Of a DNA stretch of 64,000 bases, positions 1-64,000 are shown piece after piece. The notes under the pieces were generated by a model, which searched no databases, had not been told where the DNA came from, and worked only from the letters and a program-made list of their open reading frames with translations. A program made the position numbers and the translations under genes. The DNA comes from Thioclava electrotropha (lineage in GTDB: Bacteria; Pseudomonadota; Alphaproteobacteria; Rhodobacterales; Rhodobacteraceae): assembly GCF_002085925.2 (NCBI RefSeq), contig NZ_CP053562.1:4110001-4174000 (forward strand). Reading direction: 5' to 3'. Numbering within the stretch: the stretch's first letter is position 1; each line of letters opens with the position of its first letter.

Positions 1-1367
1 AAGTTTTCATCCGCCTCCCAGCTCACGCAGATTGGCTGGCCGCGGATATGCGAGGCAATGTCGACGCCGGGGTAGATTTTGCCCAGCGCCTGCAGCGACA
101 GCTCGACCCGGCGCTCTGCACTGAGCGGCAGCACCTTGAGCGCGTCGCTCATCCAGGCGTAGCTGAGGCAGATCACGCCGGGGCGGTCGGGTCCGTTGTC
201 GAAGAAATAGGTGCCCCGCGTCAGCCGGTCGGTGAGCGTCATCGACATCAGCGGTTCGCCGGTTTCCGGATCGACGTCGTTCCAGAACGGCCGGTCGGTC
301 ATGACGAAGGTTTTCGCGGCCTGCATGTAGCGGGTCCGGTCGAGCGCCATCCACATCTTCTGATCGAACAGATCCTCTTCGGTCTCGATCGCCGTCGTCA
401 GCAGATGCGTCTGGCAGGTCGCGAGGACCGCCGCATAGTCGTCCTCGTTGCCCCATTGGTCCCGAAGCCGGATCATCTCACCTTCGCGGCTCAGGGCGGT
501 TGCGCGGCTGCGCGTCGCGCCGCCATGCAGGCTCGCGAGCGTCGTGCCCTCCGGCCAATGCGCGCAGGCAGGCGCCGCGTTCCAGAGGCGATGCAGGACA
601 GTCTCCACCCCGTCCACGATATAGCGCTGATCGTCGTCGAGCCCGAGCAGGTTCACCCGCAGGATCTCCAGCATCGAGTTCGGGAAATCCGAGTCCCAGC
701 CGCCAGTGCCGAAGCCGACCTGACCGAAAATCTCCCGGTGCGAGAAATCGAGCTTCTGGAACGCGTCGGAATGGGCCACGAAATCGTAGAAGGTGCGCTC
801 ATCCCAGTCTTGGACGAGCGGATCCCAGATCGCCTTGATGGCCTCAATGTCCTTGGCGCGCACCGCGGCTTGCAGGTCGGGAAAGGCCGCCTGACTGCGG
901 AGTGCCTCATCGTAGGCCTCTGCGATCTGATGGTATTGCTCGGGCAGGTCTTCGAGGCTGCGAGCGAAATGGCGTTGGCCTTCGAGCTCGATGACGGTCG
1001 ACCCGGCGGCGGGCGTCAGCGGGTTCGGAAAAGGTCGGCTCTCGCATCCGACAAGATCGACATAGTGGTAGAACCCGCGCGAGGAGACGGGGAAGCGCAT
1101 ACCGCCAAGCTCCGCCACGACCCCATCCGTTCCTTCGAAGCTCTGCGAGCGCAACCGCCCGCCGAACTGAGAGGACTCGTAAACCACCGGTCGCAGTCCC
1201 AGCTTCATCAATTCGTAGGCCGCGATTACCCCGGCCGCTCCGGCACCGATGATGGCGACCGGCGCGCCAAGTACATTCTTCGGAACCGTGCCGAGACCCG
1301 CGGGATGACTGATCCAGTCCTCGTAGGAAAAGGGGAAATCCGGTCCAAAGGCTGTCAATTGCTGCAT
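1..1367 (-). CDS. Flavin amine oxidase, tryptophan 2-monooxygenase-like (partial)
   Basis: FAD-dependent oxidase of the monoamine oxidase/tryptophan 2-monooxygenase (IaaM)/lysine 2-monooxygenase group, expected to oxidise an L-amino acid. The frame is open from the ATG at 1367 to the window edge (455 codons), so the C-terminus is missing. An N-terminal FAD-binding Rossmann motif (GAPVAIIGAGAAG) is followed by GGRL and AELGGMRFP, typical of this family. The last visible residues (CVSWEADEN) match the C-terminal FAD-contact region, so perhaps 80-110 residues lie outside. The AGGAG 8 bases upstream supports the start. The substrate (Trp, Lys, Phe) cannot be told from sequence. The other long frames here are shadows. 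Confidence 0.85.
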   Translation of the reverse strand, partial: MQQLTAFGPDFPFSYEDWISHPAGLGTVPKNVLGAPVAIIGAGAAGVIAAYELMKLGLRPVVYESSQFGGRLRSQSFEGTDGVVAELGGMRFPVSSRGFYHYVDLVGCESRPFPNPLTPAAGSTVIELEGQRHFARSLEDLPEQYHQIAEAYDEALRSQAAFPDLQAAVRAKDIEAIKAIWDPLVQDWDERTFYDFVAHSDAFQKLDFSHREIFGQVGFGTGGWDSDFPNSMLEILRVNLLGLDDDQRYIVDGVETVLHRLWNAAPACAHWPEGTTLASLHGGATRSRATALSREGEMIRLRDQWGNEDDYAAVLATCQTHLLTTAIETEEDLFDQKMWMALDRTRYMQAAKTFVMTDRPFWNDVDPETGEPLMSMTLTDRLTRGTYFFDNGPDRPGVICLSYAWMSDALKVLPLSAERRVELSLQALGKIYPGVDIASHIRGQPICVSWEADEN

Positions 1368-1542
1368 AGCTGTCTCCTGCTCCGCCAGTCGTCACCGCAA
1401 CCCGATGGATGCGGTAAAGAAGACCTCTACGAGAATGTCAGGGTCTGCAAGCGGGCATTCCGCGGGCGCTCGGGCCGGCGGGTTGACCAGATCGATCCGG
1501 CCTTTCAAGCCCGAGTCACCGCAGCGAAATCCGCGACGGCTC

Positions 1543-2157
1543 TCACCCGGGAGGCGCCATCGGGCCGGCGGCTTCCGTCGCCGCGATGTATCCCGGCTGC
1601 GCTCGCAGCGCCGCCCAATAGGCCGCGACCTTCGGATGATCCGCGAGCAGGTCGAACCGCGCCAACAAGGCAATGACATAGGACATCTGGATATCGGCCA
1701 GCATCGCCTTGTCGCCGAACAGCAGAGGCCCCGTACCGATCGCCCGTGCGATGAAATTGAGATGGGCATCAAGCGCCGCCTGCGCCTGAGCGGGGACCGG
1801 CTTGTCGCGAAAGGCTGGCAAAATCGCTTGCAGCACGACCTCGGCGAAGGAGCTCTCGACGTAATCGAGGAGCTCCTCGTGCTGCCAGAATTCCGGAGTG
1901 CCCCGCGGCGGTGTGTGGGTCTCGTCGCCGTATTTCGCGACGAGGTAGCGAAGGATCGTCGCGGACTCCGCGAGTATCCGATTGCCGTCCTCGATCACCG
2001 GAGACTTGCCCAAGGGGTGAACCCGGGACAGGGCCTCCGGCGCGCGAAAATTCTCGGTGCGCTGATAATCGACCCGGTGGCAAGGCTCGCCAAGATCGGC
2101 GAGCAGCCACAGCACCCGGGTCGCGCGGGAATAGTGCAGAGCGTGAAGCGTGATCAT
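1543..2157 (-). CDS. Glutathione S-transferase family protein
   Basis: A 204-residue cytosolic GST. The N-terminal thioredoxin-like half contains the glutathione-site pattern HPLGKSPVIEDG followed by ESATILRYL. The C-terminal half is the helical domain with a conserved DIQMSY segment. It presumably conjugates or reduces electrophiles with glutathione; no substrate can be inferred. Its ATG overlaps the stop of the upstream aldehyde dehydrogenase by 4 bases, so the two genes are translationally coupled. That suggests a shared aldehyde or electrophile detoxification role. 175 bases separate it from the amine oxidase downstream, where I see no gene. Confidence 0.9.
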   Translation of the reverse strand: MITLHALHYSRATRVLWLLADLGEPCHRVDYQRTENFRAPEALSRVHPLGKSPVIEDGNRILAESATILRYLVAKYGDETHTPPRGTPEFWQHEELLDYVESSFAEVVLQAILPAFRDKPVPAQAQAALDAHLNFIARAIGTGPLLFGDKAMLADIQMSYVIALLARFDLLADHPKVAAYWAALRAQPGYIAATEAAGPMAPPG

Positions 2158-3518
2158 GGCAGGAACACCGCCTTGGCGTTGACGAATTCCTTCATGCCGA
2201 AGCCGCCATGCTCTCGCCCGTAACCGGAATCCTTCACCCCGCCGAAGGGCATGTTCGGATCGGCGGTCCCGAAGGAGTTGATCCGGACCATCCCGGTGTC
2301 GAAGTGATCGCGGGCGAGTTTGAGGGCGCGGTCTTCATCCTTGCTGAAGATCCCGCCGCCAAGGCCATAGCGGCTATCATTGGCGATGCGCATCGCATCC
2401 TCGTCATCCTTGGCGCGGATCACCGCAGCGACGGGACCGAAGATTTCGTCATCATAGGCGGGCATGCCGGGGACCACGTCGACCAGCACCGTCGCGGGGT
2501 AATAGGCGCCGGTGCCGCCCGGGGCCTCGCCACCGCAAAGAGCCTTTGCACCCTTGGCGAGGCTCTGCTCCACCTGCTCCTTCACGGTTTCGAACTGATC
2601 CTCGCTGGACAGCGGACCAAGCTGGGTGTCGTCTTTCGTGGGATCGCCCACCTTCACCGCCTTCATCTGCTCGACGAAGGCGTCATAGACCTTGTCCGCC
2701 ACGACGAACCGCTTCGCCGACACACAGGTCTCGCCGTTGTTATACAGCCGCCCCATCAGCGAGAATTTCACCGCCGTTTCGATATCGGCATCTTCCAGCA
2801 CGAGATAGGCATCGTTCGATCCCAGCTCCAGCACGGTCTTCTTCAGCGCCTTCGACGCGACGCTGCCCACATGCCGACCCGCGCCGTCGCTGCCGGTCAG
2901 GGTCACACCGCGCACCAGCGGATGCTCGATCAGATTGTCGCTGGTCTCGTGGTCGATCAGGATGACCTGGAACAGATCCTCGGGCAGCCCGGCCTCGATG
3001 CATAGCTCCCGCAGGCGCAGCCCGGAGCCGGTGCAGATGCTCGCATGTTTGAGCAAGCAGGCGTTGCCCGCCATCAGGTTCGCCGCCAGAACACGGACCG
3101 GCTGATAGAGCGGGAAGTTCCACGGTTGGATCGAGTAGATCACGCCGGTCGGCTGATAAGTGACCACACCACGCGATCCGTTGGCGCCGTGGGTACGTTC
3201 CTCGTCGGCCAGCGCGTCTGGCCCGTTGTTCGCGGTATATTCAAAGATCGCGGCGCAGATCTCGACCTCGGCCTTGCCGTCCTTCAACAGCTTTCCGGTC
3301 TCGCGCGTCATGAGCTCGGCCAGCTCTTCCGCATTCTCGCGGAGCGTCGCGGCGATCTTGGTCAGGTAGGGCGCGCGTTCGGAATGGGACAGCTTACGCC
3401 ACTCCAGAAAAGCGGACTGCGCGGCCTCGAGTTTCTCGACGGCCTCCTGCTCGGACATCAGCGGATAGGTCTGGATCGTCTCGCCCGTCGCAGGGTTGGT
3501 GGTGGTGATCGTGGACAT
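2154..3518 (-). CDS. NAD(P)-dependent succinate-semialdehyde dehydrogenase (Sad/YneI-like)
   Basis: A 454-residue aldehyde dehydrogenase, close in length and pattern to Sad/YneI-type succinate-semialdehyde dehydrogenases, which lack the long N-terminus of GabD. The catalytic Cys is C265 (NNGETCVSAKRF) and the general base Glu is E231 (VLELGSND). The cofactor region QPWNFP and the glycine motif GVTLTGS are present. It would oxidise succinate semialdehyde or a related aldehyde to the acid, which fits amino acid or amine catabolism and the amine oxidase nearby. It leads a two-gene operon with the GST. A one-mismatch EcfG-type promoter (GGAAC-N17-AGTT) lies just upstream. Confidence 0.9.
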   Translation of the reverse strand: MSTITTTNPATGETIQTYPLMSEQEAVEKLEAAQSAFLEWRKLSHSERAPYLTKIAATLRENAEELAELMTRETGKLLKDGKAEVEICAAIFEYTANNGPDALADEERTHGANGSRGVVTYQPTGVIYSIQPWNFPLYQPVRVLAANLMAGNACLLKHASICTGSGLRLRELCIEAGLPEDLFQVILIDHETSDNLIEHPLVRGVTLTGSDGAGRHVGSVASKALKKTVLELGSNDAYLVLEDADIETAVKFSLMGRLYNNGETCVSAKRFVVADKVYDAFVEQMKAVKVGDPTKDDTQLGPLSSEDQFETVKEQVEQSLAKGAKALCGGEAPGGTGAYYPATVLVDVVPGMPAYDDEIFGPVAAVIRAKDDEDAMRIANDSRYGLGGGIFSKDEDRALKLARDHFDTGMVRINSFGTADPNMPFGGVKDSGYGREHGGFGMKEFVNAKAVFLP

Positions 3519-3544
3519 GAGAACTCCTTCGATTTCACCAGGGC

Positions 3545-3570
3545 AACTTGCACCGCAGTCGAGGAGTTCC
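3545..3570 (-). promoter_or_regulatory. Possible EcfG-type promoter of aldehyde dehydrogenase-GST operon
   Basis: GGAAC, 17-base spacer, AGTT, reading on the minus strand; one base off the GGAAC-N16/17-CGTT consensus. Its -10 element lies 27 bases before the ATG, similar to the geometry of other EcfG promoters in the window. Weak on its own. Confidence 0.3.
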
Positions 3571-3703
3571 AGCGCCCGCGTCGGTAACGCGGCGTCTTTC
3601 GGCCCGCGAAACGGTCACTGCTGACCACGAAAACTTGTCCCTAGCCCGGTCTTGTCGCTCTCACCCGGGGCCAAGCATTTGAAGACCCCGGAAAAGACGC
3701 AGC

Positions 3704-3729
3704 GGAACGTAGCCGCGCGCCTTTTCGCT
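3704..3729 (+). promoter_or_regulatory. Possible EcfG-type promoter of Zn-type dehydrogenase
   Basis: GGAAC-N17-CGCT on the plus strand, one mismatch to consensus, about 120 bases before the ATG at 3848. Supported only by the number of exact sites elsewhere in the window. Confidence 0.25.
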
Positions 3730-3847
3730 GCACGCTTTGCGGTCGCCTCGAACGCAGGGCGCTCTATCTGGCAATGCAAGCGCGCCCTCGGAAACCCCCG
3801 GGCGTGAACCAACCTATTCCCGACGACATTCAAATCTGGAGATCGAC

Positions 3848-4960
3848 ATGGCGACCACTGGCAAGCAACTGTTCACGACGCTGGAGGCAGACGGTACGCT
3901 CACCGTCGCGATCGAGGACGTGGACTTCCCCGATCCGACCGGCAATCAGGTCCTCGTGAAGATGGAAGCGGCTCCGATCAATCCGTCGGACCTCGCCATC
4001 CTCGTCGGCGCGGCGGATATGGAGAACGCGGAATATTCCCCCGGCAAATTCGTGGCCAAGATGCCCGAGCCGTTCAACGCGGGTTCGAAAGCGCGGCACG
4101 GCCTTAAGCTACCCGCCGGGAACGAGGGCGCGGGCACCGTGGTCGCGACCGGTGACAGCGACGCGGCCAAGGCGCTGATGGGGCAACGCGTGTCCTGCGT
4201 GCCGGGCAACGCCTACAGCCAATATTGCACCGCCGACGCGCAGATGTGCCTGCCGCTGGGCGATCACTCCTCCGAGGAGGGCGCGAGCGCCTTCGTCAAT
4301 CCGATGACCGCGCTGGGGTTCGCCGAGAACGCCAAGATGGATAAGCAGGACGCGATCCTGCACACGGTCGGGGCGTCGAACCTTGGCCAGATGCTGACCC
4401 GTATCTGTCAGGAGGACGGGCTCGGCCTCGTCAATATCGTGCGCAAGGACGATCAGGTCGATCTGCTCCAGAAGATCGGCTCGACCCATGTCGTGAACTC
4501 GTCGCAGGATGACTTCATGCAGAAACTCAGCGCCGCAATCGACGACACCGGGGCCTTCTACGGTTTCGACCCGATCGGCGGCGGCCACGCGGTCGACAAC
4601 GCGTTCAAGGCGATGGAGCAGGTCGCGGTGAGCCGGATGACGGAATACTCGCGCTACGGCTCGAACCAGCCCAAGCGGATGTTCATCTACGGTCGGCTCG
4701 ACACTGGCCCGACGACGCTTTCCCCGAGCTACGGCTTCGGCTGGACGCTCTCGGGCTGGCTGCTTTTCCCGTTCCTGCAAGCGGCAGGACAAGAGACCGT
4801 CGGTCGCATGCGCAAGCGCGTGCGCGACAATCTCACCACCACCTTCGCCAGCCACTACAAGACGCGCGTCAATCTCGACGAGATGCTGACGAAAGAAGCC
4901 GTGACCGACTACCGGAAGATGAAGACCGGAGAGAAATACCTCGTGACCCCCTGGTCCTGA
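3848..4960 (+). CDS. Zinc-type alcohol dehydrogenase/quinone reductase family (MDR) protein
   Basis: A 370-residue medium-chain dehydrogenase/reductase. The N-terminal GroES-like fold includes VLVKMEAAPINPSDL, and a Rossmann segment includes HTVGASNLGQ. The pattern around PINPSD and the absence of a clear catalytic-zinc Cys/His set suggest a quinone/enoyl reductase-like enzyme rather than a true zinc alcohol dehydrogenase. The start is placed at 3848, with GGAG upstream. The frame is open further back to 3737, but that stretch has no ribosome-binding site and unlike codon use. Transcribed alone and divergently from the aldehyde dehydrogenase. Substrate unknown. Confidence 0.85.
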   Translation: MATTGKQLFTTLEADGTLTVAIEDVDFPDPTGNQVLVKMEAAPINPSDLAILVGAADMENAEYSPGKFVAKMPEPFNAGSKARHGLKLPAGNEGAGTVVATGDSDAAKALMGQRVSCVPGNAYSQYCTADAQMCLPLGDHSSEEGASAFVNPMTALGFAENAKMDKQDAILHTVGASNLGQMLTRICQEDGLGLVNIVRKDDQVDLLQKIGSTHVVNSSQDDFMQKLSAAIDDTGAFYGFDPIGGGHAVDNAFKAMEQVAVSRMTEYSRYGSNQPKRMFIYGRLDTGPTTLSPSYGFGWTLSGWLLFPFLQAAGQETVGRMRKRVRDNLTTTFASHYKTRVNLDEMLTKEAVTDYRKMKTGEKYLVTPWS

Positions 4961-5030
4961 TGATGCATCGCCGAAGTGGCCTGGATCCGACCCGGGTCGC
5001 ATCGCCGGAAGTCGCGAGAACGGACCTTGG

Positions 5031-5723
5031 TCAGCTCGCGCTCCGCCCGTGTCGGCGCGGCGGGAAAAGCAATCTGAGGCAGAACGCAGTCTCTGCGAAG
5101 ATCGTCACCCCATATGCCGGGGCGAACGCCGATGAGAGGTCGGGGACGAGAAACCGGATCCCGCTGCCGATCAGATAGACCAGACCGGCCAGCGCCAGCC
5201 CCGCCCCAAAGGCTTTCGCGAAGAGGCCCGAGCGCCAGACCAGAACGCCCATCATCAGGCTGTTCACACCGAAGAAGACCAGCCCGAGATCGTAGCCGTG
5301 GCCATGCAGCTCGAGAAAGATCAGAGCCAGCGACTGGGCGTCGGCCAGATCATGTGCGTTTGACAGAAGCAGCCAGGCCGTCTGCAAGGCCATCAGATTT
5401 GCCGCGATGAGGAACGCCTGAATCAGCCGAAACACCATCGCCGACAGGGCAAGACCCGGAGCAACCCCGCGGAAAATCAGGTAAAGCAAGACGGCAAGCC
5501 CCGCATCGCTCAGCGCCATAACCAGATCGGCGATGATCGCCAGCCGGAACTGGCCCGGCGCCGCCAGTATCGCTGCGGCCGTGCCCGCGGCATCTGAAAG
5601 GTCGATCAGGGGAGCGCGCAGGCCAAGCTCGGCGCCGAGCCCCATGACGATGATGATGAGGTAAAGCAGCCCGGCGAGGCGCGACTTTCGGATCAGGTCG
5701 TCGGTCAGGGGAAGTTGGGCCAC
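5031..5723 (-). CDS. DUF4386 family membrane protein
   Basis: A 230-residue multi-pass membrane protein of the DUF4386 family, function unknown. About six hydrophobic segments are visible, beginning with LAGLLYLIIIVMGLGAELGL. The start is placed at GTG 5723 because AACGGAGGA sits 7-8 bases upstream. An in-frame ATG at 5798 would overlap the EamA gene by 50 bases and has no ribosome-binding site. It follows the EamA gene in the same direction with a short gap and may be co-transcribed. It converges on the Zn-type dehydrogenase. Confidence 0.75.
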   Translation of the reverse strand: MAQLPLTDDLIRKSRLAGLLYLIIIVMGLGAELGLRAPLIDLSDAAGTAAAILAAPGQFRLAIIADLVMALSDAGLAVLLYLIFRGVAPGLALSAMVFRLIQAFLIAANLMALQTAWLLLSNAHDLADAQSLALIFLELHGHGYDLGLVFFGVNSLMMGVLVWRSGLFAKAFGAGLALAGLVYLIGSGIRFLVPDLSSAFAPAYGVTIFAETAFCLRLLFPPRRHGRSAS

Positions 5724-5748
5724 GCGGAAGTCCTCCGTTGAATGCCTG

Positions 5749-6648
5749 TCAGGCCGCTCTCGATTGCGCCACGCGCGAAGCGCGGAAGCTATGGGCAACC
5801 CGCGGACGGTTCGCGCGCTGCCCGGCCCAGACCGAGATCAGAACGATAGCCGCGCCGCTCATCTGGAGCAACGACAGGCCCTGCCCCAGCCAGAGCCAGC
5901 CGAGGGAGACCGCCGTGACCGGGCTCATCATCCCGAGCATCGAGACCGCGCCGGGCTCGAGACGGGCGATGCCCCGGAACCAGATCGCATAGGTCGCGCC
6001 CGCACCGATCAGGCCAAGCCAGATCAGCCCTGACAGGTTCAGCGCGGTCAGCGGCGGCAGGGACGGCTCGACGATCCAAGCCAGTGGCAGCAGGATCAGC
6101 CCACCTGCCGTCAGTTGCCAGCCGGTGTAACTCAGCGCCGAGACAGGCGGCTGCCATTTGCGGCTCAGCACCGTGCCCGCCGCCATCGACGCGGCCCCTC
6201 CAATACCCGCGATGACACCCACGGGATCGACCGCGGCCTCTGGCCCCAGCAGAAGAAGCGCGACGCCCAGAACGCCCGTCGCCGCAGCGGTGACGGCCCC
6301 GGCGCGCACCGGCGTGCCAAGCCAGCCGCGCGCCATGAGGATGACCATCATCGCCTGCAGCGAGCCGAGCGTCGCCGCGACCCCGCCGGGCAGGCGATAG
6401 GCCGCCACGAAGAGAAGGCTCCAGAACAGAGCGAAGTTCAGGCTTCCAAGGAGCAAGGTGCGGCCAAGCCATGCACGCGGCGGCAGCGACCGCGTGAGCG
6501 CGACCAGCAACAGCCCCGCAGGCAAGGCGCGCAAGGCCGCAAGCGTGATGGGGTAGCCAGCGGGCAGCGCCTCGGTGGTGACGAGATAGGTGCTCCCCCA
6601 GACAGCCGGGGCGAGCGCCGTAAGAAGAATATCGGTGGTGCGTGACAT
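5749..6648 (-). CDS. EamA/DMT-family exporter
   Basis: A 299-residue inner-membrane protein of the drug/metabolite transporter superfamily: ten hydrophobic segments in two EamA repeats, starting MSRTTDILLTALAPAVWGS. The WGSTYLVTTE motif in the first helix is typical of the group. The start at 6648 is chosen over far upstream starts in the same frame, which run through a separate small gene and DsbA-like gene territory in a shadow frame. Substrate unknown; relatives export amino acids or small metabolites. Confidence 0.9.
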   Translation of the reverse strand: MSRTTDILLTALAPAVWGSTYLVTTEALPAGYPITLAALRALPAGLLLVALTRSLPPRAWLGRTLLLGSLNFALFWSLLFVAAYRLPGGVAATLGSLQAMMVILMARGWLGTPVRAGAVTAAATGVLGVALLLLGPEAAVDPVGVIAGIGGAASMAAGTVLSRKWQPPVSALSYTGWQLTAGGLILLPLAWIVEPSLPPLTALNLSGLIWLGLIGAGATYAIWFRGIARLEPGAVSMLGMMSPVTAVSLGWLWLGQGLSLLQMSGAAIVLISVWAGQRANRPRVAHSFRASRVAQSRAA

Positions 6649-6740
6649 TGGGTGACTCGTATTCAGGGAGAAGACTGGGGTTTCGCGGGCGGTATCGGCG
6701 GACCGCGTGAAGGTGCCTTTGGCGCCTTCGGTCGGGTCGC

Positions 6741-6890
6741 TCAGCGGAAGTGGCGCGGCGAGAGACAGGGGCGCTCGGGCCAGGGCTCGAGCCCGATATC
6801 GCGCATCAAATGGGGCGAGAGATCGCGCGGCACGCGTCGCGGATGGAAGCGCCGATGCCGGAGACCACGGAACAACAAACGGATCTTCAT
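6741..6890 (-). CDS. Small DUF1127-type protein
   Basis: A 49-residue Arg-rich small protein that starts MKIRLLFRGLRHRRFHPRR. It contains PRDLSPHLMRDIGLEPWP, which matches the core of DUF1127 proteins (L-x(2)-H-x-L-x-DIG-L). Such proteins are common in alphaproteobacteria and several are linked to phosphate or RNA regulation, but no function is assigned here. GAGGAG lies 8 bases before the ATG, and the ATG is 12 bases after the DsbA-like stop, so it is probably the third gene of the wrbA-dsbA unit. Confidence 0.7.
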   Translation of the reverse strand: MKIRLLFRGLRHRRFHPRRVPRDLSPHLMRDIGLEPWPERPCLSPRHFR

Positions 6891-6902
6891 CAGGGGCACT
6901 CC

Positions 6903-7541
6903 TCAGGCGACGAGTTTCAGGGAACTGCGCAGCTGTGCCGCGAGGTCGTCGCGCGTCCCGTTCACGAGCCGCGCGCCGGTTTCCCGGACGATAAGCGCCG
7001 GAATAGAGCGGACCTGAAGCGCGCGGGCGCATTGCCGATCGGCTTCGACAGCTTGGGCTGTGGCCGGATCGTCGAACGCCTCTGCGAAGGCCGCCGCCTC
7101 GAAGCCGAGGCTTCGCGCGACGTCGCGCACGATGACCGGATCGGCGATGTTCCGGGCCTCGGTGAGATGCGCGCGCTGCAACCGGTCGAAGATCTCCCAA
7201 TGGGCGTCCTGCCCGCCCAGCGCCTCTGCGGCCTTGCATCCGAGCGCGGCGGTCATCCCGTGGGGATAGTCGAACGGCGCGGCTCGCATGGCCTCGATAT
7301 CGACAAGCTCTGGCCGGTCGCCGACCTCTCTGCAGACCGCCCAATGCCCGAGGATGGTCTCGCGCGCGGATCCGGGGGAGCCCCAGCGCGCAGCCATTTC
7401 GGCGCGGTCTGCCTGCAGGACGAATGTGCGATGCCGGATGTCGAGATCGAACTCGGAGGCGAGGCTGCGCATCCGCGACGAGATGTTGAAACACCAGCAG
7501 CAGACGACGTCGTGAAAGAAATCGATGGTGAGCTTGGGCAT
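6903..7541 (-). CDS. DsbA-family (FrnE-like) oxidoreductase
   Basis: A 212-residue thioredoxin-fold protein of the DsbA/FrnE/2-hydroxychromene isomerase group. The active-site region reads DVVCCWCFN, a CxxC with an extra Cys inside (C-C-W-C) where FrnE proteins usually have CPWC. The cis-Pro loop is SIPALIV near the C-terminus. No signal peptide, so it is cytosolic and likely a disulphide or glutathione-dependent redox enzyme. The ATG at 7541 overlaps the wrbA stop (TGATG) and has GAGGAGG upstream, so the in-frame GTG three bases earlier is not needed. Confidence 0.85.
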   Translation of the reverse strand: MPKLTIDFFHDVVCCWCFNISSRMRSLASEFDLDIRHRTFVLQADRAEMAARWGSPGSARETILGHWAVCREVGDRPELVDIEAMRAAPFDYPHGMTAALGCKAAEALGGQDAHWEIFDRLQRAHLTEARNIADPVIVRDVARSLGFEAAAFAEAFDDPATAQAVEADRQCARALQVRSIPALIVRETGARLVNGTRDDLAAQLRSSLKLVA

Positions 7542-8164
7542 CACGCGGCCTCCTCGTTCAGAGCAGCCCCTGCCAACCGCGCCGCGATGCGCGCGACATG
7601 GGCGCCCTGAAACCGTGCGCCCGCGAGATCGGTCTCGGTCGGTGTCCGCGACCCGTCCGCCCCGGCGATCGTGCCAGCGCCGTAGGGCGCACCGCCGACG
7701 ATACCGTCGGCCCGCATCTGATCAGCGAAAGTGTAGGGCATCCCGGCGATGAGCATCCCGAAATGCTGCAGCGGAATCTGCGTGGAAAGCAGCGTCGCCT
7801 CGTGCCCGCCATGCTGCGAGCCGGTCGAGGTGAACACGGCGGCGACCTTGCCGACCAGCGCATTGCGCGCCCAGAGCCCGCCCGCCTGATCGAGGAAGGA
7901 CTTCACCTGCCCGGCCATCATCCCGAACAGCGTGGGCGTGCCGAAGATGATCGCATCATAGGCTTCGAGATCGGCGGGACTGGCGACGGGCGTGTCGTCG
8001 GCGGCGAAGCCAGCCTTCTGCCGGATGTCGTCAGGCAGGGTTTCGGGAACGCGGCGCAGATCGACATGCGTGCCGGGCACGCTGCGTGCGCCCTCCGCCT
8101 CGGCTTGGGCGAGCGCACGGACATGGCCGTAGCTGGAATAATAGAGAACGAGAACGCGGGTCAT
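7541..8164 (-). CDS. wrbA: NAD(P)H:quinone oxidoreductase, WrbA type
   Basis: A 207-residue flavodoxin-fold FMN protein. The N-terminal phosphate loop is YYSSYGHV. The segments [20 protein letters not shown] and [12 protein letters not shown] are diagnostic of WrbA. It performs two-electron reduction of quinones, avoiding semiquinone radicals. AGAGGA precedes the ATG. It leads a unit with the DsbA-like and DUF1127 genes and lies downstream of a LysR gene on the same strand, so that regulator may control it. Confidence 0.93.
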
Positions 8165-8270
8165 TGGATCCTCTTAGGGCATGGGTTTCATTGCCTGAGA
8201 AGATCGCGGATCAGCCGCGTCGGAATAAGCGGCCGAGGCGCAAATCACTCTTTACGCCGGTTGAAGAATG

Positions 8271-9158
8271 TCAGGCTTCCATCGCCGCCCGCAGGTGATC
8301 GAGAAACGCCGTCACTTTGGCATCCATGCCCAGCCGCGAGGCCGTCACGGCGAAAATCTCCGGCGCGGGCAGTTCCCACTCCGGCAGCACGCGCACCAGA
8401 TCGCCGCGCCTCTCCGGCTCGTTCGAGACAAAATCCGGTAAGGTGCCGATGCCTTGCCCCGCGATCAGCAGGTCGCGCAGCACGAGGCTGTTGCCCACGC
8501 GAATGGCGGGATCGAGATCTAGCGTGGTGGCCCCGGACGGCCCGTGCAGCGCCCATTTCGTCAGATGGTCGGCCAGCAGGAAGCCGATGACCCTATGCCC
8601 CGCGATATCCTCCGGCCCTTCGGGCGTCCCAGCTCGGGCAAGATAGGCAGGCGCGGCGAAGATGCGCTGACGCATGGTGCCGATCTTGCGCGCGACCAGC
8701 GCCGAATCCGGCATCGCCGGTCGGATGCGGATCGAGACGTCGAAGCCGCCCTCCACCATGTCGACAACCCGGTCATCGAGCGAGAGCGACAGCCGCAGAT
8801 CGGGATGCGCCTCCAGAAACTCCGGCAGGATCGGGGAAATCACCGTCTGTCCGAAGGAGCTGGAGGCGTTCACTTTCAGATGCCCGCGCACCGCCCCCGC
8901 CCCGTCGCGGATACGTGTCTCGACCGAGGTCACCGCGTCGAGGATTCCGCTTGCCTCGTCATAGTAGAGCCGCCCGGCATCGGTCAGAGACATCGAGCGC
9001 GTCGTGCGTGTCAGCAGCGAGCTCCCGAGGCTTTCCTCCAGCAGCTTGATCTCGCGGCTCAAAAGCGCGGGCGACACCCCGAGATCCTCCGCCGCGCGCG
9101 CGAAACTGCCGCGCTCTACGATGCGGCGGAAGGCTTGCATGACGGAAAGCTTGTCCAT
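8271..9158 (-). CDS. LysR-family transcriptional regulator
   Basis: A 295-residue LysR regulator. The N-terminal winged helix-turn-helix (about residues 1-60) contains FRRIVERGSFARAAEDLGVSP followed by LLSREIKLLEESLG. The C-terminal co-inducer domain has GHLKVNASSSFGQTVISPIL. Sequence style matches the CrgA/DmlR group often linked to quinone or aldehyde stress genes. It sits 106 bases upstream of wrbA on the same strand rather than divergently. Inducer unknown. Confidence 0.92.
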   Translation of the reverse strand: MDKLSVMQAFRRIVERGSFARAAEDLGVSPALLSREIKLLEESLGSSLLTRTTRSMSLTDAGRLYYDEASGILDAVTSVETRIRDGAGAVRGHLKVNASSSFGQTVISPILPEFLEAHPDLRLSLSLDDRVVDMVEGGFDVSIRIRPAMPDSALVARKIGTMRQRIFAAPAYLARAGTPEGPEDIAGHRVIGFLLADHLTKWALHGPSGATTLDLDPAIRVGNSLVLRDLLIAGQGIGTLPDFVSNEPERRGDLVRVLPEWELPAPEIFAVTASRLGMDAKVTAFLDHLRAAMEA

Positions 9159-9326
9159 TTCGGAAAACCCTCGGGGCGGTCAGGTAGCGCTCCGAATAGC
9201 ACGAATTTCGCGCCACGCGAACGCCCTCGCAGAGAGCGGCCGCAAGTGCCGAAGCCGCAGGGTGCATCGCGGGAGACGAAGGCGACCTACAGGACCGCTG
9301 CCCAAGGCTGCGACCAGAGCGCCCGC

Positions 9327-9794
9327 TCACTGGGCAGGCCGCTCCTCCAGATTCAGCCGCATCGTGGCCATGCCCTGGCGCCGCGACAGCTCCTCATAAC
9401 CAGCCGAGAGATAGGCGTTGTGGGCTGGCGCGTTGTCGACTTCCACCTTCAAGGTCAGGGTCAGCGCGCCGAGGTCGCGTGCTGCCTGCTCCACATGGCT
9501 CGTCAGCTCCGCAGCAGCCCCGCCGCGTGCCTCTTCGACGAGATAGACATAGGTAAGGTGCCGCACTTCCGGCCCGACACCCTCACGCAGCGCGAAGAAA
9601 CCCACATCTCGCCCCGCGGCATCCTGTAGGTAGAAGGAGACATCCTCGCGGTCTCCGAGCCACTTCTGATGCCATTCCATCTCGTCGAACGGGACTTTCG
9701 CATTGGGATTGAGCAACGGGATTTCGGCGTCCGACAGCATCGCTGCCAAGGGTGCCAGATCGCGATCGCGGTTGCGGCGCAGGGTAAGTGCCAT
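9327..9794 (-). CDS. GNAT-family N-acetyltransferase
   Basis: A 155-residue GNAT acetyltransferase. The conserved beta4-alpha3 region (LTYVYLVEEARGGAAAEL) fits acetyl-CoA binding, and the C-terminal VDNAPAHNAYLSAGYEE is the usual GNAT motif B region. The substrate is not predictable. It is a single gene with the LysR gene 168 bases downstream and a long structured non-coding stretch upstream. Confidence 0.85.
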   Translation of the reverse strand: MALTLRRNRDRDLAPLAAMLSDAEIPLLNPNAKVPFDEMEWHQKWLGDREDVSFYLQDAAGRDVGFFALREGVGPEVRHLTYVYLVEEARGGAAAELTSHVEQAARDLGALTLTLKVEVDNAPAHNAYLSAGYEELSRRQGMATMRLNLEERPAQ

Positions 9795-9992
9795 ATGTCC
9801 TTCCTTCGGCTGGGCCCGGCACGTGCGCCGAGGGTCCTTATGAAAGGTCGCGTGCCTGACACAGAAATCCAGTGCGGGTCAACCGGAGGGCGCCCCGCAA
9901 CTGCGTCCATGTCCACGGTGCGGGCAGGCCCGAGCGGCGGGCCAGCAGACAGCGGCGCTCGGATATTCGCCATTTCGGAGCTTTGGAAAATA

Positions 9993-10045
9993 ATCGAGCG
10001 AGCTTTGTGAGGGGTGTGGGGACGGCACAACAAAGCTCGCTCGAT
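9993..10045. repeat. Perfect 16-bp inverted repeat, 21-base loop
   Basis: The left arm 9993-10008 (ATCGAGCGAGCTTTGT) is the exact reverse complement of the right arm 10030-10045. The loop is G-rich. There is no T-tract after it on either strand, so it is not a standard intrinsic terminator. Confidence 0.85.
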
Positions 10046-10148
10046 ACCCCGCGGCTCAGGTCAGGCGTGTTTGCGGCCGGTGACCATGGCTCTCGCGAGG
10101 TGTTCGGGATGGGAGTGGCCCGCGAGGTGCACGCCTCCCAAATGTAGG

Positions 10149-10193
10149 ACACTCAGGTCGAGTGTCAGGTGGGCGGTGGCGAATCTCGCCACC
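10149..10193. repeat. Two short adjacent hairpins
   Basis: GACACTC/GAGTGTC (10149-10155 and 10160-10166) and GGTGGCGA/TCGCCACC (10175-10182 and 10186-10193). They lie just downstream of the PepSY gene on the minus strand and may end its transcript. Confidence 0.5.
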
Positions 10194-10254
10194 AGCCCTC
10201 AGTATCCGAAGCGGACGAAAGGGCCTCAGACCCGACTGGCCGCTCTTTCGCTCA

Positions 10255-10725
10255 TCAGTCCAGCTCGGAGCCGATGATCTCGCCCGACACCGGGTCGAGC
10301 TTCAGCTCAAGTCGACGACCGTCGCGATCGCGGACCTTGGCTTCATAGCTGTAGCGCTCCATCTCCATCTTGCTGATCTGGTAGCCCTCGGCACGCAGGT
10401 CGCTGGCGACCTCGTCCATCTTCTTCCACTGCTCGCGTGCCTGATTCATGTTGCGAACTTCCTCGCGGTAGTTCGACGGCATGCCGTATTCGCCCTCGGA
10501 CTCGCCATTGCGATACGAGTTGCGATATTCGTTCCGGTATTCATAGGTCTCGCGGTTCTGGGACTTGGTCTGCGTGGCATTCTTCTGCGGCAGCATGACC
10601 TGACCGCCCGACTGCCCGCCGCCGCCATTCCCATTGCCGCCAGGACCCTGCGCCTGTGCGGCACCGAGGCTGAATGCGCCGACAGCGGCACCGAGGGCGG
10701 CGGTGAAGAGAAGAGTGCGTTTCAT
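10255..10725 (-). CDS. Secreted PepSY-domain protein
   Basis: A 156-residue periplasmic protein. It has a Sec signal peptide (MKRTLLFTAALGAAVGAFSLGAAQAQ), a Gly/Asn-rich linker, a Tyr/Arg/Asn-rich middle with YRNEYRNSYRNG, and a C-terminal PepSY domain (about residues 105-156: YSYEAKVRDRDGRRLELKLD, DPVSGEIIG). PepSY domains often act as inhibitory or sensory modules. It is divergent from a second PepSY gene that leads a two-component operon, so it may belong to the same sensory circuit. Paired direct repeats lie in the shared promoter region. Confidence 0.8.
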   Translation of the reverse strand: MKRTLLFTAALGAAVGAFSLGAAQAQGPGGNGNGGGGQSGGQVMLPQKNATQTKSQNRETYEYRNEYRNSYRNGESEGEYGMPSNYREEVRNMNQAREQWKKMDEVASDLRAEGYQISKMEMERYSYEAKVRDRDGRRLELKLDPVSGEIIGSELD

Positions 10726-10788
10726 CTTTAACTCCTGTGATCGGATAGGGGCGAGTTGCCCGGATGAGACGACATTGGCAGATTCACT

Positions 10789-10827
10789 CTGACGCCGTAC
10801 TGACGGGCTTTGTCAGCGTTCTGTCAG
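10789..10827. promoter_or_regulatory. Divergent 7-4-7 direct repeats, likely response-regulator operators
   Basis: The plus strand carries TTGTCAG-CGTT-CTGTCAG (10810-10827). The minus strand carries CCGTCAG-TACG-GCGTCAG (10806 back to 10789). Each is a pair of heptamers repeated every 11 bases, the layout bound by OmpR/PhoB-class regulators, and each points toward one of the two PepSY genes. The OmpR-class regulator encoded at 11204 is the natural candidate. Confidence 0.55.
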
Positions 10828-10850
10828 CTTGTTTGCGCTAGGAAAGCCGT

Positions 10851-11204
10851 ATGAAAACGCTCACGACCCTTCTCCTTCTTTCGCTGGCCACGGCCACGCC
10901 CGCCCTCGCCGATCGTGCGGGCGGCGGCGGCGGTGGCTCGGGCCGAGGCGGCTCGGATCACGACCGGGCGCGCAGCGCGGTCGAGCGCGAAGAGATTCTG
11001 CCGCTGTCGAAAATCCTCGGCGGCGTGCGCAACCGTTTCGGCGGCCGCGTCATCAAGCTGGATCTCGAATCGGATGACGGTCACTATGTCTACGAGCTCA
11101 AGCTGATCACCCCGGAAGGCCGGATCATCGAGCTTGAGGTTGACGCGGCGACCGGTTTGCCGATTGGTGGTCCCGAAGACAGCGAGCGCGACGGGGACAA
11201 GTAA
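10851..11204 (+). CDS. Secreted PepSY-domain protein, first gene of two-component operon
   Basis: A 117-residue protein with a signal peptide (MKTLTTLLLLSLATATPALA), a Gly-rich linker, then a PepSY domain (VIKLDLESDDGHYVYELKL, VDAATGLPIG). The linker and domain resemble the divergent PepSY gene. The stop overlaps the ATG of the response regulator (TAATG), so translation is coupled. PepSY proteins encoded with histidine kinases are often periplasmic modulators of the kinase; this role is inferred. Confidence 0.82.
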   Translation: MKTLTTLLLLSLATATPALADRAGGGGGGSGRGGSDHDRARSAVEREEILPLSKILGGVRNRFGGRVIKLDLESDDGHYVYELKLITPEGRIIELEVDAATGLPIGGPEDSERDGDK

Positions 11205-11869
11205 TGCGCGTATTGGCGGTCGAGGACGACCAGAGGATCGCGGCGGATCTCAAGGCTGCGCTCGAGGCGGCGGGGTTTCTCGTCGAGACCTGCGCGGACG
11301 GGCTCGATGCGTGGTTTCTGGGCGATACCGAAGATTACGACCTCGTCATTCTCGATCTCGGCCTGCCGAAGATGGACGGGCTGAGCATCCTCAAGAAATG
11401 GCGCGCCAATGATCGCGAAATGCCGGTGCTCGTGCTGACCGCGCGCGGCGCCTGGACCGAGCGGGTCGAAGGCATCGACGCGGGCGCGGATGACTACCTG
11501 CCCAAACCGTTTCGCATGGAAGAGCTGGTCGCCCGTGCGCGTGCCCTGATCCGGCGGTCGGCAGGGCGAGCCTCGGCAAACCAGAGCGTGGGCGAGCTGA
11601 CGCTCGACGCGAACCGGATGAGCGTGTCGATCCGCGGCGTGCCGATTGCGGCGACGGCGCTGGAATTCCGGCTGCTCTCCTACCTGATGCTGCATCGCGA
11701 CCGCGTCGTGCCGCCGACCGAACTGCTCGAACATCTCTATGGCGACGACGACTCGCGCGAGGCCAACGCGCTGGAGGCGCTCGTCGCGCGGCTGCGCCGC
11801 AAACTCGGCCCCGGCGTGATCGGCACGCGGCGCGGCTTTGGCTATTTCCTCGAAGGCGGCGACGCGTGA
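11204..11869 (+). CDS. OmpR-family response regulator
   Basis: A 221-residue response regulator: receiver domain (residues 1-115, acidic pocket VEDDQ, phosphoacceptor D51 in LVILDLGLP, K in YLPKPF) and C-terminal winged helix (VVPPTELLEHLYGDDDS, RLRRKLGPGVIGTRRGFGYFL). It is coupled by overlap to the PepSY gene before it and the kinase after it. Likely binds the 7-4-7 direct repeats at 10789-10827 and regulates both PepSY genes. Confidence 0.93.
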   Translation: MRVLAVEDDQRIAADLKAALEAAGFLVETCADGLDAWFLGDTEDYDLVILDLGLPKMDGLSILKKWRANDREMPVLVLTARGAWTERVEGIDAGADDYLPKPFRMEELVARARALIRRSAGRASANQSVGELTLDANRMSVSIRGVPIAATALEFRLLSYLMLHRDRVVPPTELLEHLYGDDDSREANALEALVARLRRKLGPGVIGTRRGFGYFLEGGDA

Positions 11870-13233
11870 TGCGGTTGTCGCTGCGCCTCCGGCTCGCGCT
11901 TGGCGGCGCGCTCGCGGTGGTGCTGGCGCTGGCGATTGCCTCCGCCGCGCTGACGGCGCTGTTTGCCGCCCATGTTCAGCGCCGGGCCGAGGCCGAACTG
12001 TCGGTGCAACTCGATCAGGTCGTGGCGGCGCTCGGGCGCGATGCCGACGGGAGGCTGGCGCTGCAGACGCCGCCCGCCGATCCGCGCTTCGACCAACCTC
12101 TGAGCGGGCTTTACTGGCAGATCGACCTCGGCGACACGCTGCTGCGGTCGCGCTCGCTTTGGGATTACGTGCTGCCGCTGCCGCCCGATGCGCTGCCCGA
12201 CGGGCATGTCCATGTGCATCGCCTGCCCGATCAGACCGGCGGAACGCTTCTGACGCTGGAGCGCAGCGTGACCCTGCCGCCTTCGCTGGGCGAGGGCCGA
12301 GTGCGCGCGGCGGTCGCCCTGACGACGACCGATCTGGATCAGGCGCGCAGCGATTTTCTCAAGGAACTGCTACCCTATAATGCGATCCTCGCAGCCGCTC
12401 TGATCGTTGCCGGATGGGTTCAGCTCTTCTTCGGCCTGCGCCCGCTATCGGAAGTCGGGCGGCGCGTGCTCGCCGTGCGCTCGGGCGAACAGCGGCGGCT
12501 TGGCAGCGATTTCCCGAAAGAGGTGCAGCCGCTCGCGAATGAGGTCGACGCGCTGATCGACGCCCGCGAGGCCGAGCTGGACCGCGCGCGCCACCGCGCC
12601 GCCGATCTCGCGCATGGGTTCAAGACCCCGCTGCAGGCGCTGATGGGCGAGGCCGACCGGCTGCGCCAGACCGGCCAGACCGAGCCCGCCGCCGCCATCG
12701 AGGAGATCGCAGAAGCGATGCGCCGCCATGTCGATCGCGAATTGACCCGGTCGCGCCTCGCGGGGCGCGTCGTGAAAGACAAGGCCACGGTGGCCCCTGT
12801 CGTGCAGCAGATCGTCTCGGTGATCCGGCGCACGCCCACGGGGAGCGCGGTGGAGTGGGACATTGTCGTGCCTGATGACCTACAGGTGACGCTCGACGCC
12901 AGTGATCTTGCCGAAGCGCTCGGGGCGTTGATCGAGAATGCCAGCCGCCACGCCACATCGCAGGTCACGATCCGCGCCAGCCGCCGCGACGCGGCAATCG
13001 CCATCGACGTGCAGGACGATGGCCCCGGCATCTCGGCGGACCGCATCGAGCATCTTCAGAAACGCGGCGCGCGCGCTGATGAAAGCGGTCATGGTTTGGG
13101 ACTGTCGATCAGCGCCGAGATCGCGCAGGCCGTCGGCGGCACGCTGAGCATCGCGAATGCGGAGACCGGGCTGCGTGTGACGCTAATCCTTCCGGACGCC
13201 CGCGCTGGCGTTCCCGGGACGCGCCGCCCCTGA
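11866..13233 (+). CDS. Sensor histidine kinase
   Basis: A 455-residue membrane kinase: TM1 about residues 10-35, a periplasmic sensor region, TM2 about 165-190, then HisKA with phosphoacceptor H250 (DLAHGFKTPLQAL), and an HATPase domain with N (LIENASRHA), G1 (DVQDDGPGIS) and G2 (GHGLGLSIS) boxes. PhoQ/QseC-like layout. The start overlaps the response regulator by 4 bases. It would phosphorylate that regulator in response to an envelope signal, perhaps sensed with PepSY. Confidence 0.93.
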   Translation: MMRLSLRLRLALGGALAVVLALAIASAALTALFAAHVQRRAEAELSVQLDQVVAALGRDADGRLALQTPPADPRFDQPLSGLYWQIDLGDTLLRSRSLWDYVLPLPPDALPDGHVHVHRLPDQTGGTLLTLERSVTLPPSLGEGRVRAAVALTTTDLDQARSDFLKELLPYNAILAAALIVAGWVQLFFGLRPLSEVGRRVLAVRSGEQRRLGSDFPKEVQPLANEVDALIDAREAELDRARHRAADLAHGFKTPLQALMGEADRLRQTGQTEPAAAIEEIAEAMRRHVDRELTRSRLAGRVVKDKATVAPVVQQIVSVIRRTPTGSAVEWDIVVPDDLQVTLDASDLAEALGALIENASRHATSQVTIRASRRDAAIAIDVQDDGPGISADRIEHLQKRGARADESGHGLGLSISAEIAQAVGGTLSIANAETGLRVTLILPDARAGVPGTRRP

Positions 13234-13290
13234 ACACCTGAAACGCGCATCATCCTCACGCATCGTTTATGAGCGATGTCCTGCCTACAT

Positions 13291-13306
13291 ATTCAAGTTT
13301 TGGAAC
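13291..13306 (+). promoter_or_regulatory. Possible persulfide-repressor (BigR/SqrR-like) site
   Basis: ATTC-N8-GAAC, one base off ATTC-N8-GAAT, the half-site layout I recall for alphaproteobacterial SqrR/BigR repressors. It lies 65-80 bases before the CstB-like gene. No repressor gene is in the window. Confidence 0.25.
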
Positions 13307-13370
13307 ATGAATCGATCGCGGCGCATTTCTCCGGCAATCCCGAGCTGACGGAAATTCGGAGGCAAATGAC

Positions 13371-14756
13371 ATGACCATGCGTTTTGAACAGATCCTTGCG
13401 GAAGGGATCGCACAGTGCTCCTACCTCTTGGGCGACACCGGCAGCGGCACCGCCGCGGTCGTCGATCCCCGCCCGGATTGCGATATCTATATCGAGCGCG
13501 CCAAGGCGCTCGGCCTGACGATCACCCATGTGTTCGAGACCCATATCCATGCCGACTTCCTGTCGGGCGCGCGCGAATTGGTGGACCGGCTGGATGGCAC
13601 GCCCAAGCTTTGCGTCAGCGTCGAAGGCGGCGCCGAATATGACTTCGCGCATGAGGGCATCCGCGACGGCGACAAGTTCACCTTCGGCCAGCTCACGCTC
13701 GAGACGCGGCATACGCCGGGGCACACGCCCGAACACGTCTCCTTCCTGCTCTACGAGAAGGACAATGACGACCCGTGGGGCGTGCTCAGCGGCGATGCCT
13801 TCTTCGTGGATTCGGTCGGCCGGCCCGACCTTCTGGGCGACGACAAGACCGAGGAGCTGACCGAGGCGCTGTTCCGCACCACGCAAGAATTCTACATGCA
13901 ACTGCCCGAGGGCGTGCTGGTCTATCCCTGTCACGGCGCGGGCTCGGCCTGCGGGCCGAATATCGGCGACCGGATGTCGACCAGCATCGCCTATGAGAAA
14001 GCCCATAACAAATACGTCCAGATCACCGATCTGGAGGCCTTCAAGGACGAGATGACGAAGGACGCGCCGCCGGTGCCCACGCATTACCCGCGCCTTAAGA
14101 AGGTCAACGCGGCGGGCCCCGAGGTGATGCACGGATTGCCGCGCTGCATCGGCAAGACGCCGGAGGAGTTCGAGGCGCTGATCGCCAAGGACGACGTGCA
14201 GCTCGTCGATCTCCGCGACATGCTCGCCTTCGGCGGCGGCTTCATCGAGGGCTCGATCAACATCGGGCTGCAGCCGATCCTGTCGGTTTGGGCGGGCTGG
14301 ACGCTCGATCCCGACAAGCCCATCGCGCTTGTGAGCGAAAAAACGACCGACATCAACGAGGCCGTGCTGCGTCTCTGGCGCGTGGGTTTCACGAAATTCG
14401 CGGGCTACCTGAACGGCGGCATCGCCGCGTGGCGCACCTCCGGGCGACCGCTTGCGCATATCCCGCAGGTCACCGTGCAGGAGCTCAAGGGCAGCGATCT
14501 GACCCCGCTCGACGTGCGCAAGAACGAGGAGTGGGACGGCGGCCGTATCCCCGGCGCGATCCACCATTTCCTCGGCACGCTGGAAGACGAGATGGACCAA
14601 CTCGACCGTTCCGCCGACTATGCGGTCTATTGTCAGGGCGGCTACCGCGCCAGCGTCGCTGCGAGCCTGCTGCACCGCGCCGGGTTCAAGAACGTCTCCG
14701 CTGTGCCGGGTAGCTTCGGCGCATGGTCCGCGCAGGACTACCCGGTCGAAACCTGA
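13371..14756 (+). CDS. MBL-fold persulfide dioxygenase/rhodanese fusion (CstB-like)
   Basis: A 461-residue three-domain protein. A metallo-beta-lactamase domain (1-250) has ligands in THIHADF (H58, H60, D62), HTPGHTPEH, SGDAFFVDSVGRPD and YPCHGAG. A first rhodanese-like domain (about 260-360) lacks the catalytic Cys (LVSEKTTD). A second rhodanese domain has C421 in YCQGGYRAS. The order MBL, dead rhodanese, active rhodanese matches CstB, which oxidises persulfides to thiosulfate. Length agrees with the family. GGAGG precedes the ATG. It is followed 28 bases later by a DUF302 gene, probably an operon for sulfide detoxification. Confidence 0.85.
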   Translation: MTMRFEQILAEGIAQCSYLLGDTGSGTAAVVDPRPDCDIYIERAKALGLTITHVFETHIHADFLSGARELVDRLDGTPKLCVSVEGGAEYDFAHEGIRDGDKFTFGQLTLETRHTPGHTPEHVSFLLYEKDNDDPWGVLSGDAFFVDSVGRPDLLGDDKTEELTEALFRTTQEFYMQLPEGVLVYPCHGAGSACGPNIGDRMSTSIAYEKAHNKYVQITDLEAFKDEMTKDAPPVPTHYPRLKKVNAAGPEVMHGLPRCIGKTPEEFEALIAKDDVQLVDLRDMLAFGGGFIEGSINIGLQPILSVWAGWTLDPDKPIALVSEKTTDINEAVLRLWRVGFTKFAGYLNGGIAAWRTSGRPLAHIPQVTVQELKGSDLTPLDVRKNEEWDGGRIPGAIHHFLGTLEDEMDQLDRSADYAVYCQGGYRASVAASLLHRAGFKNVSAVPGSFGAWSAQDYPVET

Positions 14757-14784
14757 ACCGATTTCAACTCAAGGAGCCAACACC

Positions 14785-15171
14785 ATGAGCTACACCATCG
14801 ACAAACGCCTCACCGATACCACGCTGGAAGAGGCCGACACCCGGACCCGCGAGGCCCTGAAGGAGCAAGGCTTCGGCGTGCTCACCGAGATCGACGTGCA
14901 GGGCACGATGAAGAAGAAGCTCGACGAGGACATGCCCGGCTACATGATCCTCGGCGCCTGCAATCCGAAGATGGCGCATCAGGCGATCCAGCTGGAGCCG
15001 AATGTCGGCGCGATGCTGCCCTGCAACGTCATTCTGCGGCAGGACGGTTCGGACATCCTCGTCTGCGCGATCGATCCGCAGGCCTCGATGACGGCGATCG
15101 ACAACCCGCAGCTCAAGTCGGTCGCGGGCGAAGTGCGCGACATGCTGGCAAAGGCGATTGAAGCCCTTTGA
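14785..15171 (+). CDS. DUF302 family protein
   Basis: A 128-residue cytosolic DUF302 protein: GFGVLTEIDVQGTMKKKL, YMILGACNPKMAHQAI, and GAMLPCNVILRQDG are typical. The family is often encoded with sulfur-oxidation or rhodanese genes; its biochemical role is not established. The start at 14785 has AAGGAG upstream; longer in-frame starts lie inside the preceding gene. A strong hairpin follows the stop. Confidence 0.88.
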   Translation: MSYTIDKRLTDTTLEEADTRTREALKEQGFGVLTEIDVQGTMKKKLDEDMPGYMILGACNPKMAHQAIQLEPNVGAMLPCNVILRQDGSDILVCAIDPQASMTAIDNPQLKSVAGEVRDMLAKAIEAL

Positions 15172-15181
15172 GCTGGAATGA

Positions 15182-15213
15182 CCCCGGCAGCGAGGCCTCC
15201 TCCGCTGCCGGGG
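15182..15213 (+). terminator. Stem-loop after DUF302 gene
   Basis: CCCCGGCAGCG (15182-15192) pairs perfectly with CGCTGCCGGGG (15203-15213), 10-base loop. No clear T-tract, so its terminator role is probable rather than certain. Confidence 0.6.
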
Positions 15214-15317
15214 CACCCGCACACGCGTCCCGCGCAGCCCTTGCATTCGAGAGCCGTTTTGCGGGATATCACGGCCCGACGACTTCCCATGCGAGGTCCC
15301 GTTAAGCGAAGGCCAGA

Positions 15318-15812
15318 ATGTCCCAGACCGATCGTCTCAAGACCGACTGTTCCCAATGTGCAGCCCTGTGCTGTCTGGTGCTGGCCTTCGACAAGGGCAA
15401 GGATTTCGCCTTCAGCAAGAACCCCGGCGAGCCCTGTCGGCATCTCTGTGGGCACGATTGCTCGATCCACGACAAGCTGACGCAGGAAGGGATGGCGGGC
15501 TGCGTCGCCTATGATTGCCTAGGTTCCGGCAACCGTGTCGTCCAGGAGGTCTTCGGCGGGCAAACCTGGCAGAGCGAGCCGCGCCTGATGCCGGTGATGA
15601 TGGAAGCCTTCTCCGCCATGCGCGAGGTCCATAAGCGGATCGACCTGCTGCGCGCCGCCGAGACCCTGTCGCTGGATGCGAGCGACGAGCGCAAACGGCG
15701 CGACTTCCTCGACCATCTCGAGCAGCACGAATGGACCCATCCCGAGCTGAACGAATTCGAGTTCGGACTGGCGCTCGAGATCGACCTCTTCTTCCACAGC
15801 CTCAGCACGTAA
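15318..15812 (+). CDS. Cysteine-cluster protein of unknown function
   Basis: A 164-residue protein whose first 75 residues hold eight Cys in the pattern CSQCAALCC ... PCRHLCGHDCSIHD ... GCVAYDCLGSG. This resembles the N-terminal Cys domain found in some actinobacterial pentapeptide-repeat proteins and the YkgJ-like cysteine clusters, suggesting a metal or Fe-S site. Here the pentapeptide part is absent and the C-terminal half is helical. It stands alone between the DUF302 gene and the ABC exporter. Function not known. Confidence 0.75.
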   Translation: MSQTDRLKTDCSQCAALCCLVLAFDKGKDFAFSKNPGEPCRHLCGHDCSIHDKLTQEGMAGCVAYDCLGSGNRVVQEVFGGQTWQSEPRLMPVMMEAFSAMREVHKRIDLLRAAETLSLDASDERKRRDFLDHLEQHEWTHPELNEFEFGLALEIDLFFHSLST

Positions 15813-15952
15813 CGCGCCCCTGCGCCTCGATGCGGCGGGGCCACGCTGAAGCGCTCAACTCCCCGCCAGAGCCGACAAATTTTGACTGCCTGAAGAAGCT
15901 GTGATCTGATCTGGGTCGGGCACTTTGCCCGATCTATCTCAAGAGGCCGAGC

Positions 15953-16657
15953 GTGCAGCCTGCCTTTCGCACCGAAGCATTGTCGAAGACCTACGGCGAA
16001 GGTCCTGCCGCGGTTCACGCGCTCCGAGAGGTGACGCTGGAAATTCCGCGCAGCGAGGTCGTGGTGCTGCTGGGCCCCTCGGGCAGCGGCAAATCCACCT
16101 TTCTCAACATCATCGGCGGGCTCGACAGGCCAAGCTCGGGTCAAGCGTGGTTCGGCGATCAGAACCTGACCGAAATGTCCGACCGGGCGCTGACGCAATA
16201 TCGGCGCAGCCATGTCGGCTTCGTCTTCCAGTTCTACAACCTGATGCCCAGCCTCACCGCGCGCGAGAATGTCGATCTGGTGACCGAGATTTCGCATGAC
16301 CCGATGGATGCGGGCGAGGCGCTGCGATTGGTGGGGCTGGAGGAACGACTCGACCATTTCCCGGCGCAGATGTCAGGCGGCGAGCAGCAGCGCGTCGCCA
16401 TCGCGCGCGCCATCGCGAAGCGCCCGGCGGTGCTGTTTTGCGACGAGCCGACCGGGGCGCTCGACAGCACGACGGGGCGGCGCGTGCTGCAGGTACTCAA
16501 CGATGTGAACCGCGAGCTGGGCACCACCGTTCTGATCGTCACCCATGCGGCGGCGACGGCAGCGATGGCGCATCGCGTGCTGCATTTCACCGATGGCCAA
16601 TTGCGCGAGACGATTGTCAACGAGACCCGCGCCGATCCTGCCGAGATCGAATGGTGA
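15953..16657 (+). CDS. ABC exporter ATP-binding protein (LolD/MacB type)
   Basis: A 234-residue ABC ATPase. Walker A is GPSGSGKS, the Q-loop region is [17 protein letters not shown], signature [15 protein letters not shown], Walker [13 protein letters not shown], and the H-loop is TH. The [11 protein letters not shown] and EPTGALD patterns are typical of LolD/MacB-type ATPases that pair with FtsX-like permeases. The start is GTG at 15953 after AAGAGG. It is the first gene of a three-gene exporter with the permease 4 bases downstream. Confidence 0.92.
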
Positions 16658-16661
16658 GCCG

Positions 16662-19025
16662 ATGGCCCTGACCGTTCTCCATCGCAAGCTCTTCCGCGAC
16701 CTCTGGCGAATCCGGGCGCAGGCGCTCGCGATCTCGGCGGTCGTGGCTCTGGGCGTGATGGTGCAGGTGATGATGGCGGGGCTGACCGATACGCTCACCG
16801 TCACCCGCGACGCCTATTTCGAGCGGCACCGGCTGGCGCAGGTCTTCGAGCCGCTCACCCGCGCGCCCAGCTCGATGATGGAACAGGTCAACGCCATTCC
16901 CGGCGTGCTGGCCGCCGAAGGCCGTATCAGCGGCTTCGGCCGGATCGATGCAGACGGCGGCGAGCCGGTGCAGGCGCGCATCCTGTCGCTGCCCGGTGCG
17001 GCGGGGCTCAATGGCATCCTGATGACGGCGGGACGCAAGCCCATCGCCGGGCGCAGCGACGAGGTCGTGCTGCTCGACACGTTCGCAGCCGCACGCGGGA
17101 TCGCGCTTGGAGATACGCTCGGCGTCACCGTCGAGGGCCGCCACCAAAAACTGCAGGTCGTCGGTTTCGCCCGCGCACCGGAGTTCCTGTTCATGCCCGC
17201 GCCGGGCGAATTCTTCCCGACCGATGGCCGCTTCGCCGTGATCTGGATGGAGCGCAAGGCCGCTGCCGCCGTGCTCGATCTCGACGGCGCGTTCAACGAG
17301 GTGCTCGCGCTCACCACGCGCGAACGTCCCCGCAAGGCGGTGCTCGCCGATCTCGACCGGCTGATGGCGCCCTATGGCGGCGGCGCAGGCTATGTGCAGG
17401 ACCAGCAGACCTCGGCGCGCTTCATCGAGGAAGAACTCAAGGGCCTGCGCCAGTCGCGGGTGTTTCTGCCGCCGATCTTCCTCGCCGTTGCGGCCTTCCT
17501 GCTCAACGTCACGATCACCCGGATCGTGCAGGCCGAGCGGCGCGAGATCGGGTTGATGAAAGCCTTCGGCCATAGCGGGGCGGAGATCGCGGGGCATTAC
17601 CTAGAAATGGCGCTGATGATCGCCTTCGCCGGCGCGCTGCTCGGATCGGCCCTGGGCGTGATGCTGGGACGGTCGATCACCGGGCTCTACATGGAATTCT
17701 ACAAATTCCCCTATCTCGTCTTCTCGATGCATCCCGGCCCCTTCGCCGGGGGCCTCGCCTTCTCGCTGATCGCCGCCGCGCTCGGTGCGGCGATTGCGCT
17801 GCGCACGGTGTTCCGCCTGACGCCCGCCGAGGCGATGCGCCCGCCTAACCCGCCCGATTTCACCCATGGCCGCGTCGGCTTCCTCGCGATCGTCACGAGG
17901 GTCTTCGACCAGCCGGGACGGATGATCCTGCGCCAGATCACGCGGCAACCTGTACGCAGCCTCGGCACCGTCGCGGGCGTGGCCGCGGGCCTCGCGCTGA
18001 ACATGGCGATGCTGATGATCTATTCGGGCTTCGATCACACGATGGATGTCACCTTCGGCTTTGCCGACCGCTCCGACGCGACGGTGAGCTTCATCCACCC
18101 GGTCTCGCGCGATGTGACGCATGAGATTGCGCACCTGCCCGGCGTGCTGGAGGCCGAGCCGACGCGCTACGTGCCGGTCCTGTTCCGCAACGGCGTCATC
18201 ACCCATCGCGGCGAACTCACCGGCCTGTCCGAGGATGCGCAGCTCAACCGCGCGCTGCGCCCCGATCTGGAGCCGATCGCCTTGCCCGCGCAGGGCGTCG
18301 TGATCTCGCGGGGGCTCGCGGATGTGCTGAAACTTCAGCCGGGCGAAAACCTCACCGCCGAAGTCACCGAGGGCCGCAAGCGGACCCTCTCGCTGCCGGT
18401 CGCCGCGATCTCCGACACCCTGCTGGGCGCTCCAGCCTATATGCGCCTCGACTCGCTGACCCGGGCCGTGGGCGAGGCGGACCGGATCACCTCGGTCTCG
18501 ATCCGCACCGAGGGCGCCCCGTCGCCGGAGCTTCTGCACGAGCTGCGCGAGCGCCCCAAAGTCGCGGGCGTCTCGATCAAATCCGATAGCCTGGCAGCTT
18601 TCCGGGAAATCGCCGACGAGGGCGCGGGCCAGATGCGCTTCGTTTTCGGCGCGATCGCCTTCGTGCTGAGCTTCGGCATCGTCTACAACGCCGCGCGCAA
18701 CGCCTTTGCCGAACGCGCGCATGAATTGGCGAGCCTGCGCGTCCTTGGCTTCACCCGCGGAGAGGTGACGCTGATCCTGGCCGGGGAGATCACCCTGCTG
18801 GTCGCCTGCGCGCTCCCGGTCGGCATCTGGTTCGGCTGGACACTTGCCAAGTTGATCGCACGCGTTTTCTCCAATGAACTCTACCGGGTCAGCGTCAGCT
18901 TCGATCTGCCCAGCATCGCGACGGCGGTGCTGGTCGTGGTTTCGGCGACGCTGGCCTCGATCCTGATGTTGCGCCGCGCGCTGGATCGGTTGAACATGAT
19001 TTCGGCGCTCAAGGCGAGGGACTGA
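16662..19025 (+). CDS. FtsX-like ABC permease
   Basis: A 787-residue membrane protein with two FtsX domains. One TM near the N-terminus (LAISAVVALGVMVQVMMAGL) is followed by a periplasmic MacB-like domain, three TMs (about 270-390), a second N-terminal-type TM plus periplasmic domain (about 430-650), and three C-terminal TMs. This is the duplicated layout of large MacB/LolCE-like transporters. The start is set at 16662 after GAG; an open frame back to 16545 lies inside the ATPase gene. Works with its neighbours in efflux of a hydrophobic or peptide substrate; substrate unknown. Confidence 0.92.
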   Translation: MALTVLHRKLFRDLWRIRAQALAISAVVALGVMVQVMMAGLTDTLTVTRDAYFERHRLAQVFEPLTRAPSSMMEQVNAIPGVLAAEGRISGFGRIDADGGEPVQARILSLPGAAGLNGILMTAGRKPIAGRSDEVVLLDTFAAARGIALGDTLGVTVEGRHQKLQVVGFARAPEFLFMPAPGEFFPTDGRFAVIWMERKAAAAVLDLDGAFNEVLALTTRERPRKAVLADLDRLMAPYGGGAGYVQDQQTSARFIEEELKGLRQSRVFLPPIFLAVAAFLLNVTITRIVQAERREIGLMKAFGHSGAEIAGHYLEMALMIAFAGALLGSALGVMLGRSITGLYMEFYKFPYLVFSMHPGPFAGGLAFSLIAAALGAAIALRTVFRLTPAEAMRPPNPPDFTHGRVGFLAIVTRVFDQPGRMILRQITRQPVRSLGTVAGVAAGLALNMAMLMIYSGFDHTMDVTFGFADRSDATVSFIHPVSRDVTHEIAHLPGVLEAEPTRYVPVLFRNGVITHRGELTGLSEDAQLNRALRPDLEPIALPAQGVVISRGLADVLKLQPGENLTAEVTEGRKRTLSLPVAAISDTLLGAPAYMRLDSLTRAVGEADRITSVSIRTEGAPSPELLHELRERPKVAGVSIKSDSLAAFREIADEGAGQMRFVFGAIAFVLSFGIVYNAARNAFAERAHELASLRVLGFTRGEVTLILAGEITLLVACALPVGIWFGWTLAKLIARVFSNELYRVSVSFDLPSIATAVLVVVSATLASILMLRRALDRLNMISALKARD

Positions 19026-19028
19026 CCC

Positions 19029-20246
19029 GTGACACCAAAACCCCGGACCAGATGGCTCATTCTAATACTGATCGGCCTGATCGCGGCGGGCGCAATCGCC
19101 GCGCTGCTTTGGCCGCAGCCGCAGACCGTCGATATGGGCGAGGTCACGCGCGGCCCGATGAAGCTCGTGATCGAGGATGATGGCCGGACCCGCGTGAGCG
19201 AAAGCTATACGGTCTCGACCCCGGTCAGCGGCAGGCTGCAGCGGCTCGATATCCATGTCGGCGATCATGTCGTCGCGAATGAGACGGTCGTCGCCCGGAT
19301 GCGCCCCGCCCTGCCCGCCGTTCTGGATGCGCGCAGCCGGGCGCAGGCAGAGGCCGCGCTGGCCGAGGCCCAAGCCGCGCTGAGTGCCGCCGAGGGCGAT
19401 TACCGCGCCGCCGTCGCGATGCGCGAACAGGCCGATAGCGATCTCGCGCGGTCGCAGCGGCTCGCGCTTTCCGGCACGATCAGCCAGTCCAAGCTGGACC
19501 GCGATCAGATCAATGCCGATTACGCCGCCGCGCAGGAAGCCGCCGCGAAAGCTGCCATCGCGATGCGCGAGGCGGCGCTGGCTTCGGCGAAATCCGTGCT
19601 GCAGAACGACGCTGCCGCGAACAACAGCGACGGGGTCGAGCCGATCCCGCTTTATGCGCCCGCGACCGGAACGGTGCTGCAAATCCTGCAGGAAAACGAG
19701 ACCGTGCTCTCTGCGGGCTCCCCGATCATGGAGATCGGCGACATCTCGGAGGGACTCGAAGTCGTCGCCGATCTTCTTTCACGCGATGCGGTGCGCGTGC
19801 GCCTCGGCGATCCGGTGGAGATCACCGATTGGGGCGGGCCGGACGTGCTGGAGGGCAAGGTGGTCCGCATCGATCCATCGGGCACGACGAAGGTCTCCGC
19901 CTTGGGCGTCGAGGAGCAACGCGTCGGCGTGGTCATCGCCTTTACCGGCGACGCCGCACAGCGGGCCGGTCTGGGCCACGGCTTTCAGGTGACCGCCCGG
20001 ATCGTGGTCTGGCAGAACCCCGACGCGCTGCGCGTCCCGTCGAGCGCGCTGTTCCGGCGCGGCACCGGCTGGGCCGTCTTCAAGGTCGAGGACGGGCGCG
20101 CGCGGGAAGTGAACGTGAAAATCGGGACCGATAACGGCACCTATGCCGAGCTTCAGGACGGTCTGAGCGAGGGCGACAAGGTCGTGCTCTATCCGGTCGA
20201 GACGCTGGAAGACGGCTCGCCGGTGGAAGCGCGTTCGGGAGGGTGA
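19029..20246 (+). CDS. HlyD/MacA-type periplasmic adaptor
   Basis: A 405-residue membrane fusion protein. N-terminal TM anchor (LILILIGLIAAGAIAALLW), a biotinyl-lipoyl half-motif (VSTPVSGRLQRLDIHVGDHV), an Ala/Gln-rich coiled-coil hairpin (about 100-190), the second lipoyl half (IPLYAPATGTVLQI), and a beta-barrel domain. It would link the FtsX-type permease to an outer-membrane channel, which is not encoded here. GTG start at 19029, 3 bases after the permease stop. Confidence 0.9.
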   Translation: MTPKPRTRWLILILIGLIAAGAIAALLWPQPQTVDMGEVTRGPMKLVIEDDGRTRVSESYTVSTPVSGRLQRLDIHVGDHVVANETVVARMRPALPAVLDARSRAQAEAALAEAQAALSAAEGDYRAAVAMREQADSDLARSQRLALSGTISQSKLDRDQINADYAAAQEAAAKAAIAMREAALASAKSVLQNDAAANNSDGVEPIPLYAPATGTVLQILQENETVLSAGSPIMEIGDISEGLEVVADLLSRDAVRVRLGDPVEITDWGGPDVLEGKVVRIDPSGTTKVSALGVEEQRVGVVIAFTGDAAQRAGLGHGFQVTARIVVWQNPDALRVPSSALFRRGTGWAVFKVEDGRAREVNVKIGTDNGTYAELQDGLSEGDKVVLYPVETLEDGSPVEARSGG

Positions 20247-20459
20247 GGTGCGCCTCACGCCCCGCCCCTCCCACCTCGCGAGGAATCACGAAGCCGCGCA
20301 AAAAGCACACCAACCGATCAAAGTGGCTTGGGGCGACGCCCAAAAAACCATCACTTGAGAGTTTTTTGCGCCCAAATGCCATGCGAGCCGCAATCGAGAC
20401 GGCATTTTCCCCCTCTCCACCTTTGGAAACGCACCAAGGTCATGCCCGAATGAACCTGC

Positions 20460-20568
20460 AGGGCGCTTAGGGTTCCGTTGCCGACAAGGCAGGTCTGGTC
20501 CGAGAAGTGCCACCCACGCGGCAAATTCCGTGCGGGCACACGGCGGGCCAAAATCCCGGGAGATTACT
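20460..20568 (+). ncRNA. Guanidine-I (ykkC) riboswitch
   Basis: The DNA shows the invariant blocks of the ykkC/guanidine-I aptamer in the right order. TTAGGGTTCCG is at 20468, GGTCCGAGAAG near 20497, then a long stem (GTGCC...CACGCGG pairing with CCGTGCGGGCAC), and ACACGGCGGG (near 20537) followed by AAAATCCCGGGAGA. It differs from the common GGUCCGAGAGA by one base. It binds guanidinium and in nature controls guanidine transport and breakdown genes, exactly what follows. A hairpin at 20579-20613 may be part of the expression platform. Confidence 0.9.
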
Positions 20569-20578
20569 GCGCAGGTCT

Positions 20579-20613
20579 GACCCGCGCCTCATCTCTTGTT
20601 CCGCCAGCGGGTC
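20579..20613 (+). promoter_or_regulatory. Hairpin after the riboswitch, possible expression platform
   Basis: GACCCGC (20579-20585) can pair with GCGGGTC (20607-20613). No T-run follows, so it is not a simple intrinsic terminator; control could be translational or Rho-dependent. Confidence 0.4.
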
Positions 20614-20660
20614 GGCCTCTACGCCATATGACGGCGGGACGCATGCCAACGGGGAAGACC

Positions 20661-21728
20661 ATGACCAGAACGAAATTCCTGTCCGCCACGGCCCTCAGCT
20701 TGGGCGTTCTCGCCGCCTCTCTCTCGCCCGCGATGGCCGAGCAGAAAACCGATTTCAAACTCGCATGGTCGATCTATGCCGGCTGGATGCCCTGGGGCTA
20801 TCTGGAGAGCTCGGGGATCATGGACAAATGGGCCGAGAAATACGGCATCACCGTCGATATCGTTCAGATCAACGACTACGTGGAATCGATCAACCAATAC
20901 ACCGCAGGCGGCTTCGATGGCGTCTCAGCGACCAACATGGACACACTCTCGATCCCGTCGGGCGGCGGTGTCGATACGACCGCGCTGATCGTCGGCGACT
21001 ATTCCGACGGCAATGACGCGATCATCTCGAAGAAAGCGACCTCGATCGAGGAGCTGAAGGACACGAAGGTGAATCTCGTCGAGCTGTCGGTCTCGCATTA
21101 CCTGCTGGCACGCGCGCTCGACAAAGCCGGGCTGGCCGAGAAGGATCTGGCCGGTGTCGTGAACACCTCCGACGCCGACATGATCGCCGCCTTCGCGACC
21201 CCCGAGGTCGAGACTGTCGTGACGTGGAACCCGCTGGTGTCGGAAATTCTCGACACCAACCCCGATGCGAACAAGCTCTTCGACAGCTCGCAGATCCCGG
21301 GTGAAATCCTCGATCTGATGGTGGTGAATACCGAGACGCTCAAGGACAATCCCGATTTCGGCAAGGCCGTGGTCGGCGCCTGGTATGAGGTCATGTCGAA
21401 GATGGCCGCAGGCGACGAAGAGGCCCTGACCGCGATGGCCGAGGCTGCCGGCACCGATCTCGAAGGCTACAAGGCCCAGCTCGCCGCGACGGCGATGTTC
21501 TACGATCCGGCCAAGGCGGTCGAGCAGGCCTCGAGTGCGGAGATGCCCGAGACCATGACGACGGTCGCGAACTTCCTGTTCGACAAGGGCATCCTTGGCG
21601 TGGATGCGCCCTCGGCCGATTTCGTGGGCGTCGAATATCCCGACGGCTCGGTGACAGGCGACGAAGCCAACGTGAAGCTGCGCTTCGACACCACCTACAT
21701 GCAGATGGCGGCCGACGGCGCGCTTTGA
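20661..21728 (+). CDS. Guanidine/urea-type ABC transporter substrate-binding protein
   Basis: A 355-residue periplasmic binding protein with signal peptide (TKFLSATALSLGVLAASLSPAMA). It belongs to the NrtA/SsuA/TauA-like group annotated as putative urea ABC transporter binding protein of urea-carboxylase regions, now thought to act on guanidine. Visible landmarks are AWSIYAGWMPWGYLESSGIMDKW, GFDGVSATNMDTLS and VVTWNPLVSEIL. The start at 20661 is preceded by GGGGAAG. An earlier in-frame start (20478) lies inside the riboswitch and is rejected. First gene of the operon. Confidence 0.88.
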   Translation: MTRTKFLSATALSLGVLAASLSPAMAEQKTDFKLAWSIYAGWMPWGYLESSGIMDKWAEKYGITVDIVQINDYVESINQYTAGGFDGVSATNMDTLSIPSGGGVDTTALIVGDYSDGNDAIISKKATSIEELKDTKVNLVELSVSHYLLARALDKAGLAEKDLAGVVNTSDADMIAAFATPEVETVVTWNPLVSEILDTNPDANKLFDSSQIPGEILDLMVVNTETLKDNPDFGKAVVGAWYEVMSKMAAGDEEALTAMAEAAGTDLEGYKAQLAATAMFYDPAKAVEQASSAEMPETMTTVANFLFDKGILGVDAPSADFVGVEYPDGSVTGDEANVKLRFDTTYMQMAADGAL

Positions 21729-21736
21729 TCTGACTT

Positions 21737-21762
21737 GCCCGGCCTTCGGGCCGGGCCCTTTT
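21737..21762 (+). terminator. Intercistronic stem-loop after the binding-protein gene
   Basis: GCCCGGCC (21737-21744), TTCG tetraloop, GGCCGGGC (21749-21756), then CCCTTTT. It is probably a partial terminator or RNA stabiliser that keeps binding-protein levels above the membrane components, as in many ABC import operons. Confidence 0.75.
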
Positions 21763-21784
21763 CCGACAATTGCCGAAAGCGCCC

Positions 21785-22597
21785 ATGCGTCTGCTCAACC
21801 GACATCCGACCCGGCCCACCGGCATCCTGCTGGCCGCGCTGCCCTTCGTGGCGGTGCTGATCGCCTATTGGATCGGCTCGGAAATCCGGCTTGCGGCGAA
21901 CCCGCAGGACAAGCTGCTGCCCGCGCCCGAGACCATCATGAACACCGCCGGGCGGCTGTTCACCGAGCCGAACAAGCGCACCGGCGAAATCCTCCTCTGG
22001 GCCGATACTTTCGCGAGCCTGCGGCGTCTGGCCTTCGGTGTCGGCATCGGGGCGCTGATCTCGCTGACGGTCGGCGTCGGGATCGGGCTGCTGCCTTATG
22101 TCCGGCGCGGATTGTCGAGCTTCGTCGCGGTGCTCTCGATGGTGCCGCCGCTGGCGCTGCTGCCGATCCTGTTCATCGTGTTCGGACTGGGCGAGACCTC
22201 GAAAATCGTGCTGATCGTGATCGGCATCACACCCTTCCTGATCCGCGACCTCTCGCAGCGGGTGCTCGACATTCCGCACGAAGAGATCGTGAAGGCGCAG
22301 ACGCTGGGCGCCTCCACATGGGTCATCGCGCTGCGCGTGGTGCTGCCGCAAATCCTGCCGCGCCTGATCGCGGCCATCCGCCTGTCGCTTGGCGCCGCGT
22401 GGCTCTTCCTCATTGCCGCAGAAGCCGTCGCGGCCGAGGTCGGTCTTGGCTACCGCATCTTCCTCGTCCGGCGTTACCTCGCGATGGATATCATCCTGAC
22501 CTACGTCATCTGGATCACGCTGCTCGCCTTCCTCATCGACTTCGCGCTCAAGACGCTCTCACGCAAAGCCTTCCCGTGGCTGGGAGGTGGGCTATGA
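21785..22597 (+). CDS. ABC transporter permease (guanidine/nitrate/sulfonate type)
   Basis: A 270-residue inner-membrane permease with about six TMs. The cytoplasmic coupling motif EEIVKAQTLGASTWVIALRV is the EAA loop, and EAVAAEVGLGYRI is typical of SsuC/TauC/NrtB-type permeases. The ATG at 21785 is preferred over a TTG at 21770; the ribosome-binding site is weak. Its stop overlaps the ATPase start. Imports the ligand delivered by the upstream binding protein. Confidence 0.9.
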   Translation: MRLLNRHPTRPTGILLAALPFVAVLIAYWIGSEIRLAANPQDKLLPAPETIMNTAGRLFTEPNKRTGEILLWADTFASLRRLAFGVGIGALISLTVGVGIGLLPYVRRGLSSFVAVLSMVPPLALLPILFIVFGLGETSKIVLIVIGITPFLIRDLSQRVLDIPHEEIVKAQTLGASTWVIALRVVLPQILPRLIAAIRLSLGAAWLFLIAAEAVAAEVGLGYRIFLVRRYLAMDIILTYVIWITLLAFLIDFALKTLSRKAFPWLGGGL

Positions 22598-23385
22598 GCT
22601 TCGTCACCGTCCGCGATGTCTTCCAGGAATACGACGGTCGCCCGATCATCGAACGCGTCAATCTCGACGTGGCCGAGGGCGAGTTCGTCTCGATCGTCGG
22701 CGCCTCCGGCTGCGGCAAATCCACCTTCCTGCGGCTTCTGCTGGCCGACGAGACCCCGACGCGGGGCCGCATCACCGTCGATGGCGGCACGCCTGCGCGC
22801 GAACCGGGCCGCGAGCGCGGCGTGGTGTTTCAGAAATACTCGGTCTTCCCGCATATGACGGTGCGCGACAACATCGTCGCCGCCGAGAGTTTCCCGAAAG
22901 GCTTCGGCTGGTTTCGTGGCGCGAAGCTGCGCGAGGCCCGGGCCCGCGCCGATGAGGTTCTCGAGCGGATCGGGCTGGCCCATGTGGCGAAGAACTACCC
23001 CTCGACCCTCTCGGGCGGGATGCAGCAACGCCTCGCCATCGGGCAGGCGCTGCATGCCCGCCCGCGCATCCTGCTGCTCGACGAGCCCTTCGGCGCGCTC
23101 GATCCGGGTACGCGGCTCTCGATGCACGAATTCCTGACGCAGCTGCGCGCCGAAACCAGCATGACCGTCTTCATGGTCACGCATGATCTGGGCGAGGGCT
23201 TCAAGCTGGGCGACCGCGTTCTCGTGTTCGACAAGACCCGCTGGGATCCGGATTATCCCGAACGCTACGGCGCGACGATCACCTATGATTTCGACGCCCG
23301 CGATCACGGCATTCCGTATCAGCACATCCTCGACAAGATCCCGTCTCTGGCCGCCGCAGGCGAACCCGCACCCGCGCCGGACTGA
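22594..23385 (+). CDS. ABC transporter ATP-binding protein (guanidine/nitrate/sulfonate type)
   Basis: A 263-residue ABC ATPase: Walker A GASGCGKS, signature LSGGMQQRLAIGQAL, Walker B ILLLDEPFGALD, H-loop MVTHD. The SGGM and DEPFGALD forms match SsuB/TauB/NrtD. The C-terminal tail (WDPDYPERYGATITYDFDAR) is longer than in the sulfonate proteins and is shared by urea-carboxylase/guanidine-type ATPases. ATG overlaps the permease stop (ATGA). Confidence 0.92.
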   Translation: MSFVTVRDVFQEYDGRPIIERVNLDVAEGEFVSIVGASGCGKSTFLRLLLADETPTRGRITVDGGTPAREPGRERGVVFQKYSVFPHMTVRDNIVAAESFPKGFGWFRGAKLREARARADEVLERIGLAHVAKNYPSTLSGGMQQRLAIGQALHARPRILLLDEPFGALDPGTRLSMHEFLTQLRAETSMTVFMVTHDLGEGFKLGDRVLVFDKTRWDPDYPERYGATITYDFDARDHGIPYQHILDKIPSLAAAGEPAPAPD

Positions 23386-23398
23386 GATCAAAGTTTCA

Positions 23399-23427
23399 CC
23401 GCGCGCGCCGCTGGGCCCCGCGCGCGG
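23399..23427 (+). repeat. GC-rich intercistronic hairpin
   Basis: CCGCGCGCG (23399-23407) pairs with CGCGCGCGG (23419-23427), 11-base loop, in the 103-base gap between the ATPase and the hydrolase. It may protect or partially stop the transporter transcript. Confidence 0.5.
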
Positions 23428-23488
23428 GCCGCCGCCAAGGTCCAGACAGCCTGCCCCGATCCGGGGCTTCGATAGATTGGAGACAGAG

Positions 23489-24763
23489 ATGTTCCATGAC
23501 CTGCCAGGCGGGCGATCGCGCCCGCACCACCCGCAAGCGGCCATCGCGGCGCATGCCCTGCGCGAGCGCCGCCAGCACCACCCGGACCTGACCAAGCTCG
23601 CCGGCTGGAAGGCGATGCGCAAAGAGGCGGAACTCCCCGAGGGCCGCTGGGACGAGGAACGCCGCTGGGCGCTGCGCATGGGACTGACCGGGGCCGACAG
23701 CATCGAGGACAAGTCGATCCCGACCTTCGCACGCGGCGAGCTGCCCCATTACGCGGGCATCAACACCTTCCTGAAAGCGCCCTATGCCGAGGACGTGCTG
23801 GAGGTCTCGCATTACGACGCTACCGTCCTGGGCATCCCCTTCGACGGCGGCACCACTTACCGCGCGGGCACCCGCTTCGGGCCGCAGGGCGTGCGCAAGA
23901 TCTCCGCGCTCTACACGCCTTACAACTACGAGATCGGCGTCGACCTGCGCGAGCAGATGACGCTCTGCGATGCGGGCGACGTGTTCACCATCCCGGCGAA
24001 TATCGAGAAGAGCTTCGACCAGATCAGCCGCGCGGTCAGCCACGTCTTCTCCTCGGGCTCGCTCCCGATCATGATCGGCGGCGACCACTCGATCGGCTTT
24101 CCCTGCGTGCGCGGCATCGCCGAATGCACCTCGAAGAAGATCGGCATCGTCCATTTCGACCGCCATGCCGACATTCAGGAGAAAGACCTCGACGAGCGGA
24201 TGCACACCACGCCGTGGTTCCACTCGACCAACCTGCCCAACGTGCCCGCAAAGAACCTCGTGCAGATCGGCATCGGCGGCTGGCAGGTCCCGCGCGAGGC
24301 GGTGAAGGTCGCACGCGAGCGTGAGACCAACATCATCACCATGGGCGACATGGAGAAGATGGGCATCGACAAGACGATCGAGATGGCGCTGGAGATGGCG
24401 TGGGACGGGGTCGACATGGTCTACATGTCCTTCGATATCGACTCCATCGACTGCGGCTTCGTGCCCGGCACCGGCTGGCCCGAACCGGGCGGCTTCCTGC
24501 CGCGCGAGGCGCTGGCGCTGGCCTCGGGTATCGCCGCCGAGGGCATCTGCGGGATGGAGTTGGTCGAGGTCGCGCCGCCCTATGACGTGTCCGACATCAC
24601 CGCGTTGATGGGCACGCGGGTGATCGTGGACGTGCTGGGCTCACTGGTGGCCAATGGTAAACTCGGCGCGCATCGCAAGCATATCGACAAACCCGTCTCG
24701 CTGCCCCATGGCGAATTCGAGGGCAAGCGCTGGTCGAATTCCGAACCGCATAAGGTGGGCTGA
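23489..24763 (+). CDS. Arginase/agmatinase-family guanidine hydrolase (probable)
   Basis: A 424-residue ureohydrolase. The binuclear metal ligands are visible: H200 (MIGGDHSIG), D224/H226/D228 (HFDRHADIQ, instead of the usual DAHxD) and D316/D318 (MSFDIDSID). After them comes VPGTGWPEPGG, with Trp330 where agmatinases normally have Thr. The N-terminus is about 90 residues longer than agmatinase. Placement behind a guanidine-I riboswitch and an uptake system, with a His-rich protein next, argues for a Ni-dependent guanidine hydrolase (GdmH-like) giving urea and ammonia. GGAGACAG precedes the ATG. Agmatinase or another guanidino-acid hydrolase is the alternative. No HypA/HypB-type GhaA/GhaB genes are in the window. 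Confidence 0.85.
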   Translation: MFHDLPGGRSRPHHPQAAIAAHALRERRQHHPDLTKLAGWKAMRKEAELPEGRWDEERRWALRMGLTGADSIEDKSIPTFARGELPHYAGINTFLKAPYAEDVLEVSHYDATVLGIPFDGGTTYRAGTRFGPQGVRKISALYTPYNYEIGVDLREQMTLCDAGDVFTIPANIEKSFDQISRAVSHVFSSGSLPIMIGGDHSIGFPCVRGIAECTSKKIGIVHFDRHADIQEKDLDERMHTTPWFHSTNLPNVPAKNLVQIGIGGWQVPREAVKVARERETNIITMGDMEKMGIDKTIEMALEMAWDGVDMVYMSFDIDSIDCGFVPGTGWPEPGGFLPREALALASGIAAEGICGMELVEVAPPYDVSDITALMGTRVIVDVLGSLVANGKLGAHRKHIDKPVSLPHGEFEGKRWSNSEPHKVG

Positions 24764-24766
24764 GCC

Positions 24767-25255
24767 ATGCCGCATGATCACGCCCCCCACGGGCACCATC
24801 ACCACCACGATCACGGGCACAGTCACGGGCATTCGCACGACCACGCGCATCACGGGCATGGTCACAACCACGCCCATGGCGAGCATCTGCACAGCCACAT
24901 GCATCACGAGGACGAGGCGGCGGACCTGCAGGTTCTGGCCACCCAGTTCATCGACGGCTTCATGCAGGCCTCCGACAAGACGAGCTATCTCAAGCTCGCG
25001 GGCGTTCCCTTCGAGCGTCCTTCGTCCACGGGGCCGAAATCGCTGAAACTCGTGGATGTGGAGCTGAAGACCGAATGGCAGGTGGGCACCGCCTCGCCCT
25101 CCTTCGGCTCGCGCGAACTGTCCTACCTTCCGTTCCCGGGCGAGATGGTCCGCGAACGCACCAACATGTCGCTGATCTACGTGTCGATGGACGAGAAATC
25201 CGTCCTCGACATCCGCGACTTCCTGACACAACGCAAGAAAGAGATCGACCAATGA
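24767..25255 (+). CDS. Histidine-rich putative metal-handling protein
   Basis: A 162-residue protein. The first 47 residues contain 25 His, mostly as HG/HD/HS dipeptides, the style of nickel or zinc storage and delivery tails in HypB, UreE and SlyD. The rest (48-162) is a compact domain with LATQFIDGFMQASDKTSYLKLAGVPF, DVELKTEWQVGTASPSFGS and NMSLIYVSMDEKSVLDIRDFLTQRK. I do not recognise it as HypA, HypB or UreE, and no P-loop is present. It follows the hydrolase by 3 bases and overlaps the next gene by 4, so it is firmly in the operon. Likely supplies or buffers the metal of the hydrolase. Confidence 0.8.
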   Translation: MPHDHAPHGHHHHHDHGHSHGHSHDHAHHGHGHNHAHGEHLHSHMHHEDEAADLQVLATQFIDGFMQASDKTSYLKLAGVPFERPSSTGPKSLKLVDVELKTEWQVGTASPSFGSRELSYLPFPGEMVRERTNMSLIYVSMDEKSVLDIRDFLTQRKKEIDQ

Positions 25256-25416
25256 AGACCAGCTTCGCAACGCTTCTGGGCGCAATGGCAGCAAGCCCGG
25301 CCCTCGCGCATTCCGGCACGCATTTCCATACCCACGGTGTCGAGCCGATGCTGATCGTCGGCGTCGCCGCCCTCGCGGTCTATGGCATCGTCGAATTCGT
25401 CAGATCGCGCCGCTGA
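25252..25416 (+). CDS. 54-residue His-containing membrane peptide
   Basis: A small protein: a signal-like N-terminus (MKTSFATLLGAMAASPALA), then HSGTHFHTHG, then one TM (MLIVGVAALAVYGIVEFV) and a basic end RSRR. The His patch just after a signal sequence resembles the start of HupE/UreJ-type metal permeases, but only one TM follows. The ATG overlaps the stop of the His-rich gene (ATGA). I infer a periplasm-facing metal-binding peptide that works with the guanidine operon. Function unknown. Confidence 0.7.
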   Translation: MKTSFATLLGAMAASPALAHSGTHFHTHGVEPMLIVGVAALAVYGIVEFVRSRR

Positions 25417-25433
25417 TTTTTCGAAACGACCTT

Positions 25434-25462
25434 ACAAGGCGCCCCGACGGGCGCCTTGTTTC
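25434..25462. terminator. Strong terminator between guanidine operon and opposing operon
   Basis: ACAAGGCGCCC (25434-25444), loop CGAC, GGGCGCCTTGT (25449-25459), then TTTC. It serves the plus-strand operon and sits against the stop of the minus-strand operon, so it may act in both directions. Confidence 0.85.
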
Positions 25463-26174
25463 ACTTCGGCTCCCCCAGCCCCGCAAGCTTTCGCATATGC
25501 CAAGCCAGCGCCTGGTTCGAGCTGAGCACCGGCATCCCGAGCTCCGCTTTCAGCTCCGGCAAAATCCGCCGCGTACGCAGGTTGGTACAGGACAGGAAAA
25601 TCCCGTCCAGTTTGGCCTGCCCTGCAAGGTTTCGTGCCGCCTCGGCAATCGAGGCCGGGTCGATCCGCGCCACCCGCGCCTCCACCTCCTCACCGAAAGA
25701 CAGGGTCGCTGGAACGGTGATTCCTGCAGCGACGAAGGCCGACCGCAGAGGCTCCGCAACCGAGGCGACATAGGGCGAGACGATGCCCACGCGCTCCAGC
25801 CCGAGATCCGAAATCGCAGCCAGCGCGGCGCTCAGCGGATCGGTCACATGCCGCGTCGTGACGCCCGCCATGACATTCGCCCGTACCTCGTCCGGCCCGA
25901 TCAGCGCCGCGCCCGAGGTGCAGCCATAGCCCACCACATCGAACGTCGCCGCAGGCGGCAGCAGCGCCGCCGCGCCGCTCAACGCACGCTCCATCTCGGC
26001 GATGCTCGACGGGGTCAGATCATCGCCCGAATGGACGCGCGTGACATGCATCCGCGCGTCGTCCGGTGGGATATAGCTGCGGAATTCGTCCTCGATGGTC
26101 TCGTCCACGCGCAGCACGATCAGGCCCATCGTGGGCGTGGCGTCTTCGCGAAGGCGATAGGGGAAATCGGCCAT
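25461..26174 (-). CDS. EutA/maleate isomerase-like Asp/Glu racemase superfamily protein
   Basis: A 237-residue protein of the Asp/Glu racemase superfamily, in the maleate isomerase/arylmalonate decarboxylase/EutA branch. Two catalytic-type Cys are visible: VVGYGCTSG near residue 84 and FLSCTNLRT near 198. EutA homologues sit in ectoine-use clusters without an assigned reaction. It is the last gene of the minus-strand operon and its ATG overlaps the M24 gene stop by 1 base. It could isomerise or racemise an intermediate of the imported compound. Confidence 0.82.
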   Translation of the reverse strand: MADFPYRLREDATPTMGLIVLRVDETIEDEFRSYIPPDDARMHVTRVHSGDDLTPSSIAEMERALSGAAALLPPAATFDVVGYGCTSGAALIGPDEVRANVMAGVTTRHVTDPLSAALAAISDLGLERVGIVSPYVASVAEPLRSAFVAAGITVPATLSFGEEVEARVARIDPASIAEAARNLAGQAKLDGIFLSCTNLRTRRILPELKAELGMPVLSSNQALAWHMRKLAGLGEPK

Positions 26175-27349
26175 CAGCTCAGCTCCGGCAGGGTTTCGGG
26201 GGCGCGCGGCGACAACAGCTCCGCCCCGGTCGCGCGCAGGACGATGTTTTCCTCATGAACCAACAGGCGGCGCGGGCCATCCGCAGTCTCGACCCACGCG
26301 CCGGGCTCGAGCGTCAGCACCATGCCCTCGCGCAGTTCGGTGTCGTCGCGCGGAGTGAAGGACGGCCATTCCGTCAGCGTGATCCCCAGCCCGTGGCCCA
26401 GACGCCCACCACCCGCCGCGACACCGCGCGCCGACAGCCCTTCGACCAGCAGACGATGCGCATCATTCGCCCGCATCCCGGGCCGTAGCTGCGCCATTGC
26501 CGCCTCGGTCACCTCCCACAGCGCGGCATGGGTGCGCCGCACCGGATCGGACACCGGGCCGACCGAGAAATTGCGATCGAAGTCGCAGAAATGCCCGTCG
26601 CGCACCGCGCCGGTATCCAGCATCAGCACATCGCCCGCCTGCAGCGGCTCGGGCCCGGCAGGCGAGATCACATCGTCATAGCCCGACGGCCCCGCCGCCC
26701 CGGCGACGTAGCTGACCCAATCAGCCCCCTCCTCCAGAAGCGCCGATTGGAAGGCGCGGAAGATGCCGTCGAGCGGACGCCCCTGCCCCGCGAATTCGGG
26801 CACGCGGGCGAAAGCGCGACCCGCGATGGCGCAGGCCCTACGGATCTTCTCAATCTCGGCTGCGCTCTTGATCTCGCGCACCCGCTGAATCGCGGCGGTG
26901 CCGTCGATGAAGCGCCGCGGCGCGATACGCTCCGCGAGCCGCGCATAATCCGCGAGCGGCATCCGCAGCTGCGTCTCCAGCCCCATCGGCACCCCGATCC
27001 GCGCGCTCTCGGGCAGCAGATCGCAGAGCGTCTCGGCAAGTAGGCTCACCCCGTCATCCGTCGGATCGGGTGCCTCCCAAGTGCGAACTTGCGTCATCCA
27101 TGTGCGGCCCATCAATTCCGCCCCGATGGAGGGGATCACCGCGACCGGGTCACCACTGGCCGGGACAATCACGAACCACGGGCGCGCGGGGCTTTCCCAG
27201 AACCGGGTCAGGAAGCCCGTGACGTAGAAGATATCCGCAGCCGAGGTCAGGAACAGCACATCCAGACCCTGTGCGCTCATCTCGGCCTGAAGTCGGCTGA
27301 CGCGGGTGCGAAACTCCTCGGCCGGAAAGATGAGCGAGCGCTCAGCCAT
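26174..27349 (-). CDS. M24-family peptidase/ectoine hydrolase-like (EutD/DoeA group)
   Basis: A 391-residue creatinase/aminopeptidase P-fold enzyme. N-terminal creatinase domain to about residue 160; catalytic domain with the metal-ligand set intact: D in MLDTGAV, D in FCDFDRNF, H in GHGLGITL, E in LTLEPGAW and E in LVHEENIV. Family members include prolidases, creatinase and the ectoine hydrolase DoeA/EutD. Length and context next to an ehu-type transporter favour an amide or ring hydrolase for an ectoine-like compound. The start at 27349 overlaps the ammonia-lyase gene by 8 bases. Confidence 0.83.
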   Translation of the reverse strand: MAERSLIFPAEEFRTRVSRLQAEMSAQGLDVLFLTSAADIFYVTGFLTRFWESPARPWFVIVPASGDPVAVIPSIGAELMGRTWMTQVRTWEAPDPTDDGVSLLAETLCDLLPESARIGVPMGLETQLRMPLADYARLAERIAPRRFIDGTAAIQRVREIKSAAEIEKIRRACAIAGRAFARVPEFAGQGRPLDGIFRAFQSALLEEGADWVSYVAGAAGPSGYDDVISPAGPEPLQAGDVLMLDTGAVRDGHFCDFDRNFSVGPVSDPVRRTHAALWEVTEAAMAQLRPGMRANDAHRLLVEGLSARGVAAGGGRLGHGLGITLTEWPSFTPRDDTELREGMVLTLEPGAWVETADGPRRLLVHEENIVLRATGAELLSPRAPETLPELS

Positions 27350-28388
27350 CTTCCGGGCCTTCGCTGAGGATAGCCAGCACGTGCGCCTCGGGGCCCAGCG
27401 ACAGCCCGGCAAGCAGAGCCGCCAGCCCGGCCCCACCCGAAGGCGTCGTGGCCAGCCCGTGCGCTGCGAGGATATCGACGCCGGACTGCGCCTCGGCTTC
27501 CGTGATCGTGGCGAAGCGATCCGCATCGCGCGACAGACTCGCCAGCGCCACCATCGAGGGCGTCTTGCAATCGAGCCGTCCCATCGAGGAAACCGGCCCT
27601 TCCGTACTCACCAGATGCCCTGCGCGAATGCTCTCAATCAGCGCAGGCGCCGCATCGGGTTCGACCACGATGATCTCAGGCCCGTCGCCCCAAGCCAGCC
27701 GCGAATGGGCCGCGACGGCGGCCGCGAGACCGCCGACCCCGGCCTGCAGCAGGATATGTGTCGGCGGCACGTCGATCTGCGCAACGGCCTCCGCGGCAAG
27801 CTGAGTGTAGCCCTCCATCACCCGCAGTGGCAGGTCGACATAGCCCTCCCACGAGCTGTCCGACAGAAGCGTCCAGCCGTTCTCGGCGGCGGCCGTCTCG
27901 GCGGCCTCCATGCTCGCTTGATACTCCGCGCCAGCCCGCACGACCTCGGCCCCGCGTGCCTCCAACCGCGCGGCGAAGGCTGCGGGCACGGTCTCGGCGA
28001 GATAGATGATCGCGCGGGCCCCGAATATCCGCGCGCCTGCCGCGACCGAAAGGCCGTGGTTACCCGCGCTGGCTGCGACATAGGTCTCTCCGGCGAGGGC
28101 CGTTTGCAGGTCGCCGCCTTCGGCCCTCGCCGCCGCCTCCCGGGCGATCGCATGGACCGCGCCCAGCGCCTTGAAGCTGCCGAGCCCCATGCGCGCACGC
28201 TCGTCCTTGATCCAGACCTCGCCGACCCCGGCGCGCTCCGCAATCTCGGGCGCCGCGCGCAGTGGGGTCTCGCGATGGGCCGGACATTGGGCGAGCAGGC
28301 GGGCCACGCCCGAGGCATCCGCGATCGGCTGGATGCCTTCCGGGTCGAGCCCATCACCGCGCCAGGGATTGTCTATGATGATCGGCAT
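27342..28388 (-). CDS. Diaminopropionate ammonia-lyase-like PLP enzyme
   Basis: A 348-residue fold-type II PLP enzyme. Schiff-base lysine K73 in GLGSFKALGAVHAI, phosphate/serine motif ASAGNHGLSVA, and the segments SDSSWEGYVDLPLRVMEGYTQ and ILLQAGVGGLAAAVAAH, which are closer to diaminopropionate ammonia-lyase (DpaL) than to threonine dehydratase or EutB. It would remove amino groups from a 2,3-diamino acid or similar. About 40 residues shorter than DpaL. The start at 28388 is chosen over one at 28469. Between ehuA and the M24 gene in one operon. Confidence 0.82.
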   Translation of the reverse strand: MPIIIDNPWRGDGLDPEGIQPIADASGVARLLAQCPAHRETPLRAAPEIAERAGVGEVWIKDERARMGLGSFKALGAVHAIAREAAARAEGGDLQTALAGETYVAASAGNHGLSVAAGARIFGARAIIYLAETVPAAFAARLEARGAEVVRAGAEYQASMEAAETAAAENGWTLLSDSSWEGYVDLPLRVMEGYTQLAAEAVAQIDVPPTHILLQAGVGGLAAAVAAHSRLAWGDGPEIIVVEPDAAPALIESIRAGHLVSTEGPVSSMGRLDCKTPSMVALASLSRDADRFATITEAEAQSGVDILAAHGLATTPSGGAGLAALLAGLSLGPEAHVLAILSEGPEDG

Positions 28389-28490
28389 GTCGGACCCTCG
28401 CTGCGATGAAAGCAGGCCCATAAGGCAACGAGACGTCCGCGCACGCAATGACCTTTTCAGACAGGCCATTGCGCGACATCGTGAGGCGCG

Positions 28491-29309
28491 TCAGTCGGCT
28501 TCTTTCACCGCCGAGAGGAATTGCTGCGTGCGCTCTTTCTGCGGGTTGCCGAACAGATCCTCGGGGGCGCCCTGCTCCTCGATCTTGCCGTCGAAGAAGA
28601 AGCAGACCCGATCCGAGATGTCCTTCGCGAAGCCCATCTGGTGCGTCACCATCAGCATCGTCAGATTGTGCTTCTCCACGAGCGACCGGATCACGTTGGT
28701 CACCTCGCCGATCACCTCCGGGTCGAGCGCGGAGGTCACCTCGTCGAACAGCATCACCTTGGGACGCATCGCCAGCGCCCGCGCGATTGCGACGCGCTGC
28801 TGCTGACCGCCCGAAAGCCGCGAGGGATGCTGGTCGCGCTTGTCGGACATGCCCACGAGCTCCAGCAGTTCTTCGGCCCGTTCGCGCGCCTCGGCCTTCT
28901 TCATGCCCAGCACCTGCACCGGCCCTTCCATGCAATTCTCTAGCGCGGTCATATGCGGGAAGAGGTTGAAATGCTGGAAGCACATGCCGATCTGGCTGCG
29001 GGCCTTGCGCAGATATTTGCGGTCCGCGGGCACCAGCTTGCCGTTTTTCTCCATATGAGTCAGCGGCTTGCCGTCCACGTAGATCACGCCCTCGTTGATC
29101 GTCTCGAGCGTCATCAGCATCCGCAGCACGGTCGTCTTGCCCGAGCCGGAGGGGCCGATGATCGTGACCATTTCCCCCTCGGCCACGTCGAGATCGAGCT
29201 GGTCGAGCACCACCAGATCGCCATAGCGCTTGGTGACTTTCAGGAACCGCACCATCGGCACATTGTCGCCCGTCAGTTCGAGCGGATAGTTCGAAAGGTC
29301 TTCCATCAT
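28491..29309 (-). CDS. ehuA: Polar amino acid/ectoine ABC transporter ATP-binding protein (EhuA-like)
   Basis: A 272-residue ABC ATPase: Walker A GPSGSGKT, signature [15 protein letters not shown], Walker B VMLFDEVTSALDPE, H-loop VTHQM. An insert (LTHMEKNGKLVPADRKYLRK) before the Q-loop is characteristic of EhuA of ectoine/hydroxyectoine importers. Two tandem ATGs (29309, 29306) precede GAAGA; the first overlaps the ehuD stop. The symbol is by similarity; substrate is not proven. Confidence 0.85.
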   Translation of the reverse strand: MMEDLSNYPLELTGDNVPMVRFLKVTKRYGDLVVLDQLDLDVAEGEMVTIIGPSGSGKTTVLRMLMTLETINEGVIYVDGKPLTHMEKNGKLVPADRKYLRKARSQIGMCFQHFNLFPHMTALENCMEGPVQVLGMKKAEARERAEELLELVGMSDKRDQHPSRLSGGQQQRVAIARALAMRPKVMLFDEVTSALDPEVIGEVTNVIRSLVEKHNLTMLMVTHQMGFAKDISDRVCFFFDGKIEEQGAPEDLFGNPQKERTQQFLSAVKEAD

Positions 29310-29977
29310 TTCAATCCGAGTTTACGCCGCACGCGATCCTCGAAGACGCGGATCAGGGCAGCGGTGGGAAGCGAGATGGCGAGGAAGATGATCCCCACCA
29401 GCGTATAGGGTTCGAGATAGCGATAGCTCGACGAGCCGATCGCATTCGCGGTGTGCATCAGTTCTGCCACCCCGATCACCGAGAGCATCGGCGTATCCTT
29501 GAAGATCCCCACGAGGTAATTGCCCATCCCCGCCAGCGCGGGCGGAATGGCCTGCGGGATCACGATGCGCCAATAGGTATCGCGGGTCGACATGTTGAGC
29601 GCGGTGCAGGCCTCCCATTGGCCTTTCGGCACCGCGTCGAGACCGCCGCGATAGACCTCCGACAGATAGGCCGAATAGTGCAGCCCGATCGCGATCATGC
29701 CCGCCGTCCACGGCCCCAGCTTCAGACCGAATTGCGGGCCGACGTAATAGACGAAGAAGATCTGCAGGATCAGAGGCGTCGAGCGGATGAACTCGATGAA
29801 TTCGCGCACGACCTTGGTCAGCACCCAGTAGGGCGTGCGTTGGGCCAGCGCGAAGACCATGCCCAGCACCACCGCGATGGCATAGCCGAAGCCCGCTGCC
29901 ATCAGCGTATTGAGCGTCGCATGCATCAGCTTGGGCAGAATTTCCCAAGTGAATTCCCAGTTCCAGTTGAACCCCAT
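29306..29977 (-). CDS. ehuD: Polar amino acid/ectoine ABC transporter permease (EhuD-like)
   Basis: A 223-residue His/Glu/Gln-type permease with about five TMs (LMAAGFGYAIAVVLGMVFAL, IFFVYYVGPQFGL, ...). The EAA loop includes YRGGLDAVPKGQWEACTALNM and WRIVIPQAIPPALAG. The near-complete similarity in layout to ehuC and the shared operon fit a heterodimeric permease. It starts 3 bases after the ehuC stop. Confidence 0.86.
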   Translation of the reverse strand: MGFNWNWEFTWEILPKLMHATLNTLMAAGFGYAIAVVLGMVFALAQRTPYWVLTKVVREFIEFIRSTPLILQIFFVYYVGPQFGLKLGPWTAGMIAIGLHYSAYLSEVYRGGLDAVPKGQWEACTALNMSTRDTYWRIVIPQAIPPALAGMGNYLVGIFKDTPMLSVIGVAELMHTANAIGSSSYRYLEPYTLVGIIFLAISLPTAALIRVFEDRVRRKLGLK

Positions 29978-29980
29978 GGA

Positions 29981-30646
29981 TCAGGCCCTCCCCAGCTTGC
30001 GCCGCATGACCAGCTCCAGCCAGCGCATGAACGGCGTCACGATGAAGCGCGCGAAGACGTAGTAGATGATCAGCGCGGTGCCGAAGGTCTGCGCCGAGAG
30101 GAAGGTGGAGCCGTTGATCTGCTTCGCTTCGAACATCAGGTCCGACACGGAGATCAGCGCAACCAGCGCGGTGTTCTTCAGCAGTTCGATCAGCAGGTTG
30201 CCCCAAGGCGGCAGCATGTTGACGAAAGCCTGCGGCAGGATGATCCGCCACATCCGCCTCATCGGGCTCATCGACAGCGCATAGGCCGCCTCCCACTGCC
30301 CTTTCGGCACGGATTGGATGCCACCGCGCACCAGCTCGGCGCCGTAGGCCCCGAGGTTCATCCCCACCGCGACGAAGCCCGCGGTGAATTTCGGCAGCGT
30401 CAGCCCGAACAGCGGCAGCACGAAGAAGATCCAGTACAGCTGGACCAGCAGCGAGGTGCCGCGGAAAATTTCGATATAGACGACGGCGATGCCCCGGATC
30501 AGCCCGTTGCGCGAAAGCTTCATAAGCCCGGCAACAAGCGCGATGACGATCGCCAGAGCGGAGGCCAGGAAGAACTGCCCCGCCGTCACGAGCGTGCCGT
30601 CCCAGAAGCGCGGCCCGTATTCTTTCAAAAATTCTATGTAACTCAT
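29981..30646 (-). CDS. ehuC: Polar amino acid/ectoine ABC transporter permease (EhuC-like)
   Basis: A 221-residue permease of the polar amino acid family, about five TMs, with the pattern GAYGAELVRGGIQSVPKGQWEAAYALSMSP and IILPQAFVNMLPPWGN in the coupling loop. Pairs with EhuD. Separated from ehuB by a 76-base gap that holds a strong hairpin. Confidence 0.86.
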   Translation of the reverse strand: MSYIEFLKEYGPRFWDGTLVTAGQFFLASALAIVIALVAGLMKLSRNGLIRGIAVVYIEIFRGTSLLVQLYWIFFVLPLFGLTLPKFTAGFVAVGMNLGAYGAELVRGGIQSVPKGQWEAAYALSMSPMRRMWRIILPQAFVNMLPPWGNLLIELLKNTALVALISVSDLMFEAKQINGSTFLSAQTFGTALIIYYVFARFIVTPFMRWLELVMRRKLGRA

Positions 30647-30676
30647 TCCCGTCCCGCCCCGGCGGTGAATGTCAAA

Positions 30677-30705
30677 ATGGACGGGCCATGCGCTGGCCCG
30701 TCCAT
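30677..30705 (-). terminator. Attenuating stem-loop between ehuB and ehuC
   Basis: ATGGACGGGCCA (30677-30688) pairs perfectly with TGGCCCGTCCAT (30694-30705). On the minus strand it is followed by TTTTGAC. As after the guanidine binding-protein gene, it probably allows partial read-through so that the binding protein is made in excess. Confidence 0.8.
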
Positions 30706-30722
30706 GTCTTCAGCAGCTGCGC

Positions 30723-31565
30723 TTAGCGCATCTTGCAGACTTCAGCCGAAGTCTTGTCGCCCGGCAGGTTGTCCTTGGAATAACCGTATTCCTCGACAGC
30801 CTTCATCATCGCGTCCGAACCGAGATACTTCTTCTGAGCTTCGTTGAACTTGTCGACGAAGTCCTGATCCGCCTTGCGGAAGCCGATGCCGACCCAGTTC
30901 TGCGTCCATTCGGGAAGCTGGCTCACGTCCGACACTTCAACCGAACCGTCCGATTGCTTGGCAAGGTTCTGCGCGGTGAAATAGGTCACGCCACCTGCAT
31001 CCGCGCGGCCCGCTTTCACGGCAGCGAGGATTTCGGTCGGACCCGGCACGGTCATCACGTCGCCATCCGGGATGCCGCCCTTGGCTGCGGATTCCACCTG
31101 GTTATAGCCCGCACCCGTCACGAAGGTCGCGCCAGCCTTGGCGATCTGCTCGTAGTTGTTCAGGTTCTTCGGGTTGCCCTTCGGCACGATGAACGCATCG
31201 CCCACCTTCGCCATCGGCTCCGAGAACGCGACGTTCTGGCAGCGCGAGTTGAGGATGTAGAGACCGCCCGTGACCATGTCGAAGCGGTTCGCGTTGAGGC
31301 CCGGGATCAGCCCGCCCCAATCGGTCACGACGGGGGTGATGTTGTCATAGCCCATCTCGTGGAGCACACCCAGAACATAGGCGTTCACGAAGCCCAGCGG
31401 CTTGTTGTCTTCGCCCGGATAGGCCCACGGAACTTCGTTCGCAAAGCCGATGCGGATCGGCTCGCCAGAGTTGATACGGTCCATCAGGGGTCCGGCCAGT
31501 GCGGCGGTGGCGCTCATCGCGAGGCCCATACCGGCAGCGGCGACAGATTTCCAAATCGATTTCAT
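30723..31565 (-). CDS. ehuB: Ectoine-type ABC transporter substrate-binding protein (EhuB-like)
   Basis: A 280-residue periplasmic binding protein of family 3: signal peptide to AALA (about residue 24), ligand-fold opening PIRIGFANEVPWAYPGED, GLIPGLNANRFDMVTGGLYI, and a C-terminal EVCKMR. Matches the ectoine/hydroxyectoine EhuB group in pattern, though related polar solutes remain possible. The start at 31565 has GGAGAG upstream; an in-frame start at 31631 would add 22 non-signal residues. First gene of the operon ehuB-C-D-A-lyase-M24-EutA. Confidence 0.83.
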   Translation of the reverse strand: MKSIWKSVAAAGMGLAMSATAALAGPLMDRINSGEPIRIGFANEVPWAYPGEDNKPLGFVNAYVLGVLHEMGYDNITPVVTDWGGLIPGLNANRFDMVTGGLYILNSRCQNVAFSEPMAKVGDAFIVPKGNPKNLNNYEQIAKAGATFVTGAGYNQVESAAKGGIPDGDVMTVPGPTEILAAVKAGRADAGGVTYFTAQNLAKQSDGSVEVSDVSQLPEWTQNWVGIGFRKADQDFVDKFNEAQKKYLGSDAMMKAVEEYGYSKDNLPGDKTSAEVCKMR

Positions 31566-31976
31566 GCGTCTCTCCTGTTGGCTCTTGTTAACGGAAAGCC
31601 GAAAGCCTTCCGCGCTTGATGTACACAACACCTATGAGATTCCGGGGAGTGTCAAGCAGATCACATTGATTATACAGGGTTGCCAGACAGATATCGTGGG
31701 CTTGTGAAGTTCCCTGCGCAGATGTTGTGCACCAATATTGCCCAATATCGCAGCGTTGAACACGGAACGCGCATATCTCGCGCGCCCGTGCGGACCCAGT
31801 GCGGGCCCCGTACAGGTCCTGTGCGGGCAACAACCTCCATATCGGGCCGATTGCTCCGCCCCCACAGGCGCAATATGTGAAATCGGAATGCCTTTTGGGC
31901 CGTCGCCGCGAAGCAGATTGACCTGCGCGCCGCCGCCGCCGATCATGGCCTTCGCGCGAAGAGACGACAAAACCCG
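31566..31976. promoter_or_regulatory. Divergent control region, ehuB / gntR
   Basis: A 411-base gap without a credible gene. It holds a TGTACA core (31620-31625) of the kind bound by FCD-type GntR regulators, 55 bases before ehuB, a related GTTGTGCAC near 31723-31731, and four 11-bp tandem repeats at 31788-31831. The length and symmetry fit a region controlled by the GntR protein at 31977. Confidence 0.5.
31788..31831 (+). repeat. Four tandem 11-bp repeats
   Basis: Units start at 31788, 31799, 31810 and 31821: GTGCGGACCCA, GTGCGGGCCCC, GTACAGGTCCT, GTGCGGGCAAC. The period is exactly 11, about one helical turn, so all copies face the same side of the DNA, as expected of a co-operative protein-binding array. 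Confidence 0.8.
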
Positions 31977-32681
31977 ATGAACGAGATACCCCTGATCCCT
32001 CGGCAAACCGAACCGGAACGACTGCGTGGCCGCGACCGCTTGGATCTCATCCATGCCGAAATCCGTAGCCGCATCTGCCTGCTCGACTACCCGCCCGGCA
32101 TGCGCCTGTCGGAAACCGCGCTGGCGTCCGAATTCGGCATCTCGCGAACACCGCTGCGTCGGGTGCTGGCGCGGCTCGAGGATGACGGGTTGCTGCGCTC
32201 GGTGCACGGGGTCGGCACGTTCGTCACCGATGTCGATTACACCGAACTGGCTCAGGTCTTCCGGCTGCGGCGCGAACTCACGGTGCTGCAGACCACGCTC
32301 GACCCGGTGCCGCCAAGCGCCGCGCTGATCGCGTCTTTCGTCAGGCTGCAGGAACGCGGCCGCGCCCTTGTCGATGCACCCACCGCCCGCGCTTTTGCCG
32401 AGCTGGACCGCGACACCTTCCTCTGCCTGCTGGACCTGACTGCAAATGCGCCGCTGAGGGAAATGTCGGAGGCGCTGTATTTCCGCACGGCCCGGATCTG
32501 GCTGCAGCAGGTCACCGCCTCGCAGATCGACCTGATGCAGGAGATCGAGATCTACAATGACGAGCTGCGCGACATCCTGCGCGCCTTGCGGCTCGGCGAT
32601 CTCGACGCACTCGGCCATATGCGGCGCGGCCATATCTCCATGAGCTTCGCGCGGATGCCCGTCCTGATCAAAGCGCCCTAG
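31977..32681 (+). CDS. GntR-family (FCD type) transcriptional regulator
   Basis: A 234-residue regulator: N-terminal winged helix (about 20-90; GMRLSETALASEFGISRTPLR, LEDDGLLRSVHGVGTFV) and an all-helical FCD-like effector domain (about 100-225). It is divergent from the ehu-like operon and is the obvious local regulator. Typical ectoine clusters use the MocR-type EnuR instead, so this cluster is differently controlled. Effector unknown. Confidence 0.9.
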   Translation: MNEIPLIPRQTEPERLRGRDRLDLIHAEIRSRICLLDYPPGMRLSETALASEFGISRTPLRRVLARLEDDGLLRSVHGVGTFVTDVDYTELAQVFRLRRELTVLQTTLDPVPPSAALIASFVRLQERGRALVDAPTARAFAELDRDTFLCLLDLTANAPLREMSEALYFRTARIWLQQVTASQIDLMQEIEIYNDELRDILRALRLGDLDALGHMRRGHISMSFARMPVLIKAP

Positions 32682-32757
32682 CGGACGACTGGAGGCCGCA
32701 GCCTCCGCGACCGGGTTTACCCCACGCGCGGCTCTCGAACGCACACGGTTTGTTCAA

Positions 32758-32782
32758 GGAACTGCGGCGCGGCGGGTCCGTT
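32758..32782 (+). promoter_or_regulatory. EcfG promoter of GH15 gene
   Basis: GGAAC (32758-32762), 16-base spacer, CGTT (32779-32782): exact match to the EcfG consensus. The -10 element is 61 bases before the ATG at 32844. Confidence 0.75.
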
Positions 32783-32843
32783 CGATCACTGAGAGGGATG
32801 TGATTGTCTCCGGGGGGCGACGCCCGGAGATGCGACGAAGGAC

Positions 32844-34751
32844 ATGCATTCCATGACCGATCTCACCCGCCCTTCCGCCGACCGATCCGCGAAGACCACG
32901 CCCGATCCGGACAGCCCGCCGCTGCGCTTTCTGGAAGGGCGGCGCGGCTATCTCCCCATCGGCGATTACGCGGTCATCGGGGACACGCGCACGGCGGCGC
33001 TGGTGGCCCGCGACGGCGCGATCGATTGGCTCTGCGGCCCCGATTTCGACGGCGATCCGGTCTTCGGGCGGCTGCTCGACCAGTTTCGCGGCGGGACGTT
33101 CTACCTTGGCCCGGTGCCGGATGCGGACCGCCCGACCACCCCCGAACGCGCCTATGAAGACTACGGCCCGATCCTGACCACGACCCACCCGACCGAAGCC
33201 GGCCAGCTCAAGGTCACCGACTTCATGAACCTGCCAGACTCGCTCGAAGAAGCGGCGAGTTTCGGGCGCTCCGTCGTGCGGCTGATCGAGGCGCAGGAGG
33301 GCGACGCCGAAGTGGAAATCTGCATCGCCCCACGCTGCGATTACGCGCTGAATACCCCCAATTTCATCCGCCGCGGCCCGGGCAGCTGGCAATTCACACA
33401 AGACGGCGACATCGTCCTGATCGACAGCTCCATCGAGTTGGAAATCGAAGGCTCGGGCCGGCTGAACGGGCGCGGCACGCTCGCCGCTGGAGAAGAAGGC
33501 TACGTCACCCTCACGATCACCCAAGGCGGCCACGGCCATGTCGGGGGAATGGACGCGGCCCACAAGACGCTCGCCGCGACCCGCGAGGCATGGCGCAAAC
33601 GGCAGTCCAAGACGGATTTCGGCGATGGGCCGTTCTCCGGGGCGCTCAAACGCTCGCTGATGGCGCTGCAGCTGCTGGTCCATGCCCCCACCGGCGCCGT
33701 GATCGCCGCGCCGACGATGGGCCTGCCGGAGGTGATCGGCGGTATCCGCAACTACGACTATCGCTATTGCTGGCTGCGCGACGCCTATTTCGTGCTGCAT
33801 GCCTTTCTCGATCAGGGCCTGACCGGCGAGGCCGACGCGTTCTTCCGCTGGCTGATGGCGGCCACGCGCGAAACGGCGCCAGAACTGGGCACGCTCTACA
33901 CGGTGCAGGGCGACAGTGACGTATCCCTCCACAAACTGCAGACGGTCGAGGGCTATCGCCGCTCGGCCCCGGTGCAATTTGGCAACGGCGCTGCGACACA
34001 GCTGCAACTCGACGCCTATGGGTCGATGATCATGGCCGCGCGCGCCTATGTCGAAGCGGGCGGCGAGCTGCATCCCGGCGAAGGTATCCGGCTTGCGAAT
34101 TTCGCGGATGTCGTGGTCTCACAATGGACCCGGCCCGACAACGGCATCTGGGAAATGCCCGATCCGCGCCGCCATCATACCTATTCCAAGGCGATGTGCT
34201 GGGGCGCGCTGAATGCCGTCATCGCGCTGGTCGAACGCGGTGTGATCGATGCCGACACAAAGCTTTGGAAAGCCGAGCGCGCCGCGATCAAGGCGCTGAT
34301 CCGGGAAGAAGCGTGGAATGAGGAAATCGGCGCCTTCACCGGCGCGATTGGCGAGGACTGGCTTGATGCGAGCGTCCTGCTGATGCCGCGCATCGGGGTG
34401 ATCGCAGCCGACGACCCGAAGATGGCCGCGACCTACACCGCGATCCGCGAGCGGCTTGGCACGGGCGTCCATCTGCGGCGCTACGACCTGCGGGAAGACG
34501 GGCTGCCAGGCGTCGAGGGGTATTTCAACGCCTGCGGCTTCTGGGCAGCGGATTACCTCGTGCGGGCGGGGCGGCTCGACGATGCGAAGACCCAGATCGA
34601 GTGGATGCTGAAAGCCACGACCGATCTCGGTCTGATGTCCGAGGAACACGACCCCGAAACTGGCGCGCAGCTGGGGAATTTCCCGCAAGGGCTGTCCCAT
34701 GCCGGGATGATCGCGGCGATCACCGCCTATCGTTCGGCCGTGAAGGGCTGA
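32844..34751 (+). CDS. GH15-family glycoside hydrolase (glucoamylase/trehalase-like)
   Basis: A 635-residue cytosolic protein. An N-terminal beta domain (YLPIGDYAVIGDTRTAALVARDGAIDWLCGPDFDGDPVFG) is followed by an alpha/alpha-barrel catalytic domain with GLPEVIGGIRNYDYRYCWLRDAYF, a signature of GH15 proteins of this type. Hydrolyses alpha-glucosides such as maltose-type oligomers or trehalose. Two start candidates: 32844 (GAAGGA very close) and 32853 (better spacing). The exact EcfG promoter upstream suggests stress control, perhaps recycling of a glucosyl osmolyte or glycogen. Confidence 0.88.
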   Translation: MHSMTDLTRPSADRSAKTTPDPDSPPLRFLEGRRGYLPIGDYAVIGDTRTAALVARDGAIDWLCGPDFDGDPVFGRLLDQFRGGTFYLGPVPDADRPTTPERAYEDYGPILTTTHPTEAGQLKVTDFMNLPDSLEEAASFGRSVVRLIEAQEGDAEVEICIAPRCDYALNTPNFIRRGPGSWQFTQDGDIVLIDSSIELEIEGSGRLNGRGTLAAGEEGYVTLTITQGGHGHVGGMDAAHKTLAATREAWRKRQSKTDFGDGPFSGALKRSLMALQLLVHAPTGAVIAAPTMGLPEVIGGIRNYDYRYCWLRDAYFVLHAFLDQGLTGEADAFFRWLMAATRETAPELGTLYTVQGDSDVSLHKLQTVEGYRRSAPVQFGNGAATQLQLDAYGSMIMAARAYVEAGGELHPGEGIRLANFADVVVSQWTRPDNGIWEMPDPRRHHTYSKAMCWGALNAVIALVERGVIDADTKLWKAERAAIKALIREEAWNEEIGAFTGAIGEDWLDASVLLMPRIGVIAADDPKMAATYTAIRERLGTGVHLRRYDLREDGLPGVEGYFNACGFWAADYLVRAGRLDDAKTQIEWMLKATTDLGLMSEEHDPETGAQLGNFPQGLSHAGMIAAITAYRSAVKG

Positions 34752-34770
34752 TCGCTCACTCCCAAAAAGA

Positions 34771-34794
34771 AACGCGCGCCGCTCGGCGCGCGTT
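34771..34794. terminator. Bidirectional terminator between convergent genes
   Basis: AACGCGCGCCG (34771-34781) pairs perfectly with CGGCGCGCGTT (34784-34794). AAAAAG precedes it and CTTTTT lies 12 bases after, so it can end both the GH15 and the SDR transcripts. Confidence 0.85.
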
Positions 34795-34816
34795 CTTCAA
34801 ATCTTTTTGCGGGTGC

Positions 34817-35821
34817 TCAGCCACGGTGCCGTGACGCGGCGAAGACTGCCCCCAGCATCAGCCCCGCGACCAGCGCCGCACCACCGCCCGCGACGAGCCG
34901 CGAGCCGCCATGCTCGGAGATCACAATCGCCGGAGAGCTGTCGCTCGCCTCGTCGGAGAACCGCCCCCGCGCCTCCCAATCGCCATCGACGCTGTCATAG
35001 AGATTGTCCGCCCGGGTAGGATCGGCGGGTTCCTCCGTCTGCTGCCCGGTAATCGCCGTGCGCGCCAGATATAGGTCGCCCAGCTCCGGCGAGATCTTCT
35101 CCGACAGGATCGCCTTCACCGCCGAGAAACCCAGCCAATATTCCCGCTTGGGATGGAAGGCCGCGTGATGGATGCCATCCGCGATCAGCTCCGGCTGGAA
35201 CACAGGGGCGACCGGGCGCGGACGGTTGGGCAGCTTGTTGCGCGCCCAGTCGAATTGCGGCGTGTTCACCGCCGGCAGGTGGCAGACCGTGATCTTCACG
35301 TCGGACTTCTCGTGGATCAGCTCGGAGCGCAGGCTGTCGGTGAAACCCACGATCGCCGCCTTCGCCGCGCAATAGGCCGATTGCAGCGGCACCGCGCGAT
35401 AGGCCAGCGCAGAGCCTGTCTGCACGATCGTGCCCCACCCCTGCTGGCGGAACCGCTTCAGCGCGGAGAGCGTACCGTTGACGGTCCCGAGATAGGTCAC
35501 TTCGGTCACGCGGCGATATTCCTCGGGCGTCATCTCGGCCACGGGCGACAGAACCGTGACCATCGCGATATTGATCCAGATGTCGATCGGACCGAAAGCG
35601 CGCTCGGCGGCGACAGCCGCGGCCTCGACCGCATCGGCATCGGCAACATCGAGCGGCTGCACGAGGGCCTCGCCGCCCTTCGCGCGAATTTCCTCCGCCG
35701 CTTTCTCGAGCCGCGCCTTGTTGCGCGCGATCAGGGTGATGCGGTTGCCTTTGGCGGCGAAGCGGCGCGCGACGGCGCGTCCCACGCCTGCGGATGCGCC
35801 GGTAATCACGATATTCGTCAT
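34817..35821 (-). CDS. Membrane-anchored short-chain dehydrogenase/reductase
   Basis: A 334-residue SDR. Cofactor motif TGASAGVG, catalytic S (VQTGSALA) and YxxxK (YCAAK) are present, while the structural NNAG is replaced by NIAM. Beyond the SDR domain (about 1-240) there is an acidic linker and a C-terminal hydrophobic segment (LVAGGGAALVAGLMLGAVFAA) that ends in SRHRG, a probable single-pass tail anchor. Substrate unknown. Faces the GH15 gene and follows phyR on the same strand after a terminator. Confidence 0.85.
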   Translation of the reverse strand: MTNIVITGASAGVGRAVARRFAAKGNRITLIARNKARLEKAAEEIRAKGGEALVQPLDVADADAVEAAAVAAERAFGPIDIWINIAMVTVLSPVAEMTPEEYRRVTEVTYLGTVNGTLSALKRFRQQGWGTIVQTGSALAYRAVPLQSAYCAAKAAIVGFTDSLRSELIHEKSDVKITVCHLPAVNTPQFDWARNKLPNRPRPVAPVFQPELIADGIHHAAFHPKREYWLGFSAVKAILSEKISPELGDLYLARTAITGQQTEEPADPTRADNLYDSVDGDWEARGRFSDEASDSSPAIVISEHGGSRLVAGGGAALVAGLMLGAVFAASRHRG

Positions 35822-35940
35822 GGGGCGGCTCCTTCGGTCTGAATGGGTTTCGTCAATTCGTCTCTGAAGGAAGAACCGCGCGCGGCTGCCGCTGGTTGCA
35901 GGGACGCGGCTTCAATCTGTAGTGCACGCGACCCGCATGT

Positions 35941-35979
35941 GAAAAAAGGCAGCCCCGATCCCCGGAGCCGCCTTTTTCA
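35941..35979 (-). terminator. Rho-independent terminator of phyR
   Basis: On the minus strand AAAAAGGCGGCTCCG pairs with CGGGGCTGCCTTTTT around a short GGAT loop (two mismatches), ending in a T-run. It lies 23 bases after the phyR stop. Confidence 0.85.
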
Positions 35980-36001
35980 TGTGTTTCGCCTGATCCCGCC
36001 G

Positions 36002-36799
36002 TTAGGCCGCAAGCGTCTCCGTGGAGGAGAAGAACATCGCCTGGCTGACAGCCGACTGCACCTGGCTCTCGGTGTAGGGCTTGGTGATCAGAAAGGCGGG
36101 TTCGGGCCGCTCGCCGGTCAGCAGACGCTCCGGGAAGGCCGTGATGAAGACGACGGGCAGCTCGTTGCCGAACTGCGCGAGAATGTCGTTCACCGCGTCG
36201 ATGCCCGAGGAATTATCCGCCAGCTGAATGTCGGCAAGGATCAGGTCGGGCTTGTCGGTCGAAGCAAGCTCCACCGCTTCGGTCCGGGTCCGGGCGATAC
36301 CGGTGATCTGGTGCCCCATATCCTCGACGATGGCACGAATATCCATCGCGATGATCGCCTCGTCCTCGATGATCATCACCTTGCCCGCGACGGAGGTTTC
36401 CATCTCGCGGATCGCGATGTCGATCAGTTCCTTCGCCTCGTCGGTGTCGACCTGCATGATCGTGCCGATCTCCTCGACGCGGAACCCTTCGATCGAGTGC
36501 AGCAGAAGTGCCTCACGCGTGTTCGGCGTGAGCGTCGACATGTGATCCTGCGCACGTGCCGACAGCCGGTTGTCCGGCTCGCCCAGCGGCGCACCGGCGG
36601 AGGCCCAGACCAGATGGAAGGCGTGGAACAATGCGAGCTTCGGATCGTTATTCTCGAAAGGCGTCGTGTCTTCGAGTATGGCCTCGAGCGTAGCCGCGGC
36701 GTATCTGTCGCCGCTGTCCTGGCTGCCGGTAAGGGCTCGGGCGTAGCGCCGCAGATACGGCAGGTTGGCTCCGATGGTGCCGGCGATGTCTTCGGACAT
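36002..36799 (-). CDS. phyR: General stress response anti-anti-sigma regulator PhyR
   Basis: A 265-residue protein with the PhyR layout: N-terminal ECF-sigma-like domain (1-120; SEDIAGTIGANLPYLRRYARALTGS, ALLLHSIEGFRVEEIGTIMQV) and a C-terminal receiver (KVMIIEDEAIIAMDIRAIV; phosphoacceptor Asp in LILADIQLA; K in LITKPY). When phosphorylated it binds NepR through the sigma-like domain and frees EcfG. The start at 36799 has AAAGGGGG upstream; a longer frame to 36940 would cross the shared promoter. Divergent from nepR-ecfG. Confidence 0.96.
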   Translation of the reverse strand: MSEDIAGTIGANLPYLRRYARALTGSQDSGDRYAAATLEAILEDTTPFENNDPKLALFHAFHLVWASAGAPLGEPDNRLSARAQDHMSTLTPNTREALLLHSIEGFRVEEIGTIMQVDTDEAKELIDIAIREMETSVAGKVMIIEDEAIIAMDIRAIVEDMGHQITGIARTRTEAVELASTDKPDLILADIQLADNSSGIDAVNDILAQFGNELPVVFITAFPERLLTGERPEPAFLITKPYTESQVQSAVSQAMFFSSTETLAA

Positions 36800-36824
36800 G
36801 AAAACCCCCTTTTGCGTTTTTTCG

Positions 36825-36850
36825 GGAACCAAACTCTCTGGCCCCGCGTT
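36825..36850 (+). promoter_or_regulatory. EcfG promoter of nepR-ecfG operon
   Basis: GGAAC (36825-36829), 17-base spacer, CGTT (36847-36850): exact consensus. It implies that EcfG activates its own operon, the usual feedback in this system. Confidence 0.85.
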
Positions 36851-36857
36851 CGGTTCC
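36832..36857 (-). promoter_or_regulatory. Likely EcfG-type promoter of phyR
   Basis: GGAAC-N17-AGTT on the minus strand, one base off consensus, with its -10 33 bases before the phyR ATG. It overlaps the nepR promoter on the other strand, giving a compact divergent pair. Confidence 0.5.
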
Positions 36858-36884
36858 GTGCAAAATGAGTGGGATCGAAACCGG

Positions 36885-37043
36885 ATGTATAGTGATATGG
36901 CAGACGAAAAGCCTAAGTCCAGTATCAGGGACCAGATCAATCAAAACCTGAAGAAGGTTTATGAGGAGGCGCTTCAGGAAGAAGTGCCAGATCGGTTCAA
37001 AGACTTGCTGGCGCAACTCAAGGCGAAGGAGGGCGAAAAATGA
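36885..37043 (+). CDS. nepR: Anti-sigma factor NepR
   Basis: A 52-residue protein (48 if ATG 36897 is used) with the NepR core: IRDQINQNLKKVYEEALQEE followed by VPDRFKDLLAQL. It binds EcfG and is pulled off by phosphorylated PhyR. Open frame upstream to 36765 starts before the EcfG promoter, so that start is impossible for the stress transcript. The stop overlaps the ecfG start by 4 bases. Confidence 0.92.
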   Translation: MYSDMADEKPKSSIRDQINQNLKKVYEEALQEEVPDRFKDLLAQLKAKEGEK

Positions 37044-37630
37044 CTTCGTCCTCCAAAGCCAACTCGTCTACCGAAGCCCGCGATCCGCGTGAGGAACTGC
37101 CCGATCATCTCGGAGCCCTGCGCGCCTTCGCCCTGTCGCTGACCCGGAATTCGGCCTCTGCCGACGACCTCGTGCAGGACACGATCGTCAAGGCGTGGTC
37201 GAATATCGAGAAATTCGAGCGCGGCACGAACCTGCGTGCGTGGCTCTTCACGATCCTGCGCAATACCTTCTACTCGGACCGCCGAAAGCGTAAGCGCGAG
37301 GTTGCAGACCCCGAGGGTATCCACGCGGCTTCGCTCTACGAGAAACCTGCGCATGACGGACGTCTCGCGATGAACGATTTCGTCGTGGCCTTCGATCAGC
37401 TCAGCCCCGAACACCGCGAGGTTCTGACCCTCGTCGGCGCCTCGGGCTTCTCCTACGAGGAAGCCGCCGGAATGATGGGCGTCGCAGTCGGGACGGTGAA
37501 AAGTCGTGCCAACCGAGCCCGCGCCCGGCTTGCGGAGATGCTCGGGCTGGAAGAAGGTGAAGACATTCTGTCCGGCTCGGATCGAAATTCGCTGGCCGTG
37601 ATGGGCAAATCCGGAGTTGCCGCCGCATGA
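37040..37630 (+). CDS. ecfG: General stress ECF sigma factor EcfG
   Basis: A 196-residue ECF sigma factor of group ECF15. Region 2 is ALRAFALSLTRNSASADDLVQDTIVKAW with LRAWLFTILRNTFYSDRRKR, and region 4 is FDQLSPEHREVLTLVGASGFSYEEAAGMMGVAVGTVKSR. It directs RNA polymerase to GGAAC-N16/17-CGTT promoters, many of which occur in this window. Translationally coupled to nepR and the kinase. Confidence 0.96.
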   Translation: MTSSSKANSSTEARDPREELPDHLGALRAFALSLTRNSASADDLVQDTIVKAWSNIEKFERGTNLRAWLFTILRNTFYSDRRKRKREVADPEGIHAASLYEKPAHDGRLAMNDFVVAFDQLSPEHREVLTLVGASGFSYEEAAGMMGVAVGTVKSRANRARARLAEMLGLEEGEDILSGSDRNSLAVMGKSGVAAA

Positions 37631-39477
37631 ATTCGGAAGCCGCGAAAGCGGCAGACGACGAGCACTACAGTGACCACGCCCCGTTTCAAGCTCGGAAACG
37701 GGGCGTCATTCCCTTTTTTGACGGGCTTGGCGTGCGGCTGGCCTTCATGCTGGCCGTCGCGCTCTTCCCCCTGCTGATCATCGCCGTGCTGCAATCGACC
37801 TCGGTCGTTCGCGAAGCGCAGGCGCGCTCCGAGGCCGCCCTGATGGGCGAGACGATGCGCGCCGTCGCAGGCGAGACGCGGGTGATCCAGCACGCGCAGG
37901 ATGCAGCCCGCGTCCTTGCCAGCACCGTCCAGCCGCTCGTGGGTAGTGACGAGGCCTGCTCGAACTGGATGCGGCAGATCTCGGGCGCCTTCCCCGAATT
38001 CTCCCTCGTCGCCTTCATTCCCGACAGCGGTAAGATGAGCTGCTCGAACTCGGGCAAGAGTTACGATTTCAAAGGTCAGGACATCTTCGAGAGGATGATG
38101 ACCGCGGATCGCACCAGCTTCTACGTCAATCGCGATGCGCCGGTGTCGGGCACCTCGGTGCTGGGCGTGGCCCATCCCGTCTACAACGCGGCGGGCGATC
38201 ATATCGGGATCATCGCGATCTCGATGAGCCACTCCTCGCTTTCGCTGGCGAAGGACGGGCCGAAGCTCGCCGACGATCGGCCGCTGGTGATCATGACCTT
38301 CGACCGCGAGGGTACGATCCTGACCTCCTCGGACGGACTGTCGAACACCCAGTCGCACCTGCCCGTCGACCGCTCCCTGAAACTGCTGGCCGGCAATGGC
38401 GCGGTCACCTTCTCGGGGGATTCCAACCTCGGAATAGAGCGGGTCTATTCCGTCGTCGAACTCGTCCCCGACCAACTCTATGCACTCGGTAGCTGGCCCG
38501 CGCAGGCCGCCTCCGCGCTGAGCCCCTTCGCCGATATCTCGCCGGTGCTGTTCCCCGCGCTGATGTGGATGGCGAGCCTGCTCGTCGCCTATTTCGCGAT
38601 GCAGAAACTGGTCATCGGCCACGTCCGCAAACTGTCGAGCGCAATCACCAGCTTCGCCACCGGCAGCCGGATCGTGGGCAATCTCAACCTGTCGACCGCG
38701 CCTTCGGAAATCCGCGATCTCGCCGAAGCCTACGACCGGATGACCGAGACTATCCTGCATGACGAGGCCGAACTGGAAGACATGGTGCACCACAAGGAAG
38801 TGCTGCTCCGCGAGGTCCACCACCGGGTGAAGAACAACCTCCAGCTCATCGCCTCGATCATCAACATGCAGATGCGGCAGGCGCGCACGCCCGAAGCCAA
38901 GGGGCTGATGAAATCGCTGCAGGAGCGGGTCATCTCGCTCGCGACGATCCACCGCGGCCTCTACCAGACCTCCGGGCTCACCGATATCCGCGCGCAGGAG
39001 CTGCTACCCGATATCGTGCGCCAGATCACCCGCCTTGCAACCGGGCCGGGCCGCCATGTCTCGGTCGACTGCCATATCGACGACATTCACCTGACGCCCG
39101 ATCAGGCCGTGCCGCTCTCGCTTCTCCTGACCGAAGCGATGACCAACGCGATGAAATACGCCTCCGCCCGTGACGGCAAACCGAAGCTCGACATCTCGCT
39201 GAACAAGCTCGAAGGGATGCAGGCGCGTCTCAGCGTGCGCAATACCGTCGATACGGACGCCCCGCCGCTGGAGGCTGTGGACGGCACCGGGCTGGGGTCG
39301 CAACTGGTCAACGCCTTCGTGCAGCAGCTCTCCGGCACGATCGAGATCGAGACCACAAACGACGAATACCTGCTCAATGCTGACTTCACATTGCGCCCCC
39401 TCGTCGAGAGCGAATTGCGTCACGAAGAGCGCTTGAAATCTCGGAAACACGAAACAGTTTCTGAAGAGAGCAATTGA
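37627..39477 (+). CDS. HisKA_2-family sensor histidine kinase (PhyR kinase)
   Basis: A 616-residue kinase. TM1 about 34-56, periplasmic double-Cache-like region to about 300, TM2 about 305-327, HAMP (about 328-380), HisKA_2 dimerisation domain with phosphoacceptor near H397 (LLREVHHRVKNNLQLIASI), and a HATPase domain with N in LLTEAMTNAMKYA. The HRxxNN motif is typical of kinases that phosphorylate PhyR. ATG overlaps ecfG (ATGA). Probably feeds envelope signals into the stress response. Confidence 0.92.
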   Translation: MNSEAAKAADDEHYSDHAPFQARKRGVIPFFDGLGVRLAFMLAVALFPLLIIAVLQSTSVVREAQARSEAALMGETMRAVAGETRVIQHAQDAARVLASTVQPLVGSDEACSNWMRQISGAFPEFSLVAFIPDSGKMSCSNSGKSYDFKGQDIFERMMTADRTSFYVNRDAPVSGTSVLGVAHPVYNAAGDHIGIIAISMSHSSLSLAKDGPKLADDRPLVIMTFDREGTILTSSDGLSNTQSHLPVDRSLKLLAGNGAVTFSGDSNLGIERVYSVVELVPDQLYALGSWPAQAASALSPFADISPVLFPALMWMASLLVAYFAMQKLVIGHVRKLSSAITSFATGSRIVGNLNLSTAPSEIRDLAEAYDRMTETILHDEAELEDMVHHKEVLLREVHHRVKNNLQLIASIINMQMRQARTPEAKGLMKSLQERVISLATIHRGLYQTSGLTDIRAQELLPDIVRQITRLATGPGRHVSVDCHIDDIHLTPDQAVPLSLLLTEAMTNAMKYASARDGKPKLDISLNKLEGMQARLSVRNTVDTDAPPLEAVDGTGLGSQLVNAFVQQLSGTIEIETTNDEYLLNADFTLRPLVESELRHEERLKSRKHETVSEESN

Positions 39478-39539
39478 GTGAGATACCCGCCGCGGCGACC
39501 TCTGGTCACCTTCGCGGCCGTTCAGAAAAAACGAGCCGC

Positions 39540-41111
39540 ATGGAACGTCTTAAACAAGCCGGAGTTCACGCCGAGAGCCGCGTCAGACTGCTTTTGACAG
39601 CAGCCGAGGCTTATCCCGTGCTCGAGGATGCCTTCCTCGACTCGCGGCACTCTATCCACGCCTCCTTCCGCGTCTTCGACCTCAACACGAAACTGAAATC
39701 GGATCGCGGGCGCGCCATCGGTGCGACTTGGTTCGACCTGATCATCCACCTGCTGAAACGTGGCGTGGCGATGCAGATCGACCTGACCGACTTCGACCCC
39801 TGCGCCAAGCCCGAGCTGCATCGCATGACGTGGTCGTCGATCCGCATGTTCTGCGCTGCGCGCGAACTGGCCGGGCCGAACGCCAATCTGCAGCTGCGCG
39901 CACTGATGCACCCGGCGCAATCGGGCATCCTGCCGCGCACGATCTTCTGGCCCTATGTCTATTACAAGCTCGGCAACCACGCGAGCTGGCTCAACGGGAT
40001 GGACGAGGCCAAGCGGCTGACGGCGATGCGCGACATGCCGGGGCTGCGGGAATATCTCAAGACCGGATCGGATAATAAAATCCACCGCAAGTTCCGCGGC
40101 GCGCCTCCGAAACTGTTCCCGGCGACGCATCACCAGAAGCTTGCCGTGTTCGACGACAAGAAGCTCTATATCGGTGGGCTGGATCTCGACAACCGCCGCT
40201 TCGACACGCCCGTGCACGAGCGCGACGGCGAGATGACCTGGCACGATGTGCAGTTGATGATGACCGGCCCCGTCGTCGCCGAGGCGAAGGCCCATCTGGA
40301 GACCTTCCACGAAAGCTGCGCCGGCGACAAGCTGGCTAAGCCGCCGCGTCGCCTGCTCCGCACGATTTCGCAGCGGCGCAAATTCGCGACCTTCCGGATC
40401 GGGCCGAAGCTCTATCGGACCGAGATCGAGAACGCGCATGAGATGCTGATCGCGCGCGCGCAGAAGCTGATCTATCTCGAGAGCCAGTTCTTCCGCTCGC
40501 GCAATCTCGCAAATCATCTGGCCCGCGCCGCGCGCGAGAACCCCAATCTCAACCTGATCCTGATACTGCCCGCCGCGCCCGAGACGCTGATGATGGCCGA
40601 CCGCCCGACCAGCGACGTGCGCTATGGCGAGTATCTTCAGGTCCGCGCGCTGGACATCATCAGGGAAGCCTTCGGCAGCCGCCTGTTCATCGGTTGCCCG
40701 GCAGAGCCGCGCATCGCCGATCCCGATGATGACGGGGCGATGCGCACCGGTGGCGCGCCGCTGATTTACGTCCACGCGAAAGTCTCAATCTTCGACGAGG
40801 ACGCGGCGCTTATCACCTCCGCAAACCTCAACGGGCGGTCTCTGCACTGGGACAGCGAGGCGGGCGTCTATCTGCGCCGCAACGACGGCATCCCGGCGAT
40901 GCGCCGTCGCCTTATGCGCCATTGGCTGCCGCCTGCGCCCGAAGAGGCGTTCTTCGACCCGACTCGCGCAGTCTCGGCCTGGACCGAACTCGCTCGCGAG
41001 AACGGCACCAAAGCCCCCGAGGACCGGGAAGGCTTCGTGCTCCCCTACGACATGGAAGCCGCGCGCAAAATTGCGCGCAAGCTGCCGTTCATTCCCGAAG
41101 AGATGGTCTGA
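39540..41111 (+). CDS. Phospholipase D-like/cardiolipin synthase-like protein
   Basis: A 523-residue PLD-superfamily protein with both HKD motifs: THHQKLAVFDDKKLYIGGLD and VHAKVSIFDEDAALITSANL. It may hydrolyse or transfer phosphatidyl groups of membrane lipids. No signal peptide or TM is evident. It is the last gene of the nepR operon. The TTG at 39474 overlaps the kinase stop in the same way as the other couplings and has GAAGAGAG just upstream, so the true start could be there, adding 22 residues. Confidence 0.85.
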   Translation: MERLKQAGVHAESRVRLLLTAAEAYPVLEDAFLDSRHSIHASFRVFDLNTKLKSDRGRAIGATWFDLIIHLLKRGVAMQIDLTDFDPCAKPELHRMTWSSIRMFCAARELAGPNANLQLRALMHPAQSGILPRTIFWPYVYYKLGNHASWLNGMDEAKRLTAMRDMPGLREYLKTGSDNKIHRKFRGAPPKLFPATHHQKLAVFDDKKLYIGGLDLDNRRFDTPVHERDGEMTWHDVQLMMTGPVVAEAKAHLETFHESCAGDKLAKPPRRLLRTISQRRKFATFRIGPKLYRTEIENAHEMLIARAQKLIYLESQFFRSRNLANHLARAARENPNLNLILILPAAPETLMMADRPTSDVRYGEYLQVRALDIIREAFGSRLFIGCPAEPRIADPDDDGAMRTGGAPLIYVHAKVSIFDEDAALITSANLNGRSLHWDSEAGVYLRRNDGIPAMRRRLMRHWLPPAPEEAFFDPTRAVSAWTELARENGTKAPEDREGFVLPYDMEAARKIARKLPFIPEEMV

Positions 41112-41165
41112 TCGCACTGGCTGATCGCGGGCCGCGTCGCCTCATCTGGGGCGGGCCGCGCCGGC

Positions 41166-42227
41166 TCAGTTGGTTTCGAGCTTCTGCTCAGCCTCGGATT
41201 TCGGATCCGGCAGGCTGTCGGTCAGCACCAAAGCCCAGAGCAGCAGCGGAATCGCCACGATCCCGCCCAGCGGCCCCCAGAGCCAGATCCCGAAGGTCAG
41301 CGACAGGAAGACCAGAAGCGGATTGAGCCGCATCTGCCGCCCGATCGCGGCCGGGGTCACGAATTGCGCCTCGGTCGCGTTGAGCATCACGTAGATAAGC
41401 GGCGGCAGGATCACCCGGATCCCGTCGAACGTCGCCACGCCTGCAAATCCCAGCGCGATAATCAGCGCCGCGGGGCCGAGATAGAGAATGTAGTTGATCA
41501 GGAAGGCCACCAGCCCCCAGAGCGGCGCATTCGGCAACCCGATCAGCTGCATCGCGACGCCCACCGCCAGCCCGAGACCGCCATTCACCACCGTGATCGT
41601 GAGGAAATAACGCGACACCCGGGTCTCCGCCTTGCGCAGCCGCGCAGCGGTTGCGCCGCGGCTCGCCGGCTCCGCGAGGTGCTTCGCGATCCAGTTGTAA
41701 ATCTCGGTCCGCGAGAGCTGGAAGAAGAACAGCGCCCCGATATAGATCAGCCCCTGCGCAATGATGGCCGGGGCGAGCATGACGAGATCCTTGGCGTCCG
41801 GCACGGCGCTCTTGTCGCCATTGCCACCGCCATCCTGCGCGGCATCCTTCGCCGGGGTGATCGCATCGCTCACCTCCTTCGAGGCGTCCTGAATGCCTTG
41901 GAACATGTGACGCATATGAATGATGGTGGAACGCATGTCGTCCATCACCTTCGGTGCCTGACGCATCAGCTCCGCGATCACCGGCTGGATCACGAGAACC
42001 AGCAACACGGCGATCATCAGAGAGATAACGAGCGAGGTAAGTGCCCCCCAGACAGGCGACAGACCTCTTTTCTCCCATGCATCGGAAATCGGTGAAAGCA
42101 CGATCCCAACGACGAGCGCGAGCACGACGGGGGCAAGCAAGCTTTCCACCTGGCTAAGCGCAGCCACGACAGCGATTACAGCGATCACGATCATGGCGAT
42201 GCGCGACAGGGTCTCCAGGCGATGCAT
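41166..42227 (-). CDS. AI-2E family transporter/permease
   Basis: A 353-residue membrane protein of the AI-2 exporter/PerM family with about eight TMs. N-terminal pair (IAMIVIAVIAVVAALSQVESLLAPVVLALVVG), a long soluble helical loop (about 95-150), then GLAVGVAMQLIGLPNAPLWGLVAFLINYI, the most conserved family stretch. Substrate not established for most members. It has an exact EcfG promoter and converges on the PLD gene. Confidence 0.9.
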   Translation of the reverse strand: MHRLETLSRIAMIVIAVIAVVAALSQVESLLAPVVLALVVGIVLSPISDAWEKRGLSPVWGALTSLVISLMIAVLLVLVIQPVIAELMRQAPKVMDDMRSTIIHMRHMFQGIQDASKEVSDAITPAKDAAQDGGGNGDKSAVPDAKDLVMLAPAIIAQGLIYIGALFFFQLSRTEIYNWIAKHLAEPASRGATAARLRKAETRVSRYFLTITVVNGGLGLAVGVAMQLIGLPNAPLWGLVAFLINYILYLGPAALIIALGFAGVATFDGIRVILPPLIYVMLNATEAQFVTPAAIGRQMRLNPLLVFLSLTFGIWLWGPLGGIVAIPLLLWALVLTDSLPDPKSEAEQKLETN

Positions 42228-42262
42228 TTCGAGAATTACTTCCCTCTTGGGTTTCGCGAGCT

Positions 42263-42288
42263 AACGCCGCTGGAGCCCCCGCAGTTCC
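42263..42288 (-). promoter_or_regulatory. EcfG promoter of AI-2E family gene
   Basis: On the minus strand GGAAC (42288-42284), 17-base spacer, CGTT (42266-42263), 36 bases before the ATG at 42227. Exact consensus. Confidence 0.75.
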
Positions 42289-42312
42289 CGAGTTTTTGCG
42301 CCCTCACACACA

Positions 42313-42337
42313 GGAACATCGCCCCCGGCGAAACGTT
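42313..42337 (+). promoter_or_regulatory. EcfG promoter of csbD-like gene
   Basis: GGAAC (42313-42317), 16-base spacer, CGTT (42334-42337), 49 bases before the ATG at 42386. Exact consensus, back to back with the AI-2E promoter. Confidence 0.8.
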
Positions 42338-42385
42338 GATGGACGACGCCGAGACCCGCGTCTTCATCTTGAAAGGAGTGACGCC

Positions 42386-42583
42386 ATGAATTGGGATCAG
42401 ATTAAAGGCAGCTGGAAAGAAATGAAGGGCAAGGCCCGCGAGAACTGGGGCGAGTTGACCGATGACGAACTTGAGGAGGCGGCAGGCCATCGCGAGCAGA
42501 TGGTCGGCCTGATCCAGAAGAAATACGGCAAGACGAAAGAGGATGCCGAGCGCGAAGTCGACACCTGGTCGAGCTCGGTCTGA
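42386..42583 (+). CDS. CsbD-family stress protein
   Basis: A 65-residue CsbD-like protein: MNWDQIKGSWKEMKGKARENW followed by LTDDELEEAAGHREQMVGLIQKKYG. Small, highly charged and probably partly disordered; function unknown but a classical stress-regulon member. GAAAGGAG is placed 7 bases before the ATG; the frame is open to 42296 but that start lies before the promoter. Confidence 0.92.
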   Translation: MNWDQIKGSWKEMKGKARENWGELTDDELEEAAGHREQMVGLIQKKYGKTKEDAEREVDTWSSSV

Positions 42584-42593
42584 TCTTCGGAAT

Positions 42594-42609
42594 TAGACCC
42601 TATTCCAGC
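42594..42609 (+). repeat. Copy 1 of recurring TAGACCCTATTCCAGC element
   Basis: A 16-bp sequence repeated exactly at 50406-50421. Its core AATTAGACCCTATT also occurs on the minus strand at 60155-60142. Here it lies 10 bases after the csbD-like stop. Confidence 0.7.
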
Positions 42610-42622
42610 GTAAAACAGTATA

Positions 42623-42660
42623 AACCGGCGTCGCAGAGATTGCGGCGCCGGTTCTCTTTT
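42623..42660 (+). terminator. Terminator of csbD-like gene
   Basis: AACCGGCG (42623-42630) pairs with CGCCGGTT (42646-42653), with further CGCA/TGCG pairing inside, followed by CTCTTTT. Confidence 0.8.
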
Positions 42661-42702
42661 GCGGGTCGGTCACGCGCAGCGAGCGCCATGAGCCGCCAAA
42701 CA

Positions 42703-42731
42703 AAAAGGCCGGGCACGAGGCCCGGCCTTTT
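42703..42731 (-). terminator. Terminator of the DUF3618 operon
   Basis: AAAAGGCCGGGC (42703-42714) pairs perfectly with GCCCGGCCTTTT (42720-42731). On the minus strand the hairpin ends in a T-run 22 bases after the DUF3618 stop. Confidence 0.88.
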
Positions 42732-42753
42732 CCAATCAGATCCACCGATCGGA

Positions 42754-43950
42754 TCAGTGGGTGGTTTTCGGCGCCGACGAGGACGTCGGGTTGGTCGAGG
42801 ACGCGCTCGACGTGGACGAGGAGGAGGACGACGAATGGTTCGCCTTCACCTTCTCGGCCGCCTCGTGGGTCTTCGCCTCAGCCTTGGACGCGACCTCTTC
42901 AGCCTTGGACTTCGCGGCATCCTTGGCCTCTTCGGCCCCGGCGCGCACTTCCTCTTCGCCTTTTTGCAGCGACTGGCCGACGTCGCGCAGCGCGCGGTTG
43001 GCTTCCTGAGCAAGCTGGCGCGAAAGGCGGTCGATCAGCTGCTCGCCTGCGGCCATCGCCTGATCGCCGAAGTCACGTGCAGCACTGCGTGCCTCGTCAC
43101 CGGCCGAGCTCATCACCGAGCGCGCGGTCCGCTTCAGCTCGTCGTTGAACTGATCGGCAACCTTGCCCGCACGGCGCTTCTCGTCGCGGTAAAGGCGCTC
43201 GGCCTCGTCGAACAGACGGTTCGCACGCGGTCCGAAGCTGCGGCGGCTGACATTGACGTCCGGCTTGGGCACCGCGTTGAAGATCGCGGCACCGATGGCG
43301 AAGCCGATAGCGGCGGCGATCAGCGGGTGATCCTTGACCATCTGTTTGCTGGTCGTACCGGCTTGGGTCGCACCGTCCTGTAGGCGAATCCGGGCGGAAT
43401 AGGCTCTTTCGCGGGCCCGCACCACGCGGTCGCGCGCATCCTCATTGAGGTCGCTCAGACCCGAGGACAGCGAGCCGCGCAGGTCGCTCGCGAATTTCTG
43501 CATCACCTCGGAGCGCTCCTTGACGAAGTCACGCGCCTTGTCGGTCGAGCTGCGCTGCTCGGCCTCGAGATCTTCGAGACGCACCGACGCATCGTGGCGC
43601 AGCGTGTCGATCTCGTCGATCCAGCCATCGGCGCCCGCTTCGCTCGGCATCACGAGCGGATCGGCATCGGCGACAAGATCCTCTTGCTCAACGGTGTCCG
43701 AGTTGCGCTGGCGCAGCAGGAACCAAGCGATACCGGCACCCGCGAGGGCGAAGGCCACCGGGTTCTTGCGCACGGCCTGTTCGGCACTGCGCGCAGCCGG
43801 CGCCGCATAGTCGCGCACGACTTGCGAAACTTGATCGGAGAGATAGTCCGGCGCGATGCGGCCGGTCAGATCGCCGAGCGTCGATGCGAGATCGGCACGG
43901 TCCTGGCGCAGACGGTTCTCGATTTCCTCAATGGTTTTCTTCTCGGTCAT
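42754..43950 (-). CDS. DUF3618-domain membrane-associated stress protein
   Basis: A 398-residue protein. N-terminal DUF3618 region (about 1-85: TIEEIENRLRQDRADLASTLGDL, then a short TM at FALAGAGIAWFLL). The middle is helical and charged with a second TM (HPLIAAAIGFAIGAAIFNAV). The C-terminal third is Ala/Glu/Lys-rich, like LEA proteins (EEAKDAAKSKAEEVASKAEA), and ends in a Ser/Thr run. Probably a membrane-tethered desiccation or envelope protectant; inferred. ATG overlaps the holin-like stop by 4 bases. Confidence 0.82.
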   Translation of the reverse strand: MTEKKTIEEIENRLRQDRADLASTLGDLTGRIAPDYLSDQVSQVVRDYAAPAARSAEQAVRKNPVAFALAGAGIAWFLLRQRNSDTVEQEDLVADADPLVMPSEAGADGWIDEIDTLRHDASVRLEDLEAEQRSSTDKARDFVKERSEVMQKFASDLRGSLSSGLSDLNEDARDRVVRARERAYSARIRLQDGATQAGTTSKQMVKDHPLIAAAIGFAIGAAIFNAVPKPDVNVSRRSFGPRANRLFDEAERLYRDEKRRAGKVADQFNDELKRTARSVMSSAGDEARSAARDFGDQAMAAGEQLIDRLSRQLAQEANRALRDVGQSLQKGEEEVRAGAEEAKDAAKSKAEEVASKAEAKTHEAAEKVKANHSSSSSSSTSSASSTNPTSSSAPKTTH

Positions 43951-44366
43951 TTGAAGCTCTCCTTAAGCGCCTGCGCGTCAGCAGACAGGTTTTCCTTGAG
44001 ACGGGTGGGTGGGCTCGACACTTTGCGCAGCTTCGATGCGGCAATCAGCGCCGCGATGATGCCGAGGATCAGAAGCACCACGCCGACGATCAACGTCGCG
44101 GGGCCCCGGTCGAGGCCGGCCCATTCCAGCCCGTAGATGGCGGATTGCGTCAGGGGGAAGATCGCACCGAGCGCGAAAACCAGGGCGACCGCGCCGAGAA
44201 TGACGGCATTGCGCGCAAGACCAGCCCGATGGGCAGCTTCAGCGCGCACCAATTCCGCCTCGGTCCGTGCGATCTCGCGCGTCTGCTCGATCACCCGGTT
44301 CAGCAAATCGGTCACCGTTCCTCGGCCCTCGTGGCCGTCAGGTTCTTCGGTCTCGTGGTAACTCAT
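43947..44366 (-). CDS. Phage holin-family (DUF1469/YqjE-like) membrane protein
   Basis: A 139-residue protein: an amphipathic N-terminal helix (TVTDLLNRVIEQTREIARTEAELVRAEAA), two TMs (NAVILGAVALVFALGAIFPL; ATLIVGVVLLILGIIAALIA), and a basic tail. Matches the actinobacterial/proteobacterial holin superfamily III (YqjE), which is chromosomal and stress linked, not a phage gene. Leads a two-gene unit with the DUF3618 gene under an EcfG promoter. Confidence 0.85.
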   Translation of the reverse strand: MSYHETEEPDGHEGRGTVTDLLNRVIEQTREIARTEAELVRAEAAHRAGLARNAVILGAVALVFALGAIFPLTQSAIYGLEWAGLDRGPATLIVGVVLLILGIIAALIAASKLRKVSSPPTRLKENLSADAQALKESFK

Positions 44367-44416
44367 CGACCTCTCCCAAACATGTCACGGCCTCTTGCCG
44401 CGATTTCTGTGGTTCC

Positions 44417-44441
44417 AACGCGGGTTGGGGAATGCGGTTCC
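44417..44441 (-). promoter_or_regulatory. EcfG promoter of holin-like/DUF3618 operon
   Basis: On the minus strand GGAAC (44441-44437), 16-base spacer, CGTT (44420-44417), 51 bases before the ATG at 44366. Exact consensus. Confidence 0.78.
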
Positions 44442-44475
44442 TTGAGGCTCTCCGCAGCCGCCCCCCTTGATTTCG

Positions 44476-44670
44476 TCACTTCGAGGCGCGCGGCCCGGCC
44501 ACCAGCCAGATCAGGAAACCGATCAGCGGCAGGAAGAAGACGAGAAGCGCCCAGAGCACTTTCTTGCCGGTGCTGGAATTCGACCCGACGATCGAGACCA
44601 GCGCCCAGATATCAAGTGCGAGAAGTAAGATACCCCAAAAGCCGCCGAGGCCCGTCATATTCATTTCCAT
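44476..44670 (-). CDS. Small PLDc_N-domain membrane protein
   Basis: A 64-residue protein with two TMs: FWGILLLALDIWALVSIVGS and VLWALLVFFLPLIGFLIWLV, ending GPRASK. This is the phospholipase D nuclease N-terminal (PLDc_N) module standing alone. GGGAGATGGGGAC precedes the ATG. Function unknown; it belongs to the EcfG-controlled set by its promoter. Confidence 0.85.
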   Translation of the reverse strand: MEMNMTGLGGFWGILLLALDIWALVSIVGSNSSTGKKVLWALLVFFLPLIGFLIWLVAGPRASK

Positions 44671-44712
44671 GTCCCCATCTCCCTTTTTCGTGAGGTTGTG
44701 AATCGCCGCCCA

Positions 44713-44737
44713 AACGCCGGAAAGCGCACGATGTTCC
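44713..44737 (-). promoter_or_regulatory. EcfG promoter of PLDc_N gene
   Basis: On the minus strand GGAAC (44737-44733), 16-base spacer, CGTT (44716-44713), 43 bases before the ATG at 44670. Exact consensus. Confidence 0.8.
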
Positions 44738-44761
44738 GCGAATTTGCTGACTCAGGGTAAT

Positions 44762-44786
44762 GGAACTTTCGGGAAAACGGCACGTT
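44762..44786 (+). promoter_or_regulatory. EcfG promoter of DUF1328 gene
   Basis: GGAAC (44762-44766), 16-base spacer, CGTT (44783-44786), 61 bases before the ATG at 44848. Exact consensus, divergent from the PLDc_N promoter. Confidence 0.8.
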
Positions 44787-44847
44787 TGGATGTCATGAAA
44801 GCGCAGCACTCAGCGCTAATGTACGCAACATCCGAAGGAGAATACCC

Positions 44848-45021
44848 ATGCTTGGTTGGGCTTTGACCTTTCTCGTTATCGCGCTGATTGCCGCGGCGCT
44901 CGGTTTTGGCGGCATCGCAGGCGCATCTGCCGGGATCGCACAGATCCTCTTCGTGGTCTTCCTGATCCTGTTCGTGGTGGCCATGGTCGCCCGGGCGGTA
45001 AAAGGCAAACCGCCGGTATAA
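44848..45021 (+). CDS. DUF1328 small membrane protein
   Basis: A 57-residue, two-TM peptide ([20 protein letters not shown] and [20 protein letters not shown]) typical of DUF1328/YtjA. AAGGAG lies 8 bases before the ATG. Family members are strongly induced by stress but have no known activity. Followed by a terminator. Confidence 0.92.
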
Positions 45022-45045
45022 GTGCGAAGACGCTATGAATTTTCG

Positions 45046-45073
45046 AGGCCGCTCCCGCCGGGGCGGCCTTTTT
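45046..45073 (+). terminator. Terminator of DUF1328 gene
   Basis: AGGCCGCTCC (45046-45055) pairs with GGGGCGGCCT (45060-45069) with one T-G wobble, then TTTTT. It abuts the stop of the converging TetR gene. Confidence 0.85.
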
Positions 45074-45735
45074 CATGCGTCGGGGGCGGTCTTGCCACGC
45101 GCCTGCACCAGCATCGCATCCAGATTGTCTGCGACGACCCAGGAAATCTGCGCAACCTCCGCCGAGCCTATCTCCGACCATCCCATCTTGCGACGCACGA
45201 CCTCCGCGCCGAGCCGGAAATAAAGCACTTGGCCGATCATCGCGAAAACCCGCAGCGCGCTCTCCGGATCGTCCTCCGACGCCCCGCTCGCCCGGGCCCA
45301 CAGCGCCAGCAGACGCCCATGCACGATCGAAATCAGACGGTCATAGAGAATATCGAGCGTCTCGCCCCCTTCGGTCACTTCGCGCATCACGAAGCCGATC
45401 ATCGAGGCCGCATCCGGCTGCGTAAGGATGCGCGAGATCATCGCCTCCATCAGCGTCTTGAGCTCCGCTTCCGCCGCCTCGGGCGACAGCGCCTCCGGGG
45501 GTCCAAGAGGCCGCATCACCTCTTCCATGCGCCGCACGAATTCCAACGCGCAGGCGCGGCGTAGCCCTTCCTTGCCTTGGAAATGGTAGGAAATCGCGGC
45601 GACATTCGCGCCCGCCGCCTCGGCCAGTTCCCGCGTCGAGGTGGCCGCGAAGCCTTTCGTCCCGAACAGGCGCATCCCGGCTTCGATCAGGGCGCGCGCG
45701 GTGCGATCACGGGCGGGCGGCTGTGTCTGGGTCAT
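45073..45735 (-). CDS. TetR-family regulator (CecR-like, DUF1956 C-terminal)
   Basis: A 220-residue TetR regulator: N-terminal helix-turn-helix (TARALIEAGMRLFGTKGFAATSTRELAEAAGANVAAISYHFQGKEGL) and a C-terminal domain with DAASMIGFVMREVTEGG resembling the CerR/CecR (DUF1956) group. An in-frame ATG at 45774 would add 13 residues; neither start has a clear ribosome-binding site. CecR proteins often control efflux or outer-membrane genes; MipA follows upstream on the same strand. Confidence 0.88.
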   Translation of the reverse strand: MTQTQPPARDRTARALIEAGMRLFGTKGFAATSTRELAEAAGANVAAISYHFQGKEGLRRACALEFVRRMEEVMRPLGPPEALSPEAAEAELKTLMEAMISRILTQPDAASMIGFVMREVTEGGETLDILYDRLISIVHGRLLALWARASGASEDDPESALRVFAMIGQVLYFRLGAEVVRRKMGWSEIGSAEVAQISWVVADNLDAMLVQARGKTAPDA

Positions 45736-45796
45736 CGGCGCATCACGTCTGGAGAGGAAATCTGCCGCCAACATGCGCGGCGCGGCGCGAAAAAAA

Positions 45797-45830
45797 AAGC
45801 AAGCCGCACGGGCGACCCATGCGGCTTGGC
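45797..45830 (-). terminator. Terminator of mipA-like gene
   Basis: AAGCCGCA (45801-45808) pairs with TGCGGCTT (45820-45827); on the minus strand the stem is followed by GCTTTTTTTTT. Confidence 0.85.
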
Positions 45831-45861
45831 TTTACGTGTCTCTTAGGAAGCTTTGTCCCGA

Positions 45862-46641
45862 TCAGAACGGGAAGCTCACCCGGCGGGTCAGCATCAGCGA
45901 GACCGAGCTTTGCTCGCGCGAGCCTTGCTGCACGATCGGGCTGTCCGCCGCATCGCCCTGCAGGCGATCGTAGTTCAGCTTGCCTTCGACCGCCCAGTCA
46001 TTGCCCAGCTGATAGGTCGCGGACAGTTCCAGACCGGTCGAGACGAGGCCGCCATCGGGCGAATAGGCCGCCAGACCGCTCGCCGTGGATTCCGACGGGC
46101 TGATGCCGAAATAGGTGCGGTTGTAGAGGCCCGAGCCATAGAAGACGCGCGGCCCGATGCTCAGCTTGAAATTGTCGGTCTTGATCGGCTTCCAATCGGC
46201 GCCGATTTCAGCGACCACGGCGTTATGCCCGACCACGCCATAGCGCATATCGGCAAAAGCACCCCATTGCGGCGCCTGATAGCCAAGCCCGAGACCCAGT
46301 TCGAGCGACGTGGTGACGTCGTCGAGACCCGCGATCTCGGAATAATCGCTCGAATTACGACCGCCGACGAGACGGAAGGAGCCATGCACGTTCGGGCCCA
46401 GCTTTTCGTAATTCGGATCGTTCGAACCGAAGCGCATCCCCTGCAGCGAGAAGCTGTTGAGCTTCACCTTCGCGGTGGGGCTGGTGTCGTAATGATCCGC
46501 GCCGAAATAGGACGGGGCATAGCGTGCGCCCGCGCCGATGGTGAAGGTCACGCCACTTTCTGCCTGCGCGCTCGCGGCGGTGCAGACAGCAGCGACCGCG
46601 ATTGCGGCGCTTGCGGAAAGTTGGCGGATGACTTTTGCCAT
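45862..46641 (-). CDS. MipA/OmpV-family outer-membrane protein
   Basis: A 259-residue outer-membrane beta-barrel protein. Signal peptide (MAKVIRQLSASAAIAVAAVCTAASAQA), then alternating beta-strand pattern with GAGARYAPSYFGADHY, the MipA/OmpV entry motif, and a C-terminal aromatic residue (RRVSFPF). MipA proteins scaffold murein enzymes or modulate the envelope; the exact role here is unknown. The start at 46641 has GGGAG 7 bases upstream; an in-frame ATG at 46677 would place 12 extra residues before the signal peptide. Confidence 0.88.
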   Translation of the reverse strand: MAKVIRQLSASAAIAVAAVCTAASAQAESGVTFTIGAGARYAPSYFGADHYDTSPTAKVKLNSFSLQGMRFGSNDPNYEKLGPNVHGSFRLVGGRNSSDYSEIAGLDDVTTSLELGLGLGYQAPQWGAFADMRYGVVGHNAVVAEIGADWKPIKTDNFKLSIGPRVFYGSGLYNRTYFGISPSESTASGLAAYSPDGGLVSTGLELSATYQLGNDWAVEGKLNYDRLQGDAADSPIVQQGSREQSSVSLMLTRRVSFPF

Positions 46642-46730
46642 GATGGCGCTCCCGAAAAAATGTACCGATTTGCGCAAACACTGCCAATTGACGGCGAAAA
46701 ACGCAATCCGCTGGCGCAGATTGGTTCAGA

Positions 46731-48365
46731 TTAGCGGCGCTTATACCACGGCTGGGCGATTTCCTCGATCCCTGTTGGCTGATCCTGCTCCACTTCACGC
46801 CAGACCGTGCCGTCGACCGGGGCCACCGTCGCGTCGCGGCCTTGGGTAAAACTCTGGTCGCGCACGATCATCCGGTAGGCCGCGTTGAGCGCATCGGCAC
46901 GCTCTGGCGAGGGCAGGATCAGCGGGCCGATATCCTCGGCCAAAGCCGCCTCTTTCTCGGGCGGCAGCTTTCCCGCCTCGAGCCACTCCTCGATGAGCTC
47001 GGCATTGGCGCGGAACTCGTCCCCGGCCCCGTTGGTGCGCAGGTAATGGGCGTAATCGCCGCTGCCATCGGCGCGCACCCGGTCAGGCGTGCCAGCCAGC
47101 CCCTTCTGCGTCCAGTGATACCAGCCGCCGCGATAGGCGTCCTTGCCCAGCTTGCGCGCGAAGGCGAAGGTGGAATCGTCGTTCACGCCCAGCGTGCCAT
47201 GACAGCCGACGCAGAACACAGTTTCCTCGAAGCTCTGCGGGCGCAGATCGCCCGTCGCATCCTCGATGAAACCCTGCAGCCGCCAGCCGAACGTATTGGG
47301 GACACCGGTTTCGGAACTGCCGAAGAACTGCTTGGTGCGGTCAGGAAAGGCGCTGTCTTCCTTCAACTCGGCCAGCGCGGTCTCTTCCAGATCGGCATAG
47401 CTCTCCCAATCCGTCTTGACCATGTAGCGCAGCTCTTTCAGCCGCGCGGCCAGTTCGATGCCCTCGGGCGTCGGGTCGATATAGCGCACGGAATGGACGA
47501 ATTCCGTGCCCTTGGGATAGAGCCCCGCGGCAAGCCGAGCGCCTTCGACACCCGCGCGCCCCGCCCAATGCATCGTGATCCCATCGAGCGGCGCGAAGGC
47601 GAATTTCACCACCTCCGCCTGCCCCATCACCCCGTCGCGGTCCAGATCGACGTCCATCGCGACCTCGTCGGTGGGCTCGATCGCGACATCCGCGCGGGTG
47701 ATCAGCGCCTGCACGATCGCGAGGTTGGTCTTGTAGACGCTGAGGTTCTCGACCCCGTCGGCACTCTGACGGAACGCCTCCGGCAGACGGATCATCACAT
47801 CATCGGTCGAGCCATTCGTCGGCCAGAACGTACCGGGCAGCGGCTGATAGGCGAAGGCGCGCCAGCCGGTCAGGCGACCATCGGGCCTGCGGTCGAACCC
47901 CTCCTCGTCGAAAGCGAATTGAACGTCAGGGATATAGCCGTCCCATTCGCCATTGCCGTTCGCGTCCCAGGCCTCTGGCGGATCGGCGAGCTTCGCGGCC
48001 AGGGCGATCCCGCCCGCCGCATCGTGGTAATTGTCCTGCCGCACATAGGCGCGGATCTCCGCGCTCTGGGTCGCAGCCACCGCGGCGCGGCGATCCACGA
48101 AGAGGTTGCGCCACGGGTTCTCGAGCGCAGGTCCCGGAAACGCGTATTCGGTCTGCAGATCGGCATCGCGCACATAATTGGGATGGCGCGGATAAGTGTG
48201 ACAGGTCTGGCAGGGGTTATGCACCTCGCCCGCCGCATCTTCTGTTTTGGTATAGCATTGCGGAGGAATATAGGCCGTCGGATTGCCCAGCACCGTGGTC
48301 TTCAGATCGACCGCCCCCGCCATCTTGGTCATGCTCAGCAGCGCCAGTATCGAAATCCGCAGCAT
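46731..48365 (-). CDS. Secreted di-heme c-type cytochrome-like protein
   Basis: A 544-residue exported protein with a short signal sequence (MLRISILALLSMTKMAGA) and two heme c attachment motifs, C52QTCH56 and C385VGCH389, separated by over 300 residues. Between them are Asp-rich loops, DANGNGEWDG and DVDLDRDGVMGQAE, that look like EF-hand-type Ca sites. I do not recognise the family by name; it is not a standard MauG or cytochrome c peroxidase. It lies 80 bases downstream of the PhoX-like gene, in the same direction, beyond a terminator. Confidence 0.75.
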   Translation of the reverse strand: MLRISILALLSMTKMAGAVDLKTTVLGNPTAYIPPQCYTKTEDAAGEVHNPCQTCHTYPRHPNYVRDADLQTEYAFPGPALENPWRNLFVDRRAAVAATQSAEIRAYVRQDNYHDAAGGIALAAKLADPPEAWDANGNGEWDGYIPDVQFAFDEEGFDRRPDGRLTGWRAFAYQPLPGTFWPTNGSTDDVMIRLPEAFRQSADGVENLSVYKTNLAIVQALITRADVAIEPTDEVAMDVDLDRDGVMGQAEVVKFAFAPLDGITMHWAGRAGVEGARLAAGLYPKGTEFVHSVRYIDPTPEGIELAARLKELRYMVKTDWESYADLEETALAELKEDSAFPDRTKQFFGSSETGVPNTFGWRLQGFIEDATGDLRPQSFEETVFCVGCHGTLGVNDDSTFAFARKLGKDAYRGGWYHWTQKGLAGTPDRVRADGSGDYAHYLRTNGAGDEFRANAELIEEWLEAGKLPPEKEAALAEDIGPLILPSPERADALNAAYRMIVRDQSFTQGRDATVAPVDGTVWREVEQDQPTGIEEIAQPWYKRR

Positions 48366-48388
48366 CCGTCAGTCCTCAGTCTTGAAAG

Positions 48389-48423
48389 AAAAGGCGAGGC
48401 CCGGGTCTCCGCCGGGCCTCGCC
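48389..48423 (-). terminator. Terminator of phoX-like gene
   Basis: GGCGAGGCCCGG (48393-48404) pairs perfectly with CCGGGCCTCGCC (48412-48423). On the minus strand it is followed by TTTTCTTTC. Confidence 0.85.
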
Positions 48424-48445
48424 AGAAATGTCTCGCGAGCGCCCG

Positions 48446-50254
48446 TTATTGGGTCTTCGCGGTGGCATCCATCTGCGGGAACGGACCAACATAGCCAACA
48501 TAGGCGCGCGCCTGCGCCGGGTCGGTCAGCTTGTCTTCGTCGCTCTCGCCATAGGGGTGCTGGATGACCGCCATCAGATAGCCGTGTCCATTGACGTTCG
48601 GGTACCAGTAGGTCGAGGTGGTTTCCGAACCGTAGGGCGTCGAAAGGATGCGGGTCAGCTCCTTGGTGTCGGTGTTCATCGCCCAGATCACGTCGTTCTG
48701 GTGGCCCGAACCGGTGTCTTCACCGATGATCAGCGTGTTGTAGCCCGGCATGTAGGTGATGTTGTCCGGGTTCGCGATGCCGTTGATATCGCAGCTGTTC
48801 AGCTCGGCCGTGTCGCCGCACATGTCATGCGCCGGGTCGCAGCTTGCGTCCTGCGCCTTGACCTTGTGCTCTTCGGTGAGCGGCTTGCCCGAGATCAGAC
48901 CCATCATCTTCGTCGCGGTGAACTTGTCGTCCAGCGAGAGCGAATAGACCGTGCCGCACTTGTTCTTGGGCAGTTTGATCGCGTTCATCCCGCCCAGATC
49001 CTGCTTGGCACCGTCTTCCATGCCCTTCTCGACAGCCGACATCGACAGATACATCTGATGCTTGTCGGCGTCGTAGGTGATGCCTTCCATCTTGCGGAAC
49101 TCGGTCGTGGCGCCCTTCATCGAGGCATAGCGACGGGTTTCCAGACGCGAGGCGATCGCATCCATGCCGTCCTTGACCTTCAGACATTCGGGATTGCCTT
49201 CGGCGTTCGAAGCCGAGAAGCCATCGGCGCAGGAACCGTCCTCGCCCATCTCGGCGGTCTCGAAGAGATCCGAGAACTGGGTGCCGGCTTCGATCGCCTT
49301 CTGGATCGTCGCGTCGTCGGCATGGCCCAGATCGACCCATTCCAGATCGGCCGCGCCGCCATTTTCTGCCGAGGTCTGGTTCCACTTGGCCGCATAAAGC
49401 GTACCGGCGCTCAGATCGCCTGCGGTGTCGGCTTCAAAGCGGAACAGGCCGACATTGGTGCCGTCATCCGAGATATAGGCGGTTTTCTGGTCGGGCATGA
49501 CATAGGCCAGCTCCACAGCCACGCGGCCCATCGCGAAATGCTTGTCAGCCTTGGCCGAGCCGTCTTCCGAGACGGTGATCTCGGTCGGGTAGCCGTAGCG
49601 ATAGGGCTTATACGCGTCGCGGAACTGCTCGAGGCTCATGCCCTCGGGGTTCACGCCCGCATAGCGCACCATCGGGAAATCGTAATCGTCGATCTCGTCG
49701 AGCGAGGTCGCCGCTTCGATCGCGCGCGCATCGGCCGGGTATTCCTCCGAGCCCAGATGCGTCTCCCACGGCGTCACGGACCCCGCGCAGGGCACCCAGA
49801 GACCGTGATATTCGGAAAAGTCGATCGGCTTGGTGGAGACCAGCTTCAGGTTGCCGTCCGCATCCTGCGCGACTTCGCTGAGATACATCGCACCGGGGCG
49901 CGACTCGAAATGCGTCACCGAATAAAGCTTGTCGCCCTGACGGAGGAGCGAGGTGAAATCGGCGGAGTCCGAGATATGCTCGGAGCCGTCGGCCGACTTA
50001 ACCGGGTTGCCGTCCTTGTCGGTCAGCAGGGCGAAGGTGTTGTCACCGATCTTGTCGCCCGAGCGCGCCATCACGTGATAGCCGATCTTGTAATCCTTGC
50101 CGTCGATGGTGACCGTGTCGGAGGCGATAGCCTGACGTTTGGCCGCGTCGTCCTTGGCGAAAGGAACGGGCGAGAAAGAGATGTCACCGGCATGCGCCGC
50201 AAGCGGCAGCACAGCGATAGCGGTGGCTTGGAGGAGGGTCGTACGAAGCGACAT
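48446..50254 (-). CDS. PhoX-like (DUF839) secreted phosphatase
   Basis: A 602-residue exported protein. Signal MSLRTTLLQATAIAVLPLAAHA lacks the twin-Arg motif of classical PhoX, so a Sec route is likely. The DUF839 body has LLRQGDKLYSVTHFES, GLWVPCAGSVTPWETHLGSEEY, MGRVAVELAYVMPDQKTAYISDDGTNVGLFRF and NPDNITYMPGYNTLIIGEDT, matching PhoX Ca/Fe-ligand regions in spirit. Likely a Ca-dependent alkaline phosphatase or relative. A single TTGTCAC half-site upstream is too little to claim a Pho box. Confidence 0.8.
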   Translation of the reverse strand: MSLRTTLLQATAIAVLPLAAHAGDISFSPVPFAKDDAAKRQAIASDTVTIDGKDYKIGYHVMARSGDKIGDNTFALLTDKDGNPVKSADGSEHISDSADFTSLLRQGDKLYSVTHFESRPGAMYLSEVAQDADGNLKLVSTKPIDFSEYHGLWVPCAGSVTPWETHLGSEEYPADARAIEAATSLDEIDDYDFPMVRYAGVNPEGMSLEQFRDAYKPYRYGYPTEITVSEDGSAKADKHFAMGRVAVELAYVMPDQKTAYISDDGTNVGLFRFEADTAGDLSAGTLYAAKWNQTSAENGGAADLEWVDLGHADDATIQKAIEAGTQFSDLFETAEMGEDGSCADGFSASNAEGNPECLKVKDGMDAIASRLETRRYASMKGATTEFRKMEGITYDADKHQMYLSMSAVEKGMEDGAKQDLGGMNAIKLPKNKCGTVYSLSLDDKFTATKMMGLISGKPLTEEHKVKAQDASCDPAHDMCGDTAELNSCDINGIANPDNITYMPGYNTLIIGEDTGSGHQNDVIWAMNTDTKELTRILSTPYGSETTSTYWYPNVNGHGYLMAVIQHPYGESDEDKLTDPAQARAYVGYVGPFPQMDATAKTQ

Positions 50255-50573
50255 GGCTGATCCCTTGGCTAGTTGCGTTCACGACGCTCCTAACGGCGAA
50301 GTGATTCCCTTTTGTGACAATCTGGCGCTTTCGTGATCCTGGCCCCGACCACGGGCGGAGGGCGCGCGTGGCTCGGCCCGTACTGACCTGCGCCTTGGCC
50401 AAAAATAGACCCTATTCCAGCATGTTTTCGTGTTTCCGGCCCTGTCTGGCACAGGCACGGTTCGGCTCGCGCGACGCCAAGCGCCTGAGACGCAACAGCT
50501 TTCAGCAAAGCGCGGGCCCCGCGTTGCGATCACGCGGGGCTTGAGCAATGGTGAATGAAACGAGGAGTAGCGC
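50255..50573. other. Divergent gap between phoX-like and yihY-like genes
   Basis: A 319-base gap with no credible gene. It carries the second exact copy of the TAGACCCTATTCCAGC element (50406-50421) and the GAGGAG ribosome-binding site of the yihY-like gene. No clear promoter consensus was found. Confidence 0.5.
50406..50421 (+). repeat. Copy 2 of recurring TAGACCCTATTCCAGC element
   Basis: Identical over 16 bp to 42594-42609. It is intergenic here, 150 bases upstream of both divergent genes. Confidence 0.7.
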
Positions 50574-51467
50574 GTGAGAGAAACGGCGAAATTCGCGGTC
50601 AGCCTGTTCGGGCGGCTGTTCCAATCGAATATCACCCTCGTGTCGGCGGGGGTCGCCTTCTATTCCATGCTCGCGATCTTCCCCGGCATCTCCGCGACCA
50701 TCGCCCTCTGGAGCGCGTTTGCCGATCCGACCGTGATCCGCACCTATCTCAACGTGGCGGATGATTTCATCCCGCCCGAAGCCTATGCGCTGATCAACGA
50801 CCAGATTCAGAACTGGCTGATCGGGCCGCGCGCAACGATCGGGCTCGGCGTGATGTTCTCTGCCGCCGTGACACTGTTCTCGGCCCGCGCGGGTGTCGCG
50901 GCGTTGGTGCTCAGCCTCAACGTGATCCATGGCACCCGGCCCCGGGCGACGATCTGGAGCTTCATCATGGGCTACCTGATGACCATCGCGCTGGTCGGCG
51001 TGATGCTGGCCGCGATGGCGACGGTGGTCGTCGTGCCCGTCGTCATCAACTTCCTGCCCTTCCACGAATACTCAAAAATCCTGCTCTCGGGACTGCCATG
51101 GGCGGCGATGCTTTTGCTGATGCTGACCGCGCTCGGCATTCTCTATCGCTATGGCCCGAACACCGAGGGCAAGCGCGATCCGATCCTGACGCTCGGCGCG
51201 GTTCTGGCGACGGCGCTCTGGGGGCTCAGCTCGATCGGGCTGACCTTCTACCTGTCGAATTTCGGCAATTACAACAAGATCTACGGCTCTATCGGGGCGG
51301 TAATCGCGCTTCTCGTCTGGCTCTATCTCAGCGCCTTTTCGGTTCTGATGGGGGCCGCGCTGAACGCCGAGCTCGCCGCCTTCCGCAAGCGCCGCGCGCA
51401 AGAGAAACTCCGCGACGCAATCGAGGGCGACGACGAGGCTAAGACCAAGGAAGCCCCCTCATCATAA
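50574..51467 (+). CDS. YihY/BrkB-family inner-membrane protein
   Basis: A 297-residue membrane protein with about six TMs: LVSAGVAFYSMLAIFPGISATIA at the N-terminus, RATIWSFIMGYLMTIALVGVMLA in the middle, and GSIGAVIALLVWLYLSAFSVLMGAALNAEL near the end are the conserved YihY segments. Once called RNase BN; the real function is unknown, with a suggested role in lipid transport. The start is GTG at 50574 after GAGGAG. Confidence 0.9.
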   Translation: MRETAKFAVSLFGRLFQSNITLVSAGVAFYSMLAIFPGISATIALWSAFADPTVIRTYLNVADDFIPPEAYALINDQIQNWLIGPRATIGLGVMFSAAVTLFSARAGVAALVLSLNVIHGTRPRATIWSFIMGYLMTIALVGVMLAAMATVVVVPVVINFLPFHEYSKILLSGLPWAAMLLLMLTALGILYRYGPNTEGKRDPILTLGAVLATALWGLSSIGLTFYLSNFGNYNKIYGSIGAVIALLVWLYLSAFSVLMGAALNAELAAFRKRRAQEKLRDAIEGDDEAKTKEAPSS

Positions 51468-51509
51468 GTTTCACTTATTTCCGGGCGCGGAAATGAAGTG
51501 AAACTTATG
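51463..51509. terminator. Long inverted repeat between convergent yihY-like and tamB
   Basis: CATAAGTTTCACTT (51463-51476) pairs perfectly with AAGTGAAACTTATG (51496-51509); an inner ATTTCC/GGAAAT pair extends the stem past a 1-base bulge. The TAA stop of the yihY-like gene lies in the left arm. It has no T-run, but its place between convergent stops favours a terminator or mRNA end. Confidence 0.75.
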
Positions 51510-51511
51510 GA

Positions 51512-54500
51512 TCAGTAGTTCTTCTCGAAATAGAGGCCGACCCCGCTCTTGCCGTCAGAGCCGACGGTGCCGCGCGCGGTGAGGCTCTTGGTCACATCCA
51601 GATTGAGGTTGATCTGCGAGGTGCCGTCGCCGCCCACCGTGACATCGGTATAGATATTGTCCGACAGGTATTTCCCGACCTTGAGCTGGGTGTTGCCCTG
51701 CGCATCGGTCGAGACGTCGAAATCATCCAGCCCGAAATTCTTCCGCAGCTTGCCGATGATCCCTTCGCCGCCCTTGCCCGCGAGCGTCGCGACGGCCGAG
51801 GCCAACTGCGCCGCCTGCAAGGGCGAGAGATTGTCGATGGACCGCCCGAAGATCAGCCGCGCCAGAACCTCGTCCTGCGGCAGGTCGGGCGAGGACGCGA
51901 AGGTCACCAGTGGCGCATTCGCCTGCCCCTGAATGTTGATCGAGATCGTGTAATCGTCCTGCGTCGTGGTCGCGGTGAAGTCGATATAGGGCACCAGCGC
52001 GCCTTGCAGCGCGATCCGGCCCTGATCGAGCGTGAAGCGCTGGCCCAGAATGTCGAGCCGCCCGCGCACCAGCTGGAACTGCCCGATCGGGATCACGTTC
52101 GCCGTGGTGCCGGTGATCCGCAGCGAACCGCCAAGCTCCGCATCCAGACCCCGGCCGCGCACGAAGATGCCGCGTTCGGAGGCGATGGTGACATCGAGCG
52201 GGAAGGACGGACCGGAGGCCTTTGCACCACCGCTCGCATCGCTCTGACCATTGTTCAGCAGGCTGGCGCGCTTCAGTGTCTCGCGCACCGCACCGCTCTC
52301 GCCGACATGCTGGATGCCGTCGGGGACCGAAGCCCCGCCGCCGACGCCCGAGGAGGGCACCCGCAATTCGGTATCGCTCAGCGTGATGCGCCCGGCGATT
52401 TTCGCACCGCCGGTCAGCGGGCCGTCCATCGTGATCGTGCCCGAAGCGCGCGTGTCATAAAGCTCGGGGTCCTTCAGCCGCGCGCGGTCGAAGCGGATCG
52501 TCAGGTTGCCGTTGTACGGCGCGGAGAGGTTGATCGGGCCGTTGACAGTGATCTGCCCGCCCGTCCCCAGCCGCCCGGTCACGCCAAGCTGCGCACTGCC
52601 ATTCGAAAGCTGCACGCGCGTGTCGACGTTTTCCAGAACCATGCCGAGATTGGGGGCGACGAGTTTCGCACCATTCGACGTCACCGTGCCCGACAGCGCC
52701 GCCAGCCCCGGTTTGCCGTTCATCCGCAAATCGAAGCTGAGCGGGCCTTGGACCGAGCGCGGCTCGATGAAGCTGTTGGCAAGGGCCGTCTGCGCCTGCC
52801 CAGTGATCGAGAGGTCGGCATCAGCGAAATTCGTCGCCATGCGGCCAGACACTTTCGCGTCCATGCCGCCCGGTCCGGTGCCCGAGAGGTTCAGATTATA
52901 GCCAGAGCCATCCTCGGTGACCGTGCCCGACACCGTCACCGGTCCCGGGAAGCCCGGCGCGAGCAGCGCGGCATTGGCGAGGCGCGCGTTCAGGTCGACC
53001 TTGCGCGAGGACTCGCCCGCGGTCCCCTTGGCGGAAACGTCGAGCTGCGGGTTCTTCAGGTCGAGGTTCTGTACTTCGACCGCGCCGTTCGCATATTTCG
53101 CCTGCAGCGAGAGGTTCGTCGTGCCCGCCAGAAGCTTGTCCGCCTCGGGCTGACCGATGGCGAGGGATTTGCCGGTGCCGTCGAGCGTCACCCCATAGGT
53201 CGCGCCATCCATCGTCGCCGTCGCATCGGCCACAAGCGTGCCGCCATATTTCGCGCCCAGCACCGACAGATCCTTGGTGTCGAGATGAGCGGTCACCTTA
53301 CCCTTGTCGCCATCGAGATTGCCCTGCGCCTGCAGCTCTCCCGCTGCGGTTTTCACGTCGAGCGAGTCGAGCGTCATGCTGGCATCGCTGCGCGAGCCCG
53401 AGACCGAAATCTCAGACCGTCCGGCCAACGCGCGGTCCACCTCGGGGATACCGATCGCGAGGGAATTGCCGGTGCCTTTGAGTGTCACCCCATAGGTGCC
53501 GCCATTCAGCGTCACGGTCGCATCGGCGGCCAACTTGCCGCCATATTGATCGCCCAGGAGCGACAGGTCATTGGTGTCGAGCGTGGCGGTCAGTTTGCCG
53601 TTCTCGCTCGCCAGATCGCCCTGCGCCTGAAGCGTGCCCGCGCTTGTCTGCACGTTAAGCGAATCCAGTGTCAGCCCGGTCTCGTCTCGCTTGGCCGAGA
53701 TCGCGATTTCCGACCGGCCCGCCAAGGCACGATCCGCCTGCGGCTGGTCGACCGAAATGTCCTGACCGACGAGGTTGAGATTGGCGTCGAAGGCGCCGCT
53801 GAGAACGGTGTATTTCCCCGCGACTGTCATCCGCGCCGCGCCGCCGAGATCACGCCCCGCCAGACCCGACAGCATCGAGAGGTTCGAATGGTCGATCTGC
53901 GCCGCGCCCTCGATGGTCACACCCTCGCTGATATTGTCGATCGTGAGGTTGGAATTCAGGCTGTAGCCGGAGCCTTTCAGCGCCAGTTGCGACAGGCGCA
54001 GCGGCTTGTCCTGCTGCCACGAGAACACGGTGCGCAGGGTGACGGCGCTGCCTGCCGCCGCGCTCAGCTTTGGATCGGACAGCTCCAGCCCGTTGATGCC
54101 CAAAAGCACGGTGCCACCCGCAGAGGGCGGCGAAGCCTGCCGGATGCGGCCCGAACCCGAGAGGTTCGCGGTCAGCATCTTGGTGCCATCCTCGCGGCGC
54201 AGCTGGTTCAGACGGCCCGTCAGTTTCCAGCCATCGCCTTCGGCCTCGTCATAAGAGAGATCGAGCGTGCCCGATTGCACATAGGTTTTCGGCCCCGAGA
54301 TCGGCAGCAGCACCTCTTGGCCATCGCCGAGGCCGAGATTGGCGGTGAGGTCGAATTTCACCGGCATGTTGTTGGCGCCGGTCTGCGCCGAGCCGTTCAG
54401 CTGCAGCGCGCGCGATTTCAGATCGAGCGTATTGAGCGTCGTCTGTCCCGAGGCCGTGCGCGTGCCATCCGCGACCAGTGCGACCTCGTTGCCGAAGAAT

Positions 54501-55423
54501 TCGTGGTAATCGGGCGGCAGGAGCGGACGAATATCGCCGCCCAGCGCGACGGAGAAGGTCGTGACCTTGTCGCTGCCTTCGGGTGCTCCCTCGGGCAGTT
54601 TGCTACCCACCGAGACCTGCCCCGCCAGACGCTGCTGACCTTCGGTGCTCAGCACGATATCGGCGGTGAAATCGTCGAGCGGGCCCTTGCCCGAAACGGC
54701 GAGCGTCATCGCCGGATTGCCCGGAAGGCCGACTTTCTGGACGATGATCCCGTTCTTGCCCTCGTCCACCAGCAGGTCGAGGCCCAGTTCGCGCGTGGCG
54801 TTTTCGTAGGATGCGGTGAGGGAGAACTGGCCCTTCTTGTTGTCGATCCGGGCGATGTCGAGCTTGGCGTTGCCCTCGCCCCCTGCGAGCGACATCGAGC
54901 CAGAGACTTTGACCGTCGCCTCTTGCCCGAGGATCGGCTCGCCGAGGATCACCTTCTTCGCGTCGATCTTGCCGATCTGCACCGAGACGGGCAGGTCGGG
55001 AAGCTGGAAGGGCTTGGCCTCGGGGCTGGGGGCGGTCGAGCTGCTCTCGGAGGTCGGCAGGCGCGGCAGGTCGATCTCGGCGGCGGAGAGCTCGTCGATC
55101 TCGATCTTGCCGGTCAGCAGCGCCGTGCGGTTCCACTGGAGCGCGCCGTCCTTGATCGTGATCCACGCGCCGTCCTTGTCGGAGATCGTGAGCTGATCGA
55201 AGGTCGCCCGCGAACTCAGCGCCCCCGAGAACCCGTCAAGCCGCACGGTGCGCCCGGCGCCCGAGAGGTTATCCTCGATCAGACCGGTCAGATAGGAGCG
55301 GTCGCGCTGCGTCTGCTCGTCGGTCGCGGCCCCTGCCCCGTCCGCGGTCTGCGGCGCGCTGTCCTGCGCGGTGGCGACCAGCGGCGTGAGGCAGAAGGCG
55401 AGAAGGATAGCGAAACGTTTCAT
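51512..55423 (-). CDS. tamB: Translocation and assembly module protein TamB
   Basis: A 1303-residue protein: N-terminal signal/anchor (MKRFAILLAFCLTPLVATA), a very long beta-rich AsmA-like groove, and the C-terminal TamB (DUF490) domain (about 1000-1303; PNLGMVLENVDTRVQLSNGSA, PLVTFASSPDLPQDEVLARLIFGRS, LKVGKYLSDNIYTDVTVGG, ending YFEKNY). With TamA it bridges inner and outer membranes and takes part in lipid transport and outer-membrane protein assembly. Residues 564-761 consist of two tandem 99-residue units with the start of a third. Its ATG overlaps the tamA stop by 1 base. Confidence 0.94.
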   Translation of the reverse strand: MKRFAILLAFCLTPLVATAQDSAPQTADGAGAATDEQTQRDRSYLTGLIEDNLSGAGRTVRLDGFSGALSSRATFDQLTISDKDGAWITIKDGALQWNRTALLTGKIEIDELSAAEIDLPRLPTSESSSTAPSPEAKPFQLPDLPVSVQIGKIDAKKVILGEPILGQEATVKVSGSMSLAGGEGNAKLDIARIDNKKGQFSLTASYENATRELGLDLLVDEGKNGIIVQKVGLPGNPAMTLAVSGKGPLDDFTADIVLSTEGQQRLAGQVSVGSKLPEGAPEGSDKVTTFSVALGGDIRPLLPPDYHEFFGNEVALVADGTRTASGQTTLNTLDLKSRALQLNGSAQTGANNMPVKFDLTANLGLGDGQEVLLPISGPKTYVQSGTLDLSYDEAEGDGWKLTGRLNQLRREDGTKMLTANLSGSGRIRQASPPSAGGTVLLGINGLELSDPKLSAAAGSAVTLRTVFSWQQDKPLRLSQLALKGSGYSLNSNLTIDNISEGVTIEGAAQIDHSNLSMLSGLAGRDLGGAARMTVAGKYTVLSGAFDANLNLVGQDISVDQPQADRALAGRSEIAISAKRDETGLTLDSLNVQTSAGTLQAQGDLASENGKLTATLDTNDLSLLGDQYGGKLAADATVTLNGGTYGVTLKGTGNSLAIGIPEVDRALAGRSEISVSGSRSDASMTLDSLDVKTAAGELQAQGNLDGDKGKVTAHLDTKDLSVLGAKYGGTLVADATATMDGATYGVTLDGTGKSLAIGQPEADKLLAGTTNLSLQAKYANGAVEVQNLDLKNPQLDVSAKGTAGESSRKVDLNARLANAALLAPGFPGPVTVSGTVTEDGSGYNLNLSGTGPGGMDAKVSGRMATNFADADLSITGQAQTALANSFIEPRSVQGPLSFDLRMNGKPGLAALSGTVTSNGAKLVAPNLGMVLENVDTRVQLSNGSAQLGVTGRLGTGGQITVNGPINLSAPYNGNLTIRFDRARLKDPELYDTRASGTITMDGPLTGGAKIAGRITLSDTELRVPSSGVGGGASVPDGIQHVGESGAVRETLKRASLLNNGQSDASGGAKASGPSFPLDVTIASERGIFVRGRGLDAELGGSLRITGTTANVIPIGQFQLVRGRLDILGQRFTLDQGRIALQGALVPYIDFTATTTQDDYTISINIQGQANAPLVTFASSPDLPQDEVLARLIFGRSIDNLSPLQAAQLASAVATLAGKGGEGIIGKLRKNFGLDDFDVSTDAQGNTQLKVGKYLSDNIYTDVTVGGDGTSQINLNLDVTKSLTARGTVGSDGKSGVGLYFEKNY
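53141..53734 (-). repeat. Two tandem 297-bp (99-residue) units within tamB
   Basis: Residues 564-662 and 663-761 align without gaps: both begin DRALAGRSEI and contain LDSL, LQAQG, LDT, YGVTL and SLAIG at the same offsets. A third, more diverged unit starts at 762 (DKLLAG). An in-frame duplication in the groove region. Confidence 0.85.
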
Positions 55424-57216
55424 CAGAAGGCCTGCCCGATACCGATATAGAGTTGCGCCCCCGATCCGGTGCCGCCCGAGACCGGGAAGCCGACGTCGAG
55501 GCGGATCGGGCCGATGCCCGTCTTGTAGCGCAGGCCGAGGCCCGCGCCTGCCTGCGAGCCCGAGTCGCCGCCGCCCGCGATATAGCCGTAGTCGTAGAAG
55601 GCGACCGCGCCGATCTTGTCGGTGATGCCGATGCGCGCTTCGCCCTGGAAACCCACGAATTCGGTGCCGCCGGTTTTCAGCGTGCCGCCGTCGAGCACTT
55701 CGACGCCAAGCGACTGATAGGGCTGGCCGCGCACGGTGCCGCCGCCGCCCGAATAGAACAGGTAGTCCCGCGGGGTTTCCTCGAGATCGGAGCCATAGAC
55801 CCCGCCAAGCTGCACTCGGCCCGCGAGCACGAAGCGGTCGTTCTGTCCGAAGCCCCGATAGGCCCGCAGATCGCCCGTGACCTGAGCCCCGGTGCCGGTA
55901 TCGCCGCCGATCCCCACGAAGGGCGTCACGCCCGCCTGAATGAAATAGCCCTTGGTCGGATCGAGCTTGTTGTCGCGATCGTCCCAGGTGAGTTTCGTCG
56001 GCAGATAGACCTGCCGGAAATAGGTTTGCCCCGAGTCGTCGGTCACCTTGGACCAGCCATAATTGATCGAGACGTCGCCGGTCAGCTTGTCGTTGAAGAT
56101 CCGCGTCAGACCGAAGCCGATATCGAAGGCGTTCTCGGTGTAATCCTCTTCGTTCTTCTGGCTGATCTCGGTGGTGATATAGGCGCTGGTTTCCGGGTTG
56201 AAGGTCGCGGGGCGGTCGATCCGCGCGCCGATCGAGTAATCCGTGCCGCCCGTCGCGCCGCCGATCCCGGAAATGCCCGCATCCACGCGGAAGCGTTCGC
56301 CGCCGCCGAAGAGGTTGCGGTGCAGCCAGTAGCCGTTGAGGCCAAGCCCGTCGCTGGAGCTGAGTTCCGCGCCGAGGCCGATCTTGCGTTTCTTCTGCTC
56401 GACCACGGCGAGGTTCACATCGAGGCTGTCATCAGGGTTGAGCGTCTTTGCCTCGGTGATCGCCACGGAGGAGAAAATCCCGGTGCGCTGCAGCCGCGAC
56501 TGAACCTGATCGAGCTTCTTCGGATCATAGACCTCGCCGGTGGGGAAACCCGCGATCTCGCGCAGGCGCTTCGTGCGCAGGCGCTTGTTTCCCGAAGTCT
56601 CGAGCCGTCCGAAGGTCACGAGCGGCCCCGGTGCCAGACGCACGTCGGAAGCCAGCTGATTGGCGCGGTGATCCGCGACGATGTTCTGATAGGAGACTTC
56701 GGCCTTGGCGTGGCCCGCATCGCGCCAGCCGGTCGTCGCCGCGCTTGCGGCGTCGACGATCACGCCCGATTTCGCGACCGCACCGACCTTGTAACCCTCG
56801 GGCAGATCGGTTTTCGGCGCGACCGGCGCGATATCGGCGCGCGAGAAGGTAAACTCGGGGCCCGGCGTCACGGTCACGGTGACGTTGTTCACCGTGGAAG
56901 GCGCATCGAGCGGCGGAATCGTGGCGGCCTCGCGCCCGTCGAGCTTGATCGACACGGTGCCGGAATACCGCCCCTCGGCGAACAGCGCCGAAACGATGCG
57001 GTTATAGTCGGCGCGCGCCTCGGAGAGCACGTCCTGCGCGTCCTTGCTGTCGTCATCTGCGGATTGCACCAGAAGCGACGCGCCCTTGATCGTATTGCGC
57101 AGATCGTCCGACGCGCCGGGAGTATTAAACTTTAACGAATATGCGAGTGCCGGGGTCGCGAGGATCGCAAGCGCCGCCACGCTCAAATGAAAAACTCGGA
57201 TGGTCTTCGGTCCCAT
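55423..57216 (-). CDS. tamA: Translocation and assembly module protein TamA (Omp85 family)
   Basis: A 597-residue outer-membrane protein: signal peptide to ALA (about residue 25), three POTRA-like domains (about 30-285; VTFGRLETSGNKRLRTKRLREIAGFPTGEVYDPKKLDQVQ is the last), and a 16-strand Omp85 barrel ending IGIGQAF with terminal Phe. Lid-lock motif VRGQPYQS is in place of VRGY. Works with TamB encoded immediately downstream. Confidence 0.94.
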   Translation of the reverse strand: MGPKTIRVFHLSVAALAILATPALAYSLKFNTPGASDDLRNTIKGASLLVQSADDDSKDAQDVLSEARADYNRIVSALFAEGRYSGTVSIKLDGREAATIPPLDAPSTVNNVTVTVTPGPEFTFSRADIAPVAPKTDLPEGYKVGAVAKSGVIVDAASAATTGWRDAGHAKAEVSYQNIVADHRANQLASDVRLAPGPLVTFGRLETSGNKRLRTKRLREIAGFPTGEVYDPKKLDQVQSRLQRTGIFSSVAITEAKTLNPDDSLDVNLAVVEQKKRKIGLGAELSSSDGLGLNGYWLHRNLFGGGERFRVDAGISGIGGATGGTDYSIGARIDRPATFNPETSAYITTEISQKNEEDYTENAFDIGFGLTRIFNDKLTGDVSINYGWSKVTDDSGQTYFRQVYLPTKLTWDDRDNKLDPTKGYFIQAGVTPFVGIGGDTGTGAQVTGDLRAYRGFGQNDRFVLAGRVQLGGVYGSDLEETPRDYLFYSGGGGTVRGQPYQSLGVEVLDGGTLKTGGTEFVGFQGEARIGITDKIGAVAFYDYGYIAGGGDSGSQAGAGLGLRYKTGIGPIRLDVGFPVSGGTGSGAQLYIGIGQAF

Positions 57217-57329
57217 TACTCATGCCCCCGCCCAATCGAGAGCAGAGTTACAGGTAAGCGATGCGAAAGCTAGGGCAAGCGCGGAATTCCGCGTAGCAAT
57301 TTAAGGCAATCGGCAGAAATCCCCGCCGC

Positions 57330-57854
57330 TCAGCAGATCAGGGCGGGCAGGATGCGGGAGATATGCTCCTGCATGTAAAACCGCAGCCAGCGCGAGAACC
57401 GATCGGGATAGCGCCGCACCTCGGCACCGAGGTCGTAAAGACCGATCCAGCGAGTCTCCGAGACCAGCTCGGGATCGGGATTCACGGAAAGGCCGCGCTG
57501 CGCATAGGCGATGTAGATGTCGGTTACTTCATGCTCGATCAGCCCGTCGCCGACATCCATCCGGTATTCGATACGGTCGGCATGGGCAGGATAGAGCCCC
57601 TCGATGCCCAGTTCCTCGCGCAGCCGCCGCAGCGCACAGGTCTCGGGGCGCTCCCCCCAATCAGGGTGACTGCAGCAGGTATTCGACCAGAGACCGGGAG
57701 ATTGCAGGCAGTTTTCCGAACGCTTCTGCAAAAGGAGCTTTTCGCCATCCATGACGAAAATGGAAACCGCCCGGTGGCGGATCCCTTCGCGATGCGCATC
57801 CATCACATCGACAGGGGCGAGCGTGCCCTCGATCCATGCCTGTATCTGGCCCAT
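57330..57854 (-). CDS. idi: Isopentenyl-diphosphate delta-isomerase, type I
   Basis: A 174-residue Nudix-fold enzyme that interconverts IPP and DMAPP for isoprenoids, quinones and carotenoids. The active-site Cys lies in SNTCCSHPDWGE; the metal/acid pair is in DGLIEHEVTDIY; the Nudix-like stretch is TCALRRLREELGI. No signal or TM. Transcribed alone; the gene ahead of it on the same strand is secB, 138 bases away. Confidence 0.95.
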   Translation of the reverse strand: MGQIQAWIEGTLAPVDVMDAHREGIRHRAVSIFVMDGEKLLLQKRSENCLQSPGLWSNTCCSHPDWGERPETCALRRLREELGIEGLYPAHADRIEYRMDVGDGLIEHEVTDIYIAYAQRGLSVNPDPELVSETRWIGLYDLGAEVRRYPDRFSRWLRFYMQEHISRILPALIC

Positions 57855-57992
57855 GATACCTCTTTTGAATCCGATGATCCTGCCCGGGTCGCGGGCGGGA
57901 TCACCGTTACAAAATGGGTCCGTGACAGGCCAGAGTCACGGTGTCAGCTTGTCCCTGAGGCACGATGCCGCGCCTCAGGCCAGCTTGACGAA

Positions 57993-58505
57993 TCAGACCG
58001 TCGTGGGCGCCTCGGTCTGCTGACGGCGCGCCAGTTCGTTGCGATACAGCGCGACGAAATCGACGATCTCGAGGTTGAAGGGCGGGAAGCCACCGTCGCG
58101 GGTCACATCCGAAACGATGCGGCGCACGAAGGGGAACAGCTGGCGCGGGCATTCGATCAGCAGGAAGGGATGAAGCTGATCTTCCGGCACGCCTTCGACG
58201 TGGAAGATGCCGCCGTAATCGAGCTCGAGCAGGTAGAGCGTCGCGCCGTCCGACTTGTTGTTCGCGGTGATCTTGAACTTGGTGATCACCTCGTACTGGT
58301 GCTCGGCGTTGCGCTTCTTGGCGTCGAGCGACACCTGCACCTGCATCTCGGGCTGGATGTCGCTGGTCTGCACGCCTTTCGTGGCGACATTGTTCTCGAA
58401 GGACATGTCGCGCGTGAATTGCGCGAGGATGTTCATACGCAGCCCTTGTTGCTCTTGCTGCGGATCCGCGGCGCCGTTGGTCTCGCCATTTGCTTCGTCA
58501 GTCAT
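57993..58505 (-). CDS. secB: Protein-export chaperone SecB
   Basis: A 170-residue SecB: FTRDMSFENN near the N-terminus, MQVQVSLDAKKRNAEHQYEVITKFKI, YGGIFHVEGVPEDQLHPFLLIECPRQLFPFVRRIVSDVTRDGGFPPFNLEIVDF, the family core. Tetrameric cytosolic chaperone that hands precursor proteins to SecA. GGGAGAG precedes the ATG. Confidence 0.97.
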   Translation of the reverse strand: MTDEANGETNGAADPQQEQQGLRMNILAQFTRDMSFENNVATKGVQTSDIQPEMQVQVSLDAKKRNAEHQYEVITKFKITANNKSDGATLYLLELDYGGIFHVEGVPEDQLHPFLLIECPRQLFPFVRRIVSDVTRDGGFPPFNLEIVDFVALYRNELARRQQTEAPTTV

Positions 58506-58564
58506 CGACCTCTCCCAAAATTAATTGTGCGAGGTTTAGCACCGGCAGAAAGAAGCCTCAATTC

Positions 58565-59092
58565 TCAATGACGCGTCCAGCCGGACGGCCCGCCGGGAGG
58601 CTTGCCGTTCGGATCGTCGCGATGGGTCATCTCTTCGACCTCTTCGGCGTCGAGGATCTCCGGATCGCGTGGACGGTTCGGAGGTTCGCGGCGCGGATCG
58701 TATTGGGTCGTCGTCCGGTACGCGCCGCCCATCTCGAATCGCTGCACCTTCACCCGGCTCGCCGCGGCTTTCATCACCCAGTCGCGAATCCCGGGGATCA
58801 GCAGCAGGATCCCGACCGTGTCGGTAAAGAAGCCCGGCGTCAGCAGCAGCACCCCGGCCACGAGGATCATCGCGCCATGCGCCAGCGGGCGCGACGGGTC
58901 GCTCAATTCATTGAGAGAGCTGCGCAGATCGTTGAGCGCACGCGCCCCTTCCCGGCGTACCAGCGACGTGCCGACGATCGCGGTCAGCAACACGATCCCC
59001 AGCGTCGGCCACAGGCCGATGAGCCCGCCCACTTGAATGAACAGACCGATCTCGATCAGCGGCACGGCCAGAAAGGCCAGAAAGATCCACAT
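58565..59092 (-). CDS. fxsA: FxsA-family membrane protein
   Basis: A 175-residue membrane protein with N-terminal TMs (MWIFLAFLAVPLIEIGLFIQVGG, LWPTLGIVLLTAIVGTSLVRREG) and the FxsA core AGVLLLTPGFFTDTVGILLLIPGIR. The C-terminal 50 residues are hydrophilic and Pro/Arg-rich. Function unclear; E. coli FxsA affects phage exclusion. The start at 59092 has AGAGGA upstream; a longer frame to 59227 would overlap the divergent gene. Confidence 0.9.
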   Translation of the reverse strand: MWIFLAFLAVPLIEIGLFIQVGGLIGLWPTLGIVLLTAIVGTSLVRREGARALNDLRSSLNELSDPSRPLAHGAMILVAGVLLLTPGFFTDTVGILLLIPGIRDWVMKAAASRVKVQRFEMGGAYRTTTQYDPRREPPNRPRDPEILDAEEVEEMTHRDDPNGKPPGGPSGWTRH

Positions 59093-59210
59093 GGCATCCT
59101 CTTTTATCGCGTCTCCGGGCAAGCTGCGCCGGTGGACTTGAACTAGTTGACGCCTTACATAAGTAGCCATTGACCTAGAAACAAACATGAAGCCAAACAC
59201 AGGGGTCTCG

Positions 59211-59870
59211 ATGTCCGGTGCCGTCATTCAGCTTATCGTCCTCGCGGCGATTGCGATCTTCCTGATTTTCAAGCTGAAAAGCGTGCTCGGGACCCGTGAG
59301 GGCTATGAAAAGCCGATCGCGCCCGAAACGCCGGACGCCCCGGCGCCGAAGCGCGATTTCGACGTGATCGAAGGCGGTCCCGATCACGATATCATCGACA
59401 ATGTGCCCGAGGGCTCGACCGCCGCCGTAGCGCTTGCCGCGATGAAACGCGTCGAGCCGAGCTTCTCGGTGTCGGAATTCCTGCAAGGCGCGCGCGGCGC
59501 TTATGAGATGATCCTGATGGCTTTCGAGACCGGCGATCTGGAAAAGGTGCGCCCCTTCCTGTCGGCCGAGGTCTACGAGGCCTTCGAGGGCGCTGTGGAA
59601 GCGCGCAAGGAGAAGGGTCTCGACGTTCAGGCGGAATTCCTCGGCCTGCGCGAGCTGGTGCTGAGCAATGCCGATTTCGACCACTCCACGAAGGAAGCCG
59701 AAGTGACCGTGCGCTTCGGGGCCGAGATCATCTCGGTCGCGCGCGATGCCGCCGGAGAGGTGGTCGAGGGCGATCCCAAGTCGCCGCGCAAGCAGCGTGA
59801 TATCTGGACCTTCGCCCGCACGATGGGTGCGAATGACCCGAACTGGCAGCTCGTCGCCACGGGCGGCTGA
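59211..59870 (+). CDS. Tim44/TimA-family putative adaptor protein
   Basis: A 219-residue protein with an N-terminal TM (AVIQLIVLAAIAIFLIFKL), an acidic linker, and a C-terminal Tim44-like domain (about 85-219; FLQGARGAYEMILMAFETGDLEKVRPFLSAEVYEAFEGAVEARK). Tim44-like proteins of alphaproteobacteria sit at the inner membrane and are thought to be adaptors. AGGGG lies 6 bases before the ATG at 59211; an in-frame ATG at 59187 is less well placed. 5 bases before the mltA start. Confidence 0.92.
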   Translation: MSGAVIQLIVLAAIAIFLIFKLKSVLGTREGYEKPIAPETPDAPAPKRDFDVIEGGPDHDIIDNVPEGSTAAVALAAMKRVEPSFSVSEFLQGARGAYEMILMAFETGDLEKVRPFLSAEVYEAFEGAVEARKEKGLDVQAEFLGLRELVLSNADFDHSTKEAEVTVRFGAEIISVARDAAGEVVEGDPKSPRKQRDIWTFARTMGANDPNWQLVATGG

Positions 59871-59875
59871 AGCCG

Positions 59876-60763
59876 GTGGCGCTGTCCTTCGCCGATATTC
59901 CCGGCTGGACCCGGGACGATCACGCCGCCGCTTGGGCGGCGTTTTGCGTTACGGCCGATCTCTATGGGATGGACACCGCCGGGCTGGACGATGCCAGAAC
60001 CGCCTTCGAAACCTATTTCGCCCCCTATGAAATCGCCCCCGAGGGGGCTGCGCATTTCACCGGATATTACGAACCCGAACTGCCCGGCGCGCGGAAGAAA
60101 TCCGACCGCTTCACCTGGCCGCTTTATGCGAAACCGGGTGAAATAGGGTCTAATTCGCCGTGGTATACCCGCGCCGAGATCGCGGCGGGCGATCTACTGG
60201 CGGGGCACGAACTGATTTGGCTGGAGAGCCCGATCGAGGCCTATCTCGCGCAGGTGCAAGGCTCGCTGCGGGTGCGGTTTGAAGATGGCGGCAGCCTGCG
60301 GCTGGGGTTCGACGGCAAGAACGGGCATCCCTACCGCTCGATCGGCAAGGAGCTGATCGCGCGCGGCGCAGCCCCGCCCGAGGAGATGACGCCCGAGTTC
60401 ATCCGACGCTGGGCCGCCGAGAACCCCGATCAGCTGCAAGGACTGCTCGATCACAACCCCTCTTTCGTATTCTTCCGGGTGCTGGATATCCCGGGCGACA
60501 CCGGCCCCCTGGGCGCGATGGGGCGTCCGGTGAGCGCGGGACGCAGCCTCGCCGTAGACCCCGAGGTCGTGCCGCTGGGCAGCCCGGTCTGGATCGACTG
60601 TCCGGGCTTTGGACAGCGGCTGATGGTGGCGCAGGACGTTGGCTCTGCGATCAAGGGCGCGGGGCGCGGCGATCTCTTCATCGGCACCGGCATGGACGCC
60701 GGGCGCATCGCGGGCGCGATCAACGCCAAGGGCCGGATGATCGGCTTGCGGAGGCGCGCATGA
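59876..60763 (+). CDS. MltA-domain murein transglycosylase
   Basis: A 295-residue lytic transglycosylase: MltA domain (FTGYYEPELPGA, WLESPIEAYLAQVQGSLRVRFEDG) and C-terminal 3D domain (SAGRSLAVDPEVVPLGSPVWID, AQDVGSAIKGAGRGDLFIGTG) whose Asp residues are catalytic. It starts at GTG 59876 with no signal peptide or lipobox, odd for a periplasmic enzyme; no upstream start in the gap to the Tim44-like gene could supply one. Near residues 88-93 an AT-rich stretch with rare codons carries the TAGACCCTATT element in reverse. Stop overlaps the Smr start. Confidence 0.88.
   Translation: MALSFADIPGWTRDDHAAAWAAFCVTADLYGMDTAGLDDARTAFETYFAPYEIAPEGAAHFTGYYEPELPGARKKSDRFTWPLYAKPGEIGSNSPWYTRAEIAAGDLLAGHELIWLESPIEAYLAQVQGSLRVRFEDGGSLRLGFDGKNGHPYRSIGKELIARGAAPPEEMTPEFIRRWAAENPDQLQGLLDHNPSFVFFRVLDIPGDTGPLGAMGRPVSAGRSLAVDPEVVPLGSPVWIDCPGFGQRLMVAQDVGSAIKGAGRGDLFIGTGMDAGRIAGAINAKGRMIGLRRRA
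60140..60155 (-). repeat. Reverse copy of the TAGACCCTATT element inside mltA-like gene
   Basis: On the minus strand AATTAGACCCTATTTC; the first 14 bases equal those at 42591-42604. It uses ATA and other rare codons in a gene otherwise rich in GC. Confidence 0.6.
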
Positions 60764-61353
60764 GCCGCAAACGCAAACTCAGCCCCGAGGAACGCGCGCT
60801 GTGGGATCGCGTGGCGTCGACGACGGAGAACTACCGCCCGAAAAAGGCCGATCCCGCCGAATTAGAGTCTTTTCTGACGCCGAAACCCAAGCCGAAAGCG
60901 AGGGCCGAGGGGCTGCGCAGTTTCGAGATGGGTCAGCACGCGAAACCCTCGCCGGGCCGTCACGACCTTGCCCCGGAGCCGGGCGAGCATCTCGCACGTC
61001 AGCCCGTCACGATGGACCGCAAGGCGCATAAGGCGATGACGCGCGGCAAGCTGAAGCCCGAAGGCGTGCTCGATCTGCACGGGCTGACATTGACCGAAGC
61101 TCATCCCGAACTAATCCGCTTCATCCTGAATTCGCAAAGCCACGGCAAGCGGCTGGTGCTTGTGATCACAGGCAAGGGCAAGCGCGGCGACGATGACGGC
61201 CCGATCCCGCGGCGGGTGGGGGTGTTACGCCATCAGGTGCCGCACTGGTTGCGGATGATGCCGCTCGCGCCCGCCGTCATGCAGATCAACGAAGCACATC
61301 TGAAACATGGTGGCGCGGGCGCCTACTACGTCTATCTGCGCCGGATTCGCTAA
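60760..61353 (+). CDS. Smr-domain protein
   Basis: A 197-residue protein with a charged N-terminus (MSRKRKLSPEERALWDRVA, ESFLTPKPKPKARAEG) and a C-terminal Smr domain (about 105-195; VLDLHGLTLTEAH, LVLVITGKGKRG, HGGAGAYYVYLRR). Smr domains nick nucleic acids; stand-alone proteins like this one act on RNA or DNA. ATG overlaps the mltA-like stop. Confidence 0.92.
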   Translation: MSRKRKLSPEERALWDRVASTTENYRPKKADPAELESFLTPKPKPKARAEGLRSFEMGQHAKPSPGRHDLAPEPGEHLARQPVTMDRKAHKAMTRGKLKPEGVLDLHGLTLTEAHPELIRFILNSQSHGKRLVLVITGKGKRGDDDGPIPRRVGVLRHQVPHWLRMMPLAPAVMQINEAHLKHGGAGAYYVYLRRIR

Positions 61354-62441
61354 CCGCCCGAGATCGGCGCGAGGATGATCTGCGTCGTATTCTCGACCGT
61401 CAGCACCACCGCATCGCCCAGCCCCGTGCGCCCGAACTGCTCGACCTCGAGCACCTCGGCCACTTTCTGCGCGCTGTCGAGCAGCCGGATCAGCGCAGGC
61501 GAGGTGACGACGTTGAAATGCCCGTCGCCTGTGTTGAAGGCCGAGACGTTGATCAGCGTCACCTTGTAATGCGCGATACTTGAGACGTCTTCCAGATTGC
61601 CCAGCCGGTCGCGCTTGCCCGACAGCCGCGCCGATAGCTGGAGCGCGCGATCCTTCGCGGAGGTGAAGATAATGAACGGCTGCGGCAACGCACCGATCGC
61701 GTCGGCCTGCGTCTTGAACACATCCACCGCAATGTCCGGCGAGATCAGGACCACCCCGGAAATCGTCGAAAATCGACCCTGTTTGCGCGTAATCGCCTCC
61801 TGACGCAGCACCTCCATCACCAGTTCCGCGCCCAGCGAATGCCCCACGATCAGGATGCGTTTCGCCCCCGCCGCGTTCAGATCGTCGATCAATCTCTCCA
61901 GCCCGTCGCGCGCGAACAGCACCGAATCCCGGTCATAGGCATAGCCCAGCACATTCGCCCGCGACGGCCAGGAATAATGCACCAGCACGCCGGGCAGATC
62001 GAAATCCGCGCCCATCTGCGCCATCCGATAGAGGCCCTCGGCGAAGGAGTTGTTGAAGCCGTGGACGAACAGCACCGCCTGCCCGTCATGTTTGCGCAGC
62101 GCCGTGCGCAGCTCCGACTGGAACGCAGGGCGCTTCATGTCGATCTCGGATTGCGAGACGAGGAACTGCTTGTCCGGGTCGACCGGCAAGGTGTCGGTCA
62201 TCGGATAGGCGATCTCGGCCACCTCGCGGTCCGGGGGCGTCGCGACGTCGAAACGTGCGAGCCGCAGCTGCTGGCTGCGCGCGGTGCCGAAGGGTTGCCC
62301 GGTCTGCGGATCGGGCGCCCGGGTCGAGCCCACAAAAATCGAGCGCGCATCGGCGACCGGGTGATCGAGATAGGCAAGCCGCCCACGCGGTGCGCAGGCG
62401 GCCAAGCTCAGCATCAAGATTACGATCAGAAACCGCGCCAT
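61350..62441 (-). CDS. Lipoprotein alpha/beta hydrolase (DUF900-like)
   Basis: A 363-residue protein. Lipoprotein signal FLIVILMLSLAAC with the lipobox Cys at about 16, then a DUF900-type alpha/beta hydrolase with AVLFVHGFNNSFAEGLYRMAQM, VHYSWPSRANVLGYAYDRDS, and the nucleophile elbow GHSLGAELVME. Substrate unknown. Its end overlaps the end of the Smr gene by 4 bases, tail to tail, and its start is 61 bases after the hslU stop. Confidence 0.88.
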   Translation of the reverse strand: MARFLIVILMLSLAACAPRGRLAYLDHPVADARSIFVGSTRAPDPQTGQPFGTARSQQLRLARFDVATPPDREVAEIAYPMTDTLPVDPDKQFLVSQSEIDMKRPAFQSELRTALRKHDGQAVLFVHGFNNSFAEGLYRMAQMGADFDLPGVLVHYSWPSRANVLGYAYDRDSVLFARDGLERLIDDLNAAGAKRILIVGHSLGAELVMEVLRQEAITRKQGRFSTISGVVLISPDIAVDVFKTQADAIGALPQPFIIFTSAKDRALQLSARLSGKRDRLGNLEDVSSIAHYKVTLINVSAFNTGDGHFNVVTSPALIRLLDSAQKVAEVLEVEQFGRTGLGDAVVLTVENTTQIILAPISGG

Positions 62442-62502
62442 CGCCCGTGCCTCGCATCCCTCCCGCAGGAGGATAACAGAGCGCGCGCGAGGTGCCAGTG
62501 CC

Positions 62503-63810
62503 CTAGAGGACGTAGCGGCTCAGATCGGTGTCGCGGGTCAGATCGCCCAGCTCGTTCTCGACGAATTCCGCATCGACGGTGACGCTTTGTCCGCCACGGT
62601 CGGGCGCAGTGAAGGACAGCTCCTCGAACACGCGTTCCATGACGGTATAGAGCCTTCTCGCACCGATATTCTCGACCGATTGATTGACCTCCGCCGCGAT
62701 CCGGGCGAGCGCCGCGATGCCGTCTTCGGTGAAGGCGACCTCGACCTCTTCGGTCTTCATCAGCGCCTGATATTGGCGGGTCAGCGCGTTGTCGGTCTCC
62801 GACAGGATGCGGGTGAAGTCCTGCTCGGTCAGCGCCTGCAACTCCACGCGGATCGGCAGACGGCCCTGCAATTCAGGCAGCAGGTCCGAGGGTTTCGCGA
62901 TGTGGAACGCGCCCGAGGCGATAAAGAGGATATGGTCGGTCTTCACCGGGCCGAGCTTGGTCGAGACCGTCGTGCCTTCGATCAGCGGCAGCAGGTCGCG
63001 CTGCACGCCTTCGCGCGAGACATCGGCCCCGCGCGCATCCGAGCGCGCCGTGACCTTGTCGATCTCGTCGATGAAGACCATGCCGGAATGCTGCACGGCC
63101 TCGAGGGCTGCGGTCTTCACCGTCTCGTCGTCGAGAAGCTTGTCGGCCTCTTCCGAGATCAGCGTCTCGTAGCTCTCCGAGACGGTCATCTTGCGCCGCG
63201 TGGTGCGGTTGCCGCCGAAGGCTTTGAACAGGTCCTGAAGACCCTGCATCTGCTGTTCCATGCCCGGCTGACCGCCCATCATCCCGAGCGGCATGCCGCC
63301 GGACTGATCGGCCACGTCCAGCTCGATGATCTTGTCGTCGAGCTCTCCATCGCGCAGCTTCTTGCGGAACATCTCGCGGGTGCTTTCGCGCGCATCGGTG
63401 CCGGCGAGCGCGGCGATCACGCGATCCTCGGCGGCCTGATGCGCCTTCGCCTTCACCTCTTCGCGCATGTAGTCGCGGGTCTGCACCATCGCGACATCGG
63501 CCAGATCGCGGATGATCTGCTCCACGTCACGGCCGACATAGCCCACTTCGGTGAACTTCGTGGCCTCGACCTTCAGGAAAGGCGCGCGGGCCAGTTTCGC
63601 CAGACGGCGCGAGATCTCGGTCTTGCCGACGCCGGTCGGGCCGATCATCAGGATGTTCTTCGGATAGACCTCTTCGCGCAGATCGTCGGGCAGTTGCTGA
63701 CGGCGCCAGCGGTTGCGCAGCGCAACGGCGACGGCGCGCTTGGCGTCCTTCTGGCCGATGATGAAACGGTCGAGTTCCGAGACGATTTCGCGGGGGGTCA
63801 GATCGGTCAT
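62503..63810 (-). CDS. hslU: ATP-dependent protease ATPase subunit HslU
   Basis: A 435-residue AAA+ unfoldase: [25 protein letters not shown] at the start, Walker A GPTGVGKT, pore motif region VGYVGRD, Walker B VFIDEID, sensor 2 [12 protein letters not shown], and a C-terminal SRYVL needed to open HslV. Partner of HslV, whose gene is not next to it here; a membrane-protein gene ends 3 bases before the ATG. Full length for the family. Confidence 0.97.
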
Positions 63811-63813
63811 GGA

Positions 63814-64000
63814 TTACTCCGTGGCATAGGGCGGCAGGCGGTGCTTGCCGGGAAAATTGGGAAGCGCGCGCATCAGGCGCGTGCGCAGCTCGGTCCAGAA
63901 AGAGCCGAGCGCGGTGAGAAAGAGGCCGATCAGGATCAGCGTGATCCACCAGCTGCGCGGATCGGCGGCGTCGCCAAACGCGTAGAAGCTGAGGAAGATC
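63814..64000 (-). CDS. Hypothetical membrane protein (C-terminal part)
   Basis: The minus-strand frame is open from the right edge to TAA at 63814-63816: 62 codons. It contains a probable TM (SWWITLILIGLFLTALGSFW) and ends KHRLPPYATE. The stop is 3 bases before the hslU ATG, so the two are probably co-transcribed. I do not recognise the family from this fragment. Confidence 0.6.
   Translation of the reverse strand, partial: IFLSFYAFGDAADPRSWWITLILIGLFLTALGSFWTELRTRLMRALPNFPGKHRLPPYATE

Follow-up and report, generated by a model that had tools for sequence, protein, structure and literature searches.

A riboswitch-controlled gdmH gene, accompanied by an ABC importer and nickel-delivery proteins, has been described in Synechocystis (PMC12186494), and the same arrangement of riboswitch, gdmH and importer is supported by PMC8390497. 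GdmH is a nickel enzyme (PMC12186494). The guanidinase of Nitrospira inopinata is active without known chaperones, although the enzyme produced in E. coli lacks part of its metal; the study describing it found no chaperone and called the nickel-loading mechanism unclear (PMC11410670). An earlier note on the DNA analysed here (the window, a stretch of 64 kb) had described the known ykkC operons as relying on guanidine carboxylase or exporters, which the Synechocystis operon contradicts, and import plus hydrolysis without a carboxylase is not new, having been published for that organism (PMC12186494; PMC8390497). What stands of the "distinct arrangement" seen in that note is an uncharacterised protein at the place where one would look for HypA/HypB-like chaperones: the new part is this His-rich protein, and the layout of riboswitch, ABC importer and GdmH is already known.

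Organization of the operon

The features of the operon are listed in Table 1. Its riboswitch and five-gene order recur in all 26 relatives with gdmH that were sampled in the order, an arrangement far from chance. The importer described in the earlier note is confirmed by matches of all three components to known families, the substrate-binding protein (SBP) matching a model named "putative urea ABC transporter substrate-binding protein", and the arginase-family hydrolase, the His-rich protein and the small His-containing peptide do lie in one block on the + strand. Import and hydrolysis of guanidine, with a dedicated metal-type His protein, are supported as that note proposed.

Table 1. Features of the predicted guanidine operon (positions in the window)
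Feature	Position	Strand	Evidence or remark
Guanidine-I (ykkC subtype 1) riboswitch aptamer	20456..20564	+	RF00442, 80.4 bits (gathering score 63)
P0-like extra closing helix, 5' strand	20458..20461	+	Outside the Rfam model; partner 20567-20570
P0-like helix, 3' strand	20567..20570	+	Pairing GCAG/CUGC; swap test, 73 distinct leaders
SBP of ABC importer, signal-peptide-like start	20661..21728	+	TIGR03427, 509.6 bits (cut-off 333.9)
ABC importer permease	21785..22597	+	PF00528
ABC importer ATPase, overlapping the permease stop	22594..23385	+	PF00005
gdmH, predicted Ni-dependent guanidine hydrolase, 424 aa	23489..24763	+	PF00491; 7ESR/7OI1
GdmH-associated His-tailed protein, 162 aa, candidate nickel-loading factor	24767..25255	+	Adjoins gdmH
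54-aa peptide	25252..25416	+	ORF, 4-nt overlap with the His-tailed gene
Stable terminator-like hairpin closing the operon, short T tail	25434..25459	+	Fold z -4.65

The 54-aa peptide has a signal-peptide-like start, a His-containing stretch and a single hydrophobic segment; it has no Pfam or NCBIfam match at E<=0.001 (none over the cut-off at looser limits) and no match to HupE (PF04955) at E<=10. Its slot is occupied by hupE/ureJ in Mesorhizobium and kin, and by a 70-aa peptide at locus L190 that matches PF04955 with an E value of 0.006, under the cut-off. Counterparts were recognized by eye in 14 of 27 loci of the order and by tblastn in 6 of 27 (the window itself counted), so the peptide is optional and no core part, and of the two dedicated metal-type proteins that had been proposed only the His-tailed one is retained. 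The "strong terminator" of the earlier note is a very stable hairpin (-23.8 kcal/mol for a 51-nt stretch), although its T tail is short and it is missing from the list of the terminator scan. The hairpin lies between convergent genes.

The guanidine-I riboswitch

The ykkC aptamer called from sequence was confirmed by the covariance-model search suggested along with it: RF00442 scores above its gathering threshold, is the sole Rfam gathering match in the whole window and is the only Rfam match at E<=10 within 20400-20680. The aptamer belongs to the guanidine-I class, and guanidine binding and control of expression are predicted. A riboswitch was found in all 26 of the relatives with gdmH that were sampled in the order, in 7 of 10 others, and in 75 of 80 named loci (the best 80 of at least 567) by a model (R1) trained on 35 aptamers, of which 3 lie on contigs that recur among the 80 loci. 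According to PMC6031431, a conserved adenosine marks subtype 1 and is replaced by a pyrimidine in the ppGpp and PRPP subtypes; at aptamer position 48, by this study's own position mapping, A is present in 35 of 35 aligned aptamers. The P0-like helix is paired in 99.1% of 108 cells of alignment A6, with changes on both sides in 3 of 4 pairs, against 3-50% paired in slid controls. A PRPP or ppGpp aptamer, which such an extra helix might have indicated, is opposed by the subtype-1 adenosine and by the gene context.

Because a TTTT run occurs in only 4 of 27 leaders and nowhere in that of the window, an intrinsic terminator in the leader was discarded, and translational or Rho control is likelier. 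A fold of the window leader that pairs the ribosome site with the segment just 3' of the aptamer was no better than shuffles (z -0.69).

The predicted guanidine hydrolase

The hydrolase is assigned to GdmH. Its best PDB chains are 7ESR/7OI1 (549 bits) and 9FEK (539 bits), the guanidinases of Synechocystis and N. inopinata respectively (PMC11410670); the next relative or subfamily after the guanidinases scores 171 bits, and, the two guanidinases aside, the top agmatinase chain reaches 131 bits. T123, H239, W330 and E360 match four residues flagged in the N. inopinata enzyme, T105 and W313 (guanidine specificity), H222 and E344 (PMC11410670), in a PDB alignment with the chain numbering assumed to be shifted by 2 throughout, a shift that fits all four letters. 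Guanidine specificity depends on this Thr and Trp in the Synechocystis enzyme. Sequence databases label the protein agmatinase or agmatinase family protein. Activity on guanidine is predicted from these similarities, and urease genes are present elsewhere in the same genome.

A His-tailed protein linked to gdmH

All 114 alphaproteobacterial loci examined have the His-tailed protein directly after gdmH. They include the best 80 of at least 567 named loci and are distinct after removal of three shared contigs of the same length and place (L125/G755, L144/G682 and L173/G397); related sequences among them are not independent events. The 80 named loci were ranked by likeness to a Mesorhizobium GdmH (best 80 of at least 567 confirmed), bear alphaproteobacterial titles except for one labelled only Pseudomonadota, and all contain the protein according to a profile trained partly on database relatives, perhaps the same proteins; the class-level search used a profile (A1) trained without those relatives. 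In the order, where 284 genomes were searched for gdmH and 292 for the His-tailed protein, the two genes adjoin in 27 of 27 gdmH genomes. In a class sample of 318 genomes, the protein was found beside gdmH in 9 of 9 gdmH genomes. Ten genomes of this sample have the protein, and in 9 of them gdmH adjoins it; the tenth is without gdmH at the limits used, and its copy of the protein has a stop. A phylum sample of 329 genomes yielded two more alphaproteobacteria with the protein beside gdmH, and two further alphaproteobacterial plasmid loci beyond the 114 carry it there too; five Sinorhizobium plasmid matches were kept outside the counts. The loci with the protein come from rhizobia, roseobacters and other marine bacteria.

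The importer (an SBP, permease or ATPase match above 45% identity within 6.5 kb upstream) is undetectable in 12 of the 80 named loci (best 80 of at least 567), which nevertheless keep the His-tailed protein; the protein is therefore tied to the enzyme. The His-tailed protein and HypA/B are both absent from 4 of 4 plasmid-borne loci of actinobacterial GdmH relatives (roughly 15 kb fetched), and the N. inopinata guanidinase works with no known chaperone; for these reasons a loader is evidently not obligatory for the GdmH family.

Sources mostly call the protein a hypothetical protein. It has no Pfam or NCBIfam match at E<=0.001 (none over the cut-off at looser limits) and no PDB match by sequence; 0 of 15 family members match Pfam, including PF01155 (HypA) and PF02492 (HypB/cobW), at E<=1, and an hhalign comparison with one HypA gave a probability of 0.5%. 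The core is conserved and contains no invariant His or Cys, and the tail is variable, with 1 to over 30 His among members; one member (L109) has a single His in 111 aa and retains the MPHD start. The nickel site of HypA requires the N-terminal amine and His2 (PMC5557546). In the His-tailed family, His occupies predicted mature position 2 in 82-96% of four overlapping sets and position 3 in 0-8% of the same sets, and therefore does not reflect tail composition alone. The start codons of two sets (A1 and A2) were picked with the N-terminal motif in view, and the database sets are top-ranked matches to profiles that include the N-terminus; the database starts and the first-ATG count were chosen independently of the motif. 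N-terminal His is present in 11 of 15 cluster representatives and, among the best 80 of at least 567 named loci, at the first ATG in 65 and at no considered ATG in 11; some of these exceptions may be start or frame errors.

No HypA was found near gdmH at the alphaproteobacterial loci examined (including the best 80 of at least 567). HypA exceeds the cut-off in only 8 of 37 gdmH genomes and has no match at all in 28; the window's own genome has HypA and HypB, located by eye in a hydrogenase maturation cluster. Sequence like that of HupE, a nickel uptake transporter (PMC11399263), or UreJ is present in 29 of the 80 named loci (best 80 of at least 567). In P0217 the His protein and HupE/UreJ seem to be fused; this appears to reflect read-through from one gene into the next, so the case was counted only as adjacency. 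Urease is present in 37 of 37 gdmH genomes, so that urease chaperones are possibly present too; only gdmH genomes were counted, and enrichment cannot be read from this number.

Proposed function and alternatives

The locus is probably a guanidine-induced uptake and degradation operon in which the nickel of GdmH is loaded by the protein encoded after gdmH. Guanidine bound to the aptamer would presumably turn the operon on; the ABC importer would bring guanidine into the cell; GdmH would convert it to urea and ammonium; and the urease encoded elsewhere would complete its degradation. Nickel would reach GdmH from the protein encoded directly 3' of gdmH, not from HypA/HypB-like proteins: its core of ~90 residues may be what docks with the enzyme, its N-terminus, which reads Pro-His-Asp when mature or Met-His-Asp/Arg in more distant members, may coordinate a single Ni(II) by means of the terminal amine and His2, much like the Met-His-Glu of HypA, and its variable tail could be a local nickel reservoir, as the His tails of other His-rich nickel proteins are assumed to be. 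This proposal draws on the riboswitch class, the identity of GdmH, the linkage, the absence of HypA near gdmH, the N-terminal His bias and the hupE neighbours. Three metallochaperone-like traits are found: a gene linked to that of a nickel enzyme, neighbours resembling nickel permeases, and potential Ni ligands. The most likely role of the protein is that of a putative metallochaperone, which would bind Ni(II) and pass it on to GdmH. This proposal is weakened by an N-terminal His that is not universal, by a core without invariant His or Cys, and by the presence of HypA in 8 and of urease in all of the 37 genomes.

The protein might instead be a structural or regulatory partner of GdmH, acting in folding, hexamer stability or feedback, with its His residues incidental. 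Conservation of the core where the tail is nearly gone (L109) and the lack of invariant His or Cys in that core would suit such a role, which is nonetheless fairly unlikely given the MPHD start of L109, the enrichment of His at position 2 and its depletion at position 3, the hupE neighbours and the nickel dependence of GdmH. Linkage to gdmH, which adjoins in 9 of the 10 class-sample genomes with the protein, and members so low in His that they would be poor buffers make it improbable that the protein buffers or stores nickel, protecting the cell or feeding urease while urease or hydrogenase chaperones load GdmH, even though urease accompanies gdmH throughout the 37 genomes and HypA and HypB are encoded in the window's own genome.

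Delivery of another metal such as Mn or Zn, or to a mixed-metal site, is suggested by the one Ni and one Mn per subunit of the N. inopinata guanidinase (PMC11410670), and is very unlikely beside HupE/UreJ neighbours and a HypA-like N-terminus. A hydrolase with some other guanidino compound as its substrate, in an operon that does not serve guanidine, would agree with the database names. It is extremely unlikely: the match to GdmH scores 549 bits and that to the top agmatinase chain, guanidinases excluded, 131; the specificity residues are conserved; and a guanidine-I aptamer lies in front.

Comparison with known systems

The His-tailed protein resembles HypA in its proposed nickel site of N-terminal amine and His2, and differs from it in having no detected sequence homology and, as a family, no invariant Cys. 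Its variable His-rich tail recalls UreE and HypB, which carry such tails. With slightly better than even confidence, it represents a new family of nickel metallochaperones, unlike HypA/HypB in sequence, that replaces GhaA/GhaB in alphaproteobacteria, with a convergent X-His-acidic site that would arise in Rhodobacterales through removal of Met before Pro-His-Asp, and that offers a candidate route to nickel without HypA/B. It is a concrete candidate for nickel loading of guanidine hydrolases in alphaproteobacteria; if so, recombinant alphaproteobacterial GdmH should become more active when co-expressed with it, and N-terminal nickel sites would have one more independent origin.

The ykkC-controlled guanidine carboxylase operons share the guanidine riboswitch and an ABC guanidine importer with the window, and rely on an ATP-dependent carboxylase, a deaminase and allophanate hydrolase in place of a hydrolase. 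The metformin hydrolase operon (hypA, hypB, two ureohydrolases and hupE), as described in PMC11399263, likewise combines a Ni-dependent ureohydrolase with chaperones and a HupE neighbour, but uses HypA/HypB, a two-subunit enzyme and another substrate. The N. inopinata locus has a guanidine-I riboswitch, an enzyme of the GdmH clade and no nickel chaperones nearby (PMC11410670), and differs in its APC permease, which takes the place of an ABC importer, and in that its authors found no nickel-loading protein. Synechocystis sll1077-1082 (gdmH, ghaA, ghaB, an ABC importer and a guanidine-I riboswitch) shares riboswitch class, importer and hydrolase with the window (PMC12186494; PMC10094980), but where it has the HypA/HypB-like GhaA/GhaB, the operon in the window has the unrelated His-tailed protein instead.

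Organization of the guanidine operon

The aptamer of a guanidine-I (ykkC) riboswitch is followed on the forward strand by genes for a substrate-binding protein, a permease, an ATPase, an arginase-family hydrolase, a His-rich (His-tailed) protein and a 54-aa peptide, and then by a stable hairpin, so that the aptamer, importer, hydrolase, His-rich protein and small peptide listed in an earlier note are all confirmed. The closing hairpin was borne out as a structure, but the description of it as a strong terminator is weaker than that note had it. The substrate-binding protein passes the threshold of the model ABC_peri_uca (TIGR03427, "putative urea ABC transporter substrate-binding protein"), and overlaps of 4 nt join the permease gene to the ATPase gene and the His-rich gene to the small-peptide gene. 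The gene downstream is convergent. The convergent group beside the operon includes an Asp/Glu racemase-like gene (EutA-like at a score below the cut-off), an M24 peptidase gene with a weak DoeA-like match, and an ORF that by eye resembles a PLP-dependent ammonia-lyase. Directly 5' of the riboswitch are a permease that by eye is of the FtsX-like ABC exporter type, and then an adaptor protein gene (TIGR01730, above cut-off).

Features of the guanidine operon and its surroundings
Feature	Window position	Strand	Score
Exporter-type permease and adaptor protein genes	16545-20246	+
Guanidine-I riboswitch aptamer	20456-20564	+	80.4 bits
Helix pairing the aptamer ends	20458-20461 with 20567-20570
gdmH	23489-24763	+
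His-tailed protein gene (162 aa)	24767-25255	+
54-aa peptide gene	25252-25416	+
Hairpin	25434-25459	+
Convergent gene group	25461-28469	-

Beyond the Rfam model, the ends of the aptamer pair in a short helix. Across 27 leaders, pairing was seen in 99.1% of 108 cells (slid controls, 3-50%), and three of the four pairs are changed on both sides; the covariation score was reached by none of 500 shuffles, the number of doubly changed pairs by five, and the number of further pair types by 96. A set of 110 leaders, 73 of them distinct, gave a mean of 5.63 for the longest end-to-end helix, versus 5.06 with partners swapped (sd 0.13, maximum 5.38 of 300); several leaders, from Ancylobacter and some Sinorhizobium, have no end helix. 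Because the subtype-1 adenosine is kept in these aptamers, the RNAs with the end helix look like a structural variant of guanidine-I.

Identity of the hydrolase

The closest solved relatives of the hydrolase are the Ni-dependent guanidine hydrolase GdmH of Synechocystis (7ESR/7OI1, 549 bits) and the guanidinase of N. inopinata (9FEK, 539 bits); the next PDB chain is a guanidinobutyrase (171 bits), and the best agmatinase-named chain outside the two guanidinases scores 131 bits. T123, H239, W330 and E360 align with T105, H222, W313 and E344, the residues of guanidine catalysis named for the N. inopinata enzyme in section 5 of PMC11410670, assuming a chain-numbering offset of two, which fits all four letters. 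These scores and the correspondence of catalytic residues make the assignment as GdmH safe at the level of sequence.

Distribution of the His-tailed protein

Within the Rhodobacterales, gdmH was found in 27 of 284 genomes searched and a strong match to the His-tailed protein (E <= 7.3e-51) in 27 of 292; these are the same 27 genomes, in all of which the two genes are adjacent and accompanied by the importer, and RF00442 (the guanidine-I riboswitch model) lies upstream in 26 of 26 relatives. Six additional weak matches (E 1e-7 to 7e-4) comprise a C-terminal remnant without gdmH in G012 and others that are chance-like. In locus L091 of that genome, a core piece lies near 7275, without gdmH. A class sample of 318 genomes yielded gdmH (E <= 1e-100) in nine and the protein profile in ten, namely the same nine and G415, whose copy (locus L124, 7091-7357) is a core piece containing a stop, with neither gdmH nor riboswitch within the 16 kb fetched. 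In the phylum sample, gdmH was present in five of 329 genomes, all alphaproteobacteria, and the His-tailed gene adjoins it at both newly found loci. RF00442 was detected at seven of the ten extra loci outside the order.

The best 80 of at least 567 gdmH matches, from Mesorhizobium, Ancylobacter, Sinorhizobium, Bradyrhizobium, Roseibium, Thalassospira, Nisaea and others, all have the His-tailed gene on the same strand as gdmH, ending 0.4-0.8 kb after it, and 75 have the riboswitch upstream. The importer was undetected at 12 of these 80, ten of which have the riboswitch directly before gdmH; two more loci are cut by contig ends. With three contigs shared with the earlier set, there are 114 distinct gdmH loci, and the His-tailed protein is present at every one. 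Among plasmid records, it is present at two Rhodobacterales gdmH loci and was not found with four actinobacterial gdmH relatives. On a Rubrobacter indicoceani plasmid (L205), a guanidine-I riboswitch directly precedes such a relative; a sodium:solute symporter and urease genes come next, and the vicinity contains no HypA/B and no His-tailed protein.

Features of the His-tailed protein

Ten distant members range from 111 to 183 aa and share a conserved core of about 90 residues (invariant F61, G64, D70, L75, L95, G107, P111, Y120, P122, P124 and Y138 in window numbering), none of the invariant positions being His or Cys. The tail varies in its His content, with one His in L109, five in L107 and over 30 in others, and the N-terminus is steadier than the rest of the tail: all 27 members in the order begin MPHD, the start codons having been picked with the motif in view, and distant members mostly begin MHD or MHR. 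Met is removed before small residues, and mature positions were predicted by this rule. His occupies mature position 2 in 82% of 79 proteins from the best 80 of at least 567 loci (first ATG), 95% of 37 aligned members, and 92% and 96% of two sets of 120 database relatives, and position 3 in 0-8% of the same four sets, which overlap; for 15 cluster representatives the position-2 figure is 73%. At those best 80 of at least 567 loci, the position-2 His appears at the first ATG in 65, at some ATG in 69 and at none in 11. The nickel site of HypA, according to a passage of PMC5557546, is formed by the Met1 amine and His2.

None of 15 family members matched Pfam, no PDB match was found for the family, and comparison with one HypA showed no similarity. 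Searches from two starting alignments, each scoring 8000 candidates, returned 1881 and 2145 database relatives in sets that may overlap; of the source names given for the 240 listed, almost all are "hypothetical protein". Pfam gives no support to the DUF2470 label on one relative.

Nickel supply to GdmH

No relative of HypA or HypB lies near gdmH in the window; the genome has one HypA gene, adjacent to a HypB-like gene, at a site remote from gdmH that appears by eye to be a hydrogenase maturation cluster. HypA exceeds the Pfam cut-off in eight of 37 gdmH genomes (nine at E <= 0.001). Near gdmH, the best 80 of at least 567 loci have no HypA and a single HypB-like sequence (26.8% identity, reverse strand), and the sole match among the other 37 loci is a 30% HypB-like sequence in L108, which also contains urease sequence and where the match is probably UreG. 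On these counts, maturation of GdmH must proceed without HypA in most of these organisms. Urease alpha is present in 37 of 37 genomes, a count that covers gdmH genomes only.

The slot after the His-tailed gene varies. By tblastn, 29 of the best 80 of at least 567 loci contain sequence resembling HupE/UreJ, a family of nickel transporters, just downstream of the His-tailed gene in 24 and upstream of the riboswitch in five; Pfam agrees at the single locus tested (L138, E 6.9e-50), and part of PMC11399263 describes HupE as a nickel transporter. In Roseibium and relatives the slot is often a His-containing peptide of 68-78 aa with, by eye, a signal-peptide-like start; in the window it is the 54-aa peptide, which has no HupE match. 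We infer for this slot a role in nickel entry or capture. The five loci with the sequence upstream (L142, L147, L149, L150 and L154) have no detected importer, and by eye the gene after their His-tailed gene resembles 5-aminolevulinate synthase.

Guanidine would switch on the riboswitch, the importer would provide the substrate, GdmH would yield urea and ammonium, and urease would complete the breakdown. We hold this reading of the operon as a whole with high confidence; that the His-tailed protein is a nickel loader of GdmH is the best explanation and a reasonably likely one, making it a candidate for this role.

Comparison with published guanidine operons

The contrast that had been drawn with ykkC operons for carboxylase or exporters is out of date, because operons of riboswitch, importer and gdmH have been described: section 6 of PMC12186494 reports a riboswitch-controlled Synechocystis gdmH with an ABC importer and nickel-delivery proteins, and a passage of Wang et al. 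2021 (PMC8390497) states that such genes often lie in operons with hypA, hypB and importer genes. Our literature search found no paper on the His-tailed protein; an earlier mention in a supplementary table is possible. The Synechocystis operon includes the nickel-delivery proteins named GhaA and GhaB in part of PMC10094980, whereas that of T. electrotropha has the His-rich protein in their place.
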